Below, one piece after another: positions 1 through 64,000 of a stretch of 64,000 bases of DNA. The translations under genes were made by a program, and so were the position numbers. The notes under the pieces were generated by a model. It was given only the letters and a program-made list of their open reading frames with translations, was not told the DNA's origin and did not search any database. Within the stretch, counting starts at the first letter, position 1; each line of letters opens with the position of its first letter. The DNA is from Halorussus marinus (GTDB taxonomy: Archaea > Halobacteriota > Halobacteria > Halobacteriales > Haladaptataceae): contig NZ_SBIV01000002.1 of assembly GCF_004765795.1 (NCBI RefSeq), positions 248,001 through 312,000 on the forward strand, given 5' to 3'.

Positions 1-2
1 GT

Positions 3-413
3 CTCGTGCTCGACGCGCGGGCGAACCTCTCGACAGCGGGGTACGACGGCGTGTTCGTCGACCGTCGGAACGGCGCCGACGGACTCCCGGAGTACGCGCC
101 GTTCGACCGCATTCTGGTGGAGGCCGCCGCGGTCGAGCCGCCCCGGGCGCTGATCGACCAGCTCGCGCCCGACGGCCGGCTGGTGATTCCGCTCGGGACC
201 GGCGAGCAGTCGCTGACGATCGTGACCGACGATGAGTCGGCGTCCCGGCCGCTCGGGACCGTGCTGTTCGCGCCGCTGCTCGCCGACGGCGAGCACGCAG
301 ACGCCGTCGAGCGCAACCGGACCGTCCGCGAGGACCGCGAGCGCGCCGATCGGGCCCGCGAACGCCGGACCGGCTGGGAGCACGACTGGATCGACTGGGA
401 CGGCTACTCGTAG
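3..413 (+). CDS. pcm: Protein-L-isoaspartate O-methyltransferase, C-terminal part
   Basis: This reading frame enters from the left edge, so the N-terminus and the SAM-binding motif I are missing. What remains (about 136 codons) has the family's post-motif pattern: FDRILVEAAA, then a proline-rich helix, then DGRLVIPLG. The family repairs isoaspartyl residues in aged proteins, using S-adenosylmethionine, in the cytoplasm. The GTG at 6 is probably internal rather than the real start, because the conserved fold begins well upstream. The C-terminal tail is charged and Arg-rich, ending WDGYS. Its stop overlaps the stop region of the convergent downstream gene by about 10 bases. Confidence 0.85.
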   Translation, partial: LVLDARANLSTAGYDGVFVDRRNGADGLPEYAPFDRILVEAAAVEPPRALIDQLAPDGRLVIPLGTGEQSLTIVTDDESASRPLGTVLFAPLLADGEHADAVERNRTVREDRERADRARERRTGWEHDWIDWDGYS

Positions 414-895
414 TCGGCCAACACGAGTATCGCGGTGTTTTCCCGATCGTCGGCGTACTCGGTGCCGGCGGGGGGCTTTATCGACACGTCGAGGGTTCCC
501 TCCGGCTGATTCGAACCCAGTTCGGGGTCGATGTCGACGGTCGCCCGACCGTCGTCGCCGGTCGTCCCGGTGGCGACGCCGTCGATCGTCGCCGTGCCGC
601 TCCGGACGACGACCGTCGCGTCCGAGACCGGGGCGCCGTCCGGGTCGACCACTTCGACCTCGACGCTCTGGTCGGTCGGACCGACCACGTCCGGCGACGG
701 TCTGGCGTCGAGTTCGGTCACGGTGAGGCCGTTCAGCCCCGAGAGCATGTTCATCATCACGCCGAGGCTGGCGACCCCGACCACGAGAGCGATGACGAGT
801 CGGATCGGGAGCCCCTCGATGGCGCGGTCGTCGTCGCGAAAGCGGTCGAACGCGGTGCAATCGAAGGGATCCGGACAGCCCAGTGGGTGAGCCAT
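404..895 (-). CDS. Pilin-like membrane-anchored protein with Ig/carboxypeptidase-regulatory-like domain (DUF7382-like)
   Basis: A 163-residue protein. I chose the ATG at 895 because the longer upstream frame is Arg-rich and reads like a shadow. Residues 1-25 are polar and charged and end in DDRAIEGLPIRLV; a single hydrophobic segment follows at about 30-50. That layout resembles an archaeal type IV pilin (class III) signal peptide. The rest is a beta-rich, acidic domain with the pattern VDPDGAPVSDATVVV and GTTGDDGRATVDI, typical of carboxypeptidase-regulatory or Ig-like folds outside the cell. I recall this as haloarchaeal DUF7382. Processing by a prepilin peptidase is inference; a plain membrane anchor is the alternative. 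It is convergent with pcm. Confidence 0.7.
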   Translation of the reverse strand: MAHPLGCPDPFDCTAFDRFRDDDRAIEGLPIRLVIALVVGVASLGVMMNMLSGLNGLTVTELDARPSPDVVGPTDQSVEVEVVDPDGAPVSDATVVVRSGTATIDGVATGTTGDDGRATVDIDPELGSNQPEGTLDVSIKPPAGTEYADDRENTAILVLADYE

Positions 896-971
896 AGCCG
901 GGGCTGGTCCCGGCTTCGGACTTAAACCCTCGCGCGAACGTTTATCCACCGAACCGCGCCAACCGGATCGC

Positions 972-2039
972 GTGTCCCGAATCCTCGGTCGCCGCGAGTC
1001 GGAGTCCGGTCCCGAACGCCCGGCGGGCCACCTCGGTTCGTATCGCGCACGCGACGGGAGCCCCGGCGCGCGGGTCCGCCTCGACTTCGAGTCGTCCCAC
1101 GCGGGCGTCGTGGTGGGCAAGCGCGGCTACGGCAAGTCCTACACGCTGGGCGTCCTCGCCGAAGAACTCGCCGACTCGACGGGGGTCGCCCCGATCGTCG
1201 CGGACCCGATGGGAATCTTCGACTCGCTCGGGACGCTCGGCGCCGAGGTGGTCGCCGAGCCCCGGGTGGCCGCCGACGCGCTCGGCCCGCGGACGTGGTG
1301 TGACCTGCTGGGGCTCGCCCCGGACTCGGCGGTCGGGGCGCTGGTCTGGCGGGCCGCCGCGGCCCGGGCGACGCTCGAGGGAATGCAGTCGTTCGTCGCT
1401 GGCACCGACACGAAAGCCGATCGGTCGACCAGACGGGCCGCGGAGAACCACCTCGCGCTCGCCGACTCGTGGGACGCGTTCGCGCCGGACGGGCTGACCG
1501 CCGCCGACCTCCTCGGCGACCCCCCGGAGGCGGCGTCCGAGACGCGTTCGGGCGTCGTGGTCGACCTCTCCGGGCTGGACGCCGAGGCCGCGAACGCGGT
1601 CGTACGCGGGATCGCTCGCGACCTCTACGACCACTGCGTCCGCGAACGCCCGGCCCGGCTCCCGTGGCTACTCGTCGACGAGGCCCACGCGTTCTTCGAC
1701 GGCGTCGCGGGGCCCGCGCTCCGGACCGTCCTGACCCGGGGTCGCCAGCCGGGGGTCAGCCTCGTGGCGGCCACCCAGCGCCCGGCCGCGTTGCCGGCGG
1801 TCGCGGTCTCGCAGGCCGACCTCCTGTTCGCCCACCGGCTCACGTCTCGGGCGGACATAGACGCCCTCGGGGACGCCCGGCCGACGTACGTCGCGTCGGC
1901 GCTCGGCGAGCGACTCCCCGAGAAACCCGGCGAAGCGCTCGTGGTCGACGACGCGACCGAGAGCGTCCACGCGGTCCGGATCCGCGAGCGCGAGACGGCC
2001 CACGGCGGGGGCGGATCGCGGGCGTCCGATCGGGCGTGA
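972..2039 (+). CDS. HerA/VirB4-type P-loop ATPase (DUF87-like)
   Basis: A 355-residue ATP-binding protein. The Walker A is GKRGYGKS at residues 49-56, Walker B is LLVDEAH at 233-239, and a sensor-like VAATQRP follows near 262. This order fits the HerA/FtsK superfamily, whose members are DNA- or protein-translocating hexameric ATPases. It starts at GTG 972 and is divergent from the pilin-like gene, with a 76-base gap. No NurA nuclease partner is next to it, so I do not call it herA; haloarchaea carry several such orphan ATPases of unknown role. The C-terminal 40 residues are acidic and look disordered. The substrate cannot be told from the sequence. Confidence 0.8.
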   Translation: MSRILGRRESESGPERPAGHLGSYRARDGSPGARVRLDFESSHAGVVVGKRGYGKSYTLGVLAEELADSTGVAPIVADPMGIFDSLGTLGAEVVAEPRVAADALGPRTWCDLLGLAPDSAVGALVWRAAAARATLEGMQSFVAGTDTKADRSTRRAAENHLALADSWDAFAPDGLTAADLLGDPPEAASETRSGVVVDLSGLDAEAANAVVRGIARDLYDHCVRERPARLPWLLVDEAHAFFDGVAGPALRTVLTRGRQPGVSLVAATQRPAALPAVAVSQADLLFAHRLTSRADIDALGDARPTYVASALGERLPEKPGEALVVDDATESVHAVRIRERETAHGGGGSRASDRA

Positions 2040-2083
2040 GGCTTCGAAAACGGTATCCCGCCGCCGCGTCTCCTCACGGCCGG

Positions 2084-2479
2084 ATGTCGGACACGAACCC
2101 CACGGGCGCGAGCTCGGGGGCGCTTCGACCGCTCGCGCTGGTCGCGATCGGCGGGTTCGCCGGGGCGGTGGCTCGCTACGCCGTCGGAGTGGCGCTCCCG
2201 GCGGGCTTCCCGTGGGGGACGCTCGCGGTCAACGTCGCGGGGAGCTTCGCGCTGGGTGCGTTGAGCTACGAGTCTCGGCTGGTCGGTCGAGTCGGCCCCC
2301 GGACCCGGCTGATGGCCGGGACCGGCTTTCTCTCGTCGTTTACCACCTACAGCACGTTCGCGGTCGAGACCGCCGCGCTCTCGCCCGCGCTAGCGGTCGC
2401 GAACGTCGGCGCGAACTACGGACTCGGGTTCGTCGGGGTGGTGGCCGCCCGCGCAGTCGTCTCGGGGGTGGCGAGATGA
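2084..2479 (+). CDS. crcB: Fluoride efflux channel CrcB/Fluc, first subunit
   Basis: A 131-residue protein with four predicted membrane segments. It carries the Fluc hallmarks: GGFAGAVARYAVG near the start, NVAGSFALGAL in helix 2, and the fluoride-lining box FTTYSTFAVE in helix 3. Fluc channels let fluoride leak out of the cell and so protect enolase and pyrophosphatase. The ATG at 2084 gives a short hydrophilic N-terminus of about 18 residues. The stop overlaps the start of the next crcB gene (ATGA), so the two are almost certainly co-translated. Paired genes like these are known to build heterodimers in some species; whether that holds here is inference. Confidence 0.92.
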   Translation: MSDTNPTGASSGALRPLALVAIGGFAGAVARYAVGVALPAGFPWGTLAVNVAGSFALGALSYESRLVGRVGPRTRLMAGTGFLSSFTTYSTFAVETAALSPALAVANVGANYGLGFVGVVAARAVVSGVAR

Positions 2480-2826
2480 ACGCCCCGCTGTTGGTCGGTG
2501 CGGGCGGCGTCCTCGGGGCGGTGGCTCGCTACGCGGTCGGCCGGCGCCTTCCGGGTCGGACCGCGGACACCTTCGCGGTGAACGTCCTCGGGAGCCTCGC
2601 GCTCGGAGCCCTGACCGTGGGCGTTCCGGCGAACGCGCCGGTTTCGGCCGCGTTCGGCGTCGGCTTCTGCGGGGCCTTCACGACGTTTTCGAGTTTCGCC
2701 GTCGAGACGGTAACGCTCTACGAAGAAGGGCGACGGCGGGCGGCGGTCCGGAACGCCGTGCTCAACCTCGTCGGCGCGCTGATCGCGGTCGGGATCGGCG
2801 GCTGGCTGGCGAGCGCCCTCGGATGA
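2476..2826 (+). CDS. crcB: Fluoride efflux channel CrcB/Fluc, second subunit
   Basis: A 116-residue, four-helix protein with the same motifs as its neighbour: GGVLGAVARYAVG, NVLGSLALGAL and GAFTTFSSFAVE. It lacks the hydrophilic N-terminal extension of the first subunit and begins directly with a hydrophobic helix. The start codon overlaps the previous stop by four bases, which points to translational coupling and a shared transcript. The two proteins differ clearly in loops and C-terminus, so this looks like an old duplication rather than a recent copy. Function is membrane fluoride export as a dual-topology or heterodimeric channel. Confidence 0.92.
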   Translation: MNAPLLVGAGGVLGAVARYAVGRRLPGRTADTFAVNVLGSLALGALTVGVPANAPVSAAFGVGFCGAFTTFSSFAVETVTLYEEGRRRAAVRNAVLNLVGALIAVGIGGWLASALG

Positions 2827-2875
2827 GCCCCGTCGAGTGTCGGTGATCGTCGATCGCGAGCCGCCCAGATCAGAC

Positions 2876-2893
2876 GTAGCGAGCGCACGCTAC
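2876..2893. repeat. Short hairpin downstream of the crcB pair
   Basis: GTAGCG and CGCTAC are perfect 6-base arms around a 6-base loop. The hairpin lies between the crcB stop and the convergent tRNA-Asp region, where a transcript end would be expected. There is no adjacent T-run, so a terminator role is only a guess. Confidence 0.3.
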
Positions 2894-2920
2894 ACGAGGC
2901 TCGTCGGGATGAGTCGCGGA

Positions 2921-3150
2921 AGAAAGCGCCCGAGGCGGGATTTAAACCACGGTCGTTCCACTCGCCGCGCTCGGTCACTTCCTGTTTCAAATCCCTTCGA
3001 TCGCGGGCTCGCCGGAGACGAGTGCCAGAGACGACCCAAGCAGTGCTCGTCGATATGGTTCGCGGAAGAAAGCGCCCGAGGCGGGATTTGAACCCGCGTC
3101 ACAACCGTGACAGGGTTGTATGATGGGCCACTACACCACCCGGGCTTTCG
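2921..3150. repeat. 230-bp direct repeat, copy A (contains tRNA-Asp and a tRNA 3' fragment)
   Basis: This stretch matches 3997-4226 with no indels and about 6 mismatches in 230 bases (offset exactly 1076). It begins with a fragment matching the 3' end of tRNA-Asp (2921-2948, from AGAAAGCGCCCGAGG onward, one mismatch), continues through about 120 bases of spacer and ends just past the 5' end of the complete tRNA. The spacer has an inverted partner of the T-arm sequence at 2986-2995 (TTCAAATCCC). Identity stops sharply at both ends, so this is a duplication boundary, not general similarity. Confidence 0.9.
3073..3145 (-). tRNA. tRNA-Asp (anticodon GTC), copy 1
   Basis: The minus strand folds as a standard 73-base cloverleaf. 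The acceptor GCCCGGG pairs with CTCGGGC (one G-U), and the anticodon stem is CAACC/GGTTG with loop CTGTCAC, giving anticodon GTC. The T arm is CGGGTTCAAATCCCG, and discriminator G73 fits aspartate identity. No CCA is encoded, as is usual in haloarchaea. A TATA-like element lies about 33 bases upstream (3173-3183). It is identical in sequence to the second copy at 4149-4221. Confidence 0.96.
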
Positions 3151-3172
3151 TCTGCACTTGCCTCTTTCGCCG

Positions 3173-3183
3173 GCTTATATTAA
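3173..3183 (-). promoter_or_regulatory. TATA-type promoter of tRNA-Asp copy 1
   Basis: Read on the minus strand this is CTTAATATAAG, an A/T-rich box in G+C-rich DNA about 33 bases before the tRNA 5' end. That is the expected place for an archaeal TATA box. It lies just outside the duplicated segment, so it is specific to this copy. Confidence 0.6.
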
Positions 3184-3316
3184 GGCGTGCCGGTTTCGTG
3201 CGCCATCGGTGTGTGCTATCGGATGGCAAGACAACTCGGTTGCCTTCACCACGGGGTCGGTGCGTTTCAGTTCGGTCCCCTCGCCCGTGTGCTTCGTCTC
3301 CAGGACCGTCCGGGGA

Positions 3317-3910
3317 ATGGTTCGACACCTATTCTACAACGGCTTCCACCCCGTGTTCCCGTGGATGGCGTTTCTGCTGTACGGGATGATTCTCGGCCGG
3401 ATGGATCTCCAGAACGTCTCCCTTCGGCGACGCGTGATGGGCGGTGCGATCGCCGTCGCGGTCGCGGCGGAATCCGTCTCGTGGATACTCACCGAGACAG
3501 TGGCCGGCAGTCTCCACTCGGTGCCGCGGTCGGATATCGCGTTCCTGTTCGGGACACAGCCGATGCCGCCGATTCCCCTCTACATTCTCGCGGGGGCTGG
3601 TACCGCAACGATAGTGATAACGGACTGTCTCGAGCTCTGTGAGTACGTCTCTAACGAAGACCTGCTTCAGCCGCTCGTCGCGACCGGACAGATGGCGTTG
3701 AGCCTCTACGTCGCACACGTCTTGCTCGGAATGGGTGCTCTGGAGGCGATCGGCCGTCTCGAAGACCAATCGCCGCCCTTCGCGATGGCCAGCGCGCTGA
3801 CGTCCTCCGTACTAAGTATCGGCTTCTCGTATCTGTGGCTCCGACGGTACTCGCGGAGTCCGCTCGAACAGGTCATGCGCACGCTGACAGATAGAGAACT
3901 CTGGTCGTGA
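3317..3910 (+). pseudogene. Truncated DUF418/YeiB-type membrane protein (C-terminal half)
   Basis: From ATG 3317 the frame gives 197 residues with several membrane segments. It starts NGFHPVFPWMAFLLYGM and has a late TGQMALSLYVAH segment, then a basic C-terminus ending in SPLEQVMR. This is the pattern of the C-terminal domain of DUF418 (YeiB-like) or acyltransferase-like membrane proteins. Family members are normally about 350-400 residues, so the N-terminal half is missing. The frame stays open back to 3107, but that part runs through the antisense of tRNA-Asp and has no family features. It sits exactly between the two copies of the tRNA repeat, so I read it as a remnant left by the rearrangement. 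A short functional protein is not excluded. Confidence 0.6.
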
Positions 3911-3996
3911 GAACTACCGGTGGGAGAAACCGCCAGCGGGCGTTCGATTTGATCGAGCGTTCGCTCGGAGCTAGCGGCTCGCGAGTCGACGTCACC

Positions 3997-4226
3997 AGAA
4001 AGCGCCCGAGGCGGGATTTGAACCACGGCCGTTCCACTCGCCGCGCTCGGTCACTTCTTGTTTCAAATCCCTTCGATCACGGGCTCGCCAGAGACGAGTG
4101 CCCGAGACGACCCAAGCAGTGCTCGTCGATATGGTTCGCGGAAGAAAGCGCCCGAGGCGGGATTTGAACCCGCGTCACAACCGTGACAGGGTTGTATGAT
4201 GGGCCACTACACCACCCGGGCTTTCG
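3997..4226. repeat. 230-bp direct repeat, copy B (contains tRNA-Asp and a tRNA 3' fragment)
   Basis: This is the second copy of the segment at 2921-3150. Its leading tRNA 3' fragment (3997-4024) matches the complete tRNA at 4145-4172 perfectly for 28 bases. Inside, GGGATTTGAA at 4013-4022 and TTCAAATCCC at 4062-4071 form a perfect 10-base inverted repeat, so the fragment ends in a palindromic arrangement. The identity with copy A ends at 4226, after which the two upstream promoter regions differ completely. Confidence 0.9.
4149..4221 (-). tRNA. tRNA-Asp (anticodon GTC), copy 2
   Basis: A 73-base cloverleaf on the minus strand, identical to copy 1: acceptor GCCCGGG/CTCGGGC, anticodon loop CTGTCAC, discriminator G, no encoded CCA. 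It has its own TATA-like sequence (4256-4261) unrelated to that of copy 1, so both genes are probably expressed. It lies divergent from the rpoH operon. Confidence 0.96.
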
Positions 4227-4255
4227 AACGCATTCAGTCGTTGACCTCGGTCGGA

Positions 4256-4261
4256 CTTAAG
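4256..4261 (-). promoter_or_regulatory. TATA-like element of tRNA-Asp copy 2
   Basis: CTTAAG lies about 37 bases before the tRNA 5' end on the minus strand, in the usual TATA position. It is outside the duplicated block, so the promoter was not copied along with the tRNA. Confidence 0.5.
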
Positions 4262-4345
4262 GCTTCTCAAACGAGTCCGGTGTGGTCGACGGTCGCGTGG
4301 GGGACTGCGCCCCAAACAATTTATACTTCGACGCAGTTCGTGACA

Positions 4346-4420
4346 CCAATAGGCGCCCGACCGTGGCCGGGAGACGGGCGCGGCCCGGGCCGGATAGCCC
4401 GTCGTGTGGCCCCTACTTAG
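4346..4420 (+). ncRNA. Candidate structured leader or small RNA upstream of rpoH
   Basis: A clear TATA box (TTTATA, 4320-4325) predicts transcription starting near 4346-4350, far upstream of rpoH. The next 70 bases hold nested self-complementary pieces: GACGGGC (4373-4379) pairs with GCCCGTC (4397-4403). Between them lies the perfect 12-base palindrome CGGCCCGGGCCG (4381-4392), and outside are GGCC/GGCC arms (4365-4368, 4408-4411). No convincing protein is encoded. It could be the 5' leader of the RNA polymerase operon or a separate small RNA. I do not recognise a known family. Confidence 0.35.
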
Positions 4421-4424
4421 CAAG

Positions 4425-4432
4425 TCTTAAAT
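4425..4432 (+). promoter_or_regulatory. Proximal TATA-like promoter of the rpoH-rpoB-rpoA-nusA operon
   Basis: TCTTAAAT stands out in the G+C-rich context and predicts a start near 4455, giving a leader of about 50 bases before rpoH. With the stronger TATA at 4320 this gives two candidate promoters for the operon. Confidence 0.5.
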
Positions 4433-4507
4433 GAGCGACGCGTGTAATGCCCTGTAGTATCTCGTGACAGCCATTTCTTCACTTTCCCAGAGAGCCCATC
4501 GCCACAC

Positions 4508-4735
4508 ATGGTAGACGTAAGCCAACACAACCTCGTTCCGGACCACAGCATCGTCGACGATGCCGAGTTAGACGACGTGCTGGAGGAGTACGACATCAAA
4601 GAGACCGACTTACCCAAGATCAAGCGGACCGACCCCGCGTTGCCCGACGACGCCGAGGTCGGCGACGTCATCAAGATCGTGCGCGACTCCCGAACGACCG
4701 ACACCGCGACCGTATACCGACTCGTCGTAGAATAA
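4508..4735 (+). CDS. rpoH: DNA-directed RNA polymerase subunit H (Rpb5 C-terminal homologue)
   Basis: A 75-residue protein, the normal length for archaeal RpoH, which matches only the C-terminal domain of eukaryotic Rpb5. It starts [12 protein letters not shown] and includes [11 protein letters not shown] and [11 protein letters not shown], all strongly conserved. The subunit sits in the lower jaw of RNA polymerase near downstream DNA. Its TAA stop overlaps the ATG of rpoB'' by one base, so the two are translationally coupled. It is the first gene of the RNA polymerase operon, the standard archaeal order. Confidence 0.97.
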
Positions 4736-6300
4736 TGAACAGGGAAGATCGACGCGCCATATCGCAGGAGTATTTCTCGAAAGAACGGCTCGCAGAGCAC
4801 CACTACCGCTCGTTCAACTCGTTTCTCGAGCGGGGGATGCAGCGGGTAGTCGACGAGAAAGAGACCATCGACACCGACATCGGCGACAAAGAAGACGAGG
4901 AGCCGGTCCACGTCGAACTCGGCGACGTCCGGGTCGTGACGCCGCGAGTCCGGGAGGCCGACGGGAGCGAGGAGCTCCTCTACCCTCAGGAGGCCCGGCT
5001 TCGAAACATCACCTACGCCGCGCCCGTGTTCATGGAGATGTCCATCGTCAAGGGCGAGGGCGAGGACGAACGCGTGGTCGACGCCACCGAGACCAAGGTG
5101 GGCCGGATGCCCATCATGGTCGGCTCCCAGAAGTGTAACATCGCGGGCTTCTCCGACGAGGAACTCATCGACATCGGCGAGGACCCGGCCGACCCCGGCG
5201 GCTACTTCATCGTCAACGGCTCCGAGCGGGTGCTGATGACGAGCGAGGACCTCGCGCCGAACAAGATCCTCGCGGAGTACGACAGCAAGTACGGCGACGA
5301 GATTCAGGTCGCCAAAACCTTCAGCCAGCGTCGGGGCTACCGCGCGCTGGTGCTCGTCGAGCGGACCCGCGACGGCCTGCTCGAAGTGTCGTTCCCGTCG
5401 GTCTCGGGGAGCGTCAACTTCGTCACGCTCGTCCGAGCGCTCGGGCTCGAATCCGACGAGGAGATCGTCCACCGGGTCTCCGACGACCCCGAGATCGTGA
5501 AGTTCATGCTGGAGAACCTGGAGGCCGCCGACGTCCAGACCGAGGAAGAGGCGATCGAGACCCTCGGCAAGCGCGTCGCCTCCGGACAGGGCAAAAACTA
5601 CCAGCTCAAGCGCGCGAACTACGTCATCGACCGCTACCTCCTGCCTCACCTCCACGAGGAGGGGGTCGAGGAAGAGGACGTCCGCATCAACAAGGCCTAC
5701 TACCTCTGTCGGATGGCCGAGGCGTGTTTCGAGCTCGCGCTCGAACGCCGCGAGTCCGACGACAAGGACCACTACGCGAACAAGCGCCTGAAGGTCTCGG
5801 GCGACCTCATGAAGGACCTGTTCCGGACGGCGCTCAACAAGCTGGCACGCGACGTGAAGTACCAGCTCGAACGCGCCAACATGCGCAACCGTCAGCTGTC
5901 GGTCAACACCGTGGTCCGGTCGGACGTGCTGACCGAGCGGCTCGAACACCCCATCGCGACGGGCAACTGGGTCGGCGGCCGGTCGGGCGTCTCCCAGCTG
6001 GTCGATCGCACCGACTTCATGGGCGTGTTGAGCCACCTCCGGCGGCTTCGCTCGCCGCTCTCCCGGAGCCAGCCCCACTTCGAGGCGCGGGACCTCCACG
6101 CGACCCAGTGGGGTCGCATCTGTCCCTCCGAGACCCCGGAGGGGCCAAACTGTGGGCTGGTGAAGAACTTCGCGCAGGCGATGGAGCTGTCACAGAACGT
6201 CGAAGACGAACAGGGCCTGAAACGAGAACTGGCGTCGATGGGTGTCGAGGGGATCCCCGGCATCGAGGGCGTCGAACCAACAGCAAGCGCAGACGACTAA
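4735..6300 (+). CDS. rpoB2: DNA-directed RNA polymerase subunit B'' (N-terminal half of split beta subunit)
   Basis: A 521-residue protein. Haloarchaea, like many methanogens, split the beta-like subunit into B'' and B'. This is the N-terminal piece: it contains the protrusion, lobe and fork-region sequences, with [13 protein letters not shown]-like start, [13 protein letters not shown], and near the end [20 protein letters not shown] (about 460-480), a signature of all beta subunits. The ATG overlaps the rpoH stop. The split point falls after the fork region, and the last 20 residues are acidic and variable, as expected for a gene break. The next gene begins 1 base after the stop. Confidence 0.97.
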
Positions 6301-6301
6301 C

Positions 6302-8128
6302 ATGAGTCAGGGACGAGAAGCCAAAGTGTACGTGAACGGCAGTCTGGTCGGAACCCACCCCGACCCGGAACAGCTCGCAGAACAGGTCCGCCACGCCCGC
6401 CGGCGCGGGGACATCTCCGAGATGGTCAACGTGTCGGTCAAAGAGCGGACCCGCGAGATCATCATCAACGCCGACGCCGGCCGCGCCCGGCGGCCCCTGC
6501 TGGTCGTCGAGGACGGCGAGGCCCTCATCACCGAGGAGGAGGTCGAAGCGCTCAAAAACGAGGACCTCGACTTCGAGGACCTCGTCGAGCGCGGCAAGGT
6601 CGAGTTCATCGACGCCGAGGAAGAAGAGGACATCTACGTCGCGGTCGACGAGGACGACCTCAACGACGACCACACCCACCTCGAAGTCGACCCACAGCTC
6701 ATCTTCGGCATCGGCGCGGGGATGATCCCGTACCCCGAGCACAACGCCTCCCCGCGGATCACGATGGGATCGGGGATGATCAAGCAGTCGCTCGGCCTGC
6801 CGGCGGCGAACTACCGCATCCGGCCCGACACCCGCCAGCACCTGCTCCACTACCCTCAGCTCTCGATGGTCAAGACCCAGACCACCGAGCAGATCGGTTA
6901 CGACGACCGTCCGGCCGCCCAGAACTTCACGGTCGCGGTCATGTCCTACGAGGGGTTCAACATCGAGGACGCGCTGGTCATGAACAAGGGGTCGGTCGAC
7001 CGGGCGCTCGCGCGCTCGCACTTCTTCCGGACCTACGAGGGCGAAGAGCGCCGGTACCCCGGCGGTCAGGAGGACCGCTTCGAGATCCCGTCCGACGACG
7101 TGCGCGGGGCGCGCGGCGAGGACGCCTACACCCACCTCGACGAGGACGGCCTCGTCAACCCCGAGACCCGAGTCGACGAGAGCTCGGTCCTGCTCGGGAA
7201 GACCAGCCCGCCCCGGTTCCTCGAAGAGCCCGACGACATGGGCGGTCTCTCCCCCCAGAAGCGTCGGGAGACCTCCGTCACGATGCGGTCGGGCGAGTCC
7301 GGCGTCGTCGACACGGTCACCCTGATGGAGGGCGAGGACGGCTCGAAGCTCTCGAAGGTGTCGGTGCGCGACGAGCGGATTCCCGAACTCGGCGACAAGT
7401 TCGCCTCGCGTCACGGCCAGAAGGGCGTCGTCGGCCACATCGCCCCGCAGGAGGACATGCCGTTCACCGAGGAGGGCGTCGTGCCCGACCTCATCCTCAA
7501 CCCCCACGCGCTGCCGTCCCGGATGACGGTCGGCCACGTTCTGGAGATGATCGGCGGGAAGGTCGGCGCCCTCGAAGGCCGACGCGTCGACGGCACCGCC
7601 TTCACCGGTGAAGACGAAGACGAACTCCGCGAGGGCCTCGAAGAGCAGGGGTTCAAGTCCTCGGGCAAGGAGATCATGTACTCGGGCGTCACCGGCGAGA
7701 AGATCGAGGCCGAGATCTTCATCGGCACCATCTTCTACCAGAAGCTCTACCACATGGTGTCGAACAAGCTCCACGCCCGCTCGCGCGGTCCGGTGCAAGT
7801 GCTGACCCGCCAGCCCACCGAGGGCCGGGCCCGCGAGGGCGGGCTCCGGGTCGGGGAGATGGAACGCGACGTGCTCATCGGGCACGGCGCGGCGCTCACG
7901 CTCAAAGAGCGTCTCCTCGACGAGTCGGACCGCGAGTGGATCTACGTCTGTGCGAAGTGCGGGATGAGTGCGGTCGAGAACGTCGAGCAGAACCGGGTGT
8001 ACTGCCCGAACTGCGACGAGGAGACCGACATCCACGAGATCGAGATGTCCTACGCGTTCAAGCTCCTGCTCGACGAGATGAAGGCGCTCGGTATCGCGCC
8101 GCGACTCGAACTGGAGGACGCGGTCTAA
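6302..8128 (+). CDS. rpoB1: DNA-directed RNA polymerase subunit B' (C-terminal half of split beta subunit)
   Basis: A 608-residue protein that completes the beta subunit. Conserved blocks include [43 protein letters not shown] (active-site Lys region) and the clamp segment [19 protein letters not shown] zinc site is formed by C550/C553 (CAKC) and C568/C571 (CPNC) near the C-terminus. I chose ATG 6302, since the 20 upstream in-frame residues overlap rpoB'' and are low-complexity. Spacing of 1 base from rpoB'' and 3 bases to rpoA' shows tight co-transcription. Confidence 0.97.
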
Positions 8129-8131
8129 ACC

Positions 8132-11047
8132 ATGTCTACAGGACAAACACCCAAAGAGATCGGCGAGATCAGCTTCGGGCTGATGGACCCCGAGGAGTAC
8201 CGAGAGATGTCGGCCACGAAGATCATCACCGCCGACACCTACGACGACGACGGCTTCCCCATCGACATGGGGCTGATGGACCCCCGGCTGGGCGTCATCG
8301 ACCCGGGACTGGAGTGCAAGACCTGCGGGAAGCACTCGGGGTCGTGTAACGGCCACTTCGGTCACATCGAGCTCGCGGCGCCGGTGATCCACGTCGGGTT
8401 CACGAAGCTCATCCGCCGGCTCCTGCGCGGGACGTGTCGGAACTGCTCGCGGCTGTTGCTCACCGACGACGAGGCCGCAAAGTACGAGTCGAAGCTCACC
8501 CGGACCCGGGAACTGAGCAACGACGTCAACGACGTGACCAAGGCCGCCATCCGGGAGGCACGCAAGCAAGACCGGTGTCCCCACTGCGGGGAGGTCCAGT
8601 ACGACATCAACCACGAGAAGCCGACCACCTACTACGAGGTCCAGCAGGTCCTCACCAGCGAGTACTCCGAGGTCATCGCGGCCGCGATGCAGGGCAAGGC
8701 CGACGACGACGAGGAGCGAGAACCCGTCCCGCCCCAGGAGCTCGCCGACCAGACCGGCATCGACCTCTCGCGCATCAACGAGATCATGTCGGGCGAGTTC
8801 CGGCCCCGAGAGGACGACCGGAAGGCCCTGGAGAAGGCCCTCGACATCGACCTCACCGAGGAGGACATGAACAAGCTGATGCCGAGCGACATCCGGGACT
8901 GGTTCGAGGACATCCCGGACGACGACATCGAGACGCTGGGCATCAACTCCGAGCGCTCGCGGCCCGAGTGGATGATCCTGACGGTCCTGCCGGTGCCGCC
9001 GGTGACCGCCCGGCCGTCGATCACGCTGGACAACGGCCAGCGGTCCGAGGACGACCTCACCCACAAGCTGGTCGACATCATCCGGATCAACCAGCGGTTC
9101 ATGGAGAACCGCGAGGCGGGCGCGCCCCAGCTCATCATCGAGGACCTCTGGGAACTGCTCCAGTACCACGTCACCACCTTCATGGACAACGAGATTTCGG
9201 GCACGCCGCCCGCCCGCCACCGCTCGGGGCGGCCCCTCAAGACCCTCAGCCAGCGGCTGAAGGGCAAGGAGGGCCGGTTCCGGGGCTCGCTGTCCGGCAA
9301 GCGCGTGAACTTCTCGGCCCGGACGGTCATCTCGCCGGACCCGACCCTGAGCCTCAACGAGGTCGGCGTCCCCGAGCGGGTCGCCCGCGAGATGACCCAG
9401 ACGATGAACGTGACCGAGCGCAACGTCAAGGAGGCTCGCCGGTACGTCTCGAACGGCCCCGAAGGCCATCCGGGCGCCAACTACGTCAAGCGCCCCGACG
9501 GCCGCCGGCTGAAGGTCACCGAGAAGAACTGCGAGGAGCTGGCGACCAAAGTCGAGGCGGGCTGGGAGGTCAACCGCCACATGGTCGACGGCGACATCAT
9601 CATCTTCAACCGCCAGCCGTCGCTCCACCGGATGTCGATCATGGCCCACGAGGTGGTCGTGATGCCGTACAAGACCTTCCGGCTCAACACCGTCGTCTGC
9701 CCGCCGTACAACGCGGACTTCGACGGCGACGAGATGAACATGCACGCCCTCCAGAACGAGGAGGCTCGCGCGGAGGCCCGCGTCCTCATGCGCGTTCAAG
9801 AACAGATCCTGAGCCCGCGGTTCGGCGAGAACATCATCGGCGCGATTCAGGACCACATCTCCGGGACCTTCCTGCTGACGAACGAGAACCCCCACTTCAA
9901 CGAGACGCAGGCGCTCGACCTCCTGCGGGCGACCCGGATCGACGAACTGCCCGACCCCTCCGGAAGCGAGGACGGCGAGCCGTTCTGGACCGGCCGGGAC
10001 ATCTTCTCGGAGTTGCTCCCCGACGACTTCGACCTGACGTTCACCGGGACCGTCGGCGAGGACGTGATCATCGAGGACGGCCAGCTCGTCGAGGGCACCA
10101 TCGCCGAGGACGAGGTGGGCGGCTTCGGCGGTCAGATCGTCGACACGATCACCAAGCAGTACGGCAACACTCGCGCGCGCATCTTCATCAACGAGGTCGC
10201 GGCGCTGGCGATGCGCTCGATCATGCACTTCGGGTTCTCGATCGGCATCGACGACGAGACGGTGCCCGCCGAGGCCCAAGAGCGCATCGACGAGGCAATC
10301 GACAACGCCTACGACCGCGTCGAGGAGCTCATCGACACCTACCAGAGCGGCGACCTCGAGTCGTTGCCCGGTCGGACGGTCGACGAGACCCTCGAGATGA
10401 AGATCATGCAGACGCTCGGGAAGGCCCGGGACTCCGCCGGCGACATCGCCGAGGACCACTTCGCCGACGACAACCCGGCCGTGGTCATGGCCGAGTCGGG
10501 CGCGCGTGGGTCGATCCTGAACCTCACCCAGATGGCCGGCTGTGTCGGCCAGCAGGCGGTTCGGGGCGAGCGGATCAACCGCGGCTACGAGGACCGCACG
10601 CTGAGCCACTACCAGCCCGACGACCTCTCGGCGGAGGCCCACGGCTTCGTGGAGCACTCGTACACCGGCGGCCTGAACCCGCGGGAGTTCTTCTTCCACG
10701 CGATGGGCGGCCGTGAGGGGCTGGTCGACACGGCGGTTCGGACCTCCAAGTCCGGCTACCTCCAGCGCCGGCTCATCAACGCTCTCTCGGAACTCGAAAC
10801 CCAGTACGACGGCACGGTGCGAGACACCTCCGACACCATCGTCCAGTTCGAGTTCGGCGAGGACGGCACGAGCCCGGTGCAGGTGTCCTCGAACGAGGAC
10901 ACTCCGGTCGACGTCGGCGAGATCGCCGACCGCGTGCTCGACGCGGAGTTCAAGGGGGCCGAGCGCGAGGAGTTCCTCGGCGAGAGCCTGCCGCCGACGA
11001 ACCTCTCGGAGCACGCCGACGCCCGACAGGTCGAGAGCGACGACTGA
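8132..11047 (+). CDS. rpoA1: DNA-directed RNA polymerase subunit A' (N-terminal part of largest subunit)
   Basis: A 971-residue protein with the catalytic centre of the enzyme. Zinc-binding residues appear at C62/C65/C72/H75 (clamp) and C102/C105/C149/C152. The metal-binding motif NADFDGD lies at about 527-533 and holds the active-site magnesium. [14 protein letters not shown] and [11 protein letters not shown] are further universal blocks. Residues about 185-285 form an acidic stretch with a helix-turn-helix-like look ([16 protein letters not shown]), an insertion I associate with haloarchaea. The subunit ends after the bridge-helix region, and the remainder is encoded by rpoA''. Confidence 0.97.
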
Positions 11048-11060
11048 ACCCAATCCAACC

Positions 11061-12251
11061 ATGACCGACTACGACGTATCCGAGGACATCGAGGCCGTCG
11101 TCGAGGACACCGAGCTCCCCCGACGGCTGAAAGACGAAGTGTACAGTACCATCGAGGATCGGGGCGCCGAGCTGTCGCAGGCCGACGACCTCGCGAAGGC
11201 GGTCGAAAAGCAGTACCTCGACACCCGGGTCGACCCGCTCGACCCCGTGGGGACGGTCTCGGCCCAGTCCATCGGGGAGCCGGGGACCCAGATGACGATG
11301 AACACGTTCCACTACGCGGGGGTCGCGGAGATCGACGTGACCCAGGGCCTGCCCCGGCTCATCGAGCTGGTCGACGCCCGCAAGACGCCCGACACACCGA
11401 TGATGACGGTCCACCTCGAAGACGAGTACGCCGTCGACCGCGAGAAGGCCCACGAGGTCGTCTGGCAGATCGAGGCGACCAAGATCCTCGCGCTCGGGGA
11501 CATCTCCACGAACGTCGCGGACATGATCGTCTCGATCGACCTGAACGAAGACACTCTCGACGAGCGGATGATCGCGCCCGATCAGGTCGCCGACATCATC
11601 GAAGACGAGCTCGGCGTCGGTACCACCCAGCAGGGGACCGTCATCGAGTTCGGCCCCCAAGAGCCCAGCTACCGCGACCTGCTCCAGCTCGTCGAACAGC
11701 TCCGGGACATCGTGTTCAAGGGGATCGAGGACATCTCGCGGGTCGTCATCCGGAAAGAGCAACTCGAGGAGCGCGAGGAGTTCGTCCTCTACACCGAGGG
11801 GTCGGCGTTCGGCGACGTCATCGACATCGAGGGCGTCGACGCGAGCCGGACCACCTCGAACAACATCCACGAGATCCACAAGAACCTCGGGATCGAGGCG
11901 GCCCGCGAGTCGATCATCAACGAGACGATGGACACCCTCGAAGAGCAGGGGCTCGACGACGTGAACGTCCGCCATCTGATGCTGGTCGCCGACATCATGA
12001 CCAACGAGGGCACCATCGAGTCCATCGGCCGCCACGGCATCTCCGGGAACAAGAACTCGGTGCTCGCGCGGGCGGCGTTCGAGGTGACGGTCAACCACCT
12101 GCTCGACGCCGCGATCCACGGCGAGGTCGACGACCTGAACGGCGTGACCGAGAACGTCATCGTCGGCAAGCCGATCAAGCTCGGCACCGGCGACGTGAAC
12201 CTCCGGATGGGATCGCTGTCCGGCGAGGCCGAGCCCGAGCCCTCGGACTGA
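11061..12251 (+). CDS. rpoA2: DNA-directed RNA polymerase subunit A'' (C-terminal part of largest subunit)
   Basis: A 396-residue protein. The trigger-loop region is obvious at about 69-100: [20 protein letters not shown], followed by [15 protein letters not shown]. The second half has the jaw and C-terminal cleft, with [22 protein letters not shown]. The ATG at 11061 follows the rpoA' stop by 13 bases; the longer upstream frame is the Arg/Ser-rich shadow of rpoA'. The last 10 residues are acidic. nusA begins one base after the stop. Confidence 0.97.
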
Positions 12252-12252
12252 G

Positions 12253-12681
12253 ATGGTCGTCACGCTCTCGGATACGGCCCGCCGGTACATCGCGCTGTTC
12301 GAGGACGCGACCGGCGCGACCGCCCGCGACTGCGTGATCTTCGAGGACGACGGCGAACGGATCGTCTTCCTCGTCAAGCCCGGCGATATGGCCCGGGCCA
12401 TCGGCTCGGGCGGCGAGAACGTCCGGAGCGTCGAGGAGCAACTCGGCACGGACGTGACGCTCGTCGAGGACGCCGACACCGCCGAGGCGTTCGTCGCCAA
12501 CGCGCTGGCGCCGGCGGCGGTGTACAACGTCACCGTCAGCGAGGACGACGAGACGGTGGCGTACGCCGAGGTGGACGCCGCCGACACCGGCGTCGCGATC
12601 GGCGAGGACGGACGCAACATCGCGGCGGCCGAGCGGCTGGCGAAGCGCCACTACGACATCGACGACATCCAGTTGACGTAG
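12253..12681 (+). CDS. nusA: NusA-like KH-domain transcription factor
   Basis: A 142-residue protein, the usual short archaeal form made of two KH domains without the S1 domain of bacterial NusA. Visible KH features are KPGDMARAIGSGGENVRSVEE (first repeat) and VDAADTGVAIGEDGRNIAAAE (second), each with a GxxG-like loop. It is thought to bind RNA during elongation or termination. Archaeal operons almost always end the rpo genes with this gene, as here. A hairpin at 12724-12741 follows at the end of the transcript. Confidence 0.93.
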   Translation: MVVTLSDTARRYIALFEDATGATARDCVIFEDDGERIVFLVKPGDMARAIGSGGENVRSVEEQLGTDVTLVEDADTAEAFVANALAPAAVYNVTVSEDDETVAYAEVDAADTGVAIGEDGRNIAAAERLAKRHYDIDDIQLT

Positions 12682-12723
12682 GCCGGTCGTCGCTCCCGGC
12701 GGGGAGCGCGTCGACGACTCGGC

Positions 12724-12741
12724 TCGTTTTTCGGAAAACGA
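12724..12741. terminator. Hairpin with T-run between nusA and the convergent transducer gene
   Basis: TCGTTTT and AAAACGA are perfect 7-base arms around a TCGG loop. Each strand has a T-run in its own arm, so it can serve both the nusA operon and the gene on the opposite strand. Oligo-T tracts are the known archaeal termination signal. Confidence 0.6.
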
Positions 12742-12801
12742 ACGGCGCGATAGCCACCGGTCCGGCGGGGCGGTCGGCTCGAACACCGGCGGGGCAGTCG
12801 G

Positions 12802-14757
12802 CTACTCCGGGCGGCCGCCGTCCTCGATGGCGACGTTCGCCGGCGCGGCCGGATCGGCACCCTCGCCGCTCACGTCGAACTTCTCCACGAGCATCTGGAG
12901 GCGCTCGGCACGATCGCCGAGCGACTCGACGGCGGCGCTCACCTCCGACATGGAGGCGGCCTGCTGTTGGGCGGCCGCCGAGACGCCCTCGGTCTCGTCG
13001 GCGGTCGACCGACTGATGTCCGCGACCTCCTCGATCATCGAGACGACCTCCTCGGTGCCGGCGGCCTGGTCGTCGGTGGTGTCGCTGATCTCCTGAATGC
13101 CGCCGTCGGTCCGCTCGGCGTTCTCGGCCACCGCCGAGAACGCGTCGAGGACGTCCTGGACCGCCTCGACGCTCTCCTCGACGTACTGGTCGGCCGAACG
13201 GACCTCCTCGACCGTCGTCGCGGTCTGGGACTGGGTCTCCTCGATGCGCTGTTCGATCTCGGTGGCGGACGCTCTGGTCTCCTCGGCCAGTTCTTTGACC
13301 TCGTTCGCGACGACCGCGAACCCGTCGCCGCGCTTGGCCCCGTCGCCGCCGGCCCGGGCGGCCTCGATGTTGGCGTTGAGCGCGAGCATGTTCGTCTGGT
13401 CGGCGATGTCGCTTATGAGATCGACGATCTCGCTGATTTCGGTCATCTGGCGGTCGAGGACCTCGACCTTCTCGACCGTGGCGTCGATCGCCTCCCGAAC
13501 CGCCCGGGAGTCGTCGATCGCCTGGCGCGCGGTCGCCTCGCCGTCCTCTGCGATCTCGGCGGTCTCGCGGGACGTCTCGGCGACGGTTTCGGCCGAGGCG
13601 GCCACCTCCTCGACGGTCGCCGAGAGGTCGGTCATCTCGTCGGCAACCGTCTCGAGCATCTCACGTTGCTCGTCGGCGCCCGCGGCGATCTCCTGGACGG
13701 ACTCGCTGACGCCTTCGCTGGCTTCTCGGGCCTCGTCGGTGCCGGCGGTCGCGTCCCCGCTCGCGTCGGCCACGTCGTCCGCGAACTGCTGGATCTCGCG
13801 CATCGCCGACTCCGTCTCGTCCATCATCTCGTTGAACGCCTCGCCGATCTGCGCCATCGCCTCGCTCTCGCTCTCGGCGTCGAGTCGGACGTGGAGTTCG
13901 CCCTCGGCCGCCCGCGCCATGGTCGCGCTGTAGGCGTCGGCCTTGGCTTCGAGGTGGTCGTTGAGACGCTCGACCTCCCGCTGGCGGGCCTCGGCCTCGG
14001 CCTTTGCCTCCTCGGCTTCCGCCTTGGCGGCCTCGATCTCGGCCTTCTTGGCTTCGAGGTCCTCGACCTCGGCGGTCTTCGCTTCGGCCTGTTCGAGCTG
14101 TCGCTGGGCCTCCTCGCGGGAGCGCTCGGTCGAGTACCAGTGGGCCATCAGCGCCGCGGCGAGCGCGAGCACGAACGTCGCGTGGATGAACGACCACGCC
14201 CACGGGTTGTTGATACCGGCGGTGTGGTTGTACACCCGGCTCGGTTCGATCATGCCGAAGTAGCCGTGCTGGAGCGCGACGTAGGCGATGCCGAGCAGGA
14301 ACGGGAGCCAGTCCTCGTAGACGGCGACGACCGCCATCACGACGAAAAAGTGGAAGTGCGCCTCGATGTACCCCCCGGAGAAGTGAACCAGGAACCCCGA
14401 GGTGGTCACCAGCCCCAGCGTGGCGAGTGCGGTCCGGGTGCGGCGGCCGAATCGCGACCACCTCGCGAGGAGCGCGAGTCCGACGACGATCCCGACTTCG
14501 AGGAGGACCCGCCACAGCGGGATGACGGGGATCGTCGCGCCGGTGACCGCGGACTCGGTCCCCTCGTACAGTCCGAGCGCGAGGAGGAGCGGGACGTGGG
14601 CCGCGAGAACCAACAGGATGTTGCGGTGGCGACCCCGCCAGGTCTCCTCGGGGATCGTGTCGCCGCTCGGAATGTACTCGACGAACTCGCGAATCTTGCT
14701 CTCCCACCCGTCGATCGGAGAGCTCGGTTGTCCCGCCCCGTCGGTGGTTCCTGCCAT
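12802..14757 (-). CDS. Membrane methyl-accepting transducer (Htr/MCP family) with His-rich membrane sensor
   Basis: A 651-residue chemotaxis receptor. Start ATG 14757 is supported by an AT-rich box at about 14785-14795. Residues about 35-195 hold five to six hydrophobic helices and no large extracellular domain. One segment contains [11 protein letters not shown] and a later LQHGYFGM, so histidines lie within or beside the membrane. A long charged coiled coil, [19 protein letters not shown] and similar, follows at about 205-260, then a HAMP-like linker. The conserved signalling tip [20 protein letters not shown] lies near 452-470. It should talk to CheA/CheW. The ligand is unknown; the membrane-embedded sensor suggests a small lipophilic or redox signal (inference). 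It sits between nusA and rpsL on the opposite strand. Confidence 0.88.
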
Positions 14758-15037
14758 ATAGAGCCAGCGCCGACTACAGCGCCAAAAATATTGGGGCGGC
14801 GCTATCAACCATAATAATCGTCGCGCCTGCGCGAGACCGGTCGTCGGCGGCGCTCCGGACTGATCCCCGTTCGGCCCAGCGACGGACTCTCCGTTCCGAA
14901 CCGAACCTAAGCGCCGCGGAGAACCATTCGATGAGACTGGCTCAGATCCCGTAATCGACCCCTCTCGGCCGCCCTGCGGCCGTAACTCCGGGTGAAAGAG
15001 GGAGGCTTAAGTAGCTCCGACGGGTAGCCCACGCCAT
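14758..15037. promoter_or_regulatory. Divergent promoter region between the transducer and rpsL
   Basis: For rpsL, CTTAAG at 15006-15011 lies 27-32 bases before the ATG, so the transcript should be leaderless. For the transducer, an AAAAATATT box is at about 14785-14795. A perfect hairpin (CGGCCGC, loop CCT, GCGGCCG; 14966-14982) lies upstream of the rpsL TATA. I see no coding sequence here. Confidence 0.5.
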
Positions 15038-15466
15038 ATGGCGAACGGCAAGTACGCAGCCCGGAAGCTGAAGAAGGACCGCCAGAATCACCGGTGGTCC
15101 GACTCCGATTACGCCCGACGCGAGCGCGGTCTCGGGGAGAAGTCCGACCCCCTCGAAGGCGCGCCCCAGGGCCGAGGTATCGTTCTGGAGAAGGTGGGCA
15201 TCGAGGCGAAACAGCCCAACTCCGCGATCCGGAAGTGCGTCCGGGTCCAGCTCATCAAGAACGGCAAGCAGGTCACCGCCTTCTGTCCCGGCGACGGCGC
15301 GATCTCGTTCATCGACGAACACGACGAGGTCACCATCGCGGGCATCGGCGGCGCGAAGGGTCGTGCGATGGGCGACCTCTCTGGGGTCAACTACAAGGTA
15401 GAGAAGGTCAACGGCGTGAGCCTCGAAGAACTGGTTCGCGGGAACGCGGAGAAGCCGGTGCGATAA
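15038..15466 (+). CDS. rpsL: 30S ribosomal protein S12
   Basis: A 142-residue protein, standard for archaeal uS12. It contains the decoding-centre block [20 protein letters not shown] and the later [18 protein letters not shown]. Archaeal S12 has a longer N-terminus than the bacterial form, seen here as [20 protein letters not shown]. The protein lines the A-site and helps monitor codon-anticodon pairing. ATG 15038 is about 30 bases from a TATA box, so it is read as leaderless. rpsG starts 2 bases after its stop. In many archaea this pair directly follows nusA; here a transducer gene intervenes. Confidence 0.98.
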
Positions 15467-15468
15467 TC

Positions 15469-16083
15469 ATGGCCGCAGAAGACCAACCCGAACCCGACAA
15501 GCCTGCGGGCACCGACGAGGAAGGCGCGGCGACGAAGCTGTTCGACGAGTGGGACGTGACCAACATCGACTACACGGACCCCTCGACCGAACGCTACATC
15601 ACGGTCACCCCGGTCGCCCACACGATGGGCCGCCACGCCGGCAAGCAGTTCCAGAAGAGCGAGATCTCCATCGTCGAGCGGCTCACCAACCGCCTGATGC
15701 AGACCGAGGAGAACACCGGCAAGAAACAGCAGGCGCTCCGGATCGTCCGGGAGGCCTTCGAGACCATCCACGCAGAGACCGACGAGAACCCCGTGCAGGT
15801 CCTCGTGGAAGCCGTCGAGAACGCCGCCCCGCGCGAGGAGACCGTCCGCCTGAAGTACGGCGGTATCTCAGTGCCGAAGGCGGTCGACGTGGCGCCCCAG
15901 CGCCGGGTCGACCAGTCGCTGAAGTTCATCGCCGAGGGCGTCTACAGCTCGTCGTTCAAGACGTCGACCGACGCGGCCGAGGCGCTGGCGAACCAGCTCG
16001 TCGGCGCGGCCAACTACGACGTCCAGACGTACGCGATCAACCAGAAAGAAGAGAAAGAGCGCGTCGCGGCCGCGGCCCGCTAA
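15469..16083 (+). CDS. rpsG: 30S ribosomal protein S7
   Basis: A 204-residue uS7. Recognisable blocks are VTPVAHTMGRHAGKQF, SIVERLTNRLM and VPKAVDVAPQRRVDQSLKFI. The N-terminal 25 residues are acidic and disordered, the usual haloarchaeal adaptation. S7 initiates assembly of the 30S head and contacts the E-site tRNA. The ATG at 15469 follows the rpsL stop by 2 bases. In the standard archaeal order fusA would come next, but about 4.8 kb of other genes separate them here. Confidence 0.98.
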   Translation: MAAEDQPEPDKPAGTDEEGAATKLFDEWDVTNIDYTDPSTERYITVTPVAHTMGRHAGKQFQKSEISIVERLTNRLMQTEENTGKKQQALRIVREAFETIHAETDENPVQVLVEAVENAAPREETVRLKYGGISVPKAVDVAPQRRVDQSLKFIAEGVYSSSFKTSTDAAEALANQLVGAANYDVQTYAINQKEEKERVAAAAR

Positions 16084-16158
16084 GTCTCTCTCCGTTCTCT
16101 CGGTTTCAGCTCTCGACCAGCCGCGGCGCTCGCCGGGCCGGGCGACCGCCGTGACGTC

Positions 16159-16485
16159 TCACTCGCCAGCCGCGCCGACGAGCACGAACGTGCTCTCGGT
16201 GTCGCCGTTGTGGATCTGGCGGCTCGCCTCGGCGGGGACGCGCAGGGCCTCGCCGCCGCTCAGTTCGACGTCCTCGCCGTCGACGGTGACCGTCGCCGAG
16301 CCGTCGACGAGCACGTACACTTCCTCCTGGCCGTCCTCGGCGTGGTCGTGTTCCTTCCCGGTCCAGCCGGGGTCGGCCTCCAGCAGGGTGACCCCGACCG
16401 TCTCGCAGTCGAGGGGGTCGCGGAGAAATCGCATCCCGTCGCCGATCGGTTCGACCGCGTCGGAGTCGACTTTCGTGTAGGACAT
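16159..16485 (-). CDS. Cupin-domain protein
   Basis: A 108-residue single cupin. The first motif is visible as GWTGKEHDHAEDGQEEVYVL (His, His, Glu metal ligands) and the second as LRVPAEASRQIHNGD with a His. Small cupins bind a metal and can be isomerases, dioxygenases or mere binding proteins; the substrate cannot be inferred. ATG 16485 was chosen because a TATA-like ATATAA is found near 16511-16517 on the minus strand and the upstream frame is low-complexity. It is convergent with rpsG and divergent from the sugar dehydrogenase. Confidence 0.85.
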   Translation of the reverse strand: MSYTKVDSDAVEPIGDGMRFLRDPLDCETVGVTLLEADPGWTGKEHDHAEDGQEEVYVLVDGSATVTVDGEDVELSGGEALRVPAEASRQIHNGDTESTFVLVGAAGE

Positions 16486-16630
16486 GCGGGTCGGTGTACG
16501 GCCGCGAGGCTGATATAACGTGGGCCGGGTCGCCGCGCGGTCGGGGCGGGCCACTCGGGGTCGAGCCGCCTCCTCCGCGGTCGCGCCACCGTCCACCCCG
16601 ATCGGGGCGCCTCGCCGAAAAGGGATAGAT

Positions 16631-16646
16631 TTTAGGCCCGCCTAAA
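16631..16646 (+). promoter_or_regulatory. Palindromic operator overlapping the sugar dehydrogenase promoter
   Basis: TTTAGGC-CC-GCCTAAA is a perfect inverted repeat 13-28 bases before the ATG, exactly where the TATA box of a leaderless gene belongs. TTAGGC/GCCTAA half-sites resemble those bound by DtxR/IdeR-type metal regulators, including the haloarchaeal Idr/SirR family. A bound regulator would block the promoter. The identity of the regulator is inference. Confidence 0.55.
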
Positions 16647-16658
16647 CAACCCGCGGGT

Positions 16659-18017
16659 ATGAGCGAACTCCCTGACGCGACTCGGAGGCGCTTGCTCTCG
16701 GCGGCCGCCGGGGCGGGCGCGGCCGCCCTCGCCGGCTGTGCGAACGTCGAAGTTGGCGACGGCGGGACCGAGACCACGGCGACGCCGAAGTACGACGTTG
16801 CGGTGTCCCACGACGAGACCGCGTGGGCGAAGTACGACCCCGACTGGGCGGGCCCGACCGATCCGCCGGTGCCCGCAGACGTGACCGTCGAGGTGCTCGT
16901 CGAGAACCTCGAAATCCCGTGGGACCTCGCGTTCGCGCCGGACGGCGACCTGTTCATCACCGAACGGACCGGCAACGTCCTGCGGTTCGACGCCGGCGAG
17001 GTGACCGAGGTCACCGCCCCGGACGGCGTGCTCGACGCCGAGGCCATGGAGCCGGGCACCGACGAGCGGTCGTGGTTCATCGCGGGCGGGGAGGGCGGGA
17101 TGCTCGGCATCGCGGTCCACCCGGCGTACCCCGACGCGCCCTACATCTACACCTACTACACCACCCAGCCCGACGGCGAGCCGAAGACGAACCGGATCGC
17201 CCGGTTCGACGTGAGCGCCGACGACCCCGCCGCGACCGAGGAGGTGCTGGTCGACGGTATCCCGGGCGACGCAATCCACAACGGCGGCCGGATCGCGTTC
17301 GGCCCCGCGAACTACCTCTGGGCGACGATCGGCGACGCCGGCGAGAAAGAACTCGCCCAGGACCCGAGCGCGCTCCCGGGGAGCGTCCTCCGACTCACGC
17401 CCGACGGGCAACCCCACCCCGACAACCCCGAAACGGGCGACCCGCGGGTGTTCACCTACGGCCACCGGAACCCGCAGGGGATCACCTGGCTCCCGGACGC
17501 CCGGCCGATCATCACCGAGCACGGCCCGGACGGCCGCGGGGAGACGAACCTGCTCCGGGCGGGCGCGAACTACGGCTGGCCCGAGGTCCGAACCGCCGAG
17601 GCGTACGCCGGCGACGACGAGTACGCCCACCCGCTGACCAACAGCGGCGAGGAGTCGTGGGGCATCTGTGGCTGCGTGTTCTACACCGGCGAGGCGGTCC
17701 CCCCGTGGTCGAACCGGCTCGTGATCGGGACGCTCATCGGCCAGCACGTCAACCTCGTGACGCTCAACCGCGAGGGCGAGGCGCCGCCCCGCGACGAGGA
17801 CGCACAGGTCTTCGACGAGCCGTGGTACGACGACGCGCTCGCGGCGACCTCCCACCGGACCCTGCAGGACGTGCTCGGGCGCGTGCGCCACGTCGAGCAG
17901 GGCCCCGACGGCGACCTCTACGCCATCACTTCGAACCGCGACGGCCGACCCAAGTCCGAGTCGCCATTTCCCCGCGAGCGCGACGACGTGCTCGTGCGGC
18001 TCACGCTCGCGGAGTGA
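16659..18017 (+). CDS. PQQ-dependent sugar dehydrogenase-like lipoprotein (glucose/sorbosone dehydrogenase family)
   Basis: A 452-residue secreted protein. The N-terminus has a twin-arginine motif (RRRLLSAAA) followed by lipobox LAGC with the lipidated Cys at 27, so it is a Tat-exported lipoprotein facing outside. The rest is a six-bladed beta-propeller of the GSDH type: LEIPWDLAFAPDGDLFITER, GIAVHPAYPD, IHNGGRIAFGP, GHRNPQGI and EHGPDGRGE with the catalytic-type His residues. Bacterial relatives oxidise aldose sugars with PQQ. Whether this organism makes PQQ cannot be judged here. A DtxR-like palindrome overlaps the promoter. Confidence 0.88.
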   Translation: MSELPDATRRRLLSAAAGAGAAALAGCANVEVGDGGTETTATPKYDVAVSHDETAWAKYDPDWAGPTDPPVPADVTVEVLVENLEIPWDLAFAPDGDLFITERTGNVLRFDAGEVTEVTAPDGVLDAEAMEPGTDERSWFIAGGEGGMLGIAVHPAYPDAPYIYTYYTTQPDGEPKTNRIARFDVSADDPAATEEVLVDGIPGDAIHNGGRIAFGPANYLWATIGDAGEKELAQDPSALPGSVLRLTPDGQPHPDNPETGDPRVFTYGHRNPQGITWLPDARPIITEHGPDGRGETNLLRAGANYGWPEVRTAEAYAGDDEYAHPLTNSGEESWGICGCVFYTGEAVPPWSNRLVIGTLIGQHVNLVTLNREGEAPPRDEDAQVFDEPWYDDALAATSHRTLQDVLGRVRHVEQGPDGDLYAITSNRDGRPKSESPFPRERDDVLVRLTLAE

Positions 18018-18369
18018 GTCAGCCGGGAGCGCGTCGGTGGCTCGGGACGACGGCCACGTTCGGGGACGAATCGACCGCGAGACGGTCTATCGGCACCCGA
18101 ACCGCCGGGGGCAGGAGCCGTACAGTCGCCGGCCGAACCCGGCCACCGGCTTTTGAGGCAAAACACCGACAGAATCGTCTGGTAGCTTCCCTGAGAGACC
18201 GCCACGATTCGGTCTGTCTCCTCGTCGGTATCCCGATCACAGTAATGGTGACAGACCACTCAAACTGTCGATCGGGACGCCCCGCCACCGTACTCGCTAA
18301 TCCGTGTCGGCGTCGAAGCCGTCACCAGAGCCGAGACTGCGAGTACGATACGACACTCGCGGCGCGATT
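18018..18369. other. 352-bp intergenic region without a convincing gene
   Basis: The stretch lies between two convergent genes. Frames here are short, Arg/Ser-rich and unlike haloarchaeal proteins. I saw no tRNA, long inverted repeat or recognisable remnant. Only a modest drop in G+C around 18150-18290 is noticeable. Confidence 0.5.
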
Positions 18370-19545
18370 CTATCCGTATCCGCCGGGTTCGACCTCGATG
18401 AGTAGGGGGAGGTTTTCCCCGTAAAACGACGCGGGCCGAGTGAAGGCGCTAACGCCGACGGAGTCGTCGCCGACGGGGACGAACGAGTCGTTCACCGCGG
18501 GCGCCTCGTTCACACGCACCCGAACTCGATCGGGCGCGGTCCGTAGCCGATAGAGATACAGCGTCTCGCCGGGTTCGAAGTCCTCGACGCTCACGTCGAT
18601 ATCCCGTCCGTCCGGGAAGAACGTCCGAATGGTCGCGTTCGAGACCCGAAGTCCGCCGGTGTGTTCCAGCGCGAGGACCGTCCCGTTCCCGACCACCGAA
18701 CCGGTCAATTGCGGGAGTTCGGCCCTCACCCAGTCGGGGCGTGTCGGCGCGACCACGCCGGTTCGAAGCGCGTAGTTCAGTCGAACGATTCTCCGATCGG
18801 AGCCGGAGCCGTAGCGCTGTACGACGGTGGCGTCGTGGATGCGTCCCGATCGATCGACCAGGACTCGGCCGTGGGTGCTCGCGATCGGCGTGGTGTTCGC
18901 GCGGAGTCCAGTCGCCCAGAACTCGTGGAGAGTTCGATTCGCAGTCGTGACGGTTCCCGTATAGGCGTACGTCGACGAGTTCAACCGATCGCCCAGCAGT
19001 GCCGTCACGCTCCGTCGGAACCCCGGGTCGGTGCTCTCCCCGCTTGCATATCTGTAAGAGATCGCCTGAGACGGGGACCCGACACTCGTTTTGGCCGCGA
19101 AGGCGTTCTCCGCGGACCAGAACTCGTTGAGGACGTCGTCGGTGCTGAGTCTGGTGAGCGAACGCGACGGCCCGTTGGTGCTGTTGATCGTTATCGTCGT
19201 GGTCTCGGCGCCGGCCGCCCGCGGGTCCGACGCGCCCGAGACCTGATCCCACTCGGCCTCCACCGTGTAGGTGATATCGTTCAGCGCCGATTTGTGTACC
19301 TCGACGAGCCGCGTCACGTTCTCGATGCCGGTCGCGGACGTTCCGGGAGGAAGCTCGGTCGTGTCGTTCGTCGACGCCACCGGCGTCGGTACCGGAAGCG
19401 ATCGAGTAGCGGTCTCACTCGTCGCATCGTGGGCGGGTCTGGGCTGGACCGTGGGAGTAGCCACAGACAGCGCGACTAAGCCGATGCACGCGACGGCGAT
19501 CAACACGCGGCCGCCGGACTCGGGCGTGGATTTGGACGTACTCAT
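18370..19545 (-). CDS. Secreted or membrane-anchored protein of unknown function
   Basis: A 391-residue protein I cannot place in a family. Residues 13-31 form a hydrophobic signal or anchor (VLIAVACIGLVALSVATPTV). Next come a Ser/Thr/Pro-rich stretch (32-70), typical of a glycosylated haloarchaeal stalk, and a helix LVEVHKSALNDITYTVEAEW. The middle has alternating polar and hydrophobic beta-type segments with many NST and NGT sequons. The C-terminus (about 310-391) resembles a small beta domain. The NDITYTVEAE style recalls the large group of haloarchaeal surface lipoproteins, but there is no lipobox Cys. It is probably extracellular; function unknown. Confidence 0.7.
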   Translation of the reverse strand: MSTSKSTPESGGRVLIAVACIGLVALSVATPTVQPRPAHDATSETATRSLPVPTPVASTNDTTELPPGTSATGIENVTRLVEVHKSALNDITYTVEAEWDQVSGASDPRAAGAETTTITINSTNGPSRSLTRLSTDDVLNEFWSAENAFAAKTSVGSPSQAISYRYASGESTDPGFRRSVTALLGDRLNSSTYAYTGTVTTANRTLHEFWATGLRANTTPIASTHGRVLVDRSGRIHDATVVQRYGSGSDRRIVRLNYALRTGVVAPTRPDWVRAELPQLTGSVVGNGTVLALEHTGGLRVSNATIRTFFPDGRDIDVSVEDFEPGETLYLYRLRTAPDRVRVRVNEAPAVNDSFVPVGDDSVGVSAFTRPASFYGENLPLLIEVEPGGYG

Positions 19546-19883
19546 GAGCGGACCCCTGAGTCGGTCGACGGTCTCGGACAGTAGCGGTTTCCGTGGCGTC
19601 TCGCGGGGAGCGGACTCGGCGTCGAGGAACTGGTCGGTCGATTCACTGTGATCACGGAGTGGTGGTCAGCGACCGCGAACCGGTGGCGGTGTAACGGACA
19701 CGTCGTCGTTCGACTTTGTTATTAGCTCTCGAACCGGGGTAAGTCCGGGTTTAGATACGGTAAGCAAGGTAACACCTCGACCGATTCGACGCCCGATGCC
19801 GGCTTCCAAAGGCCGGAGATGGACGTACTCGACGGCGCCCCTGCTACTGTGGCGCGAGCGACCGAAGGGAGCGCGGACCGAGG

Positions 19884-19900
19884 CACCCCCGAAGGGGGTG
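19884..19900. repeat. Perfect 7-bp hairpin
   Basis: CACCCCC and GGGGGTG flank a GAA loop. The TTTTT run at 19908-19912 just after it on the + strand would fit a terminator, but no + strand gene ends nearby. It belongs to the same hairpin-rich block as 19920-19962. Confidence 0.5.
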
Positions 19901-19919
19901 ACGACGGTTTTTGATCGAG

Positions 19920-19962
19920 CTTTTGCAAGGGCGGCGCGTTTATGCGCCGCCCCCAGCAAAAG
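19920..19962. repeat. Large composite hairpin, likely dispersed haloarchaeal repeat and terminator
   Basis: Two nested perfect arms: outer CTTTTGC (19920-19926) with GCAAAAG (19956-19962), inner GGGCGGCGC (19929-19937) with GCGCCGCCC (19944-19952). It lies 8 bases beyond the stop of the DUF5781 gene, so it can terminate that transcript. I recall similar 'gatcgagctttttgc...gcaaaaag' elements scattered in haloarchaeal genomes; that recognition is from memory. Confidence 0.6.
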
Positions 19963-19969
19963 GTCGTCG

Positions 19970-20722
19970 TCAGTCCGCCGCCTGCTGTCCGCTGTCGACC
20001 GCGTACTCCCGGACCGCGTCGGCGAGACGCCGGCGGTACTCGCTCTCGTCGGGGTCCGGACCGAGCGACTCGAACTGGCGTTTGAACGCGGCGAGGTCGA
20101 CGCCGGGCGCGTCGTTGGCGGCCGCGTGGGCGAGGTCGTAGAGCCGGTGGTCCTCGGCCACCAGATCGTGGCGCTCGACCAGCGCCAGCGCGAACGCGGC
20201 GTTGACCGCGGTCATCTCGGGGTCGGCCGTGCTGGTGATCCGGAGGCCGTCCTGCTCGCGGGCGGGGTTGTCGGCGACCGCCGCGGCGAGTTCGGATTCG
20301 AGGAACGCGACCAGCTTGTCGGTCGGGCCGACCCGGAGGGTGATGTCGTCGGCGTAGATGTCTTTCATGTGGTTGGCGATCTGGTAGCAGTGGGTCACCC
20401 GGCGGCGCTCGACCGACTTGCCAGACAGCGCGAGAAAGAGCACCTCCTCGGTCGACTGGGTGTGAGACGGATGGGCGTGCTCGTGGCGGGCCATGTGGGC
20501 GAACTCGTGGAGCGCGAGCTCGCGGGCCATCGCGCTGGTGGCGGCCTGCCGGGAGATGTTCAGGACGTGTTTTCCGTCGGGGTGGGCGGTCCAGGTCCGC
20601 TCGTCCGGGCTGTCCCGGACGTGGACGTGGACCGGCCGATCGAGGTCGTGGCCGGTCTCGAAGAGGTCGCGGGCGCGGAGAAACGGCACGGTGGGTCCGG
20701 GGCCGTGAACGTGGAGATCCAT
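19970..20722 (-). CDS. DUF5781-type putative zinc metalloprotease
   Basis: A 250-residue cytoplasmic protein from ATG 20722 (a GTG at 20737 would add five residues). The zinc-binding motif HEFAH (HExxH) lies at about residues 73-77, followed by HEHAHPSH, so further His ligands are at hand. The rest is a helical acidic domain with no signal peptide or membrane helix. I recognise it as DUF5781, a haloarchaeal family commonly found beside the EF-2 gene; proteolysis is inferred only from the motif. It is divergent from fusA, sharing a promoter region of about 130 bases. Confidence 0.75.
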   Translation of the reverse strand: MDLHVHGPGPTVPFLRARDLFETGHDLDRPVHVHVRDSPDERTWTAHPDGKHVLNISRQAATSAMARELALHEFAHMARHEHAHPSHTQSTEEVLFLALSGKSVERRRVTHCYQIANHMKDIYADDITLRVGPTDKLVAFLESELAAAVADNPAREQDGLRITSTADPEMTAVNAAFALALVERHDLVAEDHRLYDLAHAAANDAPGVDLAAFKRQFESLGPDPDESEYRRRLADAVREYAVDSGQQAAD

Positions 20723-20817
20723 GTCTACTAGTGGCACGGACTCGGCGAGTATGACTCTTCCGCTGCGTGCGAGCCGGTGTCAGGGACTGAGGCGCCGACG
20801 CCGCCGATGAGGAAACA

Positions 20818-20828
20818 CTATGCTTTTC
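20818..20828 (+). promoter_or_regulatory. Promoter of fusA
   Basis: CTATGCTTTTC is the only AT-rich box upstream of fusA and lies about 30 bases before the ATG, which predicts a leaderless or very short leader mRNA. Confidence 0.5.
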
Positions 20829-20854
20829 AACCTCCTGCCGGTAGAAGGTCCATA

Positions 20855-23041
20855 ATGGGTAGACGAAAGAAGATCGTCGAACAGTGCGAGCGACTGATGG
20901 ACGAACCGGAGAACATCCGGAACATCGCTATCGCCGCACACGTCGACCACGGCAAGACCACACTGACGGACAACCTCCTCGCCGGCGCGGGTATGATCGC
21001 CGACCAGGGGGAGGCGACGCAGCTGATGATGGACACCGAGGAGGACGAACAGGAACGGGGCATCACCATCGACGCCGCGAACGTCTCGATGACCCACGAG
21101 TACGAGGACACCGCCCACCTCATCAACCTCATCGACACGCCGGGCCACGTCGACTTCGGCGGTGACGTGACCCGCGCGATGCGCGCCGTCGACGGCGCGC
21201 TCGTGGTCGTCGACGCGGTCGAGGGCGCGATGCCCCAGACCGAGACCGTGCTCCGGCAGGCGCTCCGAGAGGGCGTCAAGCCGACCCTGTTCATCAACAA
21301 GGTCGACCGCCTCATCTCGGAGCTCCAGGAGGGCCCCGAGGAGATGCAGCGCCGACTGCTCAACGTCATCGACGACGTCAACGAGCTCATCCGGGGCATG
21401 ACCGAGGAGATGGACGACATCGAGGACTGGACCGTCTCCGTCGAGGAGGGGACGGTCGGCTTCGGGTCGGCCCTCTACAAGTGGGGCGTCTCGATGCCGT
21501 CGATGCAGCGCACCGGCATGGACTTTGGCGACATCATGGAGCTCGAACGCGCCGACAAGCGCCAGGAGCTTCACGAGCGCACGCCGCTGTCGGACGTGGT
21601 GCTCGACATGGTGTGTGAGCACTTCCCGAACCCCATCGACGCCCAGCCCCGTCGTATCCCGCGCATCTGGCGCGGCGACGACGACACCGACCTCGCCGAG
21701 GGCATGCGCCTCGTCGACGAGGAAGGCGAGGTCGTCCTGATGGTCACCGACATCGGCGTCGACCCCCACGCGGGCGAGATCGCCGCGGGTCGCGTCTTCT
21801 CCGGGACGCTGGAGAAGGGCCAGGAGCTGTACGTCTCCGGGACCGCCGGGAAGAACCGGATCCAGAGCGTCGGCATCTACATGGGCGGCGAGCGCGAGGA
21901 AGTCGACCGCGTTCCCGCCGGGAACATCGCCGCCGTCACGGGTCTGAAAGACGCCATCGCGGGCTCGACGGTGTCCAGCGTCGAGATGACGCCGTTCGAG
22001 TCGATCGAGCACATCTCGGAGCCGGTCATCACCAAGTCCGTCGAGGCCAAGAACATGGACGACCTCCCGAAGCTCATCGAGACGCTCCGGCAGGTCTCCA
22101 AGGAGGACCCGACGATCCAGGTCACGATCAACGAGGACACCGGCGAGCACCTCATCTCCGGGCAGGGCGAACTCCACCTCGAGGTCATCACCCAGCGCAT
22201 CGAGCGCAATCAGGGCATCCCGGTCAACACGGGCGAACCGATCGTCGTGTTCCGCGAGGCCATCCAGGAGATGACCGACGTCATCGAGGGCATCTCGCCG
22301 AACCGCCACAACCGGTTCTACATCCAGGCCCAGCCGCTCACCGAGGAGATCATCGAGACGATCAAGCTCGGCGACGTGTCGATGGACATGCCCGAACAGG
22401 AGCGCCGTGAGGCGCTTCAGGAGGCGGGCATGGAGAAGGACATGTCCCAGAACGTCGAGCACATCCACGGGACGAACATCCTCATCGACGACACGAAGGG
22501 GATCCAGCACCTCAACGAGACGATGGAGCTCGTCATCGAGGGCCTCGAAGAGGCGCTCAACGACGGTCCGCTCGCGGGCGAGCCCGTTCAGGGCACCCTG
22601 TTGCGGCTCGAAGACGCGAAGCTCCACGAGGACACCATCCACCGCGGTCCCGCACAGGTCATCCCCGCGGTCCGCAACGCGGTCCACAACGCGCTCGTCG
22701 AGGGCGAGGTCCGACTCCTCGAACCGATGCAGGACGTCCGGATCGACGTGCCAAACGAGTACATGGGCTCGGCCTCCGGCGAGATTCAGGGCCGGCGGGG
22801 CCGCGTCGACGACATGTACCAGGAGGGCGACCTGATGGTCGTCGAGGGCGTCGCGCCCGTCGACGAGATGATCGGGTTCTCCTCGGACATCCGGAGCGCG
22901 ACCGAGGGTCGCGCGTCGTGGAACACCGAGAACGCCGGCTTCGAAGTCATGGCCGACAACCTCCAGCGCGAGACGATCATGGAGATCCGCGAGCGCAAGG
23001 GCATGAAGCTCGAACTCCCCGCGGCGGTCGACTACTTCTAA
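20855..23041 (+). CDS. fusA: Translation elongation factor EF-2 (aEF-2)
   Basis: A 728-residue GTPase that drives ribosomal translocation. G1 is AHVDHGKT at 28-35; G2 [13 protein letters not shown]3 DTPGHVDF and G4 NKVD follow. In domain IV the sequence [13 protein letters not shown] carries His596, the residue turned into diphthamide in archaea and eukaryotes. Length and domain order are standard. ATG 20855 was chosen because the [15 protein letters not shown] start is conserved and a TATA-like box precedes it. A G-C hairpin follows the stop. The gene is part of the str-like cluster but separated from rpsG by a 4.8-kb block. Confidence 0.98.
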
Positions 23042-23073
23042 CGCTCCGGAACCGTTTTCGTCGGTTCGGAGCG
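23042..23073 (+). terminator. Hairpin downstream of fusA
   Basis: CGCTCCGGAACCG (23042-23054) pairs with CGGTTCGGAGCG (23062-23073) with a single bulged G and a TTTTCGT loop. It starts directly at the fusA stop codon, which suits a terminator or mRNA-end stabiliser. Confidence 0.6.
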
Positions 23074-23146
23074 CCGGGCGGACGCCCGCACTATTTGGGA
23101 ACGACTGAAGCCTTATCACCTCCCGGACGCGAGACAACGAACAACG

Positions 23147-23689
23147 ATGAGCGACGACGCTAGCGGCGGCGAACTCCGAGCGCACACGGTCCGGCTCGAA
23201 CTGGTCGACGAACCCGGCGAGCTGTTGAACGCGCTCGAACCGATCGCGGACAACGGCGGCAATCTCCTCTCGATATTCCACGAGCGCGGCTCGCTCACGC
23301 CGCGGGGACACATCCCGGTGGAGGTCGACCTCGAGTGTCTGCCCCACCAGCTCGATGCGATCGTCGCGGACCTCCGGGAGTCGGGGGTCAACGTGATCCG
23401 TGCGGGCACCGAGCGCTACGGCGAGGAGGTGACCGTCCTGCTCGTCGGTCACGTCGTGGAGACCGACTTCTCGGAGACGCTGTCGACCATCGAGTCGGAC
23501 GCGGCCGCCTCGGTCGTCGACGTGTCGCTGTCGGCGCCCAACGGCACCAGCGACGTCTCGAGCGCTCGGCTCCGGCTCGCGACCGAGCCCGGCAAGACCG
23601 GAGAGGTGACCGAGGCGGTCCGCGAGGTCGCCGAGCGCAAGGACTTGCAGGTCGTCGAACCGCTGACGGAACTGGAGGGGTCGGCGTGA
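23147..23689 (+). CDS. ACT-domain amino acid-binding regulatory protein
   Basis: A 180-residue protein with two ACT-like halves. The first starts LRAHTVRLELVDEPGELLNA and has GGNLLSIFHERG; the second runs from about residue 95 with SARLRLATEPGKTGEVTEAV. ACT domains bind amino acids to regulate biosynthetic enzymes. The stop overlaps the GTG start of homoserine dehydrogenase (GTGA), so this probably acts as its separate regulatory subunit, a role that in bacteria is fused to the enzyme. That functional link is inference from coupling. The conserved ATG is 105 bases after the fusA stop. Confidence 0.88.
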   Translation: MSDDASGGELRAHTVRLELVDEPGELLNALEPIADNGGNLLSIFHERGSLTPRGHIPVEVDLECLPHQLDAIVADLRESGVNVIRAGTERYGEEVTVLLVGHVVETDFSETLSTIESDAAASVVDVSLSAPNGTSDVSSARLRLATEPGKTGEVTEAVREVAERKDLQVVEPLTELEGSA

Positions 23690-24627
23690 AACTCGCGATC
23701 CTCGGCGCGGGCGCGGTCGGCCGGTCGGTCGCCGAACTGGCGGGCGAGTACGGCCACGAGGTCGCGGCGCTCGCGGACTCGACCAGCGCCGCGGTCGATC
23801 CCGGCGGGATCGACGTCGAGCGAGCGCTCGCCGAGAAAGCCCAGACGGGGAGAGTCGGCGCGGCCGCGCCCGAGGACGCCCTCGGGACCGAGTACGACGC
23901 GCTCGTCGAGGCGACCCCAACCACGCTCGGGGACGCCCAGCCCGGGTTCGGCCACGTCCGGACCGCGCTCGAACGCGACCGCAACGTCGTGCTGGCGAAC
24001 AAGGGCCCCGTCGCCGAGCGGTACGACGAACTCCGGGAACTCGAACGCGAGAGCGCGGGCTCGGTCCGGTTCGAGGCGACCGTCGGCGGAGCGATCCCGG
24101 TGCTCTCGACCATCGAGAGCTACGACCCCGCGACGATCACCGCGGCGCGGGGCGTTCTCAACGGCACCGCGAACTTCGTGCTCTCGCGGATGGCCGCCGA
24201 GGGACTCGGCTACGAGCACGTCCTCGCAGAAGCACAGGACCTCGGGGTCGCGGAGGCCGACCCCTCGTTCGACGTGGACGGCACCGACGCCGCGCTCAAG
24301 TGCGTGATCCTCGCGAACGTGCTCGGAACGGGGAACTACTCGCTCGCCGACGCCGAGGTCGAGGGCATCGACGAACTCCCGGGGAGCGCGCTCGAACTGG
24401 CGGCCGAGGACGGCCGCACTATCCGGCTCATCGGCGAGGCGACCCCCGAGGGAGTCCGGGTCGGCCCGCGGCTCGTCCCCGAGAACGGGACGCTCGCGGT
24501 GACCGGCACGCGGAACATCGTCCAGTTGGAGACCGAACACGCCGGGCGGCTGAACCTCAGCGGCCGGGGCGCCGGCGGGCCCGAGACCGCGACGGCGGTG
24601 CTCGCGGACGTGAACCGACTCGAATAG
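23686..24627 (+). CDS. hom: Homoserine dehydrogenase
   Basis: A 313-residue NAD(P)-dependent enzyme that reduces aspartate semialdehyde to homoserine on the way to threonine and methionine. The Rossmann loop is ILGAGAVG at residues 5-12. NVVLANKGPVA carries the conserved Lys, and GGAIPVLSTIE and GVLNGTANFVL are the catalytic-domain signatures; DPSFDVDGTDAALKCVILA follows. It lacks the C-terminal ACT domain found in bacterial forms, which is supplied by the overlapping upstream gene. The start is GTG 23686, translationally coupled. Amino acid biosynthesis genes here separate fusA from tuf. Confidence 0.95.
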   Translation: MKLAILGAGAVGRSVAELAGEYGHEVAALADSTSAAVDPGGIDVERALAEKAQTGRVGAAAPEDALGTEYDALVEATPTTLGDAQPGFGHVRTALERDRNVVLANKGPVAERYDELRELERESAGSVRFEATVGGAIPVLSTIESYDPATITAARGVLNGTANFVLSRMAAEGLGYEHVLAEAQDLGVAEADPSFDVDGTDAALKCVILANVLGTGNYSLADAEVEGIDELPGSALELAAEDGRTIRLIGEATPEGVRVGPRLVPENGTLAVTGTRNIVQLETEHAGRLNLSGRGAGGPETATAVLADVNRLE

Positions 24628-24750
24628 GCGCCCGCTCGACCCGCGGGGCGGGCCGGTCGCTCGTTTCAGCCCTCGCCGACCTAAATCGTGCGACGGTCTA
24701 CCAACAACCGACAGACGGCGCCGGGGTGGGTAGCATAGCGTATCGAAATG

Positions 24751-24757
24751 GTTTTAA
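24751..24757 (+). promoter_or_regulatory. TATA box of the tuf-rpsJ operon
   Basis: GTTTTAA preceded by CGAAATG (BRE-like purines) forms a strong archaeal promoter. A start near 24780 gives a leader of roughly 27 bases. Confidence 0.65.
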
Positions 24758-24807
24758 CCGCTTCTGCCAAATGATTCCGATAGAGCGCGTCTGCGCGTGA
24801 GATACAA

Positions 24808-26070
24808 ATGAGCGACGAACAACACCAGAACCTGGCCATTATCGGCCACGTCGACCACGGCAAGAGTACGCTCGTGGGACGACTCCTCTACGAGACGGGG
24901 AGCGTACCCGAGCACGTCATCGAACAGCACAAAGAAGAGGCCGAGGAGAAGGGCAAGGGCGGCTTCGAGTTCGCCTACGTCATGGACAACCTCGCCGAAG
25001 AGCGCGAGCGCGGTGTCACCATCGACATCGCCCACCAGGAGTTCAGCACGGACGCCTACGACTTCACCATCGTGGACTGTCCCGGCCACCGTGACTTCGT
25101 CAAGAACATGATCACGGGGGCCTCGCAGGCCGACAACGCGGTGCTCGTCGTCGCGGCCGACGACGGCGTCGCGCCCCAGACCCAGGAGCACGTCTTCCTG
25201 GCTCGGACGCTCGGCATCGACGAGCTCATCGTCGGCATCAACAAGATGGACCTCGTCGACTACGAGGAGGCCAAGTACAAGGAGGTCGTCTCCGAGGTCG
25301 AGGACCTGCTCAAGCAGGTGCAGTTCAACACCGACGACGCCGGCTTCATCCCGATCTCGGCGTTCGAGGGCGACAACATCGCCGAGGAGTCGGACAACAC
25401 GCCGTGGTACGACGGCGAGATCCTGCTCGAGGCGCTCAACAACCTCGAACCGCCGGAGCCGCCGACGGACGCGCCGCTCCGGCTCCCGATCCAGGACGTT
25501 TACACGATCTCCGGTATCGGGACCGTCCCGGTCGGCCGCGTCGAGACCGGCATCCTCAGCACCGGCGACAACGTCTCGTTCCAGCCCAGCGACGTGGGCG
25601 GCGAGGTCAAGACCGTCGAGATGCACCACGAGGAGGTCCCGAAGGCCGAACCCGGCGACAACGTCGGGTTCAACGTTCGGGGCATCGGCAAGGACGACAT
25701 CCGCCGCGGTGACGTCTGTGGCCCCGCCGACGATCCGCCGTCGGTCGCCGAGACGTTCCAGGCACAGATCGTCGTGATGCAGCACCCGTCGGTCATCACC
25801 GACGGCTACACGCCGGTCTTCCACGCCCACACCGCGCAGGTCGCGTGTACCATCGAATCCATCGACAAGAAGATGGACCCCTCGTCGGGCGAGGTCGCCG
25901 AGGAGAACCCCGACTTCATCCAGTCGGGCGACGCCGCGGTCGTCACCGTCCGACCCCAGAAGCCTCTCTCGATCGAGCCGTCGAGCGAGATCCCCGAGCT
26001 CGGTAGCTTCGCGATCCGCGACATGGGCCAGACCATCGCGGCCGGCAAGGTCCTCAGCGTCAACGAGTAA
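24808..26070 (+). CDS. tuf: Translation elongation factor EF-1 alpha
   Basis: A 420-residue GTPase delivering aminoacyl-tRNA to the ribosome. G1 is GHVDHGKS (13-20), G3 [21 protein letters not shown]4 NKMD, and G5 ISA. Domains II and III follow with [20 protein letters not shown] and [20 protein letters not shown]. Length and sequence are typical of the archaeal protein. It has its own strong promoter and is followed after 3 bases by rpsJ, the standard archaeal pair. Confidence 0.98.
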
Positions 26071-26073
26071 CGC

Positions 26074-26382
26074 ATGCAGCAAGCACGCGTTCGACTGGCC
26101 GGAACCAGTCCCGAGGACCTCGACGACATCTGCGACGACGTCCGCGAGATCGCGAACAAGACGGGCGTCTCGCTGTCGGGTCCCATCCCGCTGCCGACGA
26201 AGACGCTGGAAGTCCCCACCCGAAAGTCCCCCGACGGCGAGGGGACCGCGACGTGGGAGCACTGGGAGATGCGCGTCCACAAGCGTCTCATCGACATCGA
26301 CGCCGACGAACGCGCGCTCCGCCAGCTCATGCGGATTCAGGTCCCGAACGACGTGAGCATCGAGATCGTCCTCGAGGACTGA
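26074..26382 (+). CDS. rpsJ: 30S ribosomal protein S10
   Basis: A 102-residue uS10 with the characteristic [20 protein letters not shown] start, [22 protein letters not shown] loop and [20 protein letters not shown] helix. The long loop reaches into the 30S head. It is translated from the tuf mRNA, with ATG 3 bases after the tuf stop. A T-run at 26451-26455 beyond the stop is the probable terminator of the operon. Confidence 0.98.
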
Positions 26383-26444
26383 ACCGCGGGCGCGAGCCCA
26401 CCCGACCCTTCGGAGCCGAGCGGGGTTTCGACTCCGCGACGGAT

Positions 26445-26458
26445 TCTCCGTTTTTCTC
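26445..26458 (+). terminator. Oligo-T terminator of tuf-rpsJ
   Basis: TCTCCGTTTTTCTC, with a second T-run (CTTTTTG) near 26484, lies 60-100 bases after rpsJ. Archaeal polymerase stops at such tracts without needing a hairpin. Confidence 0.45.
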
Positions 26459-26550
26459 ACCGAACAGCCACATCGCTCCCCTGTCTTTTTGTCGTCCGGA
26501 GCCGTATCCCGGTTCGTGACACAGCACCCCAACGAACCCCCACGTCGGGC

Positions 26551-27222
26551 GTGGCACGCCCCGAGCGCCCGGGCCCGGTCGGGACTCGACGGAGGACCGG
26601 CCCCGTGAGCGGTCGGGACCTCTCGGCGGGATCGGGACGGAGTCCGACCGTCGAGACCCTCGGGGCGTTCGCGGTCGTCTTCGCCGCCCAGTCGCTCGTG
26701 GCGCTCCTCTCGGAGGGGCTGTCCTACGGGCTGTTCGCGCTCGCGCCGCCGGTTTCGGCTCGGCCGTGGACCCTGCTGGTGAGCGTTTACGCCCACGACG
26801 GCGTCGGCCACCTGCTGTCGAACGCGGTGGTGCTGGCGCTGGTCGGGTTCGCGGTCGAGCGCGTGACGACCAAGTGGCGATTCCACGCCTTCTTCGCGTC
26901 GGCGGGGATGATCGCGGGACTCGCCCAGATCGCGGTCTCCAGTGCGGTGACGACCGGACGGGCGCCGGCGGTGCTCGGGGCGAGCGGCGCGGTGTTCGGG
27001 CTGGCGGGCTACCTACTGGCCGGCAACGCGGTGACCGACACGGTGCTCCGGCGGCTCCCGATCGGCGCTCGCGGGCGGGTCGGACTCTTGCTCGTGCTCG
27101 CGGGCGGGGTGACGCTCCTCACGGCGGCGCCGGGGGTCGCGCTGGTCGCGCACTTCACCGGCTTCGTGGTGGGCGTCCTCGCCGGGCGTGCACACCTGTT
27201 GCGCACCGGGGGCGAAACATAA
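26551..27222 (+). CDS. Rhomboid-family intramembrane serine protease
   Basis: A 223-residue protein with six hydrophobic helices after a basic, low-complexity N-terminus. The catalytic serine is in GASGAVFG (about residue 142), and the catalytic His is in the last helix, VALVAHFTGFVVG. DGVGHLLSNAVVLALVG matches the helix-2 His/Asn motif. Rhomboids cut membrane proteins within the bilayer. The start is uncertain: GTG 26551 is the upstream limit, but GTG 26605 gives a cleaner N-terminus (MSGRDLSAG...). The substrate is unknown. A tRNA-Ala promoter overlaps the end of the gene. Confidence 0.85.
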   Translation: MARPERPGPVGTRRRTGPVSGRDLSAGSGRSPTVETLGAFAVVFAAQSLVALLSEGLSYGLFALAPPVSARPWTLLVSVYAHDGVGHLLSNAVVLALVGFAVERVTTKWRFHAFFASAGMIAGLAQIAVSSAVTTGRAPAVLGASGAVFGLAGYLLAGNAVTDTVLRRLPIGARGRVGLLLVLAGGVTLLTAAPGVALVAHFTGFVVGVLAGRAHLLRTGGET

Positions 27223-27223
27223 G

Positions 27224-27234
27224 CTTCTAATAAG
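27224..27234 (+). promoter_or_regulatory. Promoter of tRNA-Ala
   Basis: CTTCTAATAAG lies 30-39 bases before the tRNA 5' end and starts right after the rhomboid stop codon; the A/T content is distinctive. Confidence 0.5.
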
Positions 27235-27262
27235 TGCGGGCGCTACCCGTTATTGCGTTCGC

Positions 27263-27334
27263 GGGCTCGTAGATCAGCGGTAGATCGCTTCCTTCGCAAG
27301 GAAGAGGCCCGGGGTTCAAATCCCCGCGAGTCCA
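27263..27334 (+). tRNA. tRNA-Ala (anticodon CGC)
   Basis: A 72-base cloverleaf. The acceptor GGGCTCG pairs with CGAGTCC and contains the G3-U70 wobble that defines alanine identity. The anticodon stem is CTTCC/GGAAG with loop TTCGCAA, giving CGC; the T arm is GGGGTTCAAATCCCC. The discriminator is A, and no CCA is encoded. Confidence 0.95.
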
Positions 27335-27511
27335 TCCCGTTTCTAAGTTTCTCGAGATTCGCTCTCGAAGCGTCTCGGTCGGTCGTAGTAGCCCCGAGTC
27401 CGCTCGCTCGCGGGCATCACCCCGGTTCGAGCGCGCCGTCGGCCACACGCGTTCGACCGACCGGTGGGTGTATCACAATACTGAAAAGGCCCTCACGACT
27501 CTACACTCGCT

Positions 27512-29068
27512 GTGAGAGATTATTCGACGGAGTTCGGCGACGGCGGACTCAACTCGGAACTCGACGTCGCGTCACTTCTGCGGGAATGCGGCCTCGACGC
27601 CGAGGAGATCGAATGGCGAAAGGAGTTCATCGGGTTCGACGAGACCGACCAAGCGCATCTGTCGCGGCTGGAGCCGCTGTTTCGGGAGCACGCCGACCGG
27701 ATCGCCGAGGACTTCTACGAGAATCTGACTCGATACGACGACACGGTGGGGGTAATGGACCGCTCGTCGAAGGGCATCGAACAGCTCAAACGAACCCAGT
27801 CGGCCTACTTCGTGACGCTCGCGAGCGGGGACTACGGGACCGAGTACTTCGCGGATCGGGCCCGGATCGGGAAGATCCACGATCTGCTCGAGATGCCGAT
27901 GAAACACTACATCGGCCAGTACGGCGTGTACTACGACCTCATCTTCCCGCTTCTGTTCGAGCGGTTCGGAGAGCGCCTCGCGGATCGGCTCGTCGACGAG
28001 GACGGCGCGGCGACCGACGGTGGACTCGCCGCGGGCGCGACCGCCGACAGCCAAGCCGTAGAACGGGCGATCACCGAGGAGCTCGACCGAGGGTTAGAGG
28101 AGATCCTCGCGGTCCTGCGGATCATCAATCTGGACATGCAGGTCGTGGCGGACACGTACATCCACTCGTACAGCCAACAGCTAGAGGACGCCCTCGACGA
28201 CCAAGAGCAGTTGATGCGTGAGGTCGAGACCGACGTGCACGCGCCGCTCACCGACTTGCAGGAGATGTCCGAGGAGGTCGCCGAGAGCACGGCCCGCATG
28301 AACGACGTCGCCGACGGGCAGGTCGAGTCGATGGAGAACGTCTCGGCGGAAGTGTCGACCATGGCGGCGACGGTCGAGGAGATCGCGGCCACGGCGGACG
28401 ACGTCGCCGAGGCGAGCGAGCGGGCCGAGGCGTTGGCGGCGGAAGGCCAGACGGCCGCAGACGAGGCCATCGACGTCATGGAGCAGGTGAACACGGCCTC
28501 CGAGACCACCGCCGACGACGTCGAGCGGTTGCAAGATCGGATAGACGAGATCGACGAGATGGTGAACGTCATAAACGACATCGCCGAGCAGACGAACCTC
28601 CTCGCGCTCAACGCCTCGATCGAGGCCGCCCGGGCGGGCGAGGACGGCGACGGGTTCGCGGTCGTCGCCGACGAGGTCAAAACCCTCGCGGAGAAGTCCC
28701 AAGACCACGCCGGCGAGATCGAAGAACAGGTCGCCGAGATCAAGGCCGACGCGTCCCGGACGGTCGAGAGCCTCGAGACGACGACCCGACAGGTCGACGA
28801 GGGGTTACAGCAGGTCGAAGCCACCGTAGACACGCTACTCGAGATCGTCGACGCGGTGAAAGACACGTCGACGGGGATACAGGAGGTCGCGGACGCGACC
28901 GACGATCAGGCCGCGAGCACCGAGGAAGTCGCGGGGATGATCGACGAGATGGTAGCACAGACCGAGCAGGTCGCGACCGAGATCGAGGAAGTCGCCGCCG
29001 CGAACGACCAGCAGTCCGCGAGGGTCGAGGACATCCACCAGACCGTCAAGAAACTCGGAGACGACTGA
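27512..29068 (+). CDS. hemAT: Globin-coupled aerotaxis transducer HemAT
   Basis: A 518-residue soluble transducer. Residues about 25-190 form a protoglobin-type haem domain; the proximal His is H123 ([13 protein letters not shown]), the same number as in HemAT of Halobacterium. The C-terminal half is an all-helical methyl-accepting signalling domain with the tip [20 protein letters not shown] at about 355-375. There is no membrane segment. It senses oxygen and signals through CheA. The start is GTG 27512. No che genes lie nearby, so it acts as an orphan receptor, as is usual for haloarchaeal transducers. Confidence 0.96.
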
Positions 29069-29268
29069 TCGAGGCGGTGGGGTGAGACTCGTATAAATTT
29101 TCTCCTATCAGATCCGAACGAAAGCCATTATTTTCGGAAGTGGCTAATATAGTATTTCAGACAGAGTCGATAAACAATTCCCACGCGGCCGTGACCGAGC
29201 TCCGCGTCAGCCGCGCGTCATGCGCCGAAACACAGCCTTTACCACGGATGAACCTAAGGAACAGCACG

Positions 29269-30120
29269 ATGAGTCTCAGGTGTTCGCTCCTCGGTCACGC
29301 CTACGGGGATACCGAAATCGAGCGTGAGCGCGAGGAGCAGGGAAGCGAAGTCGTCGTCACCGTCCGGGAGTTCGAGGAGTGTCAGCGGTGTGGCGAGCGC
29401 AGCGTCGTCACCGAGAACAAGGAAGTCACCGCCATCGACCCGGCCGCCCGCGACCGCGAACGGGCCGAGTCGGAGTCCGAGGAGCCGTCGGCGTCGGCGC
29501 CGACCGGGACGGCCGGAAGCGACGACGCCGGTGCCGAGGGCGTCAGCGAGAGCGTCGGCGCCTCGGCCGCGGTCGAAAACGAGTTCGAGGCCCCTCAGTC
29601 GGCCGAAGACGACGACGCCGTGATCCTCGACGACGAGGCCGACGAGGAGTCCGGGGACGCGGACCGCGAGTCCGGCGAGTGGCCCGACGCCGACTCGACA
29701 CACCCCGCCGAGGCCGGCGAGAACCGGGGCCGGGGCGAGTGGCCCGAGGTCGGCCAGGAGGACGAGGGGTACGACGCCCGACCCGACGACGAGGACGCCG
29801 AGGTCGAGTTCGGCGGCGGGCTCGCGCCCGAGTCCGCACCGGAGGTCGACGAGAGCGAGGCCGAGGAGGTCGAGTTCGTCAACGCCGAGGGCGACACCCT
29901 CGAAACCGCCGAGACCGAGCGCCGCGGCAGGAGCGAGCTCTCGGCGGGGTTCACCGCCGGCTCGGAGGCGCCGTCGGTCTCGGGGCCCGCCGACGACCCG
30001 GACGTCGACGCGGAGTTCGTCTGCCCCGAGTGTGGCTACCGGGCGGGCGTCGCGGGGTCGTCGTTGCGGGCCGGCGACATCTGCCCGGAGTGTCGCAAGG
30101 GGTACATCGCGCGGGAGTGA
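29269..30120 (+). CDS. DUF7093-type protein with zinc-ribbon ends and acidic linker
   Basis: A 283-residue protein from ATG 29269, where conserved MSLRCSLLGHAYGD begins. The N-terminus has Cys5, His10 and a CQRCGERSVV knuckle (about 48-51); the C-terminus has a second ribbon, FVCPECGYRAG...DICPECRKGY. About 180 residues of highly acidic, low-complexity sequence join the two, with repeated ESG-E-WPD/WPE pieces. I recall this as haloarchaeal DUF7093. Two zinc ribbons joined by a flexible acidic linker suggest a nucleic-acid or protein adaptor, but the function is unknown. It is transcribed alone after an AT-rich 200-bp spacer. Confidence 0.75.
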   Translation: MSLRCSLLGHAYGDTEIEREREEQGSEVVVTVREFEECQRCGERSVVTENKEVTAIDPAARDRERAESESEEPSASAPTGTAGSDDAGAEGVSESVGASAAVENEFEAPQSAEDDDAVILDDEADEESGDADRESGEWPDADSTHPAEAGENRGRGEWPEVGQEDEGYDARPDDEDAEVEFGGGLAPESAPEVDESEAEEVEFVNAEGDTLETAETERRGRSELSAGFTAGSEAPSVSGPADDPDVDAEFVCPECGYRAGVAGSSLRAGDICPECRKGYIARE

Positions 30121-30188
30121 ACCGGGCGATTCAAGGGTGAGAACGACGCGAAAAGGGTTTACACCCCCCAATCCAAACGGAGCACACC

Positions 30189-30581
30189 ATGAAAGAGTAC
30201 AAGATGCGTCGCGGCGAGCATCTGGAGGACCGCATTCCCGACATGAAAGCGAAGATCGAGGAGTACTTCGGCGAAATCTCGGACACCGAGGACTGGCAGG
30301 GCCACGAACTCTACGTCGTCGACGACCCCGACAACCCCGTGTTCGACCGTATCCTCGCGGGCGCCGCCGAGTACAGCGGCAAGAAGGACAAGCTCGCGGT
30401 CCACTTCGAGGAGCGGCCCGCCGAGGACGTCATCGCCGAGGGGAACGCCGACGCCGCCGCCGACGCGGTCGACGCCAAGAACGACTTCCTGCTCGAAGCC
30501 ACCGGCCGCGACGCCAAGTCCCGGCGCGAGTCGATGAAACGCGCCGTCGAGGACGACGCCGACGCCCCCGACAACGTGTAG
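30189..30581 (+). CDS. DUF5611 family protein
   Basis: A 130-residue small soluble protein starting KEYKMRRGEHLEDRIPDM, with a mixed alpha/beta profile and the tail EATGRDAKSRRESMKRAVEDD. I recognise it as the haloarchaeal family DUF5611; no function is known to me. No membrane helix, signal or cysteine motif is seen. The ATG follows a purine-rich stretch; the gene is 68 bases after the previous one and may share its transcript. Confidence 0.75.
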   Translation: MKEYKMRRGEHLEDRIPDMKAKIEEYFGEISDTEDWQGHELYVVDDPDNPVFDRILAGAAEYSGKKDKLAVHFEERPAEDVIAEGNADAAADAVDAKNDFLLEATGRDAKSRRESMKRAVEDDADAPDNV

Positions 30582-30659
30582 GCCTCGCAGCGGCAGTCGA
30601 CGCCGTCCCGTCAGACCGAGATTCCGGTGGGGATCCGAAGACCGAACAGAAAGTCGAGG

Positions 30660-31019
30660 CTACTTGCGACCGAGTTTCTCGCGGCTGATCTTGACGCCCG
30701 TCGGCGTGACCAGTATCTGGTCGTCGCCCTTCTGGACGATGTCGCCGTCGACTTCGCGGGCGACCTGCTTGAGTTCGTTTGTGATGCGCTCGACGGTCGT
30801 GTCCTCGGTCCGGAGTCGGGTGATGTCCGCGACCACGAGGTCGCCGTCGTAGATGGCGTCTTTGATCTCGATGACGTCCTGCTGGCCCTGTATCTCCGCG
30901 ATGTGGACCTGCATCGCCGCGTCGCTCGACGCCGTATCGAAGTCGTCGAGGTTGAGTTCGACGTAGTCCTCGGCGGTCGTCGAATCGCGGTCCCCGAGGA
31001 TTTTGCTCATGAAGCCCAT
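30660..31019 (-). CDS. sepF: SepF-type cell-division protein
   Basis: A 119-residue protein. Residues 1-12 (MGFMSKILGDRD) form the short amphipathic membrane-targeting helix typical of archaeal SepF. A linker (TTAEDYVELNLDDFDT) precedes the SepF core with VHIAEIQGQQDVIEIKDAIYDGD and DGDIVQKGDDQILVTPTGVKI. SepF anchors FtsZ to the membrane in archaea that lack FtsA. Either ATG 31019 or 31010 could be the start. It is divergent from the DUF1028 gene. Confidence 0.9.
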   Translation of the reverse strand: MGFMSKILGDRDSTTAEDYVELNLDDFDTASSDAAMQVHIAEIQGQQDVIEIKDAIYDGDLVVADITRLRTEDTTVERITNELKQVAREVDGDIVQKGDDQILVTPTGVKISREKLGRK

Positions 31020-31166
31020 AGGGACATGGGCCGAGCGGAGGGGTATAGTTCTTACGTCAGACGGAGCCCCAGCCCCGTCACGTCCCGCGCATCGGGGTCG
31101 CCCGACCGGCGCGACGAACTCGCCGGGAGGCCGACCTTTTTGCCGAGGCCGTCCCTCGTCTCGCGT

Positions 31167-31880
31167 GTGACGTTCAGCATCTGCGTCCGAGAGGAGTACG
31201 AAGACGAGTCCGGCGACGACCAGACCCGGTTCGGTGTCGCGGTGACGACCCGACTCCCGGCGGTCGGCACCCTCTGTCCGTTCGCCAGCGAGAACGGGGC
31301 GGTCGCCACCCAGAGCCTTGTCAACATCGAACTCGGACGGAAGGGCGTCGAGTACCTCGACGACGGGCTCGGGGTCGAAGACGCGCTCCAGTCGCTTTTG
31401 AACGCCGACGACGGCGCGGCCCAGCGCCAGCTCCACGGGGTCGACGCCGAGGGCACCTTCGCGTTCTCCGGCGACGAGTCCAAAGACTGGTACGGCCACC
31501 TCGAGGGTGAGGGGTTCACGGTCGCGGGAAACCTCCTGACCGGCGAGTCGGTGGTCGAGGAAACCGCCGACGCCTACCGCGACTCCCGGGGCGGCGACGC
31601 CCCGCTCGCCGAGCGACTCGTCGACGCGCTCGCCGCGGGCCACGCCGAAGGCGGCGACAAGCGCGAGGAGCTTCGGGTCCAGAGCGCGGCGCTGATCGTC
31701 GAGACGACCGAAGACCGCGAGATGGAGCCGTACTACCACGATCTGCGGGTCGACGCGACCGAGACGCCGGTCGCGGACCTCCGTGAGACCTACGAACTCG
31801 CAAAGGAGGGCTTCGAGGCGGCGGTCGAACGCTACGAGGAGGCCTTCGAGGACGACGAACTCGACGACGTCGACGAGTAA
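31167..31880 (+). CDS. DUF1028 family protein (Ntn-hydrolase-like)
   Basis: A 237-residue protein starting at GTG 31167 with the family hallmark MTFSICVRE, then FGVAVTTRLPAVG and LCPFASENGAVATQS. DUF1028 proteins look like Ntn hydrolases: Thr2 would become the N-terminal nucleophile after Met removal. The middle contains HGVDAEGTFAFSGDESKDW and AGNLLTGESVVEE, typical of the family; the C-terminus is an acidic helix. The substrate is unknown. The longer upstream frame is the antisense of sepF and was not used. Confidence 0.85.
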   Translation: MTFSICVREEYEDESGDDQTRFGVAVTTRLPAVGTLCPFASENGAVATQSLVNIELGRKGVEYLDDGLGVEDALQSLLNADDGAAQRQLHGVDAEGTFAFSGDESKDWYGHLEGEGFTVAGNLLTGESVVEETADAYRDSRGGDAPLAERLVDALAAGHAEGGDKREELRVQSAALIVETTEDREMEPYYHDLRVDATETPVADLRETYELAKEGFEAAVERYEEAFEDDELDDVDE

Positions 31881-31905
31881 CGGGGCGCGGATCGAGCGAT
31901 CGCAC

Positions 31906-32436
31906 TCAGACGGTGAACTCGTAGAGGTCGTCGCCGACGTGGTGGATCGACTCGACGACCTTCCCGGAGTCGCCGACCATCTCCTCGCCGTCGGTCTTCG
32001 CCCGACCCACCGCCAGCACCTTGCCGTGAGACTCCTCGGCGATCGCGACGAGGTCGCCGGGTTCGATGTCCGGGTCGGCCTCCACGATGCCGGGCCGCAT
32101 CACGTCGGCGCCGTCGCTGACGAACGACACCGCGCCCGCGTCGACCGTGACGACGTGGGTCTCGGGCGGGTAGTCGTTCGCGCCGCGGACGGTCAGGAAG
32201 GGTTCGTCGTCTCGCGGACTCTGTCCGCTCGACTCTTCGGCGGAGCCTTGCTCCGCGCTCTCGACGTACAGGACGGCGGGCTCGCCGTCGACAAGCACGA
32301 GGTCGAACGCCGAATCCTCTAGCTCCACGAGTTCGTAGCTGTCGGCGTCGAGGTCGACGCCGAGGTTCGCCGCCAGTTCGTCTTCGACTTCCCGCACCTC
32401 GTCGCTCCGGAGGTGGTGACGAGACTTGACCTGCAT
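31906..32436 (-). CDS. PUA-domain RNA-binding protein
   Basis: A 176-residue protein. The C-terminal 80 residues form a PUA domain: VSFVSDGADVMRPGIVEADPDIEPGDLVAI and then HGKVLAVGRA. The N-terminal part (SRHHLRSDEVREVEDELA) matches the pre-PUA region of MCT-1/Tma20-like proteins, which act in translation initiation or recycling in eukaryotes. An acidic insert lies at about 75-90. ATG 32436 is the conserved MQVKSRHHL start. It is convergent with the DUF1028 gene. Confidence 0.85.
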   Translation of the reverse strand: MQVKSRHHLRSDEVREVEDELAANLGVDLDADSYELVELEDSAFDLVLVDGEPAVLYVESAEQGSAEESSGQSPRDDEPFLTVRGANDYPPETHVVTVDAGAVSFVSDGADVMRPGIVEADPDIEPGDLVAIAEESHGKVLAVGRAKTDGEEMVGDSGKVVESIHHVGDDLYEFTV

Positions 32437-32522
32437 ACCCGGACGTGCGTCGCTTCGGGGCTTAATACCCCCGCCTTCGCGGCGGGGATAAGCGTAAGAA
32501 CCCGCCGCGCATACTCCACCGT

Positions 32523-32819
32523 ATGAAGGCAAAGCGTGAGTACCGGGACCGCGCGGACGTCGAGGTTGCGGTGCTCGACGCGCTCGTCGACCGGAACGAC
32601 GACGGGATGACGGTGTTCGAGCTCCGGTCGCACGTCGACGTCGGGATCGACGAACTCGAAACCGCGCTCGCCAACCTCAAAGAGGACGGACTCATCGACG
32701 CCAACGCGGCCGACCAGCGCACGCTCATCACCCCCGACGACCGCGTGATCCCGGATCCCGAAGAGGAGGCCGACGAGCCGTCGTTCGTCGACCGCGTCAT
32801 CGAGCGCCTGCCGCTGTGA
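32523..32819 (+). CDS. DUF6432 family winged-helix protein
   Basis: A 98-residue protein. Residues about 15-65 fit a winged helix: VLDALVDRNDDGMTVFELRS, HVDVGIDELETALANLKEDGLI. The tail is acidic and then ends FVDRVIERLPL. I recognise it as DUF6432, a haloarchaeal family of presumed DNA-binding proteins. No target can be inferred. It is divergent from the PUA-protein gene. Confidence 0.75.
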   Translation: MKAKREYRDRADVEVAVLDALVDRNDDGMTVFELRSHVDVGIDELETALANLKEDGLIDANAADQRTLITPDDRVIPDPEEEADEPSFVDRVIERLPL

Positions 32820-32831
32820 GAACGGAGAGAC

Positions 32832-33224
32832 CTACTGGACGTCGATGTCCGCGGACTCGTCGGACTTCTCGAAGCTGACTTCGAGCACGCCGTTGTTGTA
32901 GGTCGCGCTCGCGGAGTGCTCGTCGACCTGTGCCGGGAGCCGGACCCGCTCGTCGTACTCGCGGTGGTCGCTCGCGGCGCCGATCGTCAGGGTCTCGCCG
33001 TCGCACTGGAGGTCGATGTCCGACTTCTCGACGCCGGGCAGGTCGGCGATGACTCGGACGGCGTCGTCGGTCTCGTGGATGTCGACGTGGGTCTCGGTGC
33101 CGAACCCGGTGGGCCCGTTGCGCTCGACTTCCATGTCGAACTCCCCGCCCATCATCTCGTTCATCACGCGCTCTATTTCACGAAAGAGATCGTCGAAGGG
33201 ATCGTCGCGGTCGTCTCGTCGCAT
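32832..33224 (-). CDS. hsp20: Hsp20/alpha-crystallin small heat-shock protein
   Basis: A 130-residue chaperone. An N-terminal amphipathic helix (DDPFDDLFREIERVMNEMM) is followed by the alpha-crystallin domain from about residue 40: VDIHETDDAVRVIADLPGVEKSDIDL..., ending with ATYNNGVLEVSFEK, the A-x-x-x-N-G-V-L signature. The last residues DIDVQ stand in for the IXI anchor. It holds unfolding proteins in the cytoplasm. ATG 33224 fits the helix start. Confidence 0.94.
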   Translation of the reverse strand: MRRDDRDDPFDDLFREIERVMNEMMGGEFDMEVERNGPTGFGTETHVDIHETDDAVRVIADLPGVEKSDIDLQCDGETLTIGAASDHREYDERVRLPAQVDEHSASATYNNGVLEVSFEKSDESADIDVQ

Positions 33225-33287
33225 GCCAAGAGGTAGGGAGTAATCGGGCAAAAGCCTTTGGCACCCGGGGGAAATCGCGCCGGGCGC

Positions 33288-34301
33288 TCAGATCCCCATA
33301 CCGAGCGCGTCGTCGGTCGTCGCGACGCTCTCGGCGGCGTCGGCGGCGTTCGCGACCGCCCGGATCGCGTCGACGTTCTCGGGCACCACGTCGCTCTCCT
33401 GGTGGATCGCCTGAAACAGATAGAGGTCCGATCCCTCGGTCGTCACCGACTCGCCCCAGACGCAGTTCTCCCAGATGTCCCCGCGCGGCCGGCCGGCGTC
33501 CTGCGCGTACTCTTTGAGCGCGCCGGCTCCGTCGATGTCGAAGCGCTCGGGGATGACGAACAGTCGCGACTCGTCGGCGAGCAGGTCGCGGACCGCCGCG
33601 GCGTCGGGTTCGGCTTCGAGCGTGACGTTGACGCTGTGCATGTGCATCAGCGTCGCGGGCACCTTCAGCCCGAGCGTGTCGATGGCGAGGTCGGGGAAGA
33701 TGGTCTGGACGTCCGGCCCGTGGTGGGAGGGGAGCGTGACGGGGTCGGGCAGGATGTCGTTGATGGGACCCCGCGAGGACTGGGCGGGATCGCCGCCCCG
33801 CCGGACCAGCGTCGCCCGGACTTTCTCGACGCCGTACTCCTCGCCGAGCGGCGCGATCAGCCGCGAGAGGCCGGTTGTGTTACACGAGACCACCCGGACG
33901 TGGTCGGCGTCGACGGCGTCCGCGAAGTTCGACCGGGCGTTGAAGCTGGTGTCGACGAATTCGGCGGACTCGCCGCCCTGATACAGCGCGGGGGTGTCGT
34001 GCTCGGCGTAGAGTTCGCTGTTCTGCTCGCCGACGCCCGAGGGGCAGGCGTCGACGATCACGTCGCTTTCCTCGACCAACTCTTCGACCATCCCCGCGAG
34101 CTCGATCCCCGCGTCGTCGAACAGCTCGACGCGGTCCTCGATCGCGGCGTAGAGGGGGTAGTCCTTCGCGACCGCGCGCTCGGCCTCGAAGTTGGGTCGC
34201 GTCTTGGCGACCCCGACGACCTCCATGTCGGGCTGTGCGCGCACCGCGTCCGCCACGCGCTTGCCGATGGTGCCGTAACCGTTGATTCCGACCCGTAACA
34301 T
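33288..34301 (-). CDS. gap: Glyceraldehyde-3-phosphate dehydrogenase, archaeal type II
   Basis: A 337-residue enzyme. The Rossmann motif is [17 protein letters not shown] (residues 4-20) and the catalytic Cys140 is in [11 protein letters not shown]. Further archaeal signatures are [16 protein letters not shown] and [10 protein letters not shown]. This form uses NAD(P) and in haloarchaea is mostly linked to gluconeogenesis, while a second bacterial-type gap may serve glycolysis; that division of labour is family knowledge. ATG 34301 is conserved. Confidence 0.96.
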
Positions 34302-34421
34302 GTACCCGAACGTCCGACGGTCTCGCGCATAATGGTTTCGGGGTTCGTCGAGGGAAAGTAACTCTCCTCCGAGTAAGTGTGGAGGGGAAAGCCTAACCGC
34401 GGCCCCGCCCACAGGGCGACC

Positions 34422-35360
34422 ATGAGCCTCCGCGACGCGGCCGAAACCGCGCTCACGCAGTGTCTCGCGCTCGAGGAGACCGAATCCTGTTGTATCGTGA
34501 CCGACGACGAGCGCCGCCCGATCGGCGAGGCGCTCTACGAGGTCGCCAGCCAGATCAGTTCGGACGCGACCGTCGTCCGGTACCCACCGGGCGACTCTCA
34601 CGGCGCCGAACCGCCCGAACCCGTCGCGGCCGCGATGGCGGGGGCCGACGTGTTCCTCGCGCCGACCACCAAGAGCCTGAGCCACACCCGCGCCCGCGGC
34701 GACGCGAACGACGCCGGCGCGCGCGGGGCGACCCTGCCGGGCATCACCGAGGACGTGTTCACGACGGGGCTGGACGCCGACTACGAGGCCATCGCCGCCC
34801 ACTGCGAGGCCGTGCTCGAACAGGTCGCGGACGCCGACGAGATCCGGGTCACCTCGCCGCAGGGAACCGACATCACCTTCGAGCCCGGCGACCGCGAGTG
34901 GCACGACGACACCGGCATCGTCCACGCCGACGGCGAGTTCTCGAATCTCCCGGCGGGCGAGGTGTTCGTGAGCCCCGAGGACGCTGAGGGCACCTACGTC
35001 GTCGACGGGACGATGATGCCCCACGGCCTGCTCGACGAGGGCCAACACCTCGAATTCGAGGTCGAGGACGGCTACGTCACCGACATCTCGGACGACGAGA
35101 TCCGCGGGCAGGTCGAGGACGCCGCCGAGGACGTCGGCGACGCGGCGTACAACCTCGCCGAACTCGGTATCGGCACCAACGTCGCGGTCACCGAACTGGT
35201 CGGGTCGGTCCTGCTCGACGAGAAGGCCGGCGGCACCGTCCACGTCGCGATCGGCGACGACGCCGGCATCGGCGGCGACACCGACGCCCCGATCCACTTC
35301 GACGGCATCCTCAGGGAGCCGACCGTGTACGCCGACGGGGAGGTCGTAGATCTCCCATGA
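34422..35360 (+). CDS. Aminopeptidase, M29/thermophilic-type-like
   Basis: A 312-residue protein. Its sequence layout, with [16 protein letters not shown] in the middle, [40 protein letters not shown] and [27 protein letters not shown] near the end, fits the metal-dependent M29 aminopeptidase group. The acidic and His residues in the C-terminal part would bind two metals. It is short for the family (usually 370-410), which I have seen in haloarchaeal annotations of this kind. ATG 34422 follows a 120-bp divergent region shared with gap. Confidence 0.8.
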
Positions 35361-35415
35361 ATCGAGCGGTGGAACCGCGAGACGGGGAGGTCGTAGACCC
35401 GCCCCAGCCCGAGTG

Positions 35416-35754
35416 ATGGAACGGGAAGTCGACGGCCACACCGTCCGGGGAGTCGACGTCGACCCCGAGACCCGGTGTGCCCACTACGACACCGACCGCG
35501 ACGTGGTGGCGCTTCGGTTCGCCTGCTGTGACGCCTACTACCCGTGTTTCCGGTGTCACGAGGCGCTCGTGGACCACGACCCCGAACGGCTGTCGGTCGC
35601 CGAGTCGGCGCCCGCGGTGCTGTGTGGGTCCTGCGGCGCGACCCTCCCGCCCCGCGAGTTCGTCGACGGCGACCACTCGTGTCCCGACTGCGGGGCCGCG
35701 TTCAACCCCGGGTGCGCGGCTCACTACGACCGCTACTTCGCGTTCGAGGCGTAG
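35416..35754 (+). CDS. CHY-type zinc-finger protein
   Basis: A 112-residue protein with 11 Cys and several His. The order [30 protein letters not shown], then LCGSCGATL, then [18 protein letters not shown], matches the CHY zinc finger (three zinc sites). Eukaryotic versions occur in Pirh2 ligases; prokaryotic stand-alone forms have no clear role. The ATG at 35416 directly follows an in-frame GTG at 35413. Just upstream a 17-base sequence, GACGGGGAGGTCGTAGA, occurs twice (35335 and 35380). Confidence 0.88.
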
Positions 35755-35826
35755 CGGGGCCGCGCCGTCGAACCGCCCGGCGGCGGAGACGGGGAGCTTT
35801 TCCCGGCCTCGGCCCCTACGAGACGT

Positions 35827-36414
35827 ATGACCGACGACGGGCGTTACCGCGTGCTCGCCGTCCCCGAGGCCGGGACGGTGCGATTGCTGGATCTGGAGAC
35901 GTACGAACCGATCGTGACCGCCGGCGAGGGCCACGACGCGCCCGTCGAGGACCTCCGACCCGGCTACCTCGTCGACGCGAGCCTCGACTGGTCGGACCCG
36001 GAGCCGACGGTGGCGACGCTGTCGGTCCGCCGGCCGACCCGCTACGCGTTCGCCGACGGGATCGAGCCGGTGTTCGACGTCGCGGCCGACGCGTGGGACG
36101 AGGCGCGGGCGGCCGGCGACTCGATGAACAGCCGCGTGACCCGCAACACCGACAGCGAGGTCAACGGCGTCCTCTACGTGTTCGCCGAGGACGGCACCAC
36201 CTTCGAGTCGTTCCGCGACGGCACCCGGCCGCTCGAACCGCTGATCGAGAAGGTCAACGAAAGCGAGGGGTCGGCGCCCCGCGAGGTGTTCGTGCTCAGA
36301 CCCGCCGGCGGGGAGTTCGTGATCGTCACGATCGCGCTCCGGAAGGACGGGCAGTTCGCCGAGACGCTCCGAGACACCTACGATCGGCCGGCGCCGTCCG
36401 AACCGCTGGCGTAG
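35827..36414 (+). CDS. DUF6663 family protein
   Basis: A 195-residue soluble protein starting MTDDGRYRVLAVPEAGTVRLLDLETYE and containing the strongly conserved MNSRVTRNTDSEVNGVLYVF. An N-terminal small beta-barrel-like part (VEDLRPGYLVDASLDW) suggests an OB or S1-like fold, but this is only an impression. I recall it as DUF6663 of haloarchaea; function unknown. It probably shares a transcript with the preceding zinc-finger gene (72-base gap). Confidence 0.75.
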   Translation: MTDDGRYRVLAVPEAGTVRLLDLETYEPIVTAGEGHDAPVEDLRPGYLVDASLDWSDPEPTVATLSVRRPTRYAFADGIEPVFDVAADAWDEARAAGDSMNSRVTRNTDSEVNGVLYVFAEDGTTFESFRDGTRPLEPLIEKVNESEGSAPREVFVLRPAGGEFVIVTIALRKDGQFAETLRDTYDRPAPSEPLA

Positions 36415-36467
36415 GCGGCGAGATCGGCGGGTCGGCGAACCTCAAGCCGCCGCTGACGGCGAGGGGG

Positions 36468-37472
36468 CTACGCCGTTCGCTCGACCGCCGGGCGGTGTTC
36501 GTCGAACGCCGCCTCGACGCCGGCCCAGTCGAGCGGGGGTTCGAGGCCCTCGGTCGCGTCCTCGAAGGCGTCGAGTCGGTCGCCAAAGCGGTCGCTCCAC
36601 GACTCGCGGGCGAGGCCGTCGAGCCGACCGCGGAGATCGGTCAGGCGGCCGTCGGTGCGGTCGAGTCGGTCGCCGAGGTCGTCGAGGTCGGTCTCGGGCG
36701 CCGGGCCGGGCGCGTCGTCGCCGGCCTCGAGGTCGGCCCACGCCCGGAGATCAGCGAGTTCGGCCCGCACGTCCGCGAGCAGAAGCTCCGCCACCCGCGT
36801 CCGGAGCGTCGCGTCGGCCCAGACGGCCCCGTCCGGGGTGGAATCGGCGCCCGCCTCCGCGGACGCCGACCCCACGTCGTCGACCGCGGCCGACAGGTCG
36901 TCCAGCGTGGCCTCGATCGTCTCGACGTCCGTTTCGAGCTCGCGGACCCGAACCGACGGGGTCGAGAGCCACCGCTGGAACGATTCGAGGTCGAGCTTGA
37001 GCTGGTCGGCGGCCCGCTGGGCGCGGGTGGCGTCGCCGGTGAGTCGTCGGATCTCGGCCGCCGTCTCGTAGAGACCGGCGTCCGCGCCGTCGGGGCCGAC
37101 CAGCGTGTCGAGCCGATCGCCGAGTTCGGCCGTCCGGTCCTCGACGGACGCGAGTCGCGCCTCGAACGCGTCGAGCCGGGTCCCGACGCTGTCGAGGTCG
37201 GTGACCGGCTCGGCCGCGTCCCGGGCGTCTCCGAGCGCGATCGCCGCCATCTCGACCCGCGTTTCGGGCGTCGAGACGACTTTCGACGCGTGAGCGAGCG
37301 CCGCCTCGACCCCCTCGCGGGTCACGACGCCGTCGGTGGCCACGCGTTCGAGCGCCGCCCGCACCGCCTCGGGGTCGCGGCCGTCCTCACGCCGGACGAT
37401 CGCCGTGACCGCGTCGTCGACCGATCGGCCTTCGATCGACTCGCCCGTCCCTCGACCGTCGTCGGTGTGCAT
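36468..37472 (-). CDS. Coiled-coil 'halo transducer' protein
   Basis: A 334-residue soluble, mostly helical protein. The N-terminal 75 residues form a conserved domain (SVDDAVTAIVRREDGRDPEAVRAALERVA...HASKVVSTPETRVEM), followed by long acidic coiled coils with heptads such as LDSVGTRLDAFEARLASVEDRTAEL. Haloarchaeal genomes label this family 'halo transducer protein', yet it has no methyl-accepting tip, so signalling is unproven. Start ATG 37472 is supported by a TATA box (TTATATCTTA, 37498-37507) that predicts a nearly leaderless mRNA and excludes the upstream start at 37487. It is divergent from pstS. Confidence 0.75.
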   Translation of the reverse strand: MHTDDGRGTGESIEGRSVDDAVTAIVRREDGRDPEAVRAALERVATDGVVTREGVEAALAHASKVVSTPETRVEMAAIALGDARDAAEPVTDLDSVGTRLDAFEARLASVEDRTAELGDRLDTLVGPDGADAGLYETAAEIRRLTGDATRAQRAADQLKLDLESFQRWLSTPSVRVRELETDVETIEATLDDLSAAVDDVGSASAEAGADSTPDGAVWADATLRTRVAELLLADVRAELADLRAWADLEAGDDAPGPAPETDLDDLGDRLDRTDGRLTDLRGRLDGLARESWSDRFGDRLDAFEDATEGLEPPLDWAGVEAAFDEHRPAVERTA

Positions 37473-37594
37473 GGGCGGCAGTTTCACCGACGCCCCGTTA
37501 TATCTTACGTCAGTTACCTATTTACTGCTCTATAGGACAATATATCGGGACAGAGCGGGTACGTACGGCTCCGTTACCGTATGAGGAGGTCGTA

Positions 37595-37627
37595 GTGGTG
37601 CGTACCACGGTATTCCGCTATTATAAA
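37595..37627 (+). promoter_or_regulatory. pst operon promoter with inverted repeat
   Basis: TTATAAA (37621-37627) is the TATA box 34 bases before the pstS ATG. Just upstream, GTGGT-GCGT-ACCAC (37595-37608) is a perfect 5-base inverted repeat in the position of an activator or repressor site. Phosphate control of this operon is family knowledge; the binding protein is not known from the sequence. Confidence 0.55.
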
Positions 37628-37660
37628 CGAGTTTAGTGTACTCCGGCGACGGTCCACTCG

Positions 37661-38854
37661 ATGACGGAGGACCAGCAACGATTCGGCGGCGTATCACGGC
37701 GGAAATTCCTCGCGACGTCCGGAGCCATCGGCGCCGCGGGGCTGGCCGGCTGTTCCGGGAGCCAGAGCGACGACACTTCGACGACCGCGGAGAGCGGGTC
37801 GACCGAGACCGAAGCGACCGACGACGAGGAGACCGAGCCAGAGACCGAGACCGAATCGGGCGGGATGGACACGTCGATGCTCACCGCCGAGGGGTCCTCG
37901 ACGGTGTACCCGATCTCGAACAAGGGCAGTTCCTACTGGAACTCCAACGCGCCCGCGAGCGACGGCGAGTACTGGGGGTCGAACGACGAGACCTCGGTCC
38001 CCGGATGGGACCAGATCGAGACCGACATGCGGCTCGCCGACTACTTCGCGAGCCGGTACGGCTTCGAGCCGACCGGCCAGCAGGCGACCCCGCCGTTCGC
38101 GACCAGCGTCGCGCTGAGCCACTCGGGGACCGGCTGTAAGTCGGTCCGGGACGGGCTCGTCGACATCGGCAACTCCTCGGGTCCGATCACCGCGGAACTC
38201 GGCATCAGCGACGCCAAGGCCAAAGAAGAGTACGTCGACCACGTCGTCGGTCGCGACGGCCAGCCCGTGTTCGTGAGCCAGAACATCTACGACAGCGGCG
38301 TCACCCAACTCACCGGCGAAGAGGTCCGGGGCATCTACCAGGGCGAGATCTCGAACTGGAACGAGGTCGGCGGCCCGGACCAAGAGATCTACGTGGTCGG
38401 TCGGGCCGAGGGATCGGGCACCGACACGTCGTTCCGGCTCAACATGCTCGGCGACGCCGACGCGCCGATGGACGTCGACACCCGAAAGGGCCAGAACCAG
38501 CAGGTCAAGACCGTCCTCCAGCAAAACGACAACGCCATCGGCTACATGGCGCTTGCGTTCCAGTCGGAGGGCATCAAGCCCGTCGCGATCAATTTCGAGG
38601 GAACGGTGTACAAGCCTGACAAGAGCGCGGAGAACACGATCTTCGACAGCTCGTACCCGCTCAACCGCGACCTTCACATGTACACCAAGAAGACCGACGA
38701 GACGCCGGACGGGACCGACATGCGCGAGGCGGCGTTCATCAACATGTTCCTGACCGACTTCGGCCAGCAGGTGTTCGTCGAGGGCGTCGAGTACATCCCG
38801 CTGCCCGAGAAGGACATCGAGGCCGAGAAGGCGAAGTTGCCCGACCAGCCCTGA
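37661..38854 (+). CDS. pstS: Phosphate ABC transporter substrate-binding protein (Tat lipoprotein)
   Basis: A 397-residue protein. A twin-arginine motif (SRRKFLATSG) and a lipobox LAGC with Cys31 mark a Tat-exported lipoprotein. A Thr/Glu-rich tether (about 35-70) follows. The phosphate-binding loop is AEGSSTVYPIS, and later GRAEGSGTDTSFRLNML supplies further ligands. It catches phosphate outside the membrane and hands it to PstC/PstA. First gene of the pstSCAB-phoU operon; a 68-base gap leads to pstC. Confidence 0.95.
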   Translation: MTEDQQRFGGVSRRKFLATSGAIGAAGLAGCSGSQSDDTSTTAESGSTETEATDDEETEPETETESGGMDTSMLTAEGSSTVYPISNKGSSYWNSNAPASDGEYWGSNDETSVPGWDQIETDMRLADYFASRYGFEPTGQQATPPFATSVALSHSGTGCKSVRDGLVDIGNSSGPITAELGISDAKAKEEYVDHVVGRDGQPVFVSQNIYDSGVTQLTGEEVRGIYQGEISNWNEVGGPDQEIYVVGRAEGSGTDTSFRLNMLGDADAPMDVDTRKGQNQQVKTVLQQNDNAIGYMALAFQSEGIKPVAINFEGTVYKPDKSAENTIFDSSYPLNRDLHMYTKKTDETPDGTDMREAAFINMFLTDFGQQVFVEGVEYIPLPEKDIEAEKAKLPDQP

Positions 38855-38922
38855 TCGCGACCGGGGTCGGCAGTCGCCGGCTCGACCCGTCTCGAAACCA
38901 CTCCTGACACCTCTCATTCGAA

Positions 38923-40056
38923 ATGTCATCTGTAACTGACGCCGACCCTGCTGACTGGCGCGCGACGGCGCGGCGGCGGCTGACCCGAGCCCGAGATTTC
39001 GTCGACGAGACCGACCGGTCTGCGCTCGCCGCGGTCAGCATCGGCTCGCTGGCGCTGCTGGCGACGCTCGTGGGCTTTCTCACGATGTCGCCGCTGACGG
39101 TCGTCCCGTTCGCCGCGTTCGTAGTAGCGGTCGGCTACGGCTGGCTTCGGCACCAAGCACTGACCGCACACGCGGTGACCCTCGCGATGACCGCGTCGAC
39201 GATCCTCATCCTCGGGCTCATCACGGTGTACATCTTCCTCGAAGCGTGGCCCGTCTTCGAGTACGCCTCGGTCGAGGTCTTGGGCGTGAGCGTTCCGGGC
39301 CTGCGACTGTTCACCGAGACGCTGTGGAGCCCGGTGAGCGAACCGATCGGCTACTCGCTGGTTCCGATGATCCACGGTACGGTCATGGTGACCGTGATCG
39401 CGACGGCCGTGGCGGGACCGCTGGGCGTCGCGGCCGCCCTGTTCGTGAGCGAGATCGCGCCGCCGACGGTGCGCGAACTCGTCAAGCCCGGCATCGAGAT
39501 CCTCGCGGGCATCCCCTCGATCGTGTACGGCTTCATCGGGTTCACGATAATCAGCCCGTGGGCGAGCGACCAGTTCGCGCTCAACGGGCAGGGGACCTAC
39601 CTCTTCGTCGGGATGGTCGTCGGACTGATGGCGCTCCCGACGGTGGTCTCGGTCGCCGAGGACGCGCTCAACAGCGTGCCCGAGTCGATGAAGAGCGGGT
39701 CGCTCGCGCTCGGGACGACCGACTGGCAGACCATGACGACGATCACGTTCCCGGCGGCGTTCTCTGGGGTCTCGGCCGCGGTGTTGCTCGGCGTGGGTCG
39801 GGCCATCGGCGAGACGATGGCCGCCACCGTCATGCTTCGCAACAGCCCCGCGCTCCCCGAACCGCTGTACAACGCCTTCTACGGTTACGAGACGCTCACG
39901 TCGCTGATCGCGGCGCGGTACGGCACCGCTCACGGGCTCCAGTTCAACGCGCTGTTTGCGGCCGGGGTCGTGCTGTTCGTGACGGTGCTTTTCCTCAGCG
40001 TCGGTTCCCAGCTCGTCGAGAAGCGCATGCGCCGCGAGCTCGGGGGTGAGGAGTGA
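38923..40056 (+). CDS. pstC: Phosphate ABC transporter permease PstC
   Basis: A 377-residue permease with eight or so membrane helices; the first two to three are an N-terminal extension frequent in haloarchaeal PstC. The core runs from [20 protein letters not shown], and the cytoplasmic EAA loop for contact with PstB is [32 protein letters not shown] is a PstC/PstA signature. Its stop overlaps the pstA start (ATGA-type overlap at 40054-40058). Confidence 0.95.
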
Positions 40057-41681
40057 TGAGCCGCGTCACCGAGAGCGCCCTGATCCGCGAGGAGACCTCG
40101 ACGCTCGAAGCGATCGCCGGGGTCGCGATCGGCCTGTGTGCACTGCTGTTCGCGCTCGCGATGGCCGCGCTGTTCGAGGTTGTCACGGTGACCGACTCCG
40201 TGGCGGGGCTCCCGATGAGCAACGTGCTGGGCGGACTGCTCGCGGTCGTCGGCGTCGTCGTCGTCGGGTTCGGCGCGGCGTCGTACCGCGGCCTCGTTCC
40301 GACGGAGCCGCGAGCGAGCGCCGGCGCGGTCGCGGCGACTGCCTTCTCGGCAATCTGGTTCGTCGTCGGCGGACTCGTCGCCTCCCAGACGCTGGGGGTC
40401 GGGCTCGCGGGCGGACTGCTCGGCGGCGGCCTGCTCGGCGGGATCGCGTTCGCGGTGACCGCGATTCCGCGCGAAGACGTCGGCTCGACCCTGCCGGCGG
40501 GCGCGCTGGCGCTCCTCGCGGGCGGAGCGTTGCTCACCGGCGTCATCGGTCCGGGCTGGTCGTGGACGCCGTTCGACCTCAACGCGACGTTCTTCCCGCC
40601 GATCGTCGTGCCGGCGGTGGTCATGTTCTGTTCGCTCCTCGGCGGGTGGGCCGCCGCGAAGGCCTACGGCGGCTTCGGCGCCCGCGGCCGCCACCTCGGC
40701 GCCTACCTCCTCGTCTATCTGAATGCCCTCGCGATCGTCGCGGTCCTCGTCGGACTGGTCGCGTTCGTCGTGTTCAAGGGCGCGCCCGGCGTGTTCGAGG
40801 GCGTCACGGTCGCGGCAGGCGCCGGCCCGTCGACGACCGTCTCGGCGTTCGGGTTCAGTCACACCGTCGTCTGGCCGGTGTCGTGGCCGTTCCTCACGAA
40901 CGGCGCGGCGCTGATGAACGACGTCGACGGCGTTCTGCCGGCCATCGTCGGCACGGTGTGGCTGGTCGTCGGCTCGGTGCTGTTCGCGGTCCCGCTGGGC
41001 GTCGGGGCGGCGGTGTTCCTGAGCGAGTACGCAGAACAGGGCCGGTTCACGCAGGTCGTCGAGATTGCGACCAACGGCCTCTGGAGTACGCCCAGCATCG
41101 TGTTCGGGCTGTTCGGCTACGCGTTCCTCCTGCCGCGGTTCGGCGGGGAGAAATCCCTGCTGTCGGGCATGCTCACGCTGGGGTTCATGTTGCTCCCGCT
41201 GGTCGTCATCACGAGCCGCGAGGCGATGCTCTCGGTGCCCGACGAGTACCGCGACGCGAGCGCCGCGCTCGGGGTCTCGAAGTGGCAGACCATCCGGAGC
41301 GTCGTGCTCCCGGCCGCGCTTCCGGGCGTCGTCACGGGCGTCATCCTCGGGGTCGGACGCATCGCGGGCGAGACCGCGCCCATCCTGCTCACGATGGCGG
41401 GCGGGACGTTCGTCCCCGGCAGTCAGACGGTCGACGTCATCGGCGGCTTCCAGTTCACGGCCTCGCCGCCGTTCGTCGCCAACCCGGCGCTACTGGAGGC
41501 CACCAGCGCGCTCCCCTACCAGGTGTACGCGCTCGTCACCGCGGGCGTCGGCGGAAGCCAACTCAACGACCCCGAGGCGTTCGCGTGGGGGACCACGCTG
41601 GTGTTGCTCGCGGTCGTGCTGTCGTTCTACGCGGTCGGCATCGTTACCAGATACTACTTCCGGAGGAAGCTACACCAATGA
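40056..41681 (+). CDS. pstA: Phosphate ABC transporter permease PstA
   Basis: A 541-residue permease, nearly twice the length of bacterial PstA. Residues about 1-230 add six to seven extra hydrophobic helices with Gly-rich linkers ([17 protein letters not shown]). The transporter core begins near 285 with [36 protein letters not shown] and the EAA loop [21 protein letters not shown] identify PstA. The ATG overlaps the pstC stop, and the end overlaps pstB by four bases. The role of the N-terminal membrane extension is unknown. Confidence 0.95.
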
Positions 41682-42589
41682 GCGAGACAAAATCGACGAT
41701 CCAGACGGAGAGCAACCCCGACCGACCGGTCTCGACGACGACCGGCGAGACCGAAGAGGAGGTCCGCAGCGAGTGGCGCGAGTACGCGTTCGACGGCGAG
41801 CCGAAGCTGTCGGTCGAGAACCTCGACGTGTACTACGGCGACGACCACGCGCTTCGAGACGTGTCGATAGACATCCCCGAGGAGAGCGTGACCGCGCTCA
41901 TCGGCCCGTCGGGCTGTGGGAAGTCGACGTTCCTCCGGTGTCTCAACCGGATGAACGACCGGATCAAGAGCGCGCGCGTCGACGGGTCGGTCGAGGTCGA
42001 CGGCGAGGAGATCTATCAGGACGGGACGAACCTCGTCGAACTCCGCAAGCGGGTCGGGATGGTGTTCCAGAATCCGAACCCGTTCCCGAAGTCGATCCGG
42101 GACAACGTCTCCTACGGGCCGCGCAAGCACGGCGACATCGACACCGGCGTGCTGGCCGGACTGCTCGGACGATCGAACGAGGAGCGGGAGGCCGAACTGG
42201 TCGAGCGCTCGCTAAAACAGGCCGCCCTCTGGGACGAGGTCGACGACCGGCTCGACGACAACGCGATGGGGCTCTCGGGCGGCCAGCAACAGCGCCTCTG
42301 TATCGCGCGGTGTCTCGCGGTCGATCCGGAGGTCATCCTGATGGACGAGCCCGCGAGCGCGCTCGACCCCATCGCCACCGCGAAGATCGAGGACCTGATC
42401 GACGAGCTCGCCCAGGAGTACACGGTCGTGATCGTCACCCACAACATGCAGCAGGCCGCCCGCATCTCCGACCAGACCGCCGTCTTCCTCACCGGCGGGA
42501 ACCTCGTCGAGTACGGCGAGACCGATCAGGTGTTCGAGAACCCCGAGAGCCAGCGGGTCGAAGACTACATCACCGGGAAGTTCGGGTGA
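41678..42589 (+). CDS. pstB: Phosphate ABC transporter ATP-binding protein PstB
   Basis: A 303-residue ATPase. Walker A is GPSGCGKST (about 84-92), the ABC signature [16 protein letters not shown], Walker [14 protein letters not shown], and the H-loop [22 protein letters not shown] is the PstB-specific element after Walker A. A roughly 45-residue hydrophilic N-terminal extension precedes the ABC domain. A Shine-Dalgarno-like GGAGG stands 12 bases before ATG 41678, which itself overlaps the pstA stop; both point to coupled translation. Confidence 0.97.
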
Positions 42590-43611
42590 TCCGCGTGGAC
42601 ACCGACGCGGGGGTCCGGACCCGAAAGCTCCAGAAGGTCGGCGGCTCGACCTACACCGTCTCGGTCCCCAAAGAGTGGGCGCGCGAGCAGGGGCTGGAGG
42701 CCGGCGCACAGATCCACCTCTACGCCCACGGCGACGGCTCGCTGGTCGTCCGGAGCTCCGAGAGGGACGGCGGGGAGCTGGCCGCGACGCGCCTCGAGGT
42801 CGACGGCGAGAGCGACGAGTCGATCGAACGGGCGGTCGAGGCCGCCTACGCCGCCGGATTCGAGGAGATCGAGCTCGTCCCGACCGACTCGTTCACGCCG
42901 GCACAGCGCCGGACGGCCGACTCGCTCGCGCGGACGCTGGTCGGCGCCGAGGTCATCGAGGCCGGCGCCGACCGAATCGCGATCCGAAATCTGCTCGACT
43001 CCGCGGACGTGTCGGTCAGGCAGTCGCTGGTCCAGCTCCAGTTCGCGGCGCTCGCGGTCCACCGGACCGCGACCGAGGCGGTAATCGCCGACGCCTCCGT
43101 CGACGGGCTCGACGCGAGGGCGGCGGAGGTCGACCGGCTGTTCGAGATGATCACGCGCCACTTCAATCGGTCGCTGACCGATTTCGCCGAGCTCGACCGG
43201 CTCGGCGTCGGCCGAACGACGCTGTTCGAGTACTACCGGACCGCCCGCCAGCTCCGGCGGGTCGCCGACGCCGCCGTCGAAATCGGAGCGGTCGCCGACC
43301 GGCTCGACGAGCCCGTCCCCGACGCGACCGTGCCCGAGGTCGAGTCGCTCGCCGCGGACGCCAGACGCGTCGTCGAGGACGCAAGCGACGCCGTGCTCGA
43401 CGACTGTGGGACCGACGTCGCCCACCGGGTGCTCGATCGCCGCGAGGAGACGGTCGCGGCCGTCGAGGCGGTCGACCGCGCGCTGTTCGAGCGGTCGCCC
43501 GCCGAGGCCCACCGCCTGAACGGGGTGCTCGACGGACTCGCCGCGACCGCCGAGAGCGGCGGCGAGATCGCCGAGATCGCCGTCCGGTCGGCGATCCGAA
43601 ACGGCGAGTGA
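42586..43611 (+). CDS. phoU: PhoU-family phosphate regulator with N-terminal AbrB-type DNA-binding domain
   Basis: A 341-residue protein. Residues about 8-55 are an AbrB/SpoVT-like swapped-hairpin domain: [20 protein letters not shown], typical of archaeal transcription regulators. The remainder is helical with two PhoU-like repeats ([21 protein letters not shown]... and later [15 protein letters not shown]). PhoU links transporter state to gene control; fusion to a DNA-binding domain suggests direct control of the pst promoter (inference). The start is GTG 42586, overlapping the pstB stop; GTG 42595 is an alternative. Confidence 0.9.
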
Positions 43612-43626
43612 TCGCGACGACCGCCG

Positions 43627-43980
43627 TCAGTCGACGCGGCCCCGGCGCTCGACGAAGTCGACGACCGCCTCGGTCTCCTGGAAGCCGTCGACGAGTCGGT
43701 CGACCGGCTCGCCGTCGGCGAACAGCAGGAGCGTCGGGACGCTTCGCACGTCGTAGGTCTCGATCAGATCGAGGTCCTCGCGGGGGTTGAGCAGTCCGAC
43801 CGCGGCGTCGGTCGCGCGGGCGACGTTGCCCACGACCGGTTCGATGGCCTGACAGAGGGGACACCCCTTCGTGTAGAAGTCCACCAGCGCGAGGTCGTGG
43901 TCGGTCACGAACGCCGCGAGGTCGTCGCCGTCGTCGAGCCGGACGGGCGTGTCGGGCTCGGGGTCGGTTGTCTCTTGCAC
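43627..43980 (-). CDS. Thioredoxin-family protein with CPLC active site
   Basis: A 117-residue thioredoxin fold. The strand ALVDFYTKGCPLC places an active site C-P-L-C rather than the classic CGPC, and VRSVPTLLLFADGEPV carries the cis-proline. The Leu between the cysteines should shift the redox potential; whether it is an oxidase, reductase or holdase is not known. There is no signal peptide. It is convergent with phoU (15-base gap) and divergent from mutS. Confidence 0.88.
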   Translation of the reverse strand: MQETTDPEPDTPVRLDDGDDLAAFVTDHDLALVDFYTKGCPLCQAIEPVVGNVARATDAAVGLLNPREDLDLIETYDVRSVPTLLLFADGEPVDRLVDGFQETEAVVDFVERRGRVD

Positions 43981-44126
43981 GCCCGTCCGTAGGGGCCGGG
44001 GACCGTTAGGGCTTCCGTCGGGGCGGATCGACGAACCTCGACGGCGACACGTCCACCCGGGGACGGCGCGCTCGTCGCCGATCGGTTCCGAGGGGTATTT
44101 CGGCCTCCGCCCCCTGAAACTCGCCC

Positions 44127-46718
44127 ATGGACGCGGCGCTGGGGGTACCCGAGAAGATGGCCGACCGCGGCGAGGAGCTGACGCCGATGCTGAGCCAGTA
44201 CCGGGCGCTCTGCGAGCGGTACGACGACTCGCTCGTGCTGTTTCAGGTGGGGGACTTCTACGAGACGTTCTGCGAGGCGGCGGAGGCGACCGCCCGACTG
44301 CTCGAGATCACCCTGACCCAGCGCGAGGACTCGACCGGCACCTACCCGATGGCGGGCATCCCCATCGACAACGCCGAGTCGTACATCGAGACGCTGCTGG
44401 ACGCCGGCTACCGGGTCGCGGTCGCCGATCAGGTTCAGGACCCCGACGAGACCACCGGCGTGGTCGACCGGGCGGTGACCCGGATCGTCACGCCCGGCAC
44501 GCTGACCGAAGACGAACTGCTTGCGACCGACGACAACAACTTCGTCGCCTGCCTGACCGAGGACCCCGATCGGTTCGGGCTCGCGCTGCTCGACGTCTCG
44601 ACCGGCGACTTCTACGCGACCAGCGCGCGCCGGGAGACGACGATCGCCGACGAGGTGAGCCGGTTCGCGCCGGCCGAGGCGGTCGTCGAGCCCGGGGTCG
44701 AGGCCGACCCCTTCGACGCCGACTGCATGGTGTCGCCGTACGACGCCGGGGCGTTCGAGCCCGGGGCGGCCGCCGAGACGGTCGTGACGTACTTCGGCTC
44801 GCCCGACGCCCGGCTGGCCGCCGACGCCGAGGTCCGGGCCTGCGGCGCGCTGTTGGCGTACGCCGAGTACGCCAGGAGCGGGCAGGACGACCGGCTCGAT
44901 TACATCAACCACCTCACCCGCTACGAGCCCCGCGAGTACATGCTGCTCGATCGGGTCGCTCTCTCCAGTCTGGAGCTGTTCGAGCGCCGGACGGTCCACG
45001 GCGACGCGGAGGTGACCCTGCTCGGCGTCCTCGACGAGACCTCGTGTGCGATGGGAAGCCGGGAGCTCAAAGACTGGCTCCGGCGGCCGCTGGTCGACCC
45101 CGACCGGATCGAGGCGCGCCTCGACGCGGTCGAGGAGTGGACCCGCAACGTCCGCGAGCGCGAGGCGGCCCGCGAGACGCTCCGGGACGTCTACGACATC
45201 GAGCGGCTCATCGCCCGGATCTCGCGGGGGCGAGCCGACGCCCGGGACCTGCGGTCGCTGAAAGACACCCTCGACACGGTGCCCGAACTCAGGGAGACGC
45301 TGTCGGGGTTCGACTCGGAGACGCTCGCCGCGCTCCGAGCCGACCTCGACGAACTCGAAGACGTCCGGGCGCTGATCGACGACGCCATCAGGCCCGATCC
45401 CGCCCGCGAGATAACCGAAGGCGAGGTCATAAACCCCGAGTACGACGCGGAGCTGGCCCGACTGCGCGAGACCGAGCGCGAGGGGAAAGCGTGGATCGAC
45501 GACCTCGAGGCCCAGGAGCGCGAGCGGACCGGCATCGACTCGCTGAAGGTGGGCCACAACTCGGTCCACGGCTACTACATCGAGGTGACCAACGCCAACC
45601 TCGATTCGGTGCCCGACGACTACACCCGACGCCAGACGCTCAAAAACTCCGAGCGGTTCTACACGCCCGAGCTCAAGGAGCGCGAGGACGAGATCCTCCG
45701 GGCCGAGAGCCGGGCCGACGACCTCGAACACGAGCTGTTCCGGGAGGTCCGGTCGGCGGTCGCCGCCGAGTCCGAGCGCGTGCAGGCGGTCGCGGCGGCG
45801 CTGGCCGAACTCGACGTGCTCGCCGCCCTCGGCGAGGTGGCGGCCACCCGCGACTACGTCCGACCCGAGATCGGCGGCGACGGGATCGAGATCGAGGGCG
45901 GGCGCCACCCAGTGGTCGAGCGCACCCAGCAGTCGTTCGTCCCCAACGACACGCGCCTCGACTCCGAGCGGTCGTTCGCGGTCGTGACCGGCCCGAACAT
46001 GTCGGGGAAGTCGACGTACATGCGACAGGTCGCGCTCGTCACGGTGTTAGCCCAGACCGGGAGCTTCGTGCCGGCGGCGAGCGCCCGGATCGAGCCGGTC
46101 GATCGGGTGTTCACCCGGGTGGGCGCGAGCGACGACATCGCGGGCGGCCGGTCGACGTTCATGGTCGAGATGACCGAACTGGCCTCGATCCTCCGGAGCG
46201 CGACCGCGGACTCGCTGGTCTTGCTCGACGAGGTCGGACGGGGCACTAGCACCACCGACGGGCTCGCGATCGCCCGCGCGGTCACCGAACACGTCCACGA
46301 CGAGATCGGCGCGCTGACGCTGTTTGCGACCCACCACCACGAGCTGACCGAGACCGCCGCCGAACTCCCGAACGCCTTCAACCTCCACTTCGCCGCCAAC
46401 CAGACCGCCGGCGAGGTCGCGTTCGACCACGAGGTCCGGCGGGGCGCGGCCACCGCCTCCTACGGCGTGCAGGTCGCCCGGGAGGCCGGTGTCCCCGACG
46501 AAGTGGTGGCGCGCTCGACGGAACTGCTCGACGCCGACCGCGGGGGGACCGACCGCGCCGGCGACCCCGACGCCTCCAGCCCGGAACCGGCCCCCGAGGT
46601 CGTCGCCGACGGCCCGAAGGACGCGCTCGCGGCCCGCCTCCGGGAGCTCGACGTGGCGACGATGACGCCGCTGGAGGCGATGAACGCGCTCGCCGAACTC
46701 AAAGACGAGGTCGAGTGA
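44127..46718 (+). CDS. mutS: DNA mismatch repair protein MutS
   Basis: An 863-residue MutS1. The mismatch-wedge motif F-Y-E is at residues 44-46 (VGDFYETF), the ATPase Walker A is GPNMSGKST near 623, Walker B is [16 protein letters not shown], and a C-terminal helical segment with [19 protein letters not shown] matches the dimerisation tail. It finds mispairs and recruits MutL. No mutL is visible in the window. ATG 44127 gives the standard N-terminus. Its stop lies 14 bases from the stop of convergent nucS. Confidence 0.97.
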
Positions 46719-46732
46719 CCCGGCCGGCAGGG

Positions 46733-47491
46733 TCACTCGGGCGGGCCGAGCGAGACGAACTCCAGTCCCTCCTCGGCCAGCAGGCCGCGCGCCCGGTCGG
46801 TCACCGAGGGCGCGACGAGGATGCCGCGGACCTCGGCGTCGGCGTGGAGTTCGCGACCCAGCGCCTCGACGTACCGCGAGAGCTGGCCCGCGGCGTCCGG
46901 GCCGACCCGCTTGCGCTTGAGTTCGACTACGACGGTCGCGCCGGCCCGGTCCTCGCCGTAGATGTCGACCGCCCCGGCGGGGGTCTCGCGCTCGGTGGCC
47001 AGCGGCGTGAACCCGTCCTCGACCAGCTCCGGGTCGTCGAGGATCCGCTGGCGGAGGTCCTCCTCGGTCCCGGTGAGCGACCGGTCGGCGGGGTCGGCGA
47101 CGTCGAAGGTCGCGACCTGCTCGACCGACTCGAACGCGACGACCAGTTCCTCGTCGGGCGACGACCGGCGGCTCGCGATCCGGAGGTCGCCGTCCGCGAC
47201 GGCGGCTTCGTGGGTACATCCCGGCGGCTGCCAGTTGATCGGCTTCTGGCCTTCGTCGGTGTGGACCAGCGCGGTGCCGTCCGGCTTGAGCACCACCAGC
47301 CGGTCGCCGGGGCCGAGGCTACTCGCGGCCCGGCCCTCGTAGTCGACCGTACACCGGCCGAAGACGGTGATCATCGCGCCGTCGTCGATCCCGGCCGCGA
47401 TCCGCCGGCGGGCGGTCTCGGGGTCGGGGCGGACGAGCGCGTCGGCGTCGGCGGGGTCTGCGTCCGGGGCGTCGCCGTCTGCGAGAGTCAC
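46733..47491 (-). CDS. nucS: Endonuclease NucS/EndoMS
   Basis: A 252-residue nuclease. The N-terminal beta-rich DNA-binding part includes GRCTVDYEGRAASSLGPGDRLVVLKPDG and INWQPPG. The C-terminal RecB-like nuclease domain has the catalytic D-(E)-x-K pattern in AGAVDIYGEDRAGATVVVELKRKR, with the QLSRY motif after it. NucS/EndoMS cuts both strands at mismatches, offering a repair route independent of MutS-MutL, and also acts on flaps. The first 20 residues are an acidic variable tail. Convergent with mutS. Confidence 0.95.
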   Translation of the reverse strand: MTLADGDAPDADPADADALVRPDPETARRRIAAGIDDGAMITVFGRCTVDYEGRAASSLGPGDRLVVLKPDGTALVHTDEGQKPINWQPPGCTHEAAVADGDLRIASRRSSPDEELVVAFESVEQVATFDVADPADRSLTGTEEDLRQRILDDPELVEDGFTPLATERETPAGAVDIYGEDRAGATVVVELKRKRVGPDAAGQLSRYVEALGRELHADAEVRGILVAPSVTDRARGLLAEEGLEFVSLGPPE

Positions 47492-47566
47492 GCTCCCGGA
47501 TAGGCGACCGAGCCACTAAAGCGCCCCGCGTCCGCCGGCGAAGCGACGGCGGTCTCGGGCGCGGGC

Positions 47567-48091
47567 TCACTCGGGCAGGATCACCTCCCGGTCGCCGGCC
47601 CGCGAGCGGACCCGGGCCGAGAGGTACGCGAGCGCGTCCTCGCGCGCGACGGCGCCGCAGTCGAAGGCGTCCCCGACCGCGGCCTTCGTCCCCCGGAACC
47701 AGCCGGGTAGGAAGTCGTCGTGGGGCGGCCGGGCCGCGACCAGCGCGCCGTGGCCGACCGTCTCGCTTCGCTCGACGCCGTCGGCGTCGGATTCGAGGCC
47801 GAACCAGAGGACGTGGAACGGCGCGACCTCGAAGCCGGCGTCGACGCGGTAGAACGCCTCGTAGCCGAGGAAATCGAGGCGGTCGGCGACGACCGTCTCG
47901 AACCCGAGGCCGGTCCCAATCGGGTCGGGGTCGACCGCGAACGCGGTGTCGGCGGCGAACGGCGTCTCGGCCGAGACGTGGCGGGCGAGCGCGAAGTCGG
48001 CGCCGCCCCACTGCGAGCGGTGGAGGTCGTAGGTCGGATCGCCGGCCGAGTCGTCGTCGCGGCGATACGCGAGGAGCGCGCGGTGTCCCAT
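47567..48091 (-). CDS. DUF6735 family protein
   Basis: A 174-residue protein starting MGHRALLAYRRDD with DLHRSQWGGADFALAR, then EAFYRVDAGFEVAPFHVLWFGLESD, and GALVAARPPHDDFLPGWFRGTK. I recognise it as haloarchaeal DUF6735; no enzymatic motif is apparent and no function is known. The ATG at 48091 was chosen over the longer upstream frame, which is Arg-rich and overlaps the HxlR gene region. It stands alone between nucS and the regulator. Confidence 0.75.
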   Translation of the reverse strand: MGHRALLAYRRDDDSAGDPTYDLHRSQWGGADFALARHVSAETPFAADTAFAVDPDPIGTGLGFETVVADRLDFLGYEAFYRVDAGFEVAPFHVLWFGLESDADGVERSETVGHGALVAARPPHDDFLPGWFRGTKAAVGDAFDCGAVAREDALAYLSARVRSRAGDREVILPE

Positions 48092-48180
48092 TCGAGGGGA
48101 GGTGGCCGCGGCTTCGGACAAAAGGGTACGGACCGGGCGCGCGGCGTCGGCGAGCGCGGCGCCGCGGTCCGGGCGCCGAT

Positions 48181-48555
48181 CTACGAGACGGCGCCGTCTT
48201 TGGTCTCTGCGGCCGCGAGGTGCTCGGCGCCCCACTCGGCCATCGCGGAGATGACCGGCCGAAGCGACTCCCCGCGGTCGGTCAGCGAGTACGACACCCG
48301 GACGGGCTTTTCGCTCACGATCTCCCGGTCGACCAGCCCCTTCGATTCGAGGTCGTCGAGGCTGTCCGAGAGCACCTTGCTGGAGACGCCGTCGACGTCG
48401 TCTTTGAGTTCGTTGAACCCCATCGGGCCGCCGTCGAGCAGGCGGTGGATCACCACGGGGTGCCACTTCTTGCCGAGGATGGTCGCTGTCGCGGTGACCG
48501 CACACCAGTCCTCCCCCGCACACCACACCGAGAGCGGTTGGTCGGCGTCGCTCAT
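48181..48555 (-). CDS. HxlR-family winged-helix transcription regulator
   Basis: A 124-residue regulator. It has the HxlR layout: an N-terminal Cys (WCAGEDWCAVTATATIL), GKKWHPVVIHRLLDGGPMGFNEL, the recognition region VSSKVLSDSLDDLESKGLV and the wing RVSYSLTDRG. Family members sense thiol, aldehyde or quinone stress, sometimes through such a Cys. It is divergent from the AIR-synthase-like gene, and a palindrome sits in the shared promoter region at 48603-48619, a candidate autoregulatory site. Confidence 0.9.
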   Translation of the reverse strand: MSDADQPLSVWCAGEDWCAVTATATILGKKWHPVVIHRLLDGGPMGFNELKDDVDGVSSKVLSDSLDDLESKGLVDREIVSEKPVRVSYSLTDRGESLRPVISAMAEWGAEHLAAAETKDGAVS

Positions 48556-48602
48556 GGCGGGGCCAACGCGGTCGCGCCACAAATACTTACCTCGTTCAAT
48601 CT

Positions 48603-48619
48603 AGTTACCGATAGTAACT
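48603..48619. promoter_or_regulatory. Inverted repeat, candidate HxlR operator
   Basis: AGTTAC-CGATA-GTAACT has perfect 6-base arms. It lies about 50 bases from each of the two divergent start codons (48555 and 48668), in AT-richer DNA, so a dimeric regulator bound here could control both genes. The link to the adjacent HxlR protein is inference. Confidence 0.55.
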
Positions 48620-48667
48620 GGTCGGGGAACCGCCACGGATTTGGTCGCGAGCCCCCAACGATCGGTA

Positions 48668-49687
48668 ATGACCGACCTCGGCAAGGTCGACCGAGCGTTC
48701 TTCGACGAACAGATCTACCCGCGGCTCGGAGCCGACCGGCCGGACGTGCGCCTCGGGCCGCGACACGGCGTCGACTTCGGCGTGCTCGACGTCGGCGGGC
48801 GGGCGGTCGTGGTGGCCAGCGATCCGCTCTCGCTGACCCCCGCGCTCGGCTTCGAGAAGGCGGCGTGGTTCGCGGTCCACGTCGCGCTCTCGGACGCGGC
48901 GGTGTCGGGAATCGCGCCCTCGCATCTGGCGGTCACGTTCACCCTGCCGCCCGAGATGACCGACGCGGAGTTCGAGACGGTGTGGGAGACGTTCGACCGC
49001 GAGGCCACCGAACTGGGCGTCAGCATCGTGACGGGCCACACCGCCCGCTACGGCGGGTGTCAGTACCCGTGGGTCGGGGGCGCGACCGCGCTCGCGGTCG
49101 GCGACCACGACGACCTCGTGCGCCCCGACGGCGCGACCCCGGGCGACCGCCTGCTGGTCACCAAGGGCCCGGGCGTCGAGGTCGCGGGCTTTCTGGTGAC
49201 GCTGTTCGAGGACGCCGTCGACCTCCCGGCGTCGACGATCGCGGACGCCAAAGAGCGCTTCTACGACATGAGCCCGGTGCGGGACGCGCTGACCGCCGCG
49301 GCGGCCGGGCCAGTCACCGCGATGCACGACGCCACCGAGGGCGGCCTCCGAGGCGCGCTGGTCGAGGTGGCCCGAGCGGGCGGGGTCCGACTCGACGTCG
49401 AGTCGTCGGCGGTCCCGTCGCTCCCCGGAGTCGAGGCCGCCTGCGAGTTCTTCGAGATCGACCCGTGGGCCGCGACCAGCGAGGGCACGCTGGTGGTATC
49501 GGTCGACCCGTCGGGCGTCGACGCGGTGCTGGCGGCGCTCGACGAGGAGGGGATCCCGGCCGCCGAGATCGGGGCGGTGCGCGACGGCGAGGGCGCGTAC
49601 GTCGACGGCGAGCGCGTCGAACCCCCGGAGTCGGACCCCTCGTGGGCGGTGTTCGAGGAGTACGCCGAGACGGTCGGACTGGAGTGA
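48668..49687 (+). CDS. AIR-synthase-like (PurM/HypE superfamily) protein
   Basis: A 339-residue protein. It has the PurM/HypE fold pattern: GVDFGVLDVGGRAVVVASDPLS, HVALSDAAVSGIAPSHLAVTF, VTGHTARYGGC and HDATEGGLRGALVEVARAGG. These enzymes use ATP to activate amides or thiocarboxylates. HypE itself ends in a conserved PRxC tail; this protein ends ...YAETVGLE and lacks it, and no other hyp genes are near, so I do not call it hypE. The substrate is unknown. It is controlled from a divergent promoter shared with the HxlR regulator. Confidence 0.85.
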   Translation: MTDLGKVDRAFFDEQIYPRLGADRPDVRLGPRHGVDFGVLDVGGRAVVVASDPLSLTPALGFEKAAWFAVHVALSDAAVSGIAPSHLAVTFTLPPEMTDAEFETVWETFDREATELGVSIVTGHTARYGGCQYPWVGGATALAVGDHDDLVRPDGATPGDRLLVTKGPGVEVAGFLVTLFEDAVDLPASTIADAKERFYDMSPVRDALTAAAAGPVTAMHDATEGGLRGALVEVARAGGVRLDVESSAVPSLPGVEAACEFFEIDPWAATSEGTLVVSVDPSGVDAVLAALDEEGIPAAEIGAVRDGEGAYVDGERVEPPESDPSWAVFEEYAETVGLE

Positions 49688-49753
49688 GCCCGAGAGGCGG
49701 CGCTACCGAGCACTCGCGTCCGGAAAACCGAGTCGGAAACCGGATCGGCCCGA

Positions 49754-50020
49754 TCAGGCGCCGGCTTCCTGAAGCGCCTCTTCGAGTTCGTCGCGCTGGG
49801 TGACGCCGACGAACCGCTCGACGACCCCGTCGTCGTTTTCGACCACGATGGTCGGGATCGACCGGACCTGATACTCGTTGGCGACGTCCTGGTGTTCGTC
49901 GACGTCGATCTTCTCGAACTCGACGTCGCCCCAGTCGGCCTCCATCTCTTCGAGGATCGGGTCTTGGGTCTTGCACGGGCCACACCAGTCCGCGTAAAAG
50001 TCCTTCAGGGTGACAGTCAT
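49754..50020 (-). CDS. trxA: Thioredoxin
   Basis: An 88-residue compact thioredoxin with active site WCGPCK (about 12-17) and the cis-Pro loop [10 protein letters not shown]. The N-terminal alpha-1/beta-1 part is short, so the protein is near the minimal size of the fold; archaeal glutaredoxin-like thioredoxins are similar. ATG 50020 starts [16 protein letters not shown]. It is divergent from the secG gene. Confidence 0.92.
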
Positions 50021-50130
50021 CTGTAGTCGACCCGACCTACCTGCGCCGCGCGCATAAGGGTTTCCCACCACCCCCGACTTGCCGGAAGCGCAACGAAAGG
50101 TTTAGGCGACCGGCGGCCGGACGACCGCAC

Positions 50131-50295
50131 ATGAGCAGTGGCCAGAACTCGGGCGGGCTGATGTCGAGCGCGGGACTCGTCCGGTACTTCGACGCCGAGG
50201 ACCGAAACGCCATCCGCATCGACCCCAAGACCATCGTCGCGTTCGGCGTCCTCTTCGGCGTCTTCATCAAGGTCATCAACGTCATGGGCCTGTAA
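50131..50295 (+). CDS. secG: Preprotein translocase subunit SecG (archaeal Sec61-beta)
   Basis: A 54-residue protein. The N-terminus ([23 protein letters not shown]) is the polar cytoplasmic segment conserved in archaeal Sec61-beta; a single membrane helix ([21 protein letters not shown]) ends the protein. It is the small third subunit of the SecYE channel. A start at 50131 (ATGAGCAGTGG) and a 5' AGGTTTAGG-type promoter region upstream near 50098-50105 support it. The short length explains why it is easily missed. Confidence 0.93.
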
Positions 50296-50364
50296 GGCGC
50301 CGACGCCGCTCGGAGGTCGATCCGAGACGGACGCTTTTTGCTTCCCGACTTCGTAGCTCCCGCT

Positions 50365-50979
50365 ATGACTCTCCACGCCGGCGTCATCGCCGTGCAGGGC
50401 GACGTGACCGAACACGCAGACGCGATCCGCCGGGCGGGCCGGGCCCACGGCCGCGAGGTAGCGGTGACCGAGATCAGGACCGCCGGAACGGTGCCCGACT
50501 GCGATCTACTGTTGCTCCCCGGCGGCGAATCGACCGCCATCTCCCGACTGTTGCACTCGGAGGGGATCGCGACCGAGATCGTCGACCACGCCGAGGCGGG
50601 CAAGCCCGTGCTGGCGACCTGCGCGGGGCTCATCGTGGCCGCGACCGACGCGGGCGACGACCGGGTCGACAACCTCGGGATCGCGGACGTGACCGTCGAG
50701 CGCAACGCGTTCGGCCGCCAGAAAGACAGCTTCGAGGCGCCCCTCGACGTGAAGGGGCTCGACGACCCCTTCCCGGCGGTGTTCATCCGCGCGCCCCGCA
50801 TCGGCGAGGTCGGCGAGGGTGCCGAGGTGCTGGCCGAGTGGGACGGACACCCGGTCGCGGTCCGGGACGGCCCGGTGGTCGCCACCTCCTTCCACCCCGA
50901 ACTCACCCCCGATTCGCGGCTCCACGGACTGGCGTTCTTCGAGGGGACCGACCGAGCGTCGGCGCCCGCCGGCGAGTAG
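50365..50979 (+). CDS. pdxT: Pyridoxal 5'-phosphate synthase glutaminase subunit PdxT
   Basis: A 204-residue class-I glutaminase. The oxyanion loop LLLPGGES is at 49-56, the nucleophile Cys86 is in VLATCAGLIV, and His177/Glu179 appear in SFHPEL. It releases ammonia from glutamine for the PdxS subunit making vitamin B6. pdxS is not in the window. I used ATG 50365 (MTLHAGVIAVQGDV), the conserved family start. Confidence 0.96.
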   Translation: MTLHAGVIAVQGDVTEHADAIRRAGRAHGREVAVTEIRTAGTVPDCDLLLLPGGESTAISRLLHSEGIATEIVDHAEAGKPVLATCAGLIVAATDAGDDRVDNLGIADVTVERNAFGRQKDSFEAPLDVKGLDDPFPAVFIRAPRIGEVGEGAEVLAEWDGHPVAVRDGPVVATSFHPELTPDSRLHGLAFFEGTDRASAPAGE

Positions 50980-51015
50980 GGCAGACTTTTCTTGCTGGCC
51001 CCCGTCGGCGGACAC

Positions 51016-51468
51016 ATGGACGCCGACATCGACGCGGTCCGGGTCGCCATGACCGGCGACGGCCCGGTTCCGGTCGTCGTGCTCGCCCCCGACGGCGAGG
51101 ACGACGTGCTCCCCATCTTCATCGGCTTCGACGAGGCCGTCAGCATCGCCCGCGGGATGGAGGCCGAGGACATCGGCCGTCCGCTGACCCACGACCTGTT
51201 GCTCGACGTGGTCGAGGAACTCGGCGGGCGGGTCACCCGCATCGCGGTCACGTCGCTGGAGGAGGGCACCTACATCGCGGACCTCCACGTCGACACCCCG
51301 CGGGGCGAGACGGTCATCGACGCCCGGCCGAGCGACTCGCTCGCGCTGGCGGCCCGCACCAACGCCCCCGTCGAGGTCGCCCCCGAGGTGTTCGAGTCGG
51401 GCCGGCGCGACCCCGAGGAGTTCGACGAACTTCGCGAACTCCACGAGGTCTCGGAGGTGGGGCTGTGA
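51016..51468 (+). CDS. DUF151 bifunctional-nuclease-family protein
   Basis: A 150-residue protein with the DUF151 core: VVVLAPDGEDDVLPIFIGFDEAVSIARGME, RPLTHDLLLDVVEELGGRV and DARPSDSLALAARTNAPVEVAPEVF. Plant members have DNase/RNase activity, so 'bifunctional nuclease' is the common name; activity in archaea is unproven. ATG 51016 follows pdxT by 36 bases. Its stop overlaps the hisE start, so the genes are co-translated. Confidence 0.88.
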   Translation: MDADIDAVRVAMTGDGPVPVVVLAPDGEDDVLPIFIGFDEAVSIARGMEAEDIGRPLTHDLLLDVVEELGGRVTRIAVTSLEEGTYIADLHVDTPRGETVIDARPSDSLALAARTNAPVEVAPEVFESGRRDPEEFDELRELHEVSEVGL

Positions 51469-51770
51469 GCCGGGACGCCGACACCACCGGCGAGATCATA
51501 GACGAACTGTTCGCGGTCATCGAAGACCGCAAGGAGACGCTCCCGGAGGACTCCTACACGGCCTCGCTGTTCCGCCACGAGAAAGGCGAGAACGCGGTGC
51601 TGGAGAAGCTCGGCGAGGAGTCGAGCGAGCTCCTGCTGGCCGCGAAAGACGACGACCGCGAGGAGATCGCCCACGAGAGCGCCGACATCGTCTACCACCT
51701 GCTGGTGTTGCTGTCGATGAAGGACATGGACGTCGCCGACCTGCGGGCGGAACTGCGCGAGCGGCGGTGA
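51465..51770 (+). CDS. hisE: Phosphoribosyl-ATP diphosphatase HisE
   Basis: A 101-residue MazG-like pyrophosphatase for the second step of histidine biosynthesis. The signature is KGENAVLEKLGEESSELLLAAKDDD with the metal-binding Glu residues, then ESADIVYHLLVLL. It is a single-domain protein; in bacteria HisE is often fused to HisI. The start is GTG 51465, overlapping the DUF151 stop by 4 bases. No other his gene is nearby, as is normal in haloarchaea. Confidence 0.95.
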   Translation: MSRDADTTGEIIDELFAVIEDRKETLPEDSYTASLFRHEKGENAVLEKLGEESSELLLAAKDDDREEIAHESADIVYHLLVLLSMKDMDVADLRAELRERR

Positions 51771-51791
51771 GACGGCCGCTCAGTTGGCCGG

Positions 51792-52532
51792 CTACTTCTT
51801 CGCGACGTAGTGGGGGTCTCGCTCGAAGAACCGCCGCACGTCGTCGTGACGGCCCACCACGTCGAGGGGCGTGAACCCGCACTTGCGGAGCTGGAGCCAC
51901 TGGTGGATCGGGTTCGACAGGTAGATCTCGACCTCGCCGAGCGGGACGCTCTCGACCTTGTACCGCGAGAGAAGCCGGTCGCGGTTCTTCGGACGGAGAT
52001 AGAGGTCCCACACGTCTTTCAGCGCCTGCAACAGATCGCGCCCGGAGAGCGGGACGAACGGATGCCAGCTGTTGTGCGAGGAAAACACCAGTACGCCGGC
52101 GGGCTTCAGCACCCGGTAGAGCTCGCGAAGCGCCGCGAGGCGCTCGGCCCGAGGGAGGACGTAGTCGAGCCCGTAGAACGAGAACACGGCGTAGTCGAAC
52201 GTCGCCGACTCGAAGGGAAGGGTCCGGACGTCCGCGAGCTGGAAGTCGAGGTCCGGCCGGCGGTCGCTCGCGTCGGCCACCAGCGGCCTGCTGACGTCGA
52301 CGCCGGTCGCGTCGAACCCCCGATCGGCGAGAAGCGAGGCGACTCGGCCGGCGCCACACCCGACGTCGAGCACCGACCCGCCCGGCTCGGTGAAGTACCG
52401 CTCGACCGCCGTCCGCTCCTGGGAAAACAGCGCCGCGTCGGCCATCCGATCGGCGTAGAGGTCGACGGCGCGCTCGGTGTGAAACGGCCCGTGGTCGCTC
52501 GACTCCGCCGCGGCGTCTCGTTCGTCCGTCAC
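51792..52532 (-). CDS. Class I SAM-dependent methyltransferase
   Basis: A 246-residue protein. Motif I is VLDVGCGAGR (54-63), then GVDVSRPLVADA (motif II) and LADVRTLPFESATFDYAVFSF, followed by REL YRVLKPAGVLVFSSHN, all typical of UbiE/Methyltransf_11. The C-terminal part (LYLRPKNRDRLLSRYK...HQWLQLRKCGFTPLDVVGR) is specific to this subgroup and resembles enzymes acting on large hydrophobic or polysaccharide substrates, but the target is unknown. It is convergent with hisE. Confidence 0.88.
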   Translation of the reverse strand: MTDERDAAAESSDHGPFHTERAVDLYADRMADAALFSQERTAVERYFTEPGGSVLDVGCGAGRVASLLADRGFDATGVDVSRPLVADASDRRPDLDFQLADVRTLPFESATFDYAVFSFYGLDYVLPRAERLAALRELYRVLKPAGVLVFSSHNSWHPFVPLSGRDLLQALKDVWDLYLRPKNRDRLLSRYKVESVPLGEVEIYLSNPIHQWLQLRKCGFTPLDVVGRHDDVRRFFERDPHYVAKK

Positions 52533-52638
52533 GCGATCTCACTCGTGTCGAGCACGACGCCCCGAGTGATACCAGTTTTGACGCCGGCCGAGTGACGAAC
52601 CCAAAACCCTACCATCCCTGCGACCCCTACGAGTAGCC

Positions 52639-53001
52639 ATGACCGAAGACGACGACTCGCTGCAGACCCGAGTCGAGCGGTGGCTCACCGGCCAGATGCC
52701 CATCATCAGCATGCACGGGGGCGAGAGCGCGGTCCAGAAAGCCGATCCCGAGTCGGGCGAGGTCGTCGTCGAACTCGGCGGCGCGTGCTCGGGGTGTGCG
52801 ATCAGCCCGCGGACCGCCCAGAACATCAAACTCGATCTCGCGGCCGACTTCGAGGAGGTCGAGGACGTGACCGTCCGGGTCGCCGACGACGGCACCGGCG
52901 ACTGGGACATCGACCAGCCCGAGAGCGTGATGGGGATCGACCGCAACGAGGGCGGGCGCGGCGGTCGGGGCGAGGGCTCGCCGAGTAGCGACTTCATCTG
53001 A
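52639..53001 (+). CDS. NifU-like iron-sulphur scaffold domain protein
   Basis: A 120-residue protein. The Fe-S binding motif is GACSGCAIS with C50 and C53; upstream is [14 protein letters not shown], typical of the NifU C-terminal/NFU domain. It presumably carries a cluster to target enzymes in the cytoplasm. A Gly-rich, acidic C-terminal tail ([14 protein letters not shown]) is unusual but low-complexity. It stands alone, divergent from the methyltransferase gene. Confidence 0.92.
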
Positions 53002-53096
53002 GACGAGCGGTTGGGCTCGTTCGGGAACCTCGATCGAAAACACTGCACCCGGCTCTGCTCTCGTGGTGGCTCTGTCGAATCCGAGTGGCTCGCGTA

Positions 53097-53273
53097 TCAG
53101 GAGAAGTACTCTCCGGCGCGGCGAGCCGACTCTCTGAGGACCACGACGAGCGTGAGCAACACGCCGACGAAGAACAGCGGCACCAGCGAATCGTCCGCAG
53201 GCGCCGTGCCGATAACCGAGAGCTGGATGGCGATCGTCATCAGCAGAACGTCTTTCAGTCTGTCGTCTTTCAT
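53097..53273 (-). CDS. Small membrane protein of unknown function (58 aa)
   Basis: A short frame on the minus strand from ATG 53273. It starts MKDDRLKDVLLMT, followed by a first hydrophobic helix (VLLMTIAIQLSVIGTA), a short acidic turn (PADDSLV), a second helix (VPLFFVGVLLTLVVVL) and a basic end RESARRAGEYFS. This two-helix hairpin with charged ends and an in-frame ATG looks like a real small membrane protein, similar in style to haloarchaeal small membrane proteins. I cannot name a family. The neighbouring DNA (53274-53446) holds no gene. Confidence 0.6.
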   Translation of the reverse strand: MKDDRLKDVLLMTIAIQLSVIGTAPADDSLVPLFFVGVLLTLVVVLRESARRAGEYFS

Positions 53274-53446
53274 TACCGTCGAGAGACGCGATCGGCGTTT
53301 ACAGGCTTCGGTCGGCGTCGTCCAGCGACCGGCCAGTTCGAACCGGCACGTCGCTCCGGTCGTCGCGTGATCCGCTCGCTCGGGGTGGTTCGGTCACGTT
53401 GGGGAGCTAGGGGACCCAACCGAGCACGATCGGAAGACGCCGTTCG

Positions 53447-54856
53447 CTATTTCAGCGCCGACTCGACGCTCGCGGCCACGCTCCGGGCCTTCTCCGCGAG
53501 CGTCTCGGAGACGTCGCCGTCGGCGACCGCGTCGTCGAGTTCGTCGTCGTCGACCCGCCGGACCTCGCCGTCGGTCTGGCGCACCACGTCGACGTGGAGG
53601 TCGACGTACCGGGCGGCCCCGGGGAACAGCTCGACGGGCGTACAGACGTTGACGTAGGTGCCCTTCGAGTCGCCGTCCGCGCTCCGGTAGGCGGTCGGGT
53701 ACCACCACCGACCCTCGCGGAACTTCGTGATCGCCACGTCGCCGGGGTCGCGGGGCGTGCCGAGCGCGTCGTAGACCCCGCTGGCGCCAGATAGCTCCCG
53801 GCGGACCGTCACCTTCCCCTCGTCGGGGGTGCAGTCGGTGACCTCGCCGGTCCCGAGCGAGAAGCACCGGCCGTCGGGCTTGCCGTGGCGGATCTTCACC
53901 CGATCGCCCTCGGCCGGCCCGAACTGCCGGAGGGTCGCGCCGGTCGGGAACTCCCCGCCCACGCCGCCGATGTCCTCGACGAAGTCGACCGCCGCGCTGG
54001 CCGACTCCCGGGCGGCCTTGACGCGGTGGTGGCCGGGCATGGTGGTCGCGACCGCCCGCCGGTCGGCGTCGAAGTCGAACCGCGACTCGCGGCCGAACCA
54101 CGTCCACTCGGTCGCCGCGGGCGCCCCGAGCCTGCCCACGGCGCCCGACTCGGGGTCGGACGCCCCCGCGAGCGCGTCGTCGAGCGCCTCGGCGCGTTCG
54201 AGCGCCGCCGCGAGCGCCGCGTCCATCGCGTCGAGGTCGGCGTCGGCCGCGGCGTGCTCCCACCGGACGCCCCACTCGTCGGGCGGGTCGGTCGGGAGCA
54301 TCTCGGTAGTCCGGGCGAGTTCGGTCCGGGTCGCCTCGTCGCCGGCCGCGACCACGCTGTCGACGCCCCGCGAGAGCGAAGCGACGCCCCCGAACGTCCG
54401 GATCGTCGTCCCGAGCCCCGGTCGGTGGTCGGCCCACGGCGGAACGGGCTCGTGGACCTGCACGCGCACCCGGTCGCCCTCGTCGACCCGCCGGTCGACG
54501 TTGCCGTACGGGAGATAGCCCTCCCGCTCCCCGAGGTCGACGACCGCGCCGCCGCCGAGCGCGTCGGTCACCTCGCCGTCGAACACCGCGCCCCGCGGGG
54601 CGGGGTCGTCCCACCGAAAGGCGTCGCGGCCGTCCGAGATCGAGTCGGCGATCGCCGCGACCGTCTCCGGGTCGCCGACGACGCCGACACCTTGGCGGTC
54701 GTCGGTCGTCTCCACGTCGGCGTCGGCCGGCTCGGCCGGGAACGCGGCGTCGAATCGGTCGCGGATCGGCGGTGACGCCTGGACCACGTCGAACCCGTCC
54801 CGGAGGCGCTCGGTGAGCGCGGTGGCGTAGATGCCCCGAATGCGGACCCTGCTCAT
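53447..54856 (-). CDS. fau-1: RNA-binding protein FAU-1 (RNase E/G-like, with DUF402)
   Basis: A 469-residue protein. The N-terminal 190 residues resemble the RNase E/G S1-like part (GAVFDGEVTDALGGGAVVDLGEREGYLPYGNVDRRV). The C-terminal part has the DUF402 hallmark RHGKPDGRCFSLGTGEVTDC... and EGRWWYPTAYRSADGDSKGTYVNV, ending with an acidic helix. Pyrococcus FAU-1 binds AU-rich RNA and processes pre-5S rRNA. ATG 54856 (MSRVRIRGIYATAL) is the conserved start. A role in RNA maturation is family knowledge. Confidence 0.92.
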   Translation of the reverse strand: MSRVRIRGIYATALTERLRDGFDVVQASPPIRDRFDAAFPAEPADADVETTDDRQGVGVVGDPETVAAIADSISDGRDAFRWDDPAPRGAVFDGEVTDALGGGAVVDLGEREGYLPYGNVDRRVDEGDRVRVQVHEPVPPWADHRPGLGTTIRTFGGVASLSRGVDSVVAAGDEATRTELARTTEMLPTDPPDEWGVRWEHAAADADLDAMDAALAAALERAEALDDALAGASDPESGAVGRLGAPAATEWTWFGRESRFDFDADRRAVATTMPGHHRVKAARESASAAVDFVEDIGGVGGEFPTGATLRQFGPAEGDRVKIRHGKPDGRCFSLGTGEVTDCTPDEGKVTVRRELSGASGVYDALGTPRDPGDVAITKFREGRWWYPTAYRSADGDSKGTYVNVCTPVELFPGAARYVDLHVDVVRQTDGEVRRVDDDELDDAVADGDVSETLAEKARSVAASVESALK

Positions 54857-54968
54857 GGCCGAACGCTCGGGCGGGGCCACTATCGGTCTGACGATTCGGC
54901 GAGGGAGGTCACGCTGGCGGTCGCGGGCGTACAAAGAGTCGCGTCGGCGGCGAGTCGGTCCGACCCCG

Positions 54969-55118
54969 TCAGTCGTCGGCGGCGACGTTCCCGGTCCAGT
55001 TCGCCTCGGTGGCGGTCGCCTCGTGGTCGATTTCGGGGGTCGGTTCGTCGGGGGTCTCTGGCTCGTCGGTCGCGGTCTCTCGGTCGTTCGTCTCCTCGCC
55101 CGGCGGGGCTGTGTACAT
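54969..55118 (-). CDS. Small acidic protein, hypothetical
   Basis: A 49-residue frame (ATG 55118; 55148 is an alternative) that is rich in Glu, Asp, Thr and Pro: YTAPPGEETNDRETATDEPE and so on, ending NWTGNVAADD. Composition fits a haloarchaeal disordered peptide. The promoter-like palindrome at 55191-55207 lies upstream, which supports expression. There is no motif, and it could be noise; confidence is low. Confidence 0.4.
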   Translation of the reverse strand: MYTAPPGEETNDRETATDEPETPDEPTPEIDHEATATEANWTGNVAADD

Positions 55119-55190
55119 GATACCTCGACTGTGACTTCGGTACGACATCGTTACCGATCGATGGCCGGTCCCGAGTGATAAGGCTCGCCC

Positions 55191-55207
55191 TACCATAATA
55201 TATGGTA
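55191..55207. promoter_or_regulatory. 17-bp palindrome between divergent genes
   Basis: TACCATA-ATA-TATGGTA has perfect 7-base arms. It lies in a rare AT-rich island between the small acidic protein (minus) and the PrsW gene (plus, ATG 55282), about 75 bases from each. Because it also contains TATA-like sequence, a bound regulator would compete with TBP. The regulator is unknown. Confidence 0.55.
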
Positions 55208-55281
55208 TATAGTCACGATCAAGGAATACTAGGCGTCCGCGGGGGCCAGATAATTACTGTTGGGTTACGAAACACCGCCCA

Positions 55282-56301
55282 ATGGGCTCAGAACGCGATC
55301 CGGTAGAAGAGGGCGCGACCGACTCCGCGGACCTCTACGACGTCGCTACGTGGGAGAATCGCAGTCGACTCGACTGGCTCTCGACGGGCGTCTACCGGGG
55401 GCTCCACGCGTCGACGCGGGTCGGTCTCGTCGTCGTCGCGCTCGTGATCCTCGGGGTCCAGTTCTACCTGACCGGGCTCGCGGCGGTCAGGGACCCGATC
55501 ATCGGGACGCTGGTCTTGCTGTCGGTGGTGCCGGCGTTCGCGCTGGCGGCCTACATCTGGTACGCGGACGTGACGACATCCGAACCGCTCGCGCTGCTAG
55601 TCGGGACGTTCCTGCTCGGCGTGCTGTTCGCGGGGTTCGCGGCCATCGTCAACACCATCGCGAGCGTCGTGACGGTCGTGCCGGTCGTCGGGATGGCGCT
55701 TTTTTTCTACCTCGTCGTCGGGCCGGTCGAGGAGACGGTGAAGTGGCTCGCGATCCGGCTCTACGCGTTCCGGGACGACCGCTTCGACGCGGTCATCGAC
55801 GGTGCTGTGTACGGCGCGATGGCGGGGCTGGGCTTCGCGACCATCGAGAACGCCATCTACATCACACAGGGCATCGGACAGACCTCGACCATCGGCTCGC
55901 AGGCCATCGCGGGCGCGACCCAGACCGCCGCGAGCCGACTGCTAGCCGGGCCGGGCCACGTCATCTACTCGGCGTTCGCGGGCTACTACCTCGGGCTGGC
56001 GAAGTTCAACCGCGAGAACGCCGGCCCCATCGTGGTGAAGGGGCTGCTCATCGCGACGTTCATCCACGCGACGTACAACACCGCGGTGACCTACCTCCCC
56101 GCGATCGTCGATCTCGCGGGCCTCGAAATCTCGACCGGGCTCGCGTTTCTCGGGTTCATCGCGGTCTACGACGGCGTGTTCGGCTACCTCCTCTACCGGA
56201 AGATCGCGCGCTACCGGAGCGCGTACAAGCAGACGGACATGGGCCGGCGGGTCAGCTTCGAGGACGCCGACGCCGAGTCGGTCGAGCGCGAGTCGGAGTG
56301 A
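55282..56301 (+). CDS. PrsW-family intramembrane metalloprotease
   Basis: A 339-residue membrane protein with eight or so helices. The family's motifs are visible: the EE of VGPVEETVKWLAI (E-E-x-x-K), and later histidines in GPGHVIYSAFAGY and LLIATFIHATYNT, likely zinc ligands. PrsW in Bacillus cleaves an anti-sigma factor; haloarchaea have no such sigma system, so the target is open. The N-terminus (residues 1-45) is hydrophilic. The palindromic promoter region at 55191 lies upstream. Confidence 0.88.
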   Translation: MGSERDPVEEGATDSADLYDVATWENRSRLDWLSTGVYRGLHASTRVGLVVVALVILGVQFYLTGLAAVRDPIIGTLVLLSVVPAFALAAYIWYADVTTSEPLALLVGTFLLGVLFAGFAAIVNTIASVVTVVPVVGMALFFYLVVGPVEETVKWLAIRLYAFRDDRFDAVIDGAVYGAMAGLGFATIENAIYITQGIGQTSTIGSQAIAGATQTAASRLLAGPGHVIYSAFAGYYLGLAKFNRENAGPIVVKGLLIATFIHATYNTAVTYLPAIVDLAGLEISTGLAFLGFIAVYDGVFGYLLYRKIARYRSAYKQTDMGRRVSFEDADAESVERESE

Positions 56302-56308
56302 GGCCCGA

Positions 56309-56911
56309 TCAGTCGCCGAGCCCCGAGTCCGCGAGGAGTCGCTCGGCGTACTTCGCGATCACGTCGACTTCGAGGTGGACCGGGTCGCCCGGCTCTTTCT
56401 CCGAGAGGTTCGTCACCGCGCGGGTCTCGGGGATGATCGCGACCGAGAACGACTCCTCGTCGCGGTCGGCCACCGTGAGGCTGATCCCGTCGACCGCGAC
56501 CGACCCCTTGTCGACGACGTACTTGCCCAGATCGGCGGGGAGGTCGAACTCGTACTCCCAGTCTTCGCCGACCTGTCTGACCGCCCCGACGGTCGCGGTC
56601 CCGTCGACGTGTCCCTGTACGACGTGGCCGTCGAACCGCCCGTCGGCGGGCATCGCGCGTTCGAGGTTCACCGGGTCGCCGGCCTCGACCGCGCCCAGAT
56701 ACGTCTTCTCGACCGTCTCGCTCGCCAGAAACACCTCGAACCACCCGGGCTCGTGGTCCTCGACGGTGAGACAGACCCCGCTGACGCTCACGCTTTGCCC
56801 TCGCTGTAGGTCGGCCGCGACGGTCTCGCCCGCGATCCGGAGCCGACGGCCCTCCTCTGTCACGGTGACCTCACGCACCTCGCCCGACCCCTCAACGATT
56901 CCGGTAAACAT
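56309..56911 (-). CDS. ribE: Riboflavin synthase, alpha-chain type
   Basis: A 200-residue enzyme with the classic start MFTGIVEGSGEV and two lumazine-binding repeats: ESV-type SVSGVCLTVEDHEPGWFEVFLASETVEKT and SVAVDGISLTVADRDEESFSVAIIPET. GHVDGTATV lies between. It dismutates two lumazines to riboflavin. It is the bacterial-type trimeric enzyme, which haloarchaea use instead of the archaeal pentameric RibC; this is family knowledge. Convergent with the PrsW gene (7-base gap). Confidence 0.96.
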   Translation of the reverse strand: MFTGIVEGSGEVREVTVTEEGRRLRIAGETVAADLQRGQSVSVSGVCLTVEDHEPGWFEVFLASETVEKTYLGAVEAGDPVNLERAMPADGRFDGHVVQGHVDGTATVGAVRQVGEDWEYEFDLPADLGKYVVDKGSVAVDGISLTVADRDEESFSVAIIPETRAVTNLSEKEPGDPVHLEVDVIAKYAERLLADSGLGD

Positions 56912-57072
56912 ACCAGATTCGTGGCGGCGAGCGGATGAAAAGGGTTCCGGAGTCCGGCGGCGTGACGGCCCGGTCGCAGGCGCGAAGCCGAGGGTGGCGC
57001 TGGCGGCCGACGTCCCGCCAGGGGCGCCCGCGAGCCGCGGGTTTTTATCGGCCCGCGAGCAAGGAGGTGGTG

Positions 57073-57318
57073 ATGAGCAAACCGGGTATCATCGCCACGA
57101 TACAGCTCGCGGGGACGCTCGTGTTGGCCCTCCCGGTGGGGCTGCTCGGCGTCGAGAAGCTGTTGGCGGGCCAGACGGCCGTCGGCGCGGCGTTCGTCGG
57201 CGTCGCGGCCCTGATGGTCGCGCTGGAGGAGTATCTGACGACCCCCGGCGACGTGCCGGGGTCGGTCGCTCAGAAGACGCTCGGAAAAGTCGCGAAGACG
57301 CCCGACGACGAGGAGTGA
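57073..57318 (+). CDS. Small two-helix membrane protein (DUF7533-like)
   Basis: An 81-residue protein from ATG 57073 with a strong Shine-Dalgarno sequence (GGAGGTG) 5 bases upstream, which is uncommon in this window. Two hydrophobic helices: IIATIQLAGTLVLALPVGLLGV and VGAAFVGVAALMVALEEYL. The tail TTPGDVPGSVAQKTLGKVAKTPDDEE is cytoplasmic-looking. I recall haloarchaeal DUF7533 of this form; no function is known. Confidence 0.75.
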   Translation: MSKPGIIATIQLAGTLVLALPVGLLGVEKLLAGQTAVGAAFVGVAALMVALEEYLTTPGDVPGSVAQKTLGKVAKTPDDEE

Positions 57319-57347
57319 CCCCCTGTCGGTGCGAAGCGCTCCGAAAC

Positions 57348-58001
57348 CTACCCCCGCATGAGGTTCAACACCTCGTCGACGACCTCGGGTTCGACCGCGA
57401 CGACGTAGCTCTTGCCCGGCGTGAGCGTCGTGTCCGAGCGAGCGACTCGCTCGCCGTCCTCGTCGGAGATGACCAGCGTCCCGGCCGGGAACCGAACTTC
57501 GCTGAGGTCCTTTCGGGCGGCCGGGGCGTCTTCCTCGACGCGAATCTGCATGATGTCGAGCGACGCGGTCACGTCGACGAGCGTCCGAATGTCGCTCCCG
57601 GTGATCTCGTCGGCGGCCACTTTCGCGCCGGCCCGTTCGGGAAAGACCACGGCGTCGACGAACCGCGTGTAGGCGTCACCCGCCTCGCGTTCGACCCGCG
57701 CGACGGTTCGGACGTCCGGGTTCATCTCCGTCGCCGCCATACAGACCGCGAGGTTGAGCCCGGTCAGGCCGGTGAGTCCGGCGACGACGTCGGCGCCCGC
57801 GACGTCTGCCTGTTCGAGGATAGTGGGATCGGTCGCGTCCCCCGCGATGACCGTCGCGACCCACGCATCCGCGAGGTCCTCGACGGTGTCTCCGTCGCGT
57901 TCGATTATCGTCACGTTATCGCCGCGGTTAGCCAGAAGGGCCGCTGTCTGGAAGCCAACGCGTCCGCCGCCCGCGATGATGACGTCGAGATTTCCTGTCA
58001 T
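57348..58001 (-). CDS. trkA: TrkA-type K+ transport regulator (RCK domains)
   Basis: A 217-residue cytoplasmic protein. Residues 1-120 are a TrkA-N Rossmann domain (DVIIAGGGRVGFQTA, then ERDGDTVEDL, then AGDATDPTILEQADV). Residues about 140-217 form a TrkA-C domain (DIMQIRVEEDAPAARKDLSEVRFP). It binds nucleotides and gates a K+ or other cation channel or transporter. I used ATG 58001; TTG 58007 would overlap the upstream stop. It follows the APC permease by only 2 bases, so the two are co-transcribed and this protein may regulate that permease (inference). Confidence 0.9.
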   Translation of the reverse strand: MTGNLDVIIAGGGRVGFQTAALLANRGDNVTIIERDGDTVEDLADAWVATVIAGDATDPTILEQADVAGADVVAGLTGLTGLNLAVCMAATEMNPDVRTVARVEREAGDAYTRFVDAVVFPERAGAKVAADEITGSDIRTLVDVTASLDIMQIRVEEDAPAARKDLSEVRFPAGTLVISDEDGERVARSDTTLTPGKSYVVAVEPEVVDEVLNLMRG

Positions 58002-58003
58002 TA

Positions 58004-59458
58004 TCAATCACGTTCTTGGGAGGTCATCGTGGTCGAAGTCGGTTCGGTATCGGCGCCCTGCATCGCACGAACCCGGTCGAGCGCCACGTACGCGACGCCG
58101 CCGAGCAGCATCCACCCGACGCTGAGAACGAGCGCCATCGGGTCCGTCCGCACGAGGAACACCACGAGCACGACGGTCAACAGCAGATTGAGTCCGATGC
58201 CCATGAGTGGCGGGATCGGGTAGTACGGAACCTCGTAGGGGCGGTTCATCGACGGTCGTTCTCGGCGGAGTTTGATCACGGCGCCGTTGACGACGATAAA
58301 CGAGAGCAGGAAAAAGAGGCTCGACATGTTTCCCGCGCTCTGAGTCGGCAGAGCCACCGATCCGAGCATCACGACCCCGCTCGCGAGAATCGCCACGAAG
58401 GGCGTCCCGTAGCGGTGGTGGAGCTGGCCGAACCTCGGGAGGAGCTGTCCCTCCCGGCCCATCGAGAACGCCACCCGCGAGGAGGCGATCACCACGGCGT
58501 TCAGCGCGGTCAGCGTCGAGAAGACCGCGCCGAAGACGATCAGTGCACCGCCGTTCTGGATGATCGGCAGACCGGTCGGCATGAACTCCGTGGCGGCCTC
58601 GGCGATGCCGGCCTCGCCGGCTTCGGCGAGCCCCTGAGCGCCCAGCGTCCCGATGGCGACCGTGACCACCGTCACGTAGACGAGGATCGTCACGGCCAAG
58701 CTGGCGAAGATGGCCTTCGGGATGTTCTGGCGGGGGTTCTCGACCTCCTCGGTCACCGTCGTGATGAGGTCGTACCCCTCGAAGGCGATGAACGTGAGCC
58801 CCATCGCGGGCAGGACGGCGCTCGGTCCCGACCCGGCGGAGAAAAGCGGCTGGAACTCCGCGCCCGAGAACATCGGCGAGGTCGCACCGAAGGCCACGAA
58901 GACGACGAGGATGCTGACCTTCGTGGCGGTGAAGATGGTCTCGACACTGCCGCTGGCGGCGGTCGACGCGGCGTTCAGCGCCACGAGTAACAGGACCGCC
59001 CCGAACGCGAGACCGAAGCCCGCCGAAACGCCGGCGTCGACGACGGGAACTGCGATCGACCCGATCTGTTCTGGCGGGGGCACGAGCTCGTAGACGTGGA
59101 GCAGTTCGAGGAAGTTCGGCGCGAACCCCAGCGCGTACAGCGCGCCGGCGATCATGTAGGCGAACCAGAGCATCCACCCCATCAGAAACGAGGGGAGGTC
59201 GTCGAAGATCTCGCGGACGAACGCGTACCCGCCGCCGCTCTTCGGGATCGCCGACGCGAGCTCCGCGTACGAGAGTCCGGTGAACGCGGTCACGACCCCG
59301 TTGAGCACGAACACGAGCAGCGCCGCCGGCCCGGCTATCTCGGCGGCCAGGCCGGTCAACACGAAGATACCGGCGCCGATCATGGCGCCCATCCCGATCA
59401 TCGTCGCGTCGAGGAGCCCGAGTTCCGCCTCGGGCGAGCGGTTATCGTGACCGCTCAT
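58004..59458 (-). CDS. APC-family amino-acid or cation permease
   Basis: A 484-residue membrane protein with about 12 helices. The APC signatures are LGLLDATMIGMGAMIGAGIFVLTG in helix 1 and GLSYAELASAIPKSGGGYAFV. The C-terminus is a short polar tail. APC members import amino acids or K+. Its tight linkage to the TrkA-type regulator points to ion- or nucleotide-controlled transport. ATG 59458 was used. Confidence 0.9.
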   Translation of the reverse strand: MSGHDNRSPEAELGLLDATMIGMGAMIGAGIFVLTGLAAEIAGPAALLVFVLNGVVTAFTGLSYAELASAIPKSGGGYAFVREIFDDLPSFLMGWMLWFAYMIAGALYALGFAPNFLELLHVYELVPPPEQIGSIAVPVVDAGVSAGFGLAFGAVLLLVALNAASTAASGSVETIFTATKVSILVVFVAFGATSPMFSGAEFQPLFSAGSGPSAVLPAMGLTFIAFEGYDLITTVTEEVENPRQNIPKAIFASLAVTILVYVTVVTVAIGTLGAQGLAEAGEAGIAEAATEFMPTGLPIIQNGGALIVFGAVFSTLTALNAVVIASSRVAFSMGREGQLLPRFGQLHHRYGTPFVAILASGVVMLGSVALPTQSAGNMSSLFFLLSFIVVNGAVIKLRRERPSMNRPYEVPYYPIPPLMGIGLNLLLTVVLVVFLVRTDPMALVLSVGWMLLGGVAYVALDRVRAMQGADTEPTSTTMTSQERD

Positions 59459-59769
59459 CGGTCACCCCTCGATCGGCGACGTGTCGGGGCGTTCTCGTCG
59501 CGGGTGGTCCTCTCGCCGAGCCCCGTATCCGAGACGTGTGTGTTCTCCGTACCCGATCGAGGGGCTGAATCCGCGGGCGATCGTCCCGAACTGGAAACGC
59601 CACCGGCGGTACGAACCCATCGCCGTAAACACGATACAGTCACGCTTCGTACCGAAGCCTGAGGCGAACTCTAATAAAAGCACTCGACTGCCGCTCTCGG
59701 CGCGTCGGACGCGGGAGGCGAGCGCTCGCGCGCGAGCGCCCCGTCTCACCGACCGTCTCGGTCGAAGAC
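59459..59769. other. 311-bp intergenic region
   Basis: No gene was recognised. An AT-rich stretch (TCTAATAAAAGC, about 59669-59680) interrupts G+C-rich DNA and may be a promoter on the minus strand for the APC permease transcript or a spacer. GACGGGGC-type pieces do not form long repeats. It separates the helicase 3' end from the permease start. Confidence 0.45.
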
Positions 59770-61605
59770 TCAGTCTTGGGCGGGCGGGTCTTCCATCTCG
59801 TTCAGCACCTCCTCGACGGTCTTCTCGTTGCGCTCGTTGTACAGCAGTACGTCGATCGGAAGGGTCGGCGCGCCGCTGACGAGGTTCTCCATCACGACGA
59901 GGCGCTCGCGGGCCCGAGACATCCCGACGTAGAACACCCGCCGCTCGTTGTCGGTCAGCGTCGGCACGGGGTCGGTCGTCGAGGTGAACTCGATGTCGTC
60001 GGGCACCTCCGCCTCGTCGACGGTGGCGGCCATCTGCTCGACGACCTTCTCGGTCAGATCGGTGGCGACGAAGACGTGGTCGGCCTCCCGACCCTTCGCG
60101 GAGTGGATGGTGCCCACGCGGACCCGGTCTTCGGGCACGTCCTCGTAGTCGCCGCCGAAGTAGCCCCGCATCGAGTTCTTCTGGAAGCTGGTGACTTTCC
60201 GTACCATGTCGGCGGCCGCGGCCGGGGCGGGCATGAACGGCGCGTACTCGGTCACGAAGTCGGGATCGAGTTCGATCTCCTCGAGGTCGTCGGTGTCGGC
60301 GGCCTCCTTGCGCTCGTCGATCGCGTCGAACAGTTCGTCGCGCTCGTTGCTCCCGAACGCCGAGTCCTGAAGCATGTCGGCGAGCCGGCGGGCCTGCAGA
60401 CCCGTGATCGGCTCGTCGGCCTCGACGTTCTCGACCGCCCGGACGTACTGGGTGAGCCGGTCGGTCCACATCCGCTGGTCGGTCAGACACCGGAACGGGA
60501 TGCCCTCGTCGATGAACTCGTCGATGAACCGGAACATCTGGTAGCGCGCCCGGAACAGCAACATCAGGGTCCCGTCGTGTTCCTCGACGGTGTACCGGAC
60601 GTTGCGCACCAGATCGAGCATCGAGGGGCTGTCGATCTGCTCGACGGTGCCGCCCTGCTTGCGGGGCGAGAGGTTCTTCTCCTGGCGGTGGTCGATGTGG
60701 CTGACCTCCTGCTGGACGACCTCCAGAATCTCGGAGGGCAGTCGGTAGGAGGTGTCGAGGATGACGTCGTTGCCCCCCTCGTCGAGCAGCAGGCCGGGGT
60801 CGGCGCCCTGCCAGGCGTAGACGACCTGGTCGTCGTCGCCCGCGATCAACACCTGCTCCATGTGGGGCTTCCACTCCTCGTAGACGTCGTACTGGAGGCT
60901 GGTGATGTCCTGGAACTCGTCGATCACCAGATAGTCGACGTTCGGGAGCAGCGAGCGCTGTTGGACCCGTTCGAGCATGTCCGCGAACCCGACGAGGTCG
61001 TGTTCGCCCTTGTAGTTGCGCCACCCGCGGATGGCCTCGGGCACGTCGAGGCGGTCGTCGTCGCTCGGCCACGTCGGCGTGTACTTGTTGCCCTCCTGGG
61101 CGTTGGGGTCGATGTCCGGCGGGAGCCGGACCTCCTCGTCGTTCCACTGGAAGGGGACGTCGTACCAGTCCGAGACGTCCCGACTGGTGCGCTGGAGCCA
61201 CTGGCTGGTGGCGATGATCTTGTTACCGAGTGTGGTCGAGCGGGCGGTCCGCCGGCCCGCGCCGCTGTACTCGTCTTCGAACTCGATGCCGTAGTCCTCG
61301 CAGTACTCTTTCTTGTCGGACTCGTCGACGACGTCGTTGCGCGAGAGGTCGAGCAGTTCGTAGGCCTTCGCGTGCATCGTACAGACGGTCCCCTGGAGCG
61401 ACCGGGGGTTGATGTCCCGGCGCTCGGCGAGTCGCTCGCGGACCTCGTTGGCGGCCGCGCGAGTGTACGAGACCAGCAGAATATCGTTGACGCCGACGTC
61501 CTCGCGGTCGAGGATGTCCTCGACCCGGTCGAGGAGTTCGGTCGTCTTCCCGCTCCCCGGGCCGCCGAAGAGACGGGTGACGTGGTCCTCCGTGTCGTGG
61601 CTCAT
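59770..61605 (-). CDS. UvrD/Rep-family ATP-dependent DNA helicase
   Basis: A 611-residue superfamily-1 helicase. Walker A is GGPGSGKTT (14-22); motif II DEFQD (about 223-227) with the UvrD-style Q motif; motif III GDDDQVVYAWQGAD; motif IV IFRA-like LLFRARYQMFRF; motif V VRVGTIHSAKGREADHVF; motif VI YVGMSRARERLVV. Such enzymes unwind DNA in repair. It is small for UvrD (bacterial 720), lacking part of the 2B domain. ATG 61605 was chosen by the conserved start near the P-loop. Confidence 0.93.
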   Translation of the reverse strand: MSHDTEDHVTRLFGGPGSGKTTELLDRVEDILDREDVGVNDILLVSYTRAAANEVRERLAERRDINPRSLQGTVCTMHAKAYELLDLSRNDVVDESDKKEYCEDYGIEFEDEYSGAGRRTARSTTLGNKIIATSQWLQRTSRDVSDWYDVPFQWNDEEVRLPPDIDPNAQEGNKYTPTWPSDDDRLDVPEAIRGWRNYKGEHDLVGFADMLERVQQRSLLPNVDYLVIDEFQDITSLQYDVYEEWKPHMEQVLIAGDDDQVVYAWQGADPGLLLDEGGNDVILDTSYRLPSEILEVVQQEVSHIDHRQEKNLSPRKQGGTVEQIDSPSMLDLVRNVRYTVEEHDGTLMLLFRARYQMFRFIDEFIDEGIPFRCLTDQRMWTDRLTQYVRAVENVEADEPITGLQARRLADMLQDSAFGSNERDELFDAIDERKEAADTDDLEEIELDPDFVTEYAPFMPAPAAAADMVRKVTSFQKNSMRGYFGGDYEDVPEDRVRVGTIHSAKGREADHVFVATDLTEKVVEQMAATVDEAEVPDDIEFTSTTDPVPTLTDNERRVFYVGMSRARERLVVMENLVSGAPTLPIDVLLYNERNEKTVEEVLNEMEDPPAQD

Positions 61606-61727
61606 TACAGGAATCCCATGGGCCCCGCACTCATAAAGGGAGGTGAATCGGCGCCGCGGACGTCGGCCCGCGAGCGCCCGGCTCGCCGGACGGGCCAGTC
61701 TACAGGGAGAGCGGCCGAAACCGGCGT

Positions 61728-61889
61728 TCAAGAGGGGTTGCGCGGCGACCTCGCCTCGCGGACCTCGCTGCCGTCTCGGATCTTGTCCTCGCACTCCGGA
61801 CACACTCGTGGCTCGTCGACGCCGCGTGGCGTGAACACCCGCGCGTAGGCGTCAGTGACGAACGAGCCGCAGTTCTGACACTCGGGCAT
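61728..61889 (-). CDS. Small zinc-finger protein, DUF7563-like
   Basis: A 53-residue protein from ATG 61889. It begins MPECQNCGSFVTDAYARVFT and continues RVCPECEDKIRDGSEVREARS: two CxxC knuckles 24 residues apart, a single zinc ribbon. I recall similar haloarchaeal microproteins (DUF7563). Its length puts it below common gene-calling cut-offs. It is divergent from the DMT transporter gene and just upstream of the helicase on the same strand (122-base gap). Confidence 0.75.
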   Translation of the reverse strand: MPECQNCGSFVTDAYARVFTPRGVDEPRVCPECEDKIRDGSEVREARSPRNPS

Positions 61890-62016
61890 TTCTCCTGTGG
61901 AGGTACGGAAATCTTACAATATATTTCTGTCGACACTCGTTCGATTCGGATACGTTCGCTGTTCAGTTTTGTCGCGACCCGCCATTATAAGCCGGCGGAG
62001 ACCCCAGAGGCCGACG

Positions 62017-62907
62017 ATGACTCCCGCTCCGGACGTGATCGCGCTCGCGCTGGTACCGGCGGTGTTGTGGGGGTTCAGTCCGATCGTCTCCAAGCGCGGC
62101 ATGGCGGCCGGAGGCTCCTCGCTCCAGGCGTCGCTGGTGGTCGTCGCGGTCGATACCGCCATCTACTGGGTCGCGTTGCTCGCGCTTACCGGCGGCCGGC
62201 CCGCGGCCGGCCTCTCGGCGGCGACGGTGGGCGTGTTCGCCGCGGCCGGGCTGGTCGGGACCGCGCTCGGACGGCTCGCGACGTTCACGGGCGTCGACAA
62301 GGTCGGAGCGAGCGTCAACAGCGCGGGCATCAGCGCCCGGCCGCTGTTCGCGACCGTGCTCGCGTTCGCGTGGCTCGGCGAGCCCGTGACGCTCCCGACC
62401 GCGCTCGGCATCCTCGTGCTGGTCGCGGGGCTGGTCTCGCTCGCGCTCGCGGAGGGCGGGGACATCGGCGGCTGGGAGCGCCGCGAACTCCTCTACCCGG
62501 TGGCGGCCGCCGGGCTGTTCGCGTTCGGGAACGTCGTCCGGCGGTTCGGGCTGACGACGACGCCGGCGACCACCCTGCAGGCGGTCACGATCAACGAGAC
62601 CGCGGCGCTGATCGGACTCGCGGCCTACGGTCTCGCGAAGGGCCGCCGGGACGTCTTCGGCGCGCCGCGCCGGACCTACGGCTACTTCGCGATCAGCGGG
62701 ACCGTCACCGCGGTCGCGTTGCTCTCGCTGTTCGAGGCGTTCGACCGCGGGCCGGTCGCGATCGTCGACCCGCTGGCCGGGACCGCGCCCCTGTTCACCA
62801 CCGTGTTCGCGGCGTTCCTGCTACGAGACCTAGAGCGGGTCACCCGCGGCGTGGTGGCGGGCGCGGTGCTGATCGTCGTGGGCGCTGGACTGATAACCGC
62901 GCTGTAG
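62017..62907 (+). CDS. DMT-superfamily (EamA) exporter
   Basis: A 296-residue protein with ten membrane helices in two EamA repeats. The first starts IALALVPAVLWGFSPIVSKRGMA, the second at about 155 with ELLYPVAAAGLFAFGNVVRRFG. EamA proteins export metabolites such as amino acids or nucleobases; the substrate is unknown. ATG 62017 starts at the first helix. A C-terminal AVLIVVGAGLITAL fits the last helix. It has its own AT-rich promoter region upstream (61905-61930). Confidence 0.9.
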   Translation: MTPAPDVIALALVPAVLWGFSPIVSKRGMAAGGSSLQASLVVVAVDTAIYWVALLALTGGRPAAGLSAATVGVFAAAGLVGTALGRLATFTGVDKVGASVNSAGISARPLFATVLAFAWLGEPVTLPTALGILVLVAGLVSLALAEGGDIGGWERRELLYPVAAAGLFAFGNVVRRFGLTTTPATTLQAVTINETAALIGLAAYGLAKGRRDVFGAPRRTYGYFAISGTVTAVALLSLFEAFDRGPVAIVDPLAGTAPLFTTVFAAFLLRDLERVTRGVVAGAVLIVVGAGLITAL

Positions 62908-62914
62908 CGACCGC

Positions 62915-63094
62915 CTACTGCGGTCGCCACCCGCAGACCGAACACTCGCTGGCCGCCGACTCGTGGAGTCCGCCACACTCCGGACACTGCTTTTTGTTAT
63001 AGTCCTGGTCCCAGCCGACGCTCTCGGTTTCGTGTCCGCGCTCGGAGAGGAACTGATCGAAGAGGTCGTCGTCGCCGGTCGGTGCGGTCGCCAT
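62915..63094 (-). CDS. HVO_0416-type zinc-finger microprotein
   Basis: A 59-residue protein from ATG 63094. An N-terminal acidic helix (TGDDDLFDQFLSERGHETES) is followed by a zinc ribbon CPECGGLHESAASECSVCGW. I recall HVO_0416-family proteins with this layout from haloarchaea. Function unknown. Convergent with the DMT exporter gene (7-base gap). Confidence 0.78.
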   Translation of the reverse strand: MATAPTGDDDLFDQFLSERGHETESVGWDQDYNKKQCPECGGLHESAASECSVCGWRPQ

Positions 63095-63236
63095 ACAGGG
63101 TGTGCTAACGCACACCACGCATATAACCGTATCGGTGTGACAACGTTCCAACTATATATACGCAACAGCTGATTTCTCCACAGATCGCACCTGTCACCGA
63201 TCGTAGGGCCGGCTTAATCGGCGTTTTCCGGCGAGA

Positions 63237-63340
63237 TCAGGGCGTCGCAGTACAGGCGGCGAGCGAGACGCCGGCGGACGCCGCCGCGAGAAACGTCCGT
63301 CTGGCATACCCGCGGGGCTTCGCGCCGAGCCAATAGTATT
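63237..63340 (-). pseudogene. Remnant of a Tat-lipoprotein signal peptide
   Basis: On the minus strand one frame reads ...GYARRTFLAAASAGVSLAACTATP and then stops. Twin Arg, a hydrophobic stretch and a lipobox LAAC are all present, but the chain ends 5 residues after the Cys and I see no start codon in the right place. This looks like the broken front of a lipoprotein gene. An AT-rich block (63331-63360) is shared with the divergent lipoprotein gene. Confidence 0.35.
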
Positions 63341-63345
63341 TTTGA

Positions 63346-63358
63346 CAAAATATTAAGC
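63346..63358 (+). promoter_or_regulatory. AT-rich promoter of the SecD-like lipoprotein gene
   Basis: AAAATATTAAGCG lies 24-36 bases before ATG 63382, in TATA position for a leaderless mRNA, in strong contrast to the G+C-rich surroundings. Confidence 0.5.
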
Positions 63359-63381
63359 GGGGCCGCGGGAAAACGCCTTGT

Positions 63382-63957
63382 ATGCCCTCGCGAACGAACA
63401 CACCCGACTCGCCCGCTCGGAGACGAGTGCTCGCGACGGGGTCGCTCGCGCTGGTCGGCGGTGCTGGCTGTCTAGACTACGCGTCCGTCCGCGAGGCGGT
63501 CGACGCCGGGACCGAGCCGACCGACTCCGAAACCGAGACCGCCGACGGTGGAACCGAAACCGACTCCGCGAGCGAATCGACGGTCGACGGCCCGGGTGAT
63601 CGGTTTCGGATCGCTGTCTCGGAGAGCGACGGGGAACGCGAACTCCTCACGGGCGCGGACGTCGCGAGCGTCGGCGACGTCGAGCAATCGCGACAGGGCG
63701 GCTATCAGGTCCGGATGACGCTGACCGACGACGGGGCCGCGGCGTTCACCGACGGACTCGAACGTGCCGGCGCGTTCGACGACCCCGGCGCCCACGAGAT
63801 CCGCACCTACCTCGACGGCGAGCGCGTCCAGACCGCGACGTTGGGCCGCGACCTCGCCGCCGCCATGGCGGACGGCGAGTGGGACGGACGCCTGCTCGTT
63901 CGGGTGTCGGACCGCGAGGCCGCCGAGCGACTGAGAGACGCGGTCGAAAACGGGTGA
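63382..63957 (+). CDS. Lipoprotein resembling the periplasmic head of SecD
   Basis: A 191-residue protein. Residues 12-30 form a signal peptide (ARRRVLATGSLALVGGAGC) with twin-arginine character and lipobox Cys30. An acidic Thr/Glu-rich tether follows (about 40-75). From about 85 it resembles the extracellular P1 head of haloarchaeal SecD: LLTGADVASVGDVEQSRQGG and MTLTDDGAAAFTDGLERAG, later RTYLDGERVQTATLGRDLAAAM and DREAAERLRDAV. It lacks any SecD membrane helix. It may be a free-standing head domain acting with Sec export, but that is inference. The right edge of the window begins 43 bases after its stop. Confidence 0.65.
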   Translation: MPSRTNTPDSPARRRVLATGSLALVGGAGCLDYASVREAVDAGTEPTDSETETADGGTETDSASESTVDGPGDRFRIAVSESDGERELLTGADVASVGDVEQSRQGGYQVRMTLTDDGAAAFTDGLERAGAFDDPGAHEIRTYLDGERVQTATLGRDLAAAMADGEWDGRLLVRVSDREAAERLRDAVENG

Positions 63958-64000
63958 ACCCGCGAGGGCGCTTGCCGGCGGCTACTGGTAGTCGTCGAGT

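Follow-up and report, generated by a model that had tools for sequence, protein, structure and literature searches.

How two identical tRNA-Asp genes have come to enclose a piece of a foreign gene is the question raised by a locus of Halorussus marinus, which lies in a window of 64,000 nucleotides (the whole stretch of DNA analysed). Each tRNA gene belongs to one unit of a 230-nt direct repeat, and the two units align gap-free at an offset of 1076 with 97% identity, the second copy being matched with an E-value of 6.9e-109, which excludes a chance match. The tRNA-Asp(GTC) genes, located with ARAGORN on the minus strand, are identical in 74 of 74 nt, share the anticodon-stem allele CAACC/GGTTG and run leftwards, pointing away from rpoH (Table 1). 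TATA-like boxes are present upstream of both genes in 5' flanks that are unlike each other, and both promoters look intact; a fragment of the tRNA 3' end is found in each repeat unit, on the 3' side of the gene when read in the tRNA's direction. The initial annotation had described the indel-free repeat, the identical tRNAs with their 3' fragments and differing promoters, a truncated DUF418 gene between them and the lack of an integrase, all of which has been borne out, the DUF418 piece alone lying between the repeats. For the origin of the arrangement it had proposed either the scar of a lost element or a tandem duplication that captured a foreign gene piece. Misassembly is an unlikely cause, as the repeat sits within a 565-kb contig, its two copies differ at several positions, and two tRNA-Asp genes also occur at this locus in 14 congeners, each assembled separately.

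Table 1. Features of the tRNA-Asp locus in window coordinates
Feature	Position	Strand	Basis
crcB-type gene, conserved left flank	2084-2479	+	Pfam CRCB, E=3.4e-21; syntenic in most congeners
Second crcB-type gene, left flank	2476-2826	+	Pfam CRCB, E=1.8e-24
Direct repeat copy 1: tRNA-Asp, spacer and tRNA 3' fragment	2921-3150		Repeat comparison
tRNA-Asp 3' fragment, T arm to acceptor end	about 2926-2949	-	Sequence; like fragments at many tRNA-Asp loci
tRNA-Asp(GTC), distal copy, allele CAACC/GGTTG	3072-3145	-	ARAGORN; allele typing
Ancestral 5' flank/promoter of distal tRNA, TATA-like TTATATT, common to congeners	3151-3217	-	blastn
Segment between ancestral flank and DUF418 piece	3218-3297		No match in congeners nor elsewhere in own genome
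5'-truncated DUF418 piece in place of nuclease gene	3298-3910	+	Pfam, homologue comparison
Direct repeat copy 2: tRNA-Asp, spacer and tRNA 3' fragment	3997-4226		Repeat comparison
tRNA-Asp 3' fragment; inverted repeat with 4059-4071	about 4002-4025	-	Sequence
tRNA-Asp(GTC), rpoH-proximal copy, allele CAACC/GGTTG	4148-4221	-	ARAGORN; allele typing
rpoH, conserved right flank anchoring the orthologous locus across haloarchaea	4508-4735	+	Synteny
rpoB'', species marker used in tree	4735-6300	+	ORF; tree

The ORF between the tRNAs has been identified as the C-terminal portion of a DUF418 protein (PF04235, E=3.8e-14); two genomes that belong to another family contain homologues of full length (364 aa, 82% identity). 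To these genomes the piece shows 84% DNA identity, the similarity extending from window position 3298 to near 3925-3945; roughly the first 160 codons are absent, and the stop codon is retained at 3908-3910. Owing to this 5' truncation, it is not a working gene of the known length. The search of the own genome that had been suggested for the missing half has returned no DUF418 at E<=1e-20, nor has one been found at this threshold in the own family; DUF418 is absent between the tRNAs from all 16 congener loci compared, and the interval has given no match on plasmids. As judged from these matches, the piece, which lacks its 5' part, has been acquired horizontally from another haloarchaeal family.

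The repeat has been used as a query against 18 Halorussus genomes, the window's own included, and 16 congener loci have then been compared. Two tRNA-Asp genes lie between crcB and rpoH in 14 of the 16 loci, 439-925 bp apart from start to start. The window's flanks outside the two repeat units match the distal and proximal flanks of the congeners (for 3067-3218, 87.6% blastn identity to G001), and the arrangement, with both positions and their own flanks common to these 14 loci, is by this alignment evidence not a recent duplication. A recent tandem duplication of the tRNA unit capturing a foreign gene piece, the second of the earlier proposals, is favoured by the 97% identity of the 230-bp units, yet both flanks are ancestral and common to congeners that already have two tRNAs, which refutes it as the origin of the pair and makes this reading scarcely credible. 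Since the flanks beyond the units are two different ancestral flanks, the near-identity of the units is best read as the product of later homogenisation. The 230-bp unit is also present (73%) at the single rpoH-proximal site of congener G008.

In the congeners, the gap is occupied by an ORF of ~140 aa on the same strand as the tRNAs, of which nine genomes have an intact copy and seven a broken one. The ORF has been assigned to PF11645 (PDDEXK_5) with E=1.7e-40 and 138.6 bits against a cut-off of 26.1. It is alone in the Halorussus tRNA interval, where no partner gene has been seen, and even the two congeners with one tRNA-Asp only, G005 and G008, keep it (broken in G008). Of the two-tRNA arrangement with an intact DUF418 gene, named in the initial annotation as evidence against a recent scar, the relatives hold the two tRNAs and not the DUF418 gene. 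A PF11645 profile search of the window genome, for which matches of the same profile in 114 of 242 haloarchaeal genomes are the only positive control, has found none, and tblastn has revealed no convincing nuclease remnant at the window locus, which encodes no nuclease and is a former site only. The window's nearest relatives, G001 and G012, possess a nuclease of the clade termed A below together with the CAACC allele. From these relatives and from CAACC in both window tRNAs, we infer that a clade-A nuclease has been lost from the window lineage. Something has indeed been lost, as the annotation supposed, but the usual occupant is a PD-(D/E)XK nuclease gene and not an integrase element.

The fragments of the tRNA 3' end, which are common at tRNA-Asp loci in all contexts, run from the T arm to the end of the tRNA or slightly beyond. 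In this they resemble att sites, and the locus might be read as the footprint left at the tRNA 3' end by a site-specific integrative element, unconnected with the nuclease. Such a scar is very unlikely: the interval holds no integrase, only the DUF418 piece between the repeats, the congeners carry the nuclease gene in the gap, and the fragments recur at many tRNA-Asp genes whatever the context, with hairpins that include inverted T arms also near tRNA-Gly, Arg, Met and Ser of the window genome. The fragments are a feature separate from the nuclease story; their interpretation as nuclease-cut products has been rejected, as they start at the T arm and not at the anticodon. Short elements have been noticed 3' of tRNAs, in which about 100 nt are followed by an inverted T arm (GGATTTGAACC), then by a 3' tRNA fragment beginning at GGTTC and copying the adjoining tRNA, sometimes in tandem at 130-150 nt. 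The places noted are 2926-3067 and 4002-4143 of the window, G000:C1:28162, C1:86786, C2:345969 and C3:59194, and loci L058, L094 and L100, the hairpins near the four other tRNAs of the window genome being similar.

Among solved structures, the closest to the congener nuclease by both sequence and fold is I-Ssp6803I (2ost, E=2.1e-9; Foldseek TM 0.78), a PD-(D/E)XK homing endonuclease that belongs to a group I intron of cyanobacterial tRNA-fMet and has its target in tRNA-fMet. Chains of 2ost are the top Foldseek matches of the nuclease model (pLDDT 89.9), the active-site D and QxK are present in the alignment to 2ost, and D38, Q51 and K53 are invariant among 28 nuclease sequences; NCBIfam models for the nuclease have not been found. 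For the family as a whole, 49 PF11645 loci from a scan of named genomes and 110 from a whole-genome panel have been combined, giving 159 loci with 143 distinct proteins. A co-directional tRNA lies directly 5' of the nuclease at 149 of them (hosts tRNA-Asp, Asn, Pro, Lys and Gly), the chance of tRNA adjacency being about 1% as estimated from about 50 tRNAs in 3.5 Mb; a tRNA only 3' of the nuclease occurs at 2/159 and no tRNA at 8/159, seven of these eight being the most divergent family members. The nuclease protein tree requires 6 changes of tRNA identity, as few as 7 states allow, compared with at least 45 changes in 200 shuffles, which establishes the tRNA specificity at the level of sequence. 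Intact copies have been under purifying selection (dN/dS 0.08-0.18), despite which the nuclease decays repeatedly within Halorussus, and this combination of selected intact copies with broken copies in many relatives would be as in the life cycle of homing genes. PF11645-like nucleases with 36% identity have further been seen in the Halorubrum/Haloarcula tailed viruses HSTV-4, HRTV-15 and HJTV-3 (H7-H11); the divergent members L207-L209 and L211-L214 have no adjoining tRNA and are in some cases plasmid-borne, the plasmid relatives being labelled 'group I intron-associated PD-(D/E)XK endonuclease' by NCBI. These halovirus and plasmid relatives are possible vectors for the nuclease.

The rpoH-side tRNA-Asp locus is orthologous in nearly all haloarchaea examined and is held by three alternating nuclease clades, A, B and C, whose host tRNAs differ in the anticodon arm: ACAACC-CTGTCAC-GGTTGT for clade A and ACGACC-...-GGTCGT for clades B and C. 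Among 242 genomes, those with an A-type nuclease comprise 35 with CAACC, none with CGACC and 2 with another allele, those with a B- or C-type nuclease 0 with CAACC and 26 with CGACC, and those without an Asp nuclease 31, 132 and 16 with CAACC, CGACC and other alleles, respectively. This linkage has been evaluated on an rpoB'' tree of 57 taxa as the species tree, with pairs counted on supported branches, and in 12 independent pairs differing in clade the allele has been concordant in 11.4 on average and opposed in 0 (p 0.0005-0.001). The nuclease tree is discordant with the species tree, A versus non-A at the rpoH locus requiring 16 changes on the rpoB'' tree; within Halorussus, clade and allele change 5 times each and agree in all 16 typed genomes, G002 excepted. 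This genome (locus L037) is the sole Halorussus with one CAACC and one CGACC tRNA-Asp next to each other, has a broken clade-B nuclease and possibly has been caught mid-replacement. Against the linkage count other alleles at three A-type loci (L066, L073, L079). As 132 nuclease-free genomes, the majority, carry CGACC, this allele is not a universal marker of resistance, and the B and C nucleases would have to cut another target than CGACC, such as CAACC. Linkage within one transferred segment could also have caused the allele switches without any resistance.

Nucleases of other clades adjoin tRNA-Asn and tRNA-Lys and, once, lie upstream of tRNA-Arg(TCT), and most of these tRNAs have anticodon-loop introns of about 27-38 nt, which fold as a bulge-helix-bulge or close to it; no introns have been seen in the tRNA-Asp and tRNA-Pro hosts of the nuclease. 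In one genus, the cassette is seen to be present or absent, the interval from tRNA-Asn to tRNA-Met measuring 559-596 nt with the nuclease versus 69-154 nt when empty, and the empty sites of relatives keep an intact host tRNA gene. The tRNA-Asn intron has been found in 20/25 cases with and 3/21 without nuclease (Fisher p=1.8e-5), an association that is not significant under independent pairs, of which only 4 were supported, leaving the comparison underpowered; five tRNA-Asn loci with nuclease and without intron count against resistance by introns. In tRNA-Pro(TGG), a nuclease host, the anticodon arm differs as a whole block within one genus while the rest is nearly unchanged (L272-L301). The tRNA-Pro(CGG), which hosts no nuclease, has the same arm throughout 18 genomes. 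The arm type of tRNA-Pro(TGG) has been dropped as proof, as it does not track nuclease presence in the few genomes compared.

Taken as a pattern, this is what free-standing homing endonucleases would be expected to produce, and we regard the window locus as probably the decayed homing site of a tRNA-specific enzyme of this kind, patched with a DUF418 fragment. Free-standing PD-(D/E)XK homing endonucleases related to I-Ssp6803I would reside directly 3' of particular tRNA genes, each lineage being specific for one tRNA, and would most likely cut the anticodon-arm DNA of cassette-free alleles. This DNA is a natural pseudo-palindrome and a likely target, because a single compensatory change of a base pair affects both half-sites, which an intron moves apart. 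Repair from the cassette would then copy the nuclease gene together with the neighbouring uncuttable tRNA, resistant either by a stem recoded with a compensatory base pair (tRNA-Asp) or by an intron splitting the site (tRNA-Asn, Lys). Locus orthology, the absence of the nuclease, tRNA specificity, the linkage of alleles and introns and the presence or absence of the cassette are seen in the sequences themselves; that the enzyme cuts, where it cuts, that the marked tRNA resists and that break repair copies the cassette are all steps that we infer from comparing genomes. Simple disruption of the site does not account for cassettes flanked by a complete tRNA at either end. In Halorussus, the ancestral cassette would have been tRNA-Asp / nuclease / tRNA-Asp, of which the window lineage would have kept both clade-A-type tRNAs and lost the nuclease, in whose place came foreign DNA of about 0.7 kb that includes the DUF418 piece; the 230-bp unit would have been homogenised between the two positions before or after this replacement.

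The same nuclease might instead be immobile, sitting behind tRNAs for its expression or for a host function, e.g., defending attachment sites in tRNAs from integrating elements, with the allele link arising solely because one DNA segment is transferred as a whole. Its nearly always co-directional position with the tRNA and the purifying selection would fit, and tRNA genes are integration sites that introns have been proposed to protect (PMC4090602). Frequent decay and absence in sister species, the swapping of three clades at one orthologous locus, a homing endonuclease as the nearest solved relative and the lack of a visible partner gene in the Halorussus interval all argue against such a resident, which we hold to be improbable.

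The decayed homing site resembles several known systems in part. With I-Ssp6803I the haloarchaeal nuclease shares the fold, the D...QxK active site and a tRNA gene as target, but the gene for I-Ssp6803I lies within a self-splicing group I intron, whereas the haloarchaeal gene stands on its own 3' of the tRNA, and such introns as accompany it are of the short bulge-helix-bulge type. LAGLIDADG homing endonucleases, encoded by ORFs inside archaeal rRNA introns, likewise link archaeal introns with homing, but belong to another nuclease family, with rRNA host genes and the ORF within the intron; such rRNA introns have been treated in PMC6125680 and PMC4496867. In the collaborative (trans) homing of phages, a free-standing endonuclease gene acts with an ORF-less group I intron (PMC3984707, PMC10448857): here, too, the nuclease gene lies beside the host gene, intron and nuclease go together and the intron should block cleavage at the site, but the introns are phage group I introns, in contrast to chromosomal archaeal tRNAs with protein-spliced introns or a recoded anticodon stem. 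Archaeal tRNA introns have apparently also moved in the Thermoproteales (Fujishima 2010), a transposition whose mechanism is given as unknown in the review passage on it (PMC4090602), whereas in haloarchaea the intron-bearing tRNA has a nuclease gene linked to it. In the open-access literature, no paper has been found that describes a tRNA-bound haloarchaeal nuclease system.

The wider claim that archaeal chromosomal tRNA genes serve as homing sites through which tRNA-specific PD-(D/E)XK nucleases spread themselves among haloarchaea, with resistance written as a bulge-helix-bulge intron or a compensatory stem swap, we consider evenly balanced on the genomes compared. If true, it would provide a cause for the movement of some archaeal tRNA introns and for flips of the anticodon-stem allele, and it would offer one for the duplication of tRNA genes and for compensatory change in anticodon stems as well; a family whose nucleases pair one-to-one with tRNA genes and go with introns or stem alleles would make the question of tRNA-intron transposition testable. 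The window itself would then represent the end of the cycle, in which the nuclease is gone and the marked tRNA pair remains.

Follow-up and report, generated by a model that had tools for sequence, protein, structure and literature searches.

The window, a 64,000-nucleotide stretch of Halorussus marinus DNA (NZ_SBIV01000002.1, positions 248,001 to 312,000), carries two tRNA-Asp(GTC) genes on the minus strand, at 4148-4221 and 3072-3145, found by ARAGORN and by Rfam RF00005 (4149-4221 for the first). Each gene is followed in its own direction by a short non-coding unit. The last 21 nt of the first gene, from GTTCAAATC on, lie at 4149-4169 and are followed on the minus strand by a spacer (4072-4147), an inverted arm (4062-4071; GGGATTTGAA in tRNA direction) that is an inverted copy of the tRNA-Asp T-arm, a core (4024-4061) that by eye is of the GGAACGRCCGTGG type seen in units behind other tRNAs and is not tRNA sequence, and a direct copy of the last 21 nt of tRNA-Asp (4003-4023; 20 of 20 over the tested part). 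The second unit repeats this order on the same strand with a spacer at 2996-3071, an inverted arm at 2986-2995, a core at 2948-2985, and a direct copy at 2927-2947 with one mismatch to tRNA-Asp (GGTTTAAATCC). Both belong to a 230-nt stretch that includes the complete tRNA and occurs at 2921-3150 and 3997-4226, 97% identical and 1076 nt apart. Between the units, at 3326-3910 on the plus strand, lies the C-terminal part of a DUF418/HGSNAT-like membrane protein gene, identified by Pfam, in the place where many relatives carry a PD-(D/E)XK homing-type nuclease gene.

The sequence-only reading had pointed to a T-arm fragment facing an inverted copy of itself, and this observation is correct: 4013-4022, within the direct copy, is GGGATTTGAA, and 4062-4071 is its exact reverse complement with 39 bases between, while the pair at 2937-2946/2986-2995 matches at 9 of 10. 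As bare sequence, however, the pair is not clearly rarer than chance, since 10-nt inverted pairs with a spacer of about 20-60 nt were counted 20 times in the window (overlapping windows counted apart) and 10-15 times in eight first-order Markov sequences, and the bare pair was dropped as evidence. Its significance comes from conservation. Folding of the first unit as DNA from the tRNA end on gave nothing unusual (z -0.65), whereas the two hairpins of the window alone gave z -2.7 and -1.9, and three others -1.7 to -3.6.

Recurrence behind haloarchaeal tRNA genes

The pattern GATTTGAAN{24,54}TTCAAATC has 3 places in the H. marinus genome and occurs in 43 of 59 genomes (H. marinus included), with 0 matches of the reversed control pattern in all 59. 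A narrower pattern, scanned over a collection of one genome per species for 84,980 prokaryote species, gave at least 119 stretches, and the collection may not have been covered to its end; the 80 loci listed, some from the same genome, are by their record names all haloarchaeal, the class of each not having been looked up. These 80 loci hold 85 hairpins, of which 80 lie 33-391 nt 3' of a tRNA on the same strand, at 22 kinds of tRNA. The other five are two at the start of a locus (L217 and L251; L numbers denote fetched loci, G numbers genomes, with G000 that of the window, and C numbers contigs), two with no tRNA found (L231, L278), and one beside a tRNA-Ser on the other strand (L212). A pattern made of one core type alone, without T-arm letters, gave 50 places in 15 of 27 genomes; of 32 cores in the 30 loci fetched, 29 are within 600 nt 3' of a tRNA, one more is a further unit of an array (L404), and two (L399 and L410; G002 C1:464034 and 472217), on opposite strands about 8 kb apart, have no tRNA found within 600 nt upstream and no T-arm flanks. 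Whether the inverted layout recurs near other tRNAs while the loop varies had been set in advance as the test of the sequence-only reading, with its absence elsewhere marking a one-off coincidence; the layout does recur, with many different loops.

An unbiased view was obtained from the H. marinus genome itself, in which Rfam gives 71 tRNA matches. Of these, 25 were left out because they belong to two dense clusters of tRNA-like genes (C7:31479-35884 and C11:67666-71767), several with matching scores and perhaps two copies of one element. Among the remaining 46, a copy of the tRNA's own 3' end (at least 18 of 22) lies within 260 nt downstream of 11, upstream of 0, and in 0 flanks shuffled once. 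In all 11 the best inverted T-arm match within 90 nt before the copy is 8-11 of 12, a best match for which no control was run, and a twelfth tRNA (C1:713050) scores 15 of 22 but shows the same layout by eye.

The possibility that the hairpin is the attP of a full provirus was examined at five loci that at first seemed to lack a tRNA. In three (L148-L150) a tRNA with an intron lies beside the hairpin once introns are allowed, the fourth (L151) ends at the contig edge, and in L152 (G031 C1:112000-131500) what by eye is a tRNA-Gly 3' half followed by two hairpin units stands about 8 kb from the complete tRNA-Gly, with an integrase match between; among these five no full-length element between tRNA and hairpin was found. 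A viral or plasmid carrier was also sought. A first scan of viral contigs gave 108 stretches with 80 loci listed, and among the loci with GC of at least 0.48 nothing by eye looked like a unit, the rest not having been looked at; two narrower patterns gave 0, a phage BLAST of the window's first unit gave none, and the plasmid hits lie, by coordinates, over the tRNA-Leu gene of the query. Five viral contigs (L074, L086, L093, L114, L116) hold a near-perfect palindrome catGGATTTGAACC...GGTTCAAATCCatg in sequence of 58-65% GC, which looks unrelated.

Arms, cores and arrays

Read along the tRNA, a unit consists of the tRNA 3' end (A), a spacer that in many homologous units holds a trailer hairpin, an inverted, partly degenerate copy of that tRNA's 3' end (A'), a core hairpin of roughly 25-60 nt, and a direct copy of about the last 21 nt of the tRNA (A2). 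Since the narrower pattern fixes the T-arm, arm tests on its loci used only sequence beyond it. Over all 80 tRNA-linked units A2 matches its own tRNA at 11.3 of 13 on average against 5.6 for other kinds; 71 reach 9 of 13, while 9 reach only 8 or fewer. The inverted copy was examined in the 68 units within 120 nt. Segment by segment, A2 matches its own tRNA in the T-stem (0.94 vs 0.58) and acceptor strand (0.88 vs 0.55), with 0 of 1000 permutations each, but hardly in the trailer (0.52 vs 0.49, 17 of 1000), whereas A' matches the T-stem (0.66 vs 0.54), the acceptor (0.56 vs 0.49) and the tRNA-proximal trailer (0.65 vs 0.47), each with 0 of 1000, so that A' can pair with the tRNA's trailer on one side and with A2's T-arm on the other. 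The direct repeat, matching from GTTCAAATC over 21 nt, stops sharply: identity is 0.87 at position 20, 0.55 at 21 and about 0.27 by 27 (68 units, without a filter). ARAGORN's tRNA end lies 21, 22 or 23 nt from the same start in 32, 25 and 3 of 60 units, so the repeat ends at or within two bases of it.

Cores and arms are separate. In 28 units of one core type, 25 from Halorussus and 3 from two other genera, the core is nearly constant while both arms follow the host: the inverted arm matches its own tRNA's 3' end better than other isotypes (23.4 vs 18.0, 0 of 2000 permutations), the direct arm likewise (40.6 vs 20.2, 0 of 2000), and the control against the tRNA 5' end is not significant (469 of 2000). 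This test is free of the constraint of the T-arm pattern. A tRNA-Asn with a GTTCGAGTC arm has an inverted arm to match (L397). Among 31 distinct units in chosen loci of six genomes, 30 have a tRNA less than 700 nt upstream; G010 has the identical 47-nt core behind tRNA-Arg(CCT) and tRNA-Leu(TAG), and G009 the identical 45-nt core behind tRNA-Ser and tRNA-Asp, each with its own host's arms. L399 and L410 were left out of the 28-unit test, of these chosen loci and of the alignment A1 described below.

An in-place origin by replication template switching at tRNA genes, with the hairpins kept perfect by quasi-palindrome correction, was considered, since such tandem inverted duplications have the order A-A'-A, and the match of A' to the tRNA-proximal trailer is as a fold-back copy would give. 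Template switching as a maker of RNA hairpins is described in PMC8794818. Against it, the core by eye does not resemble the tRNA, including the part upstream of the T-arm from which a fold-back of the anticodon arm would derive; it is shared, even identically, between different tRNAs; neighbouring units have unrelated cores; and the repeat stops at the tRNA end. This origin seems unlikely.

Seven tRNAs in the 80 loci have 2-3 hairpins in a row by a strict pattern, with first and second cores only 0.22-0.49 alike. That pattern misses arrays detected by direct copies, by which 28 tRNAs have two or more within 600 nt, a hairpin not having been checked for each copy; spacings run from 87 to 270 nt, 30 of 33 at or below 175. 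The nearest copy is closer to the tRNA in 15, the farthest in 1, and 12 are equal (means 19.9 and 18.5 of 20; a sign test on 15:1 gives about 0.0005). This fits serial entry next to the tRNA, although gene conversion with the tRNA could mimic it, and some neighbours look like tandem duplicates (G006, G008).

A functional RNA or termination signal of the tRNA transcript, kept by selection, was also considered, since the hairpins lie nearly always downstream on the tRNA's strand and pairs flanking the core motif covary (columns 21-78: CG 23, UA 3, GC 2; columns 22-77: GC 16, CG 8, AU 4). RNAalifold did not pair the outer arms in alignment A1, which by eye MAFFT did not align in register. Against this reading, only 11 of the 46 H. 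marinus tRNAs have a unit, the tRNA-Asp locus varies within the genus, T-rich trailers by eye often precede the unit, and no Rfam family other than tRNA reached its cut-off in 2700-4500 of the window, where only the two tRNAs did. This reading is held very unlikely.

The tRNA-Asp locus and its nuclease gene

A search of the genus gave 18 genomes. In the 16 examined at this locus, 15 have two tRNA-Asp and 9 have at least one hairpin module. Modules between tRNA 3' ends are 139-173 bp (hairpin) or 440-930 bp (gene or gene remnant), they occur in different orders, and trailers recur between positions (G014, G007, G010 and, behind its two tRNAs, G000). The gene (Halorussus tRNA-Asp loci L323-L337) codes for a protein of about 140 aa, intact in some genomes and broken or missing in others; the two tested match Pfam PF11645, PDDEXK_5 (E 2e-40), and the best solved relative is 2ost (E 1e-7), which is I-Ssp6803I. 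PF11645 is present in 50 of 117 haloarchaeal genomes. Of 30 loci fetched (L352-L381), 28 have a tRNA directly upstream on the same strand (20 Asp, 6 Pro, 1 Lys, 1 Gly), 11 of them with a second complete tRNA-Asp behind this free-standing gene.

These findings raise the alternative that the nuclease cuts tRNA genes and that repair between tRNA 3'-end copies shuffles modules, with the hairpin units as passengers. In its favor, modules are bounded by the same tRNA 3' copies in different orders, and L381 has the order tRNA-Gly, nuclease, 19/20 copy. But the upstream tRNAs of the 28 are only of four kinds, while hairpins lie near 22; 67 of 117 genomes, that of H. marinus included, had no match; and of 14 single-tRNA nuclease loci, two of which could not be tested, only L381 had a good tRNA copy behind the gene. 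Such break repair is judged improbable as the explanation.

Interpretation and comparison with known systems

The explanation favored here, with moderate confidence, is that the pair forms the base of a hairpin in one unit of a family of small non-coding tRNA-anchored cassettes, so far seen only in haloarchaea, and that in the window two such units bracket a cargo segment. The analysis itself establishes the tRNA linkage, the host-matching arms, the cores shared across tRNA kinds, the sharp end of the direct repeat, the arrays of unrelated units, and the better preservation of the tRNA-proximal copy. It is by inference that the cassette is mobile and enters at the tRNA 3' end using the 21 nt as the shared site, so that the tRNA stays intact and older cassettes are pushed outward, with a recombinase acting in trans as the most likely agent; no pair of strains with a filled and an empty site was found, no recombinase is tied to the units, and at about 130 nt they leave no room for one. 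Also against it, no carrier is known, no unit having been found in viral contigs by two patterns, in 9 of 80 units the direct copy matches its tRNA at 8 of 13 or fewer, and one core type occurs away from any tRNA (L399, L410). The repeat end is what one expects if a cassette from another strain's tRNA of the same kind recombines within the conserved tRNA part, since trailers differ. The modest match of the inverted arm to the host acceptor strand is not predicted by a plain site-specific insertion, and this inverted host copy is the part that the known elements compared here do not explain; it is probably kept matched to the host because the folded hairpin is the recognised form, or because template switching copies one arm onto the other. 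The suggestion of the sequence-only reading, a small dispersed element built from tRNA parts and more than a simple att fragment, is supported, except that the arms copy the neighbouring tRNA's own 3' end and change with the host, while the loop is a separate core that by eye is not tRNA-derived, and that the inverted pair alone is not statistically unusual.

A bolder reading, possible but doubtful, is that haloarchaea have an integron-like acquisition system without genes, in which tRNA genes serve as the landing site and folded hairpins with host-matched arms are captured one after another at the tRNA 3' end by a recombinase not yet identified, leaving a polarised array behind the tRNA. A family of miniature cassettes, spread over many haloarchaeal genera, that keep the tRNA intact, share cores between tRNAs, take their arms from the host and stack up in order would be a new kind of mobile DNA, or a natural record of events at tRNA genes. 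It might also explain partial tRNA remnants beside intact tRNAs, and it offers a tractable system for finding the recombining enzyme. No description of such units was found in the papers searched, which did not extend to supplements or to papers without a CC licence; partial tRNA genes are treated in PMC9897764, without mention of the inverted arm, the core or arrays.

Partial tRNA remnants next to full tRNAs in Haloferax gibbonsii (PMC7921747) are perhaps the direct copies of such units, which was not tested, and no hairpin, inverted arm, core or array is mentioned for them. The I-Ssp6803I-type PDDEXK_5 homing endonucleases form a module at the same tRNA loci but are free-standing beside the tRNA, and no PF11645 match exists in the H. 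marinus genome. With tRNA-targeted integrative elements of the SNJ2, SSV and pNOB8 types the units share a direct repeat of the tRNA 3' end and an intact tRNA, but they have no integrase, no cargo, a spacing of about 130 nt (30 of 33 between copies being 87-175 nt, without room for an integrase gene), and an inverted host copy inside. In the roughly 5.4-kb insert with an integrase match between two tRNA-Gly copies of H. marinus (L202, C3:369200-376900), the repeat is 57 nt and a hairpin unit lies outside it, beyond the second copy; L152 looks the same by eye. Integron gene-cassette arrays with attC hairpins are likewise anchored, the newest member seems to be next to the anchor, and each unit ends in a variable hairpin. 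Here, however, the anchor is a tRNA, the units have no genes, the arms follow the tRNA, and the RYYYAAC/GTTRRRY ends of attC are not matched, the ends being mostly GATTTGAAC/GTTCAAATC with C, not R, as the fourth base. As for polarised serial acquisition at one anchor, the gradient of 15 to 1 with 12 ties and the unrelated neighbours were seen without any insertion being observed, which leaves the point undecided, and the integrases detected were not classified as to IntI type. MITEs, REP, and the small mobile repeats and PATEs listed for Haloquadratum (PMC3119063) are, like the units, short, non-coding, palindromic and present in several copies, but the ends of the units are not constant between copies, being copied from the host tRNA with the core unchanged, and nearly all units lie at tRNA 3' sides.
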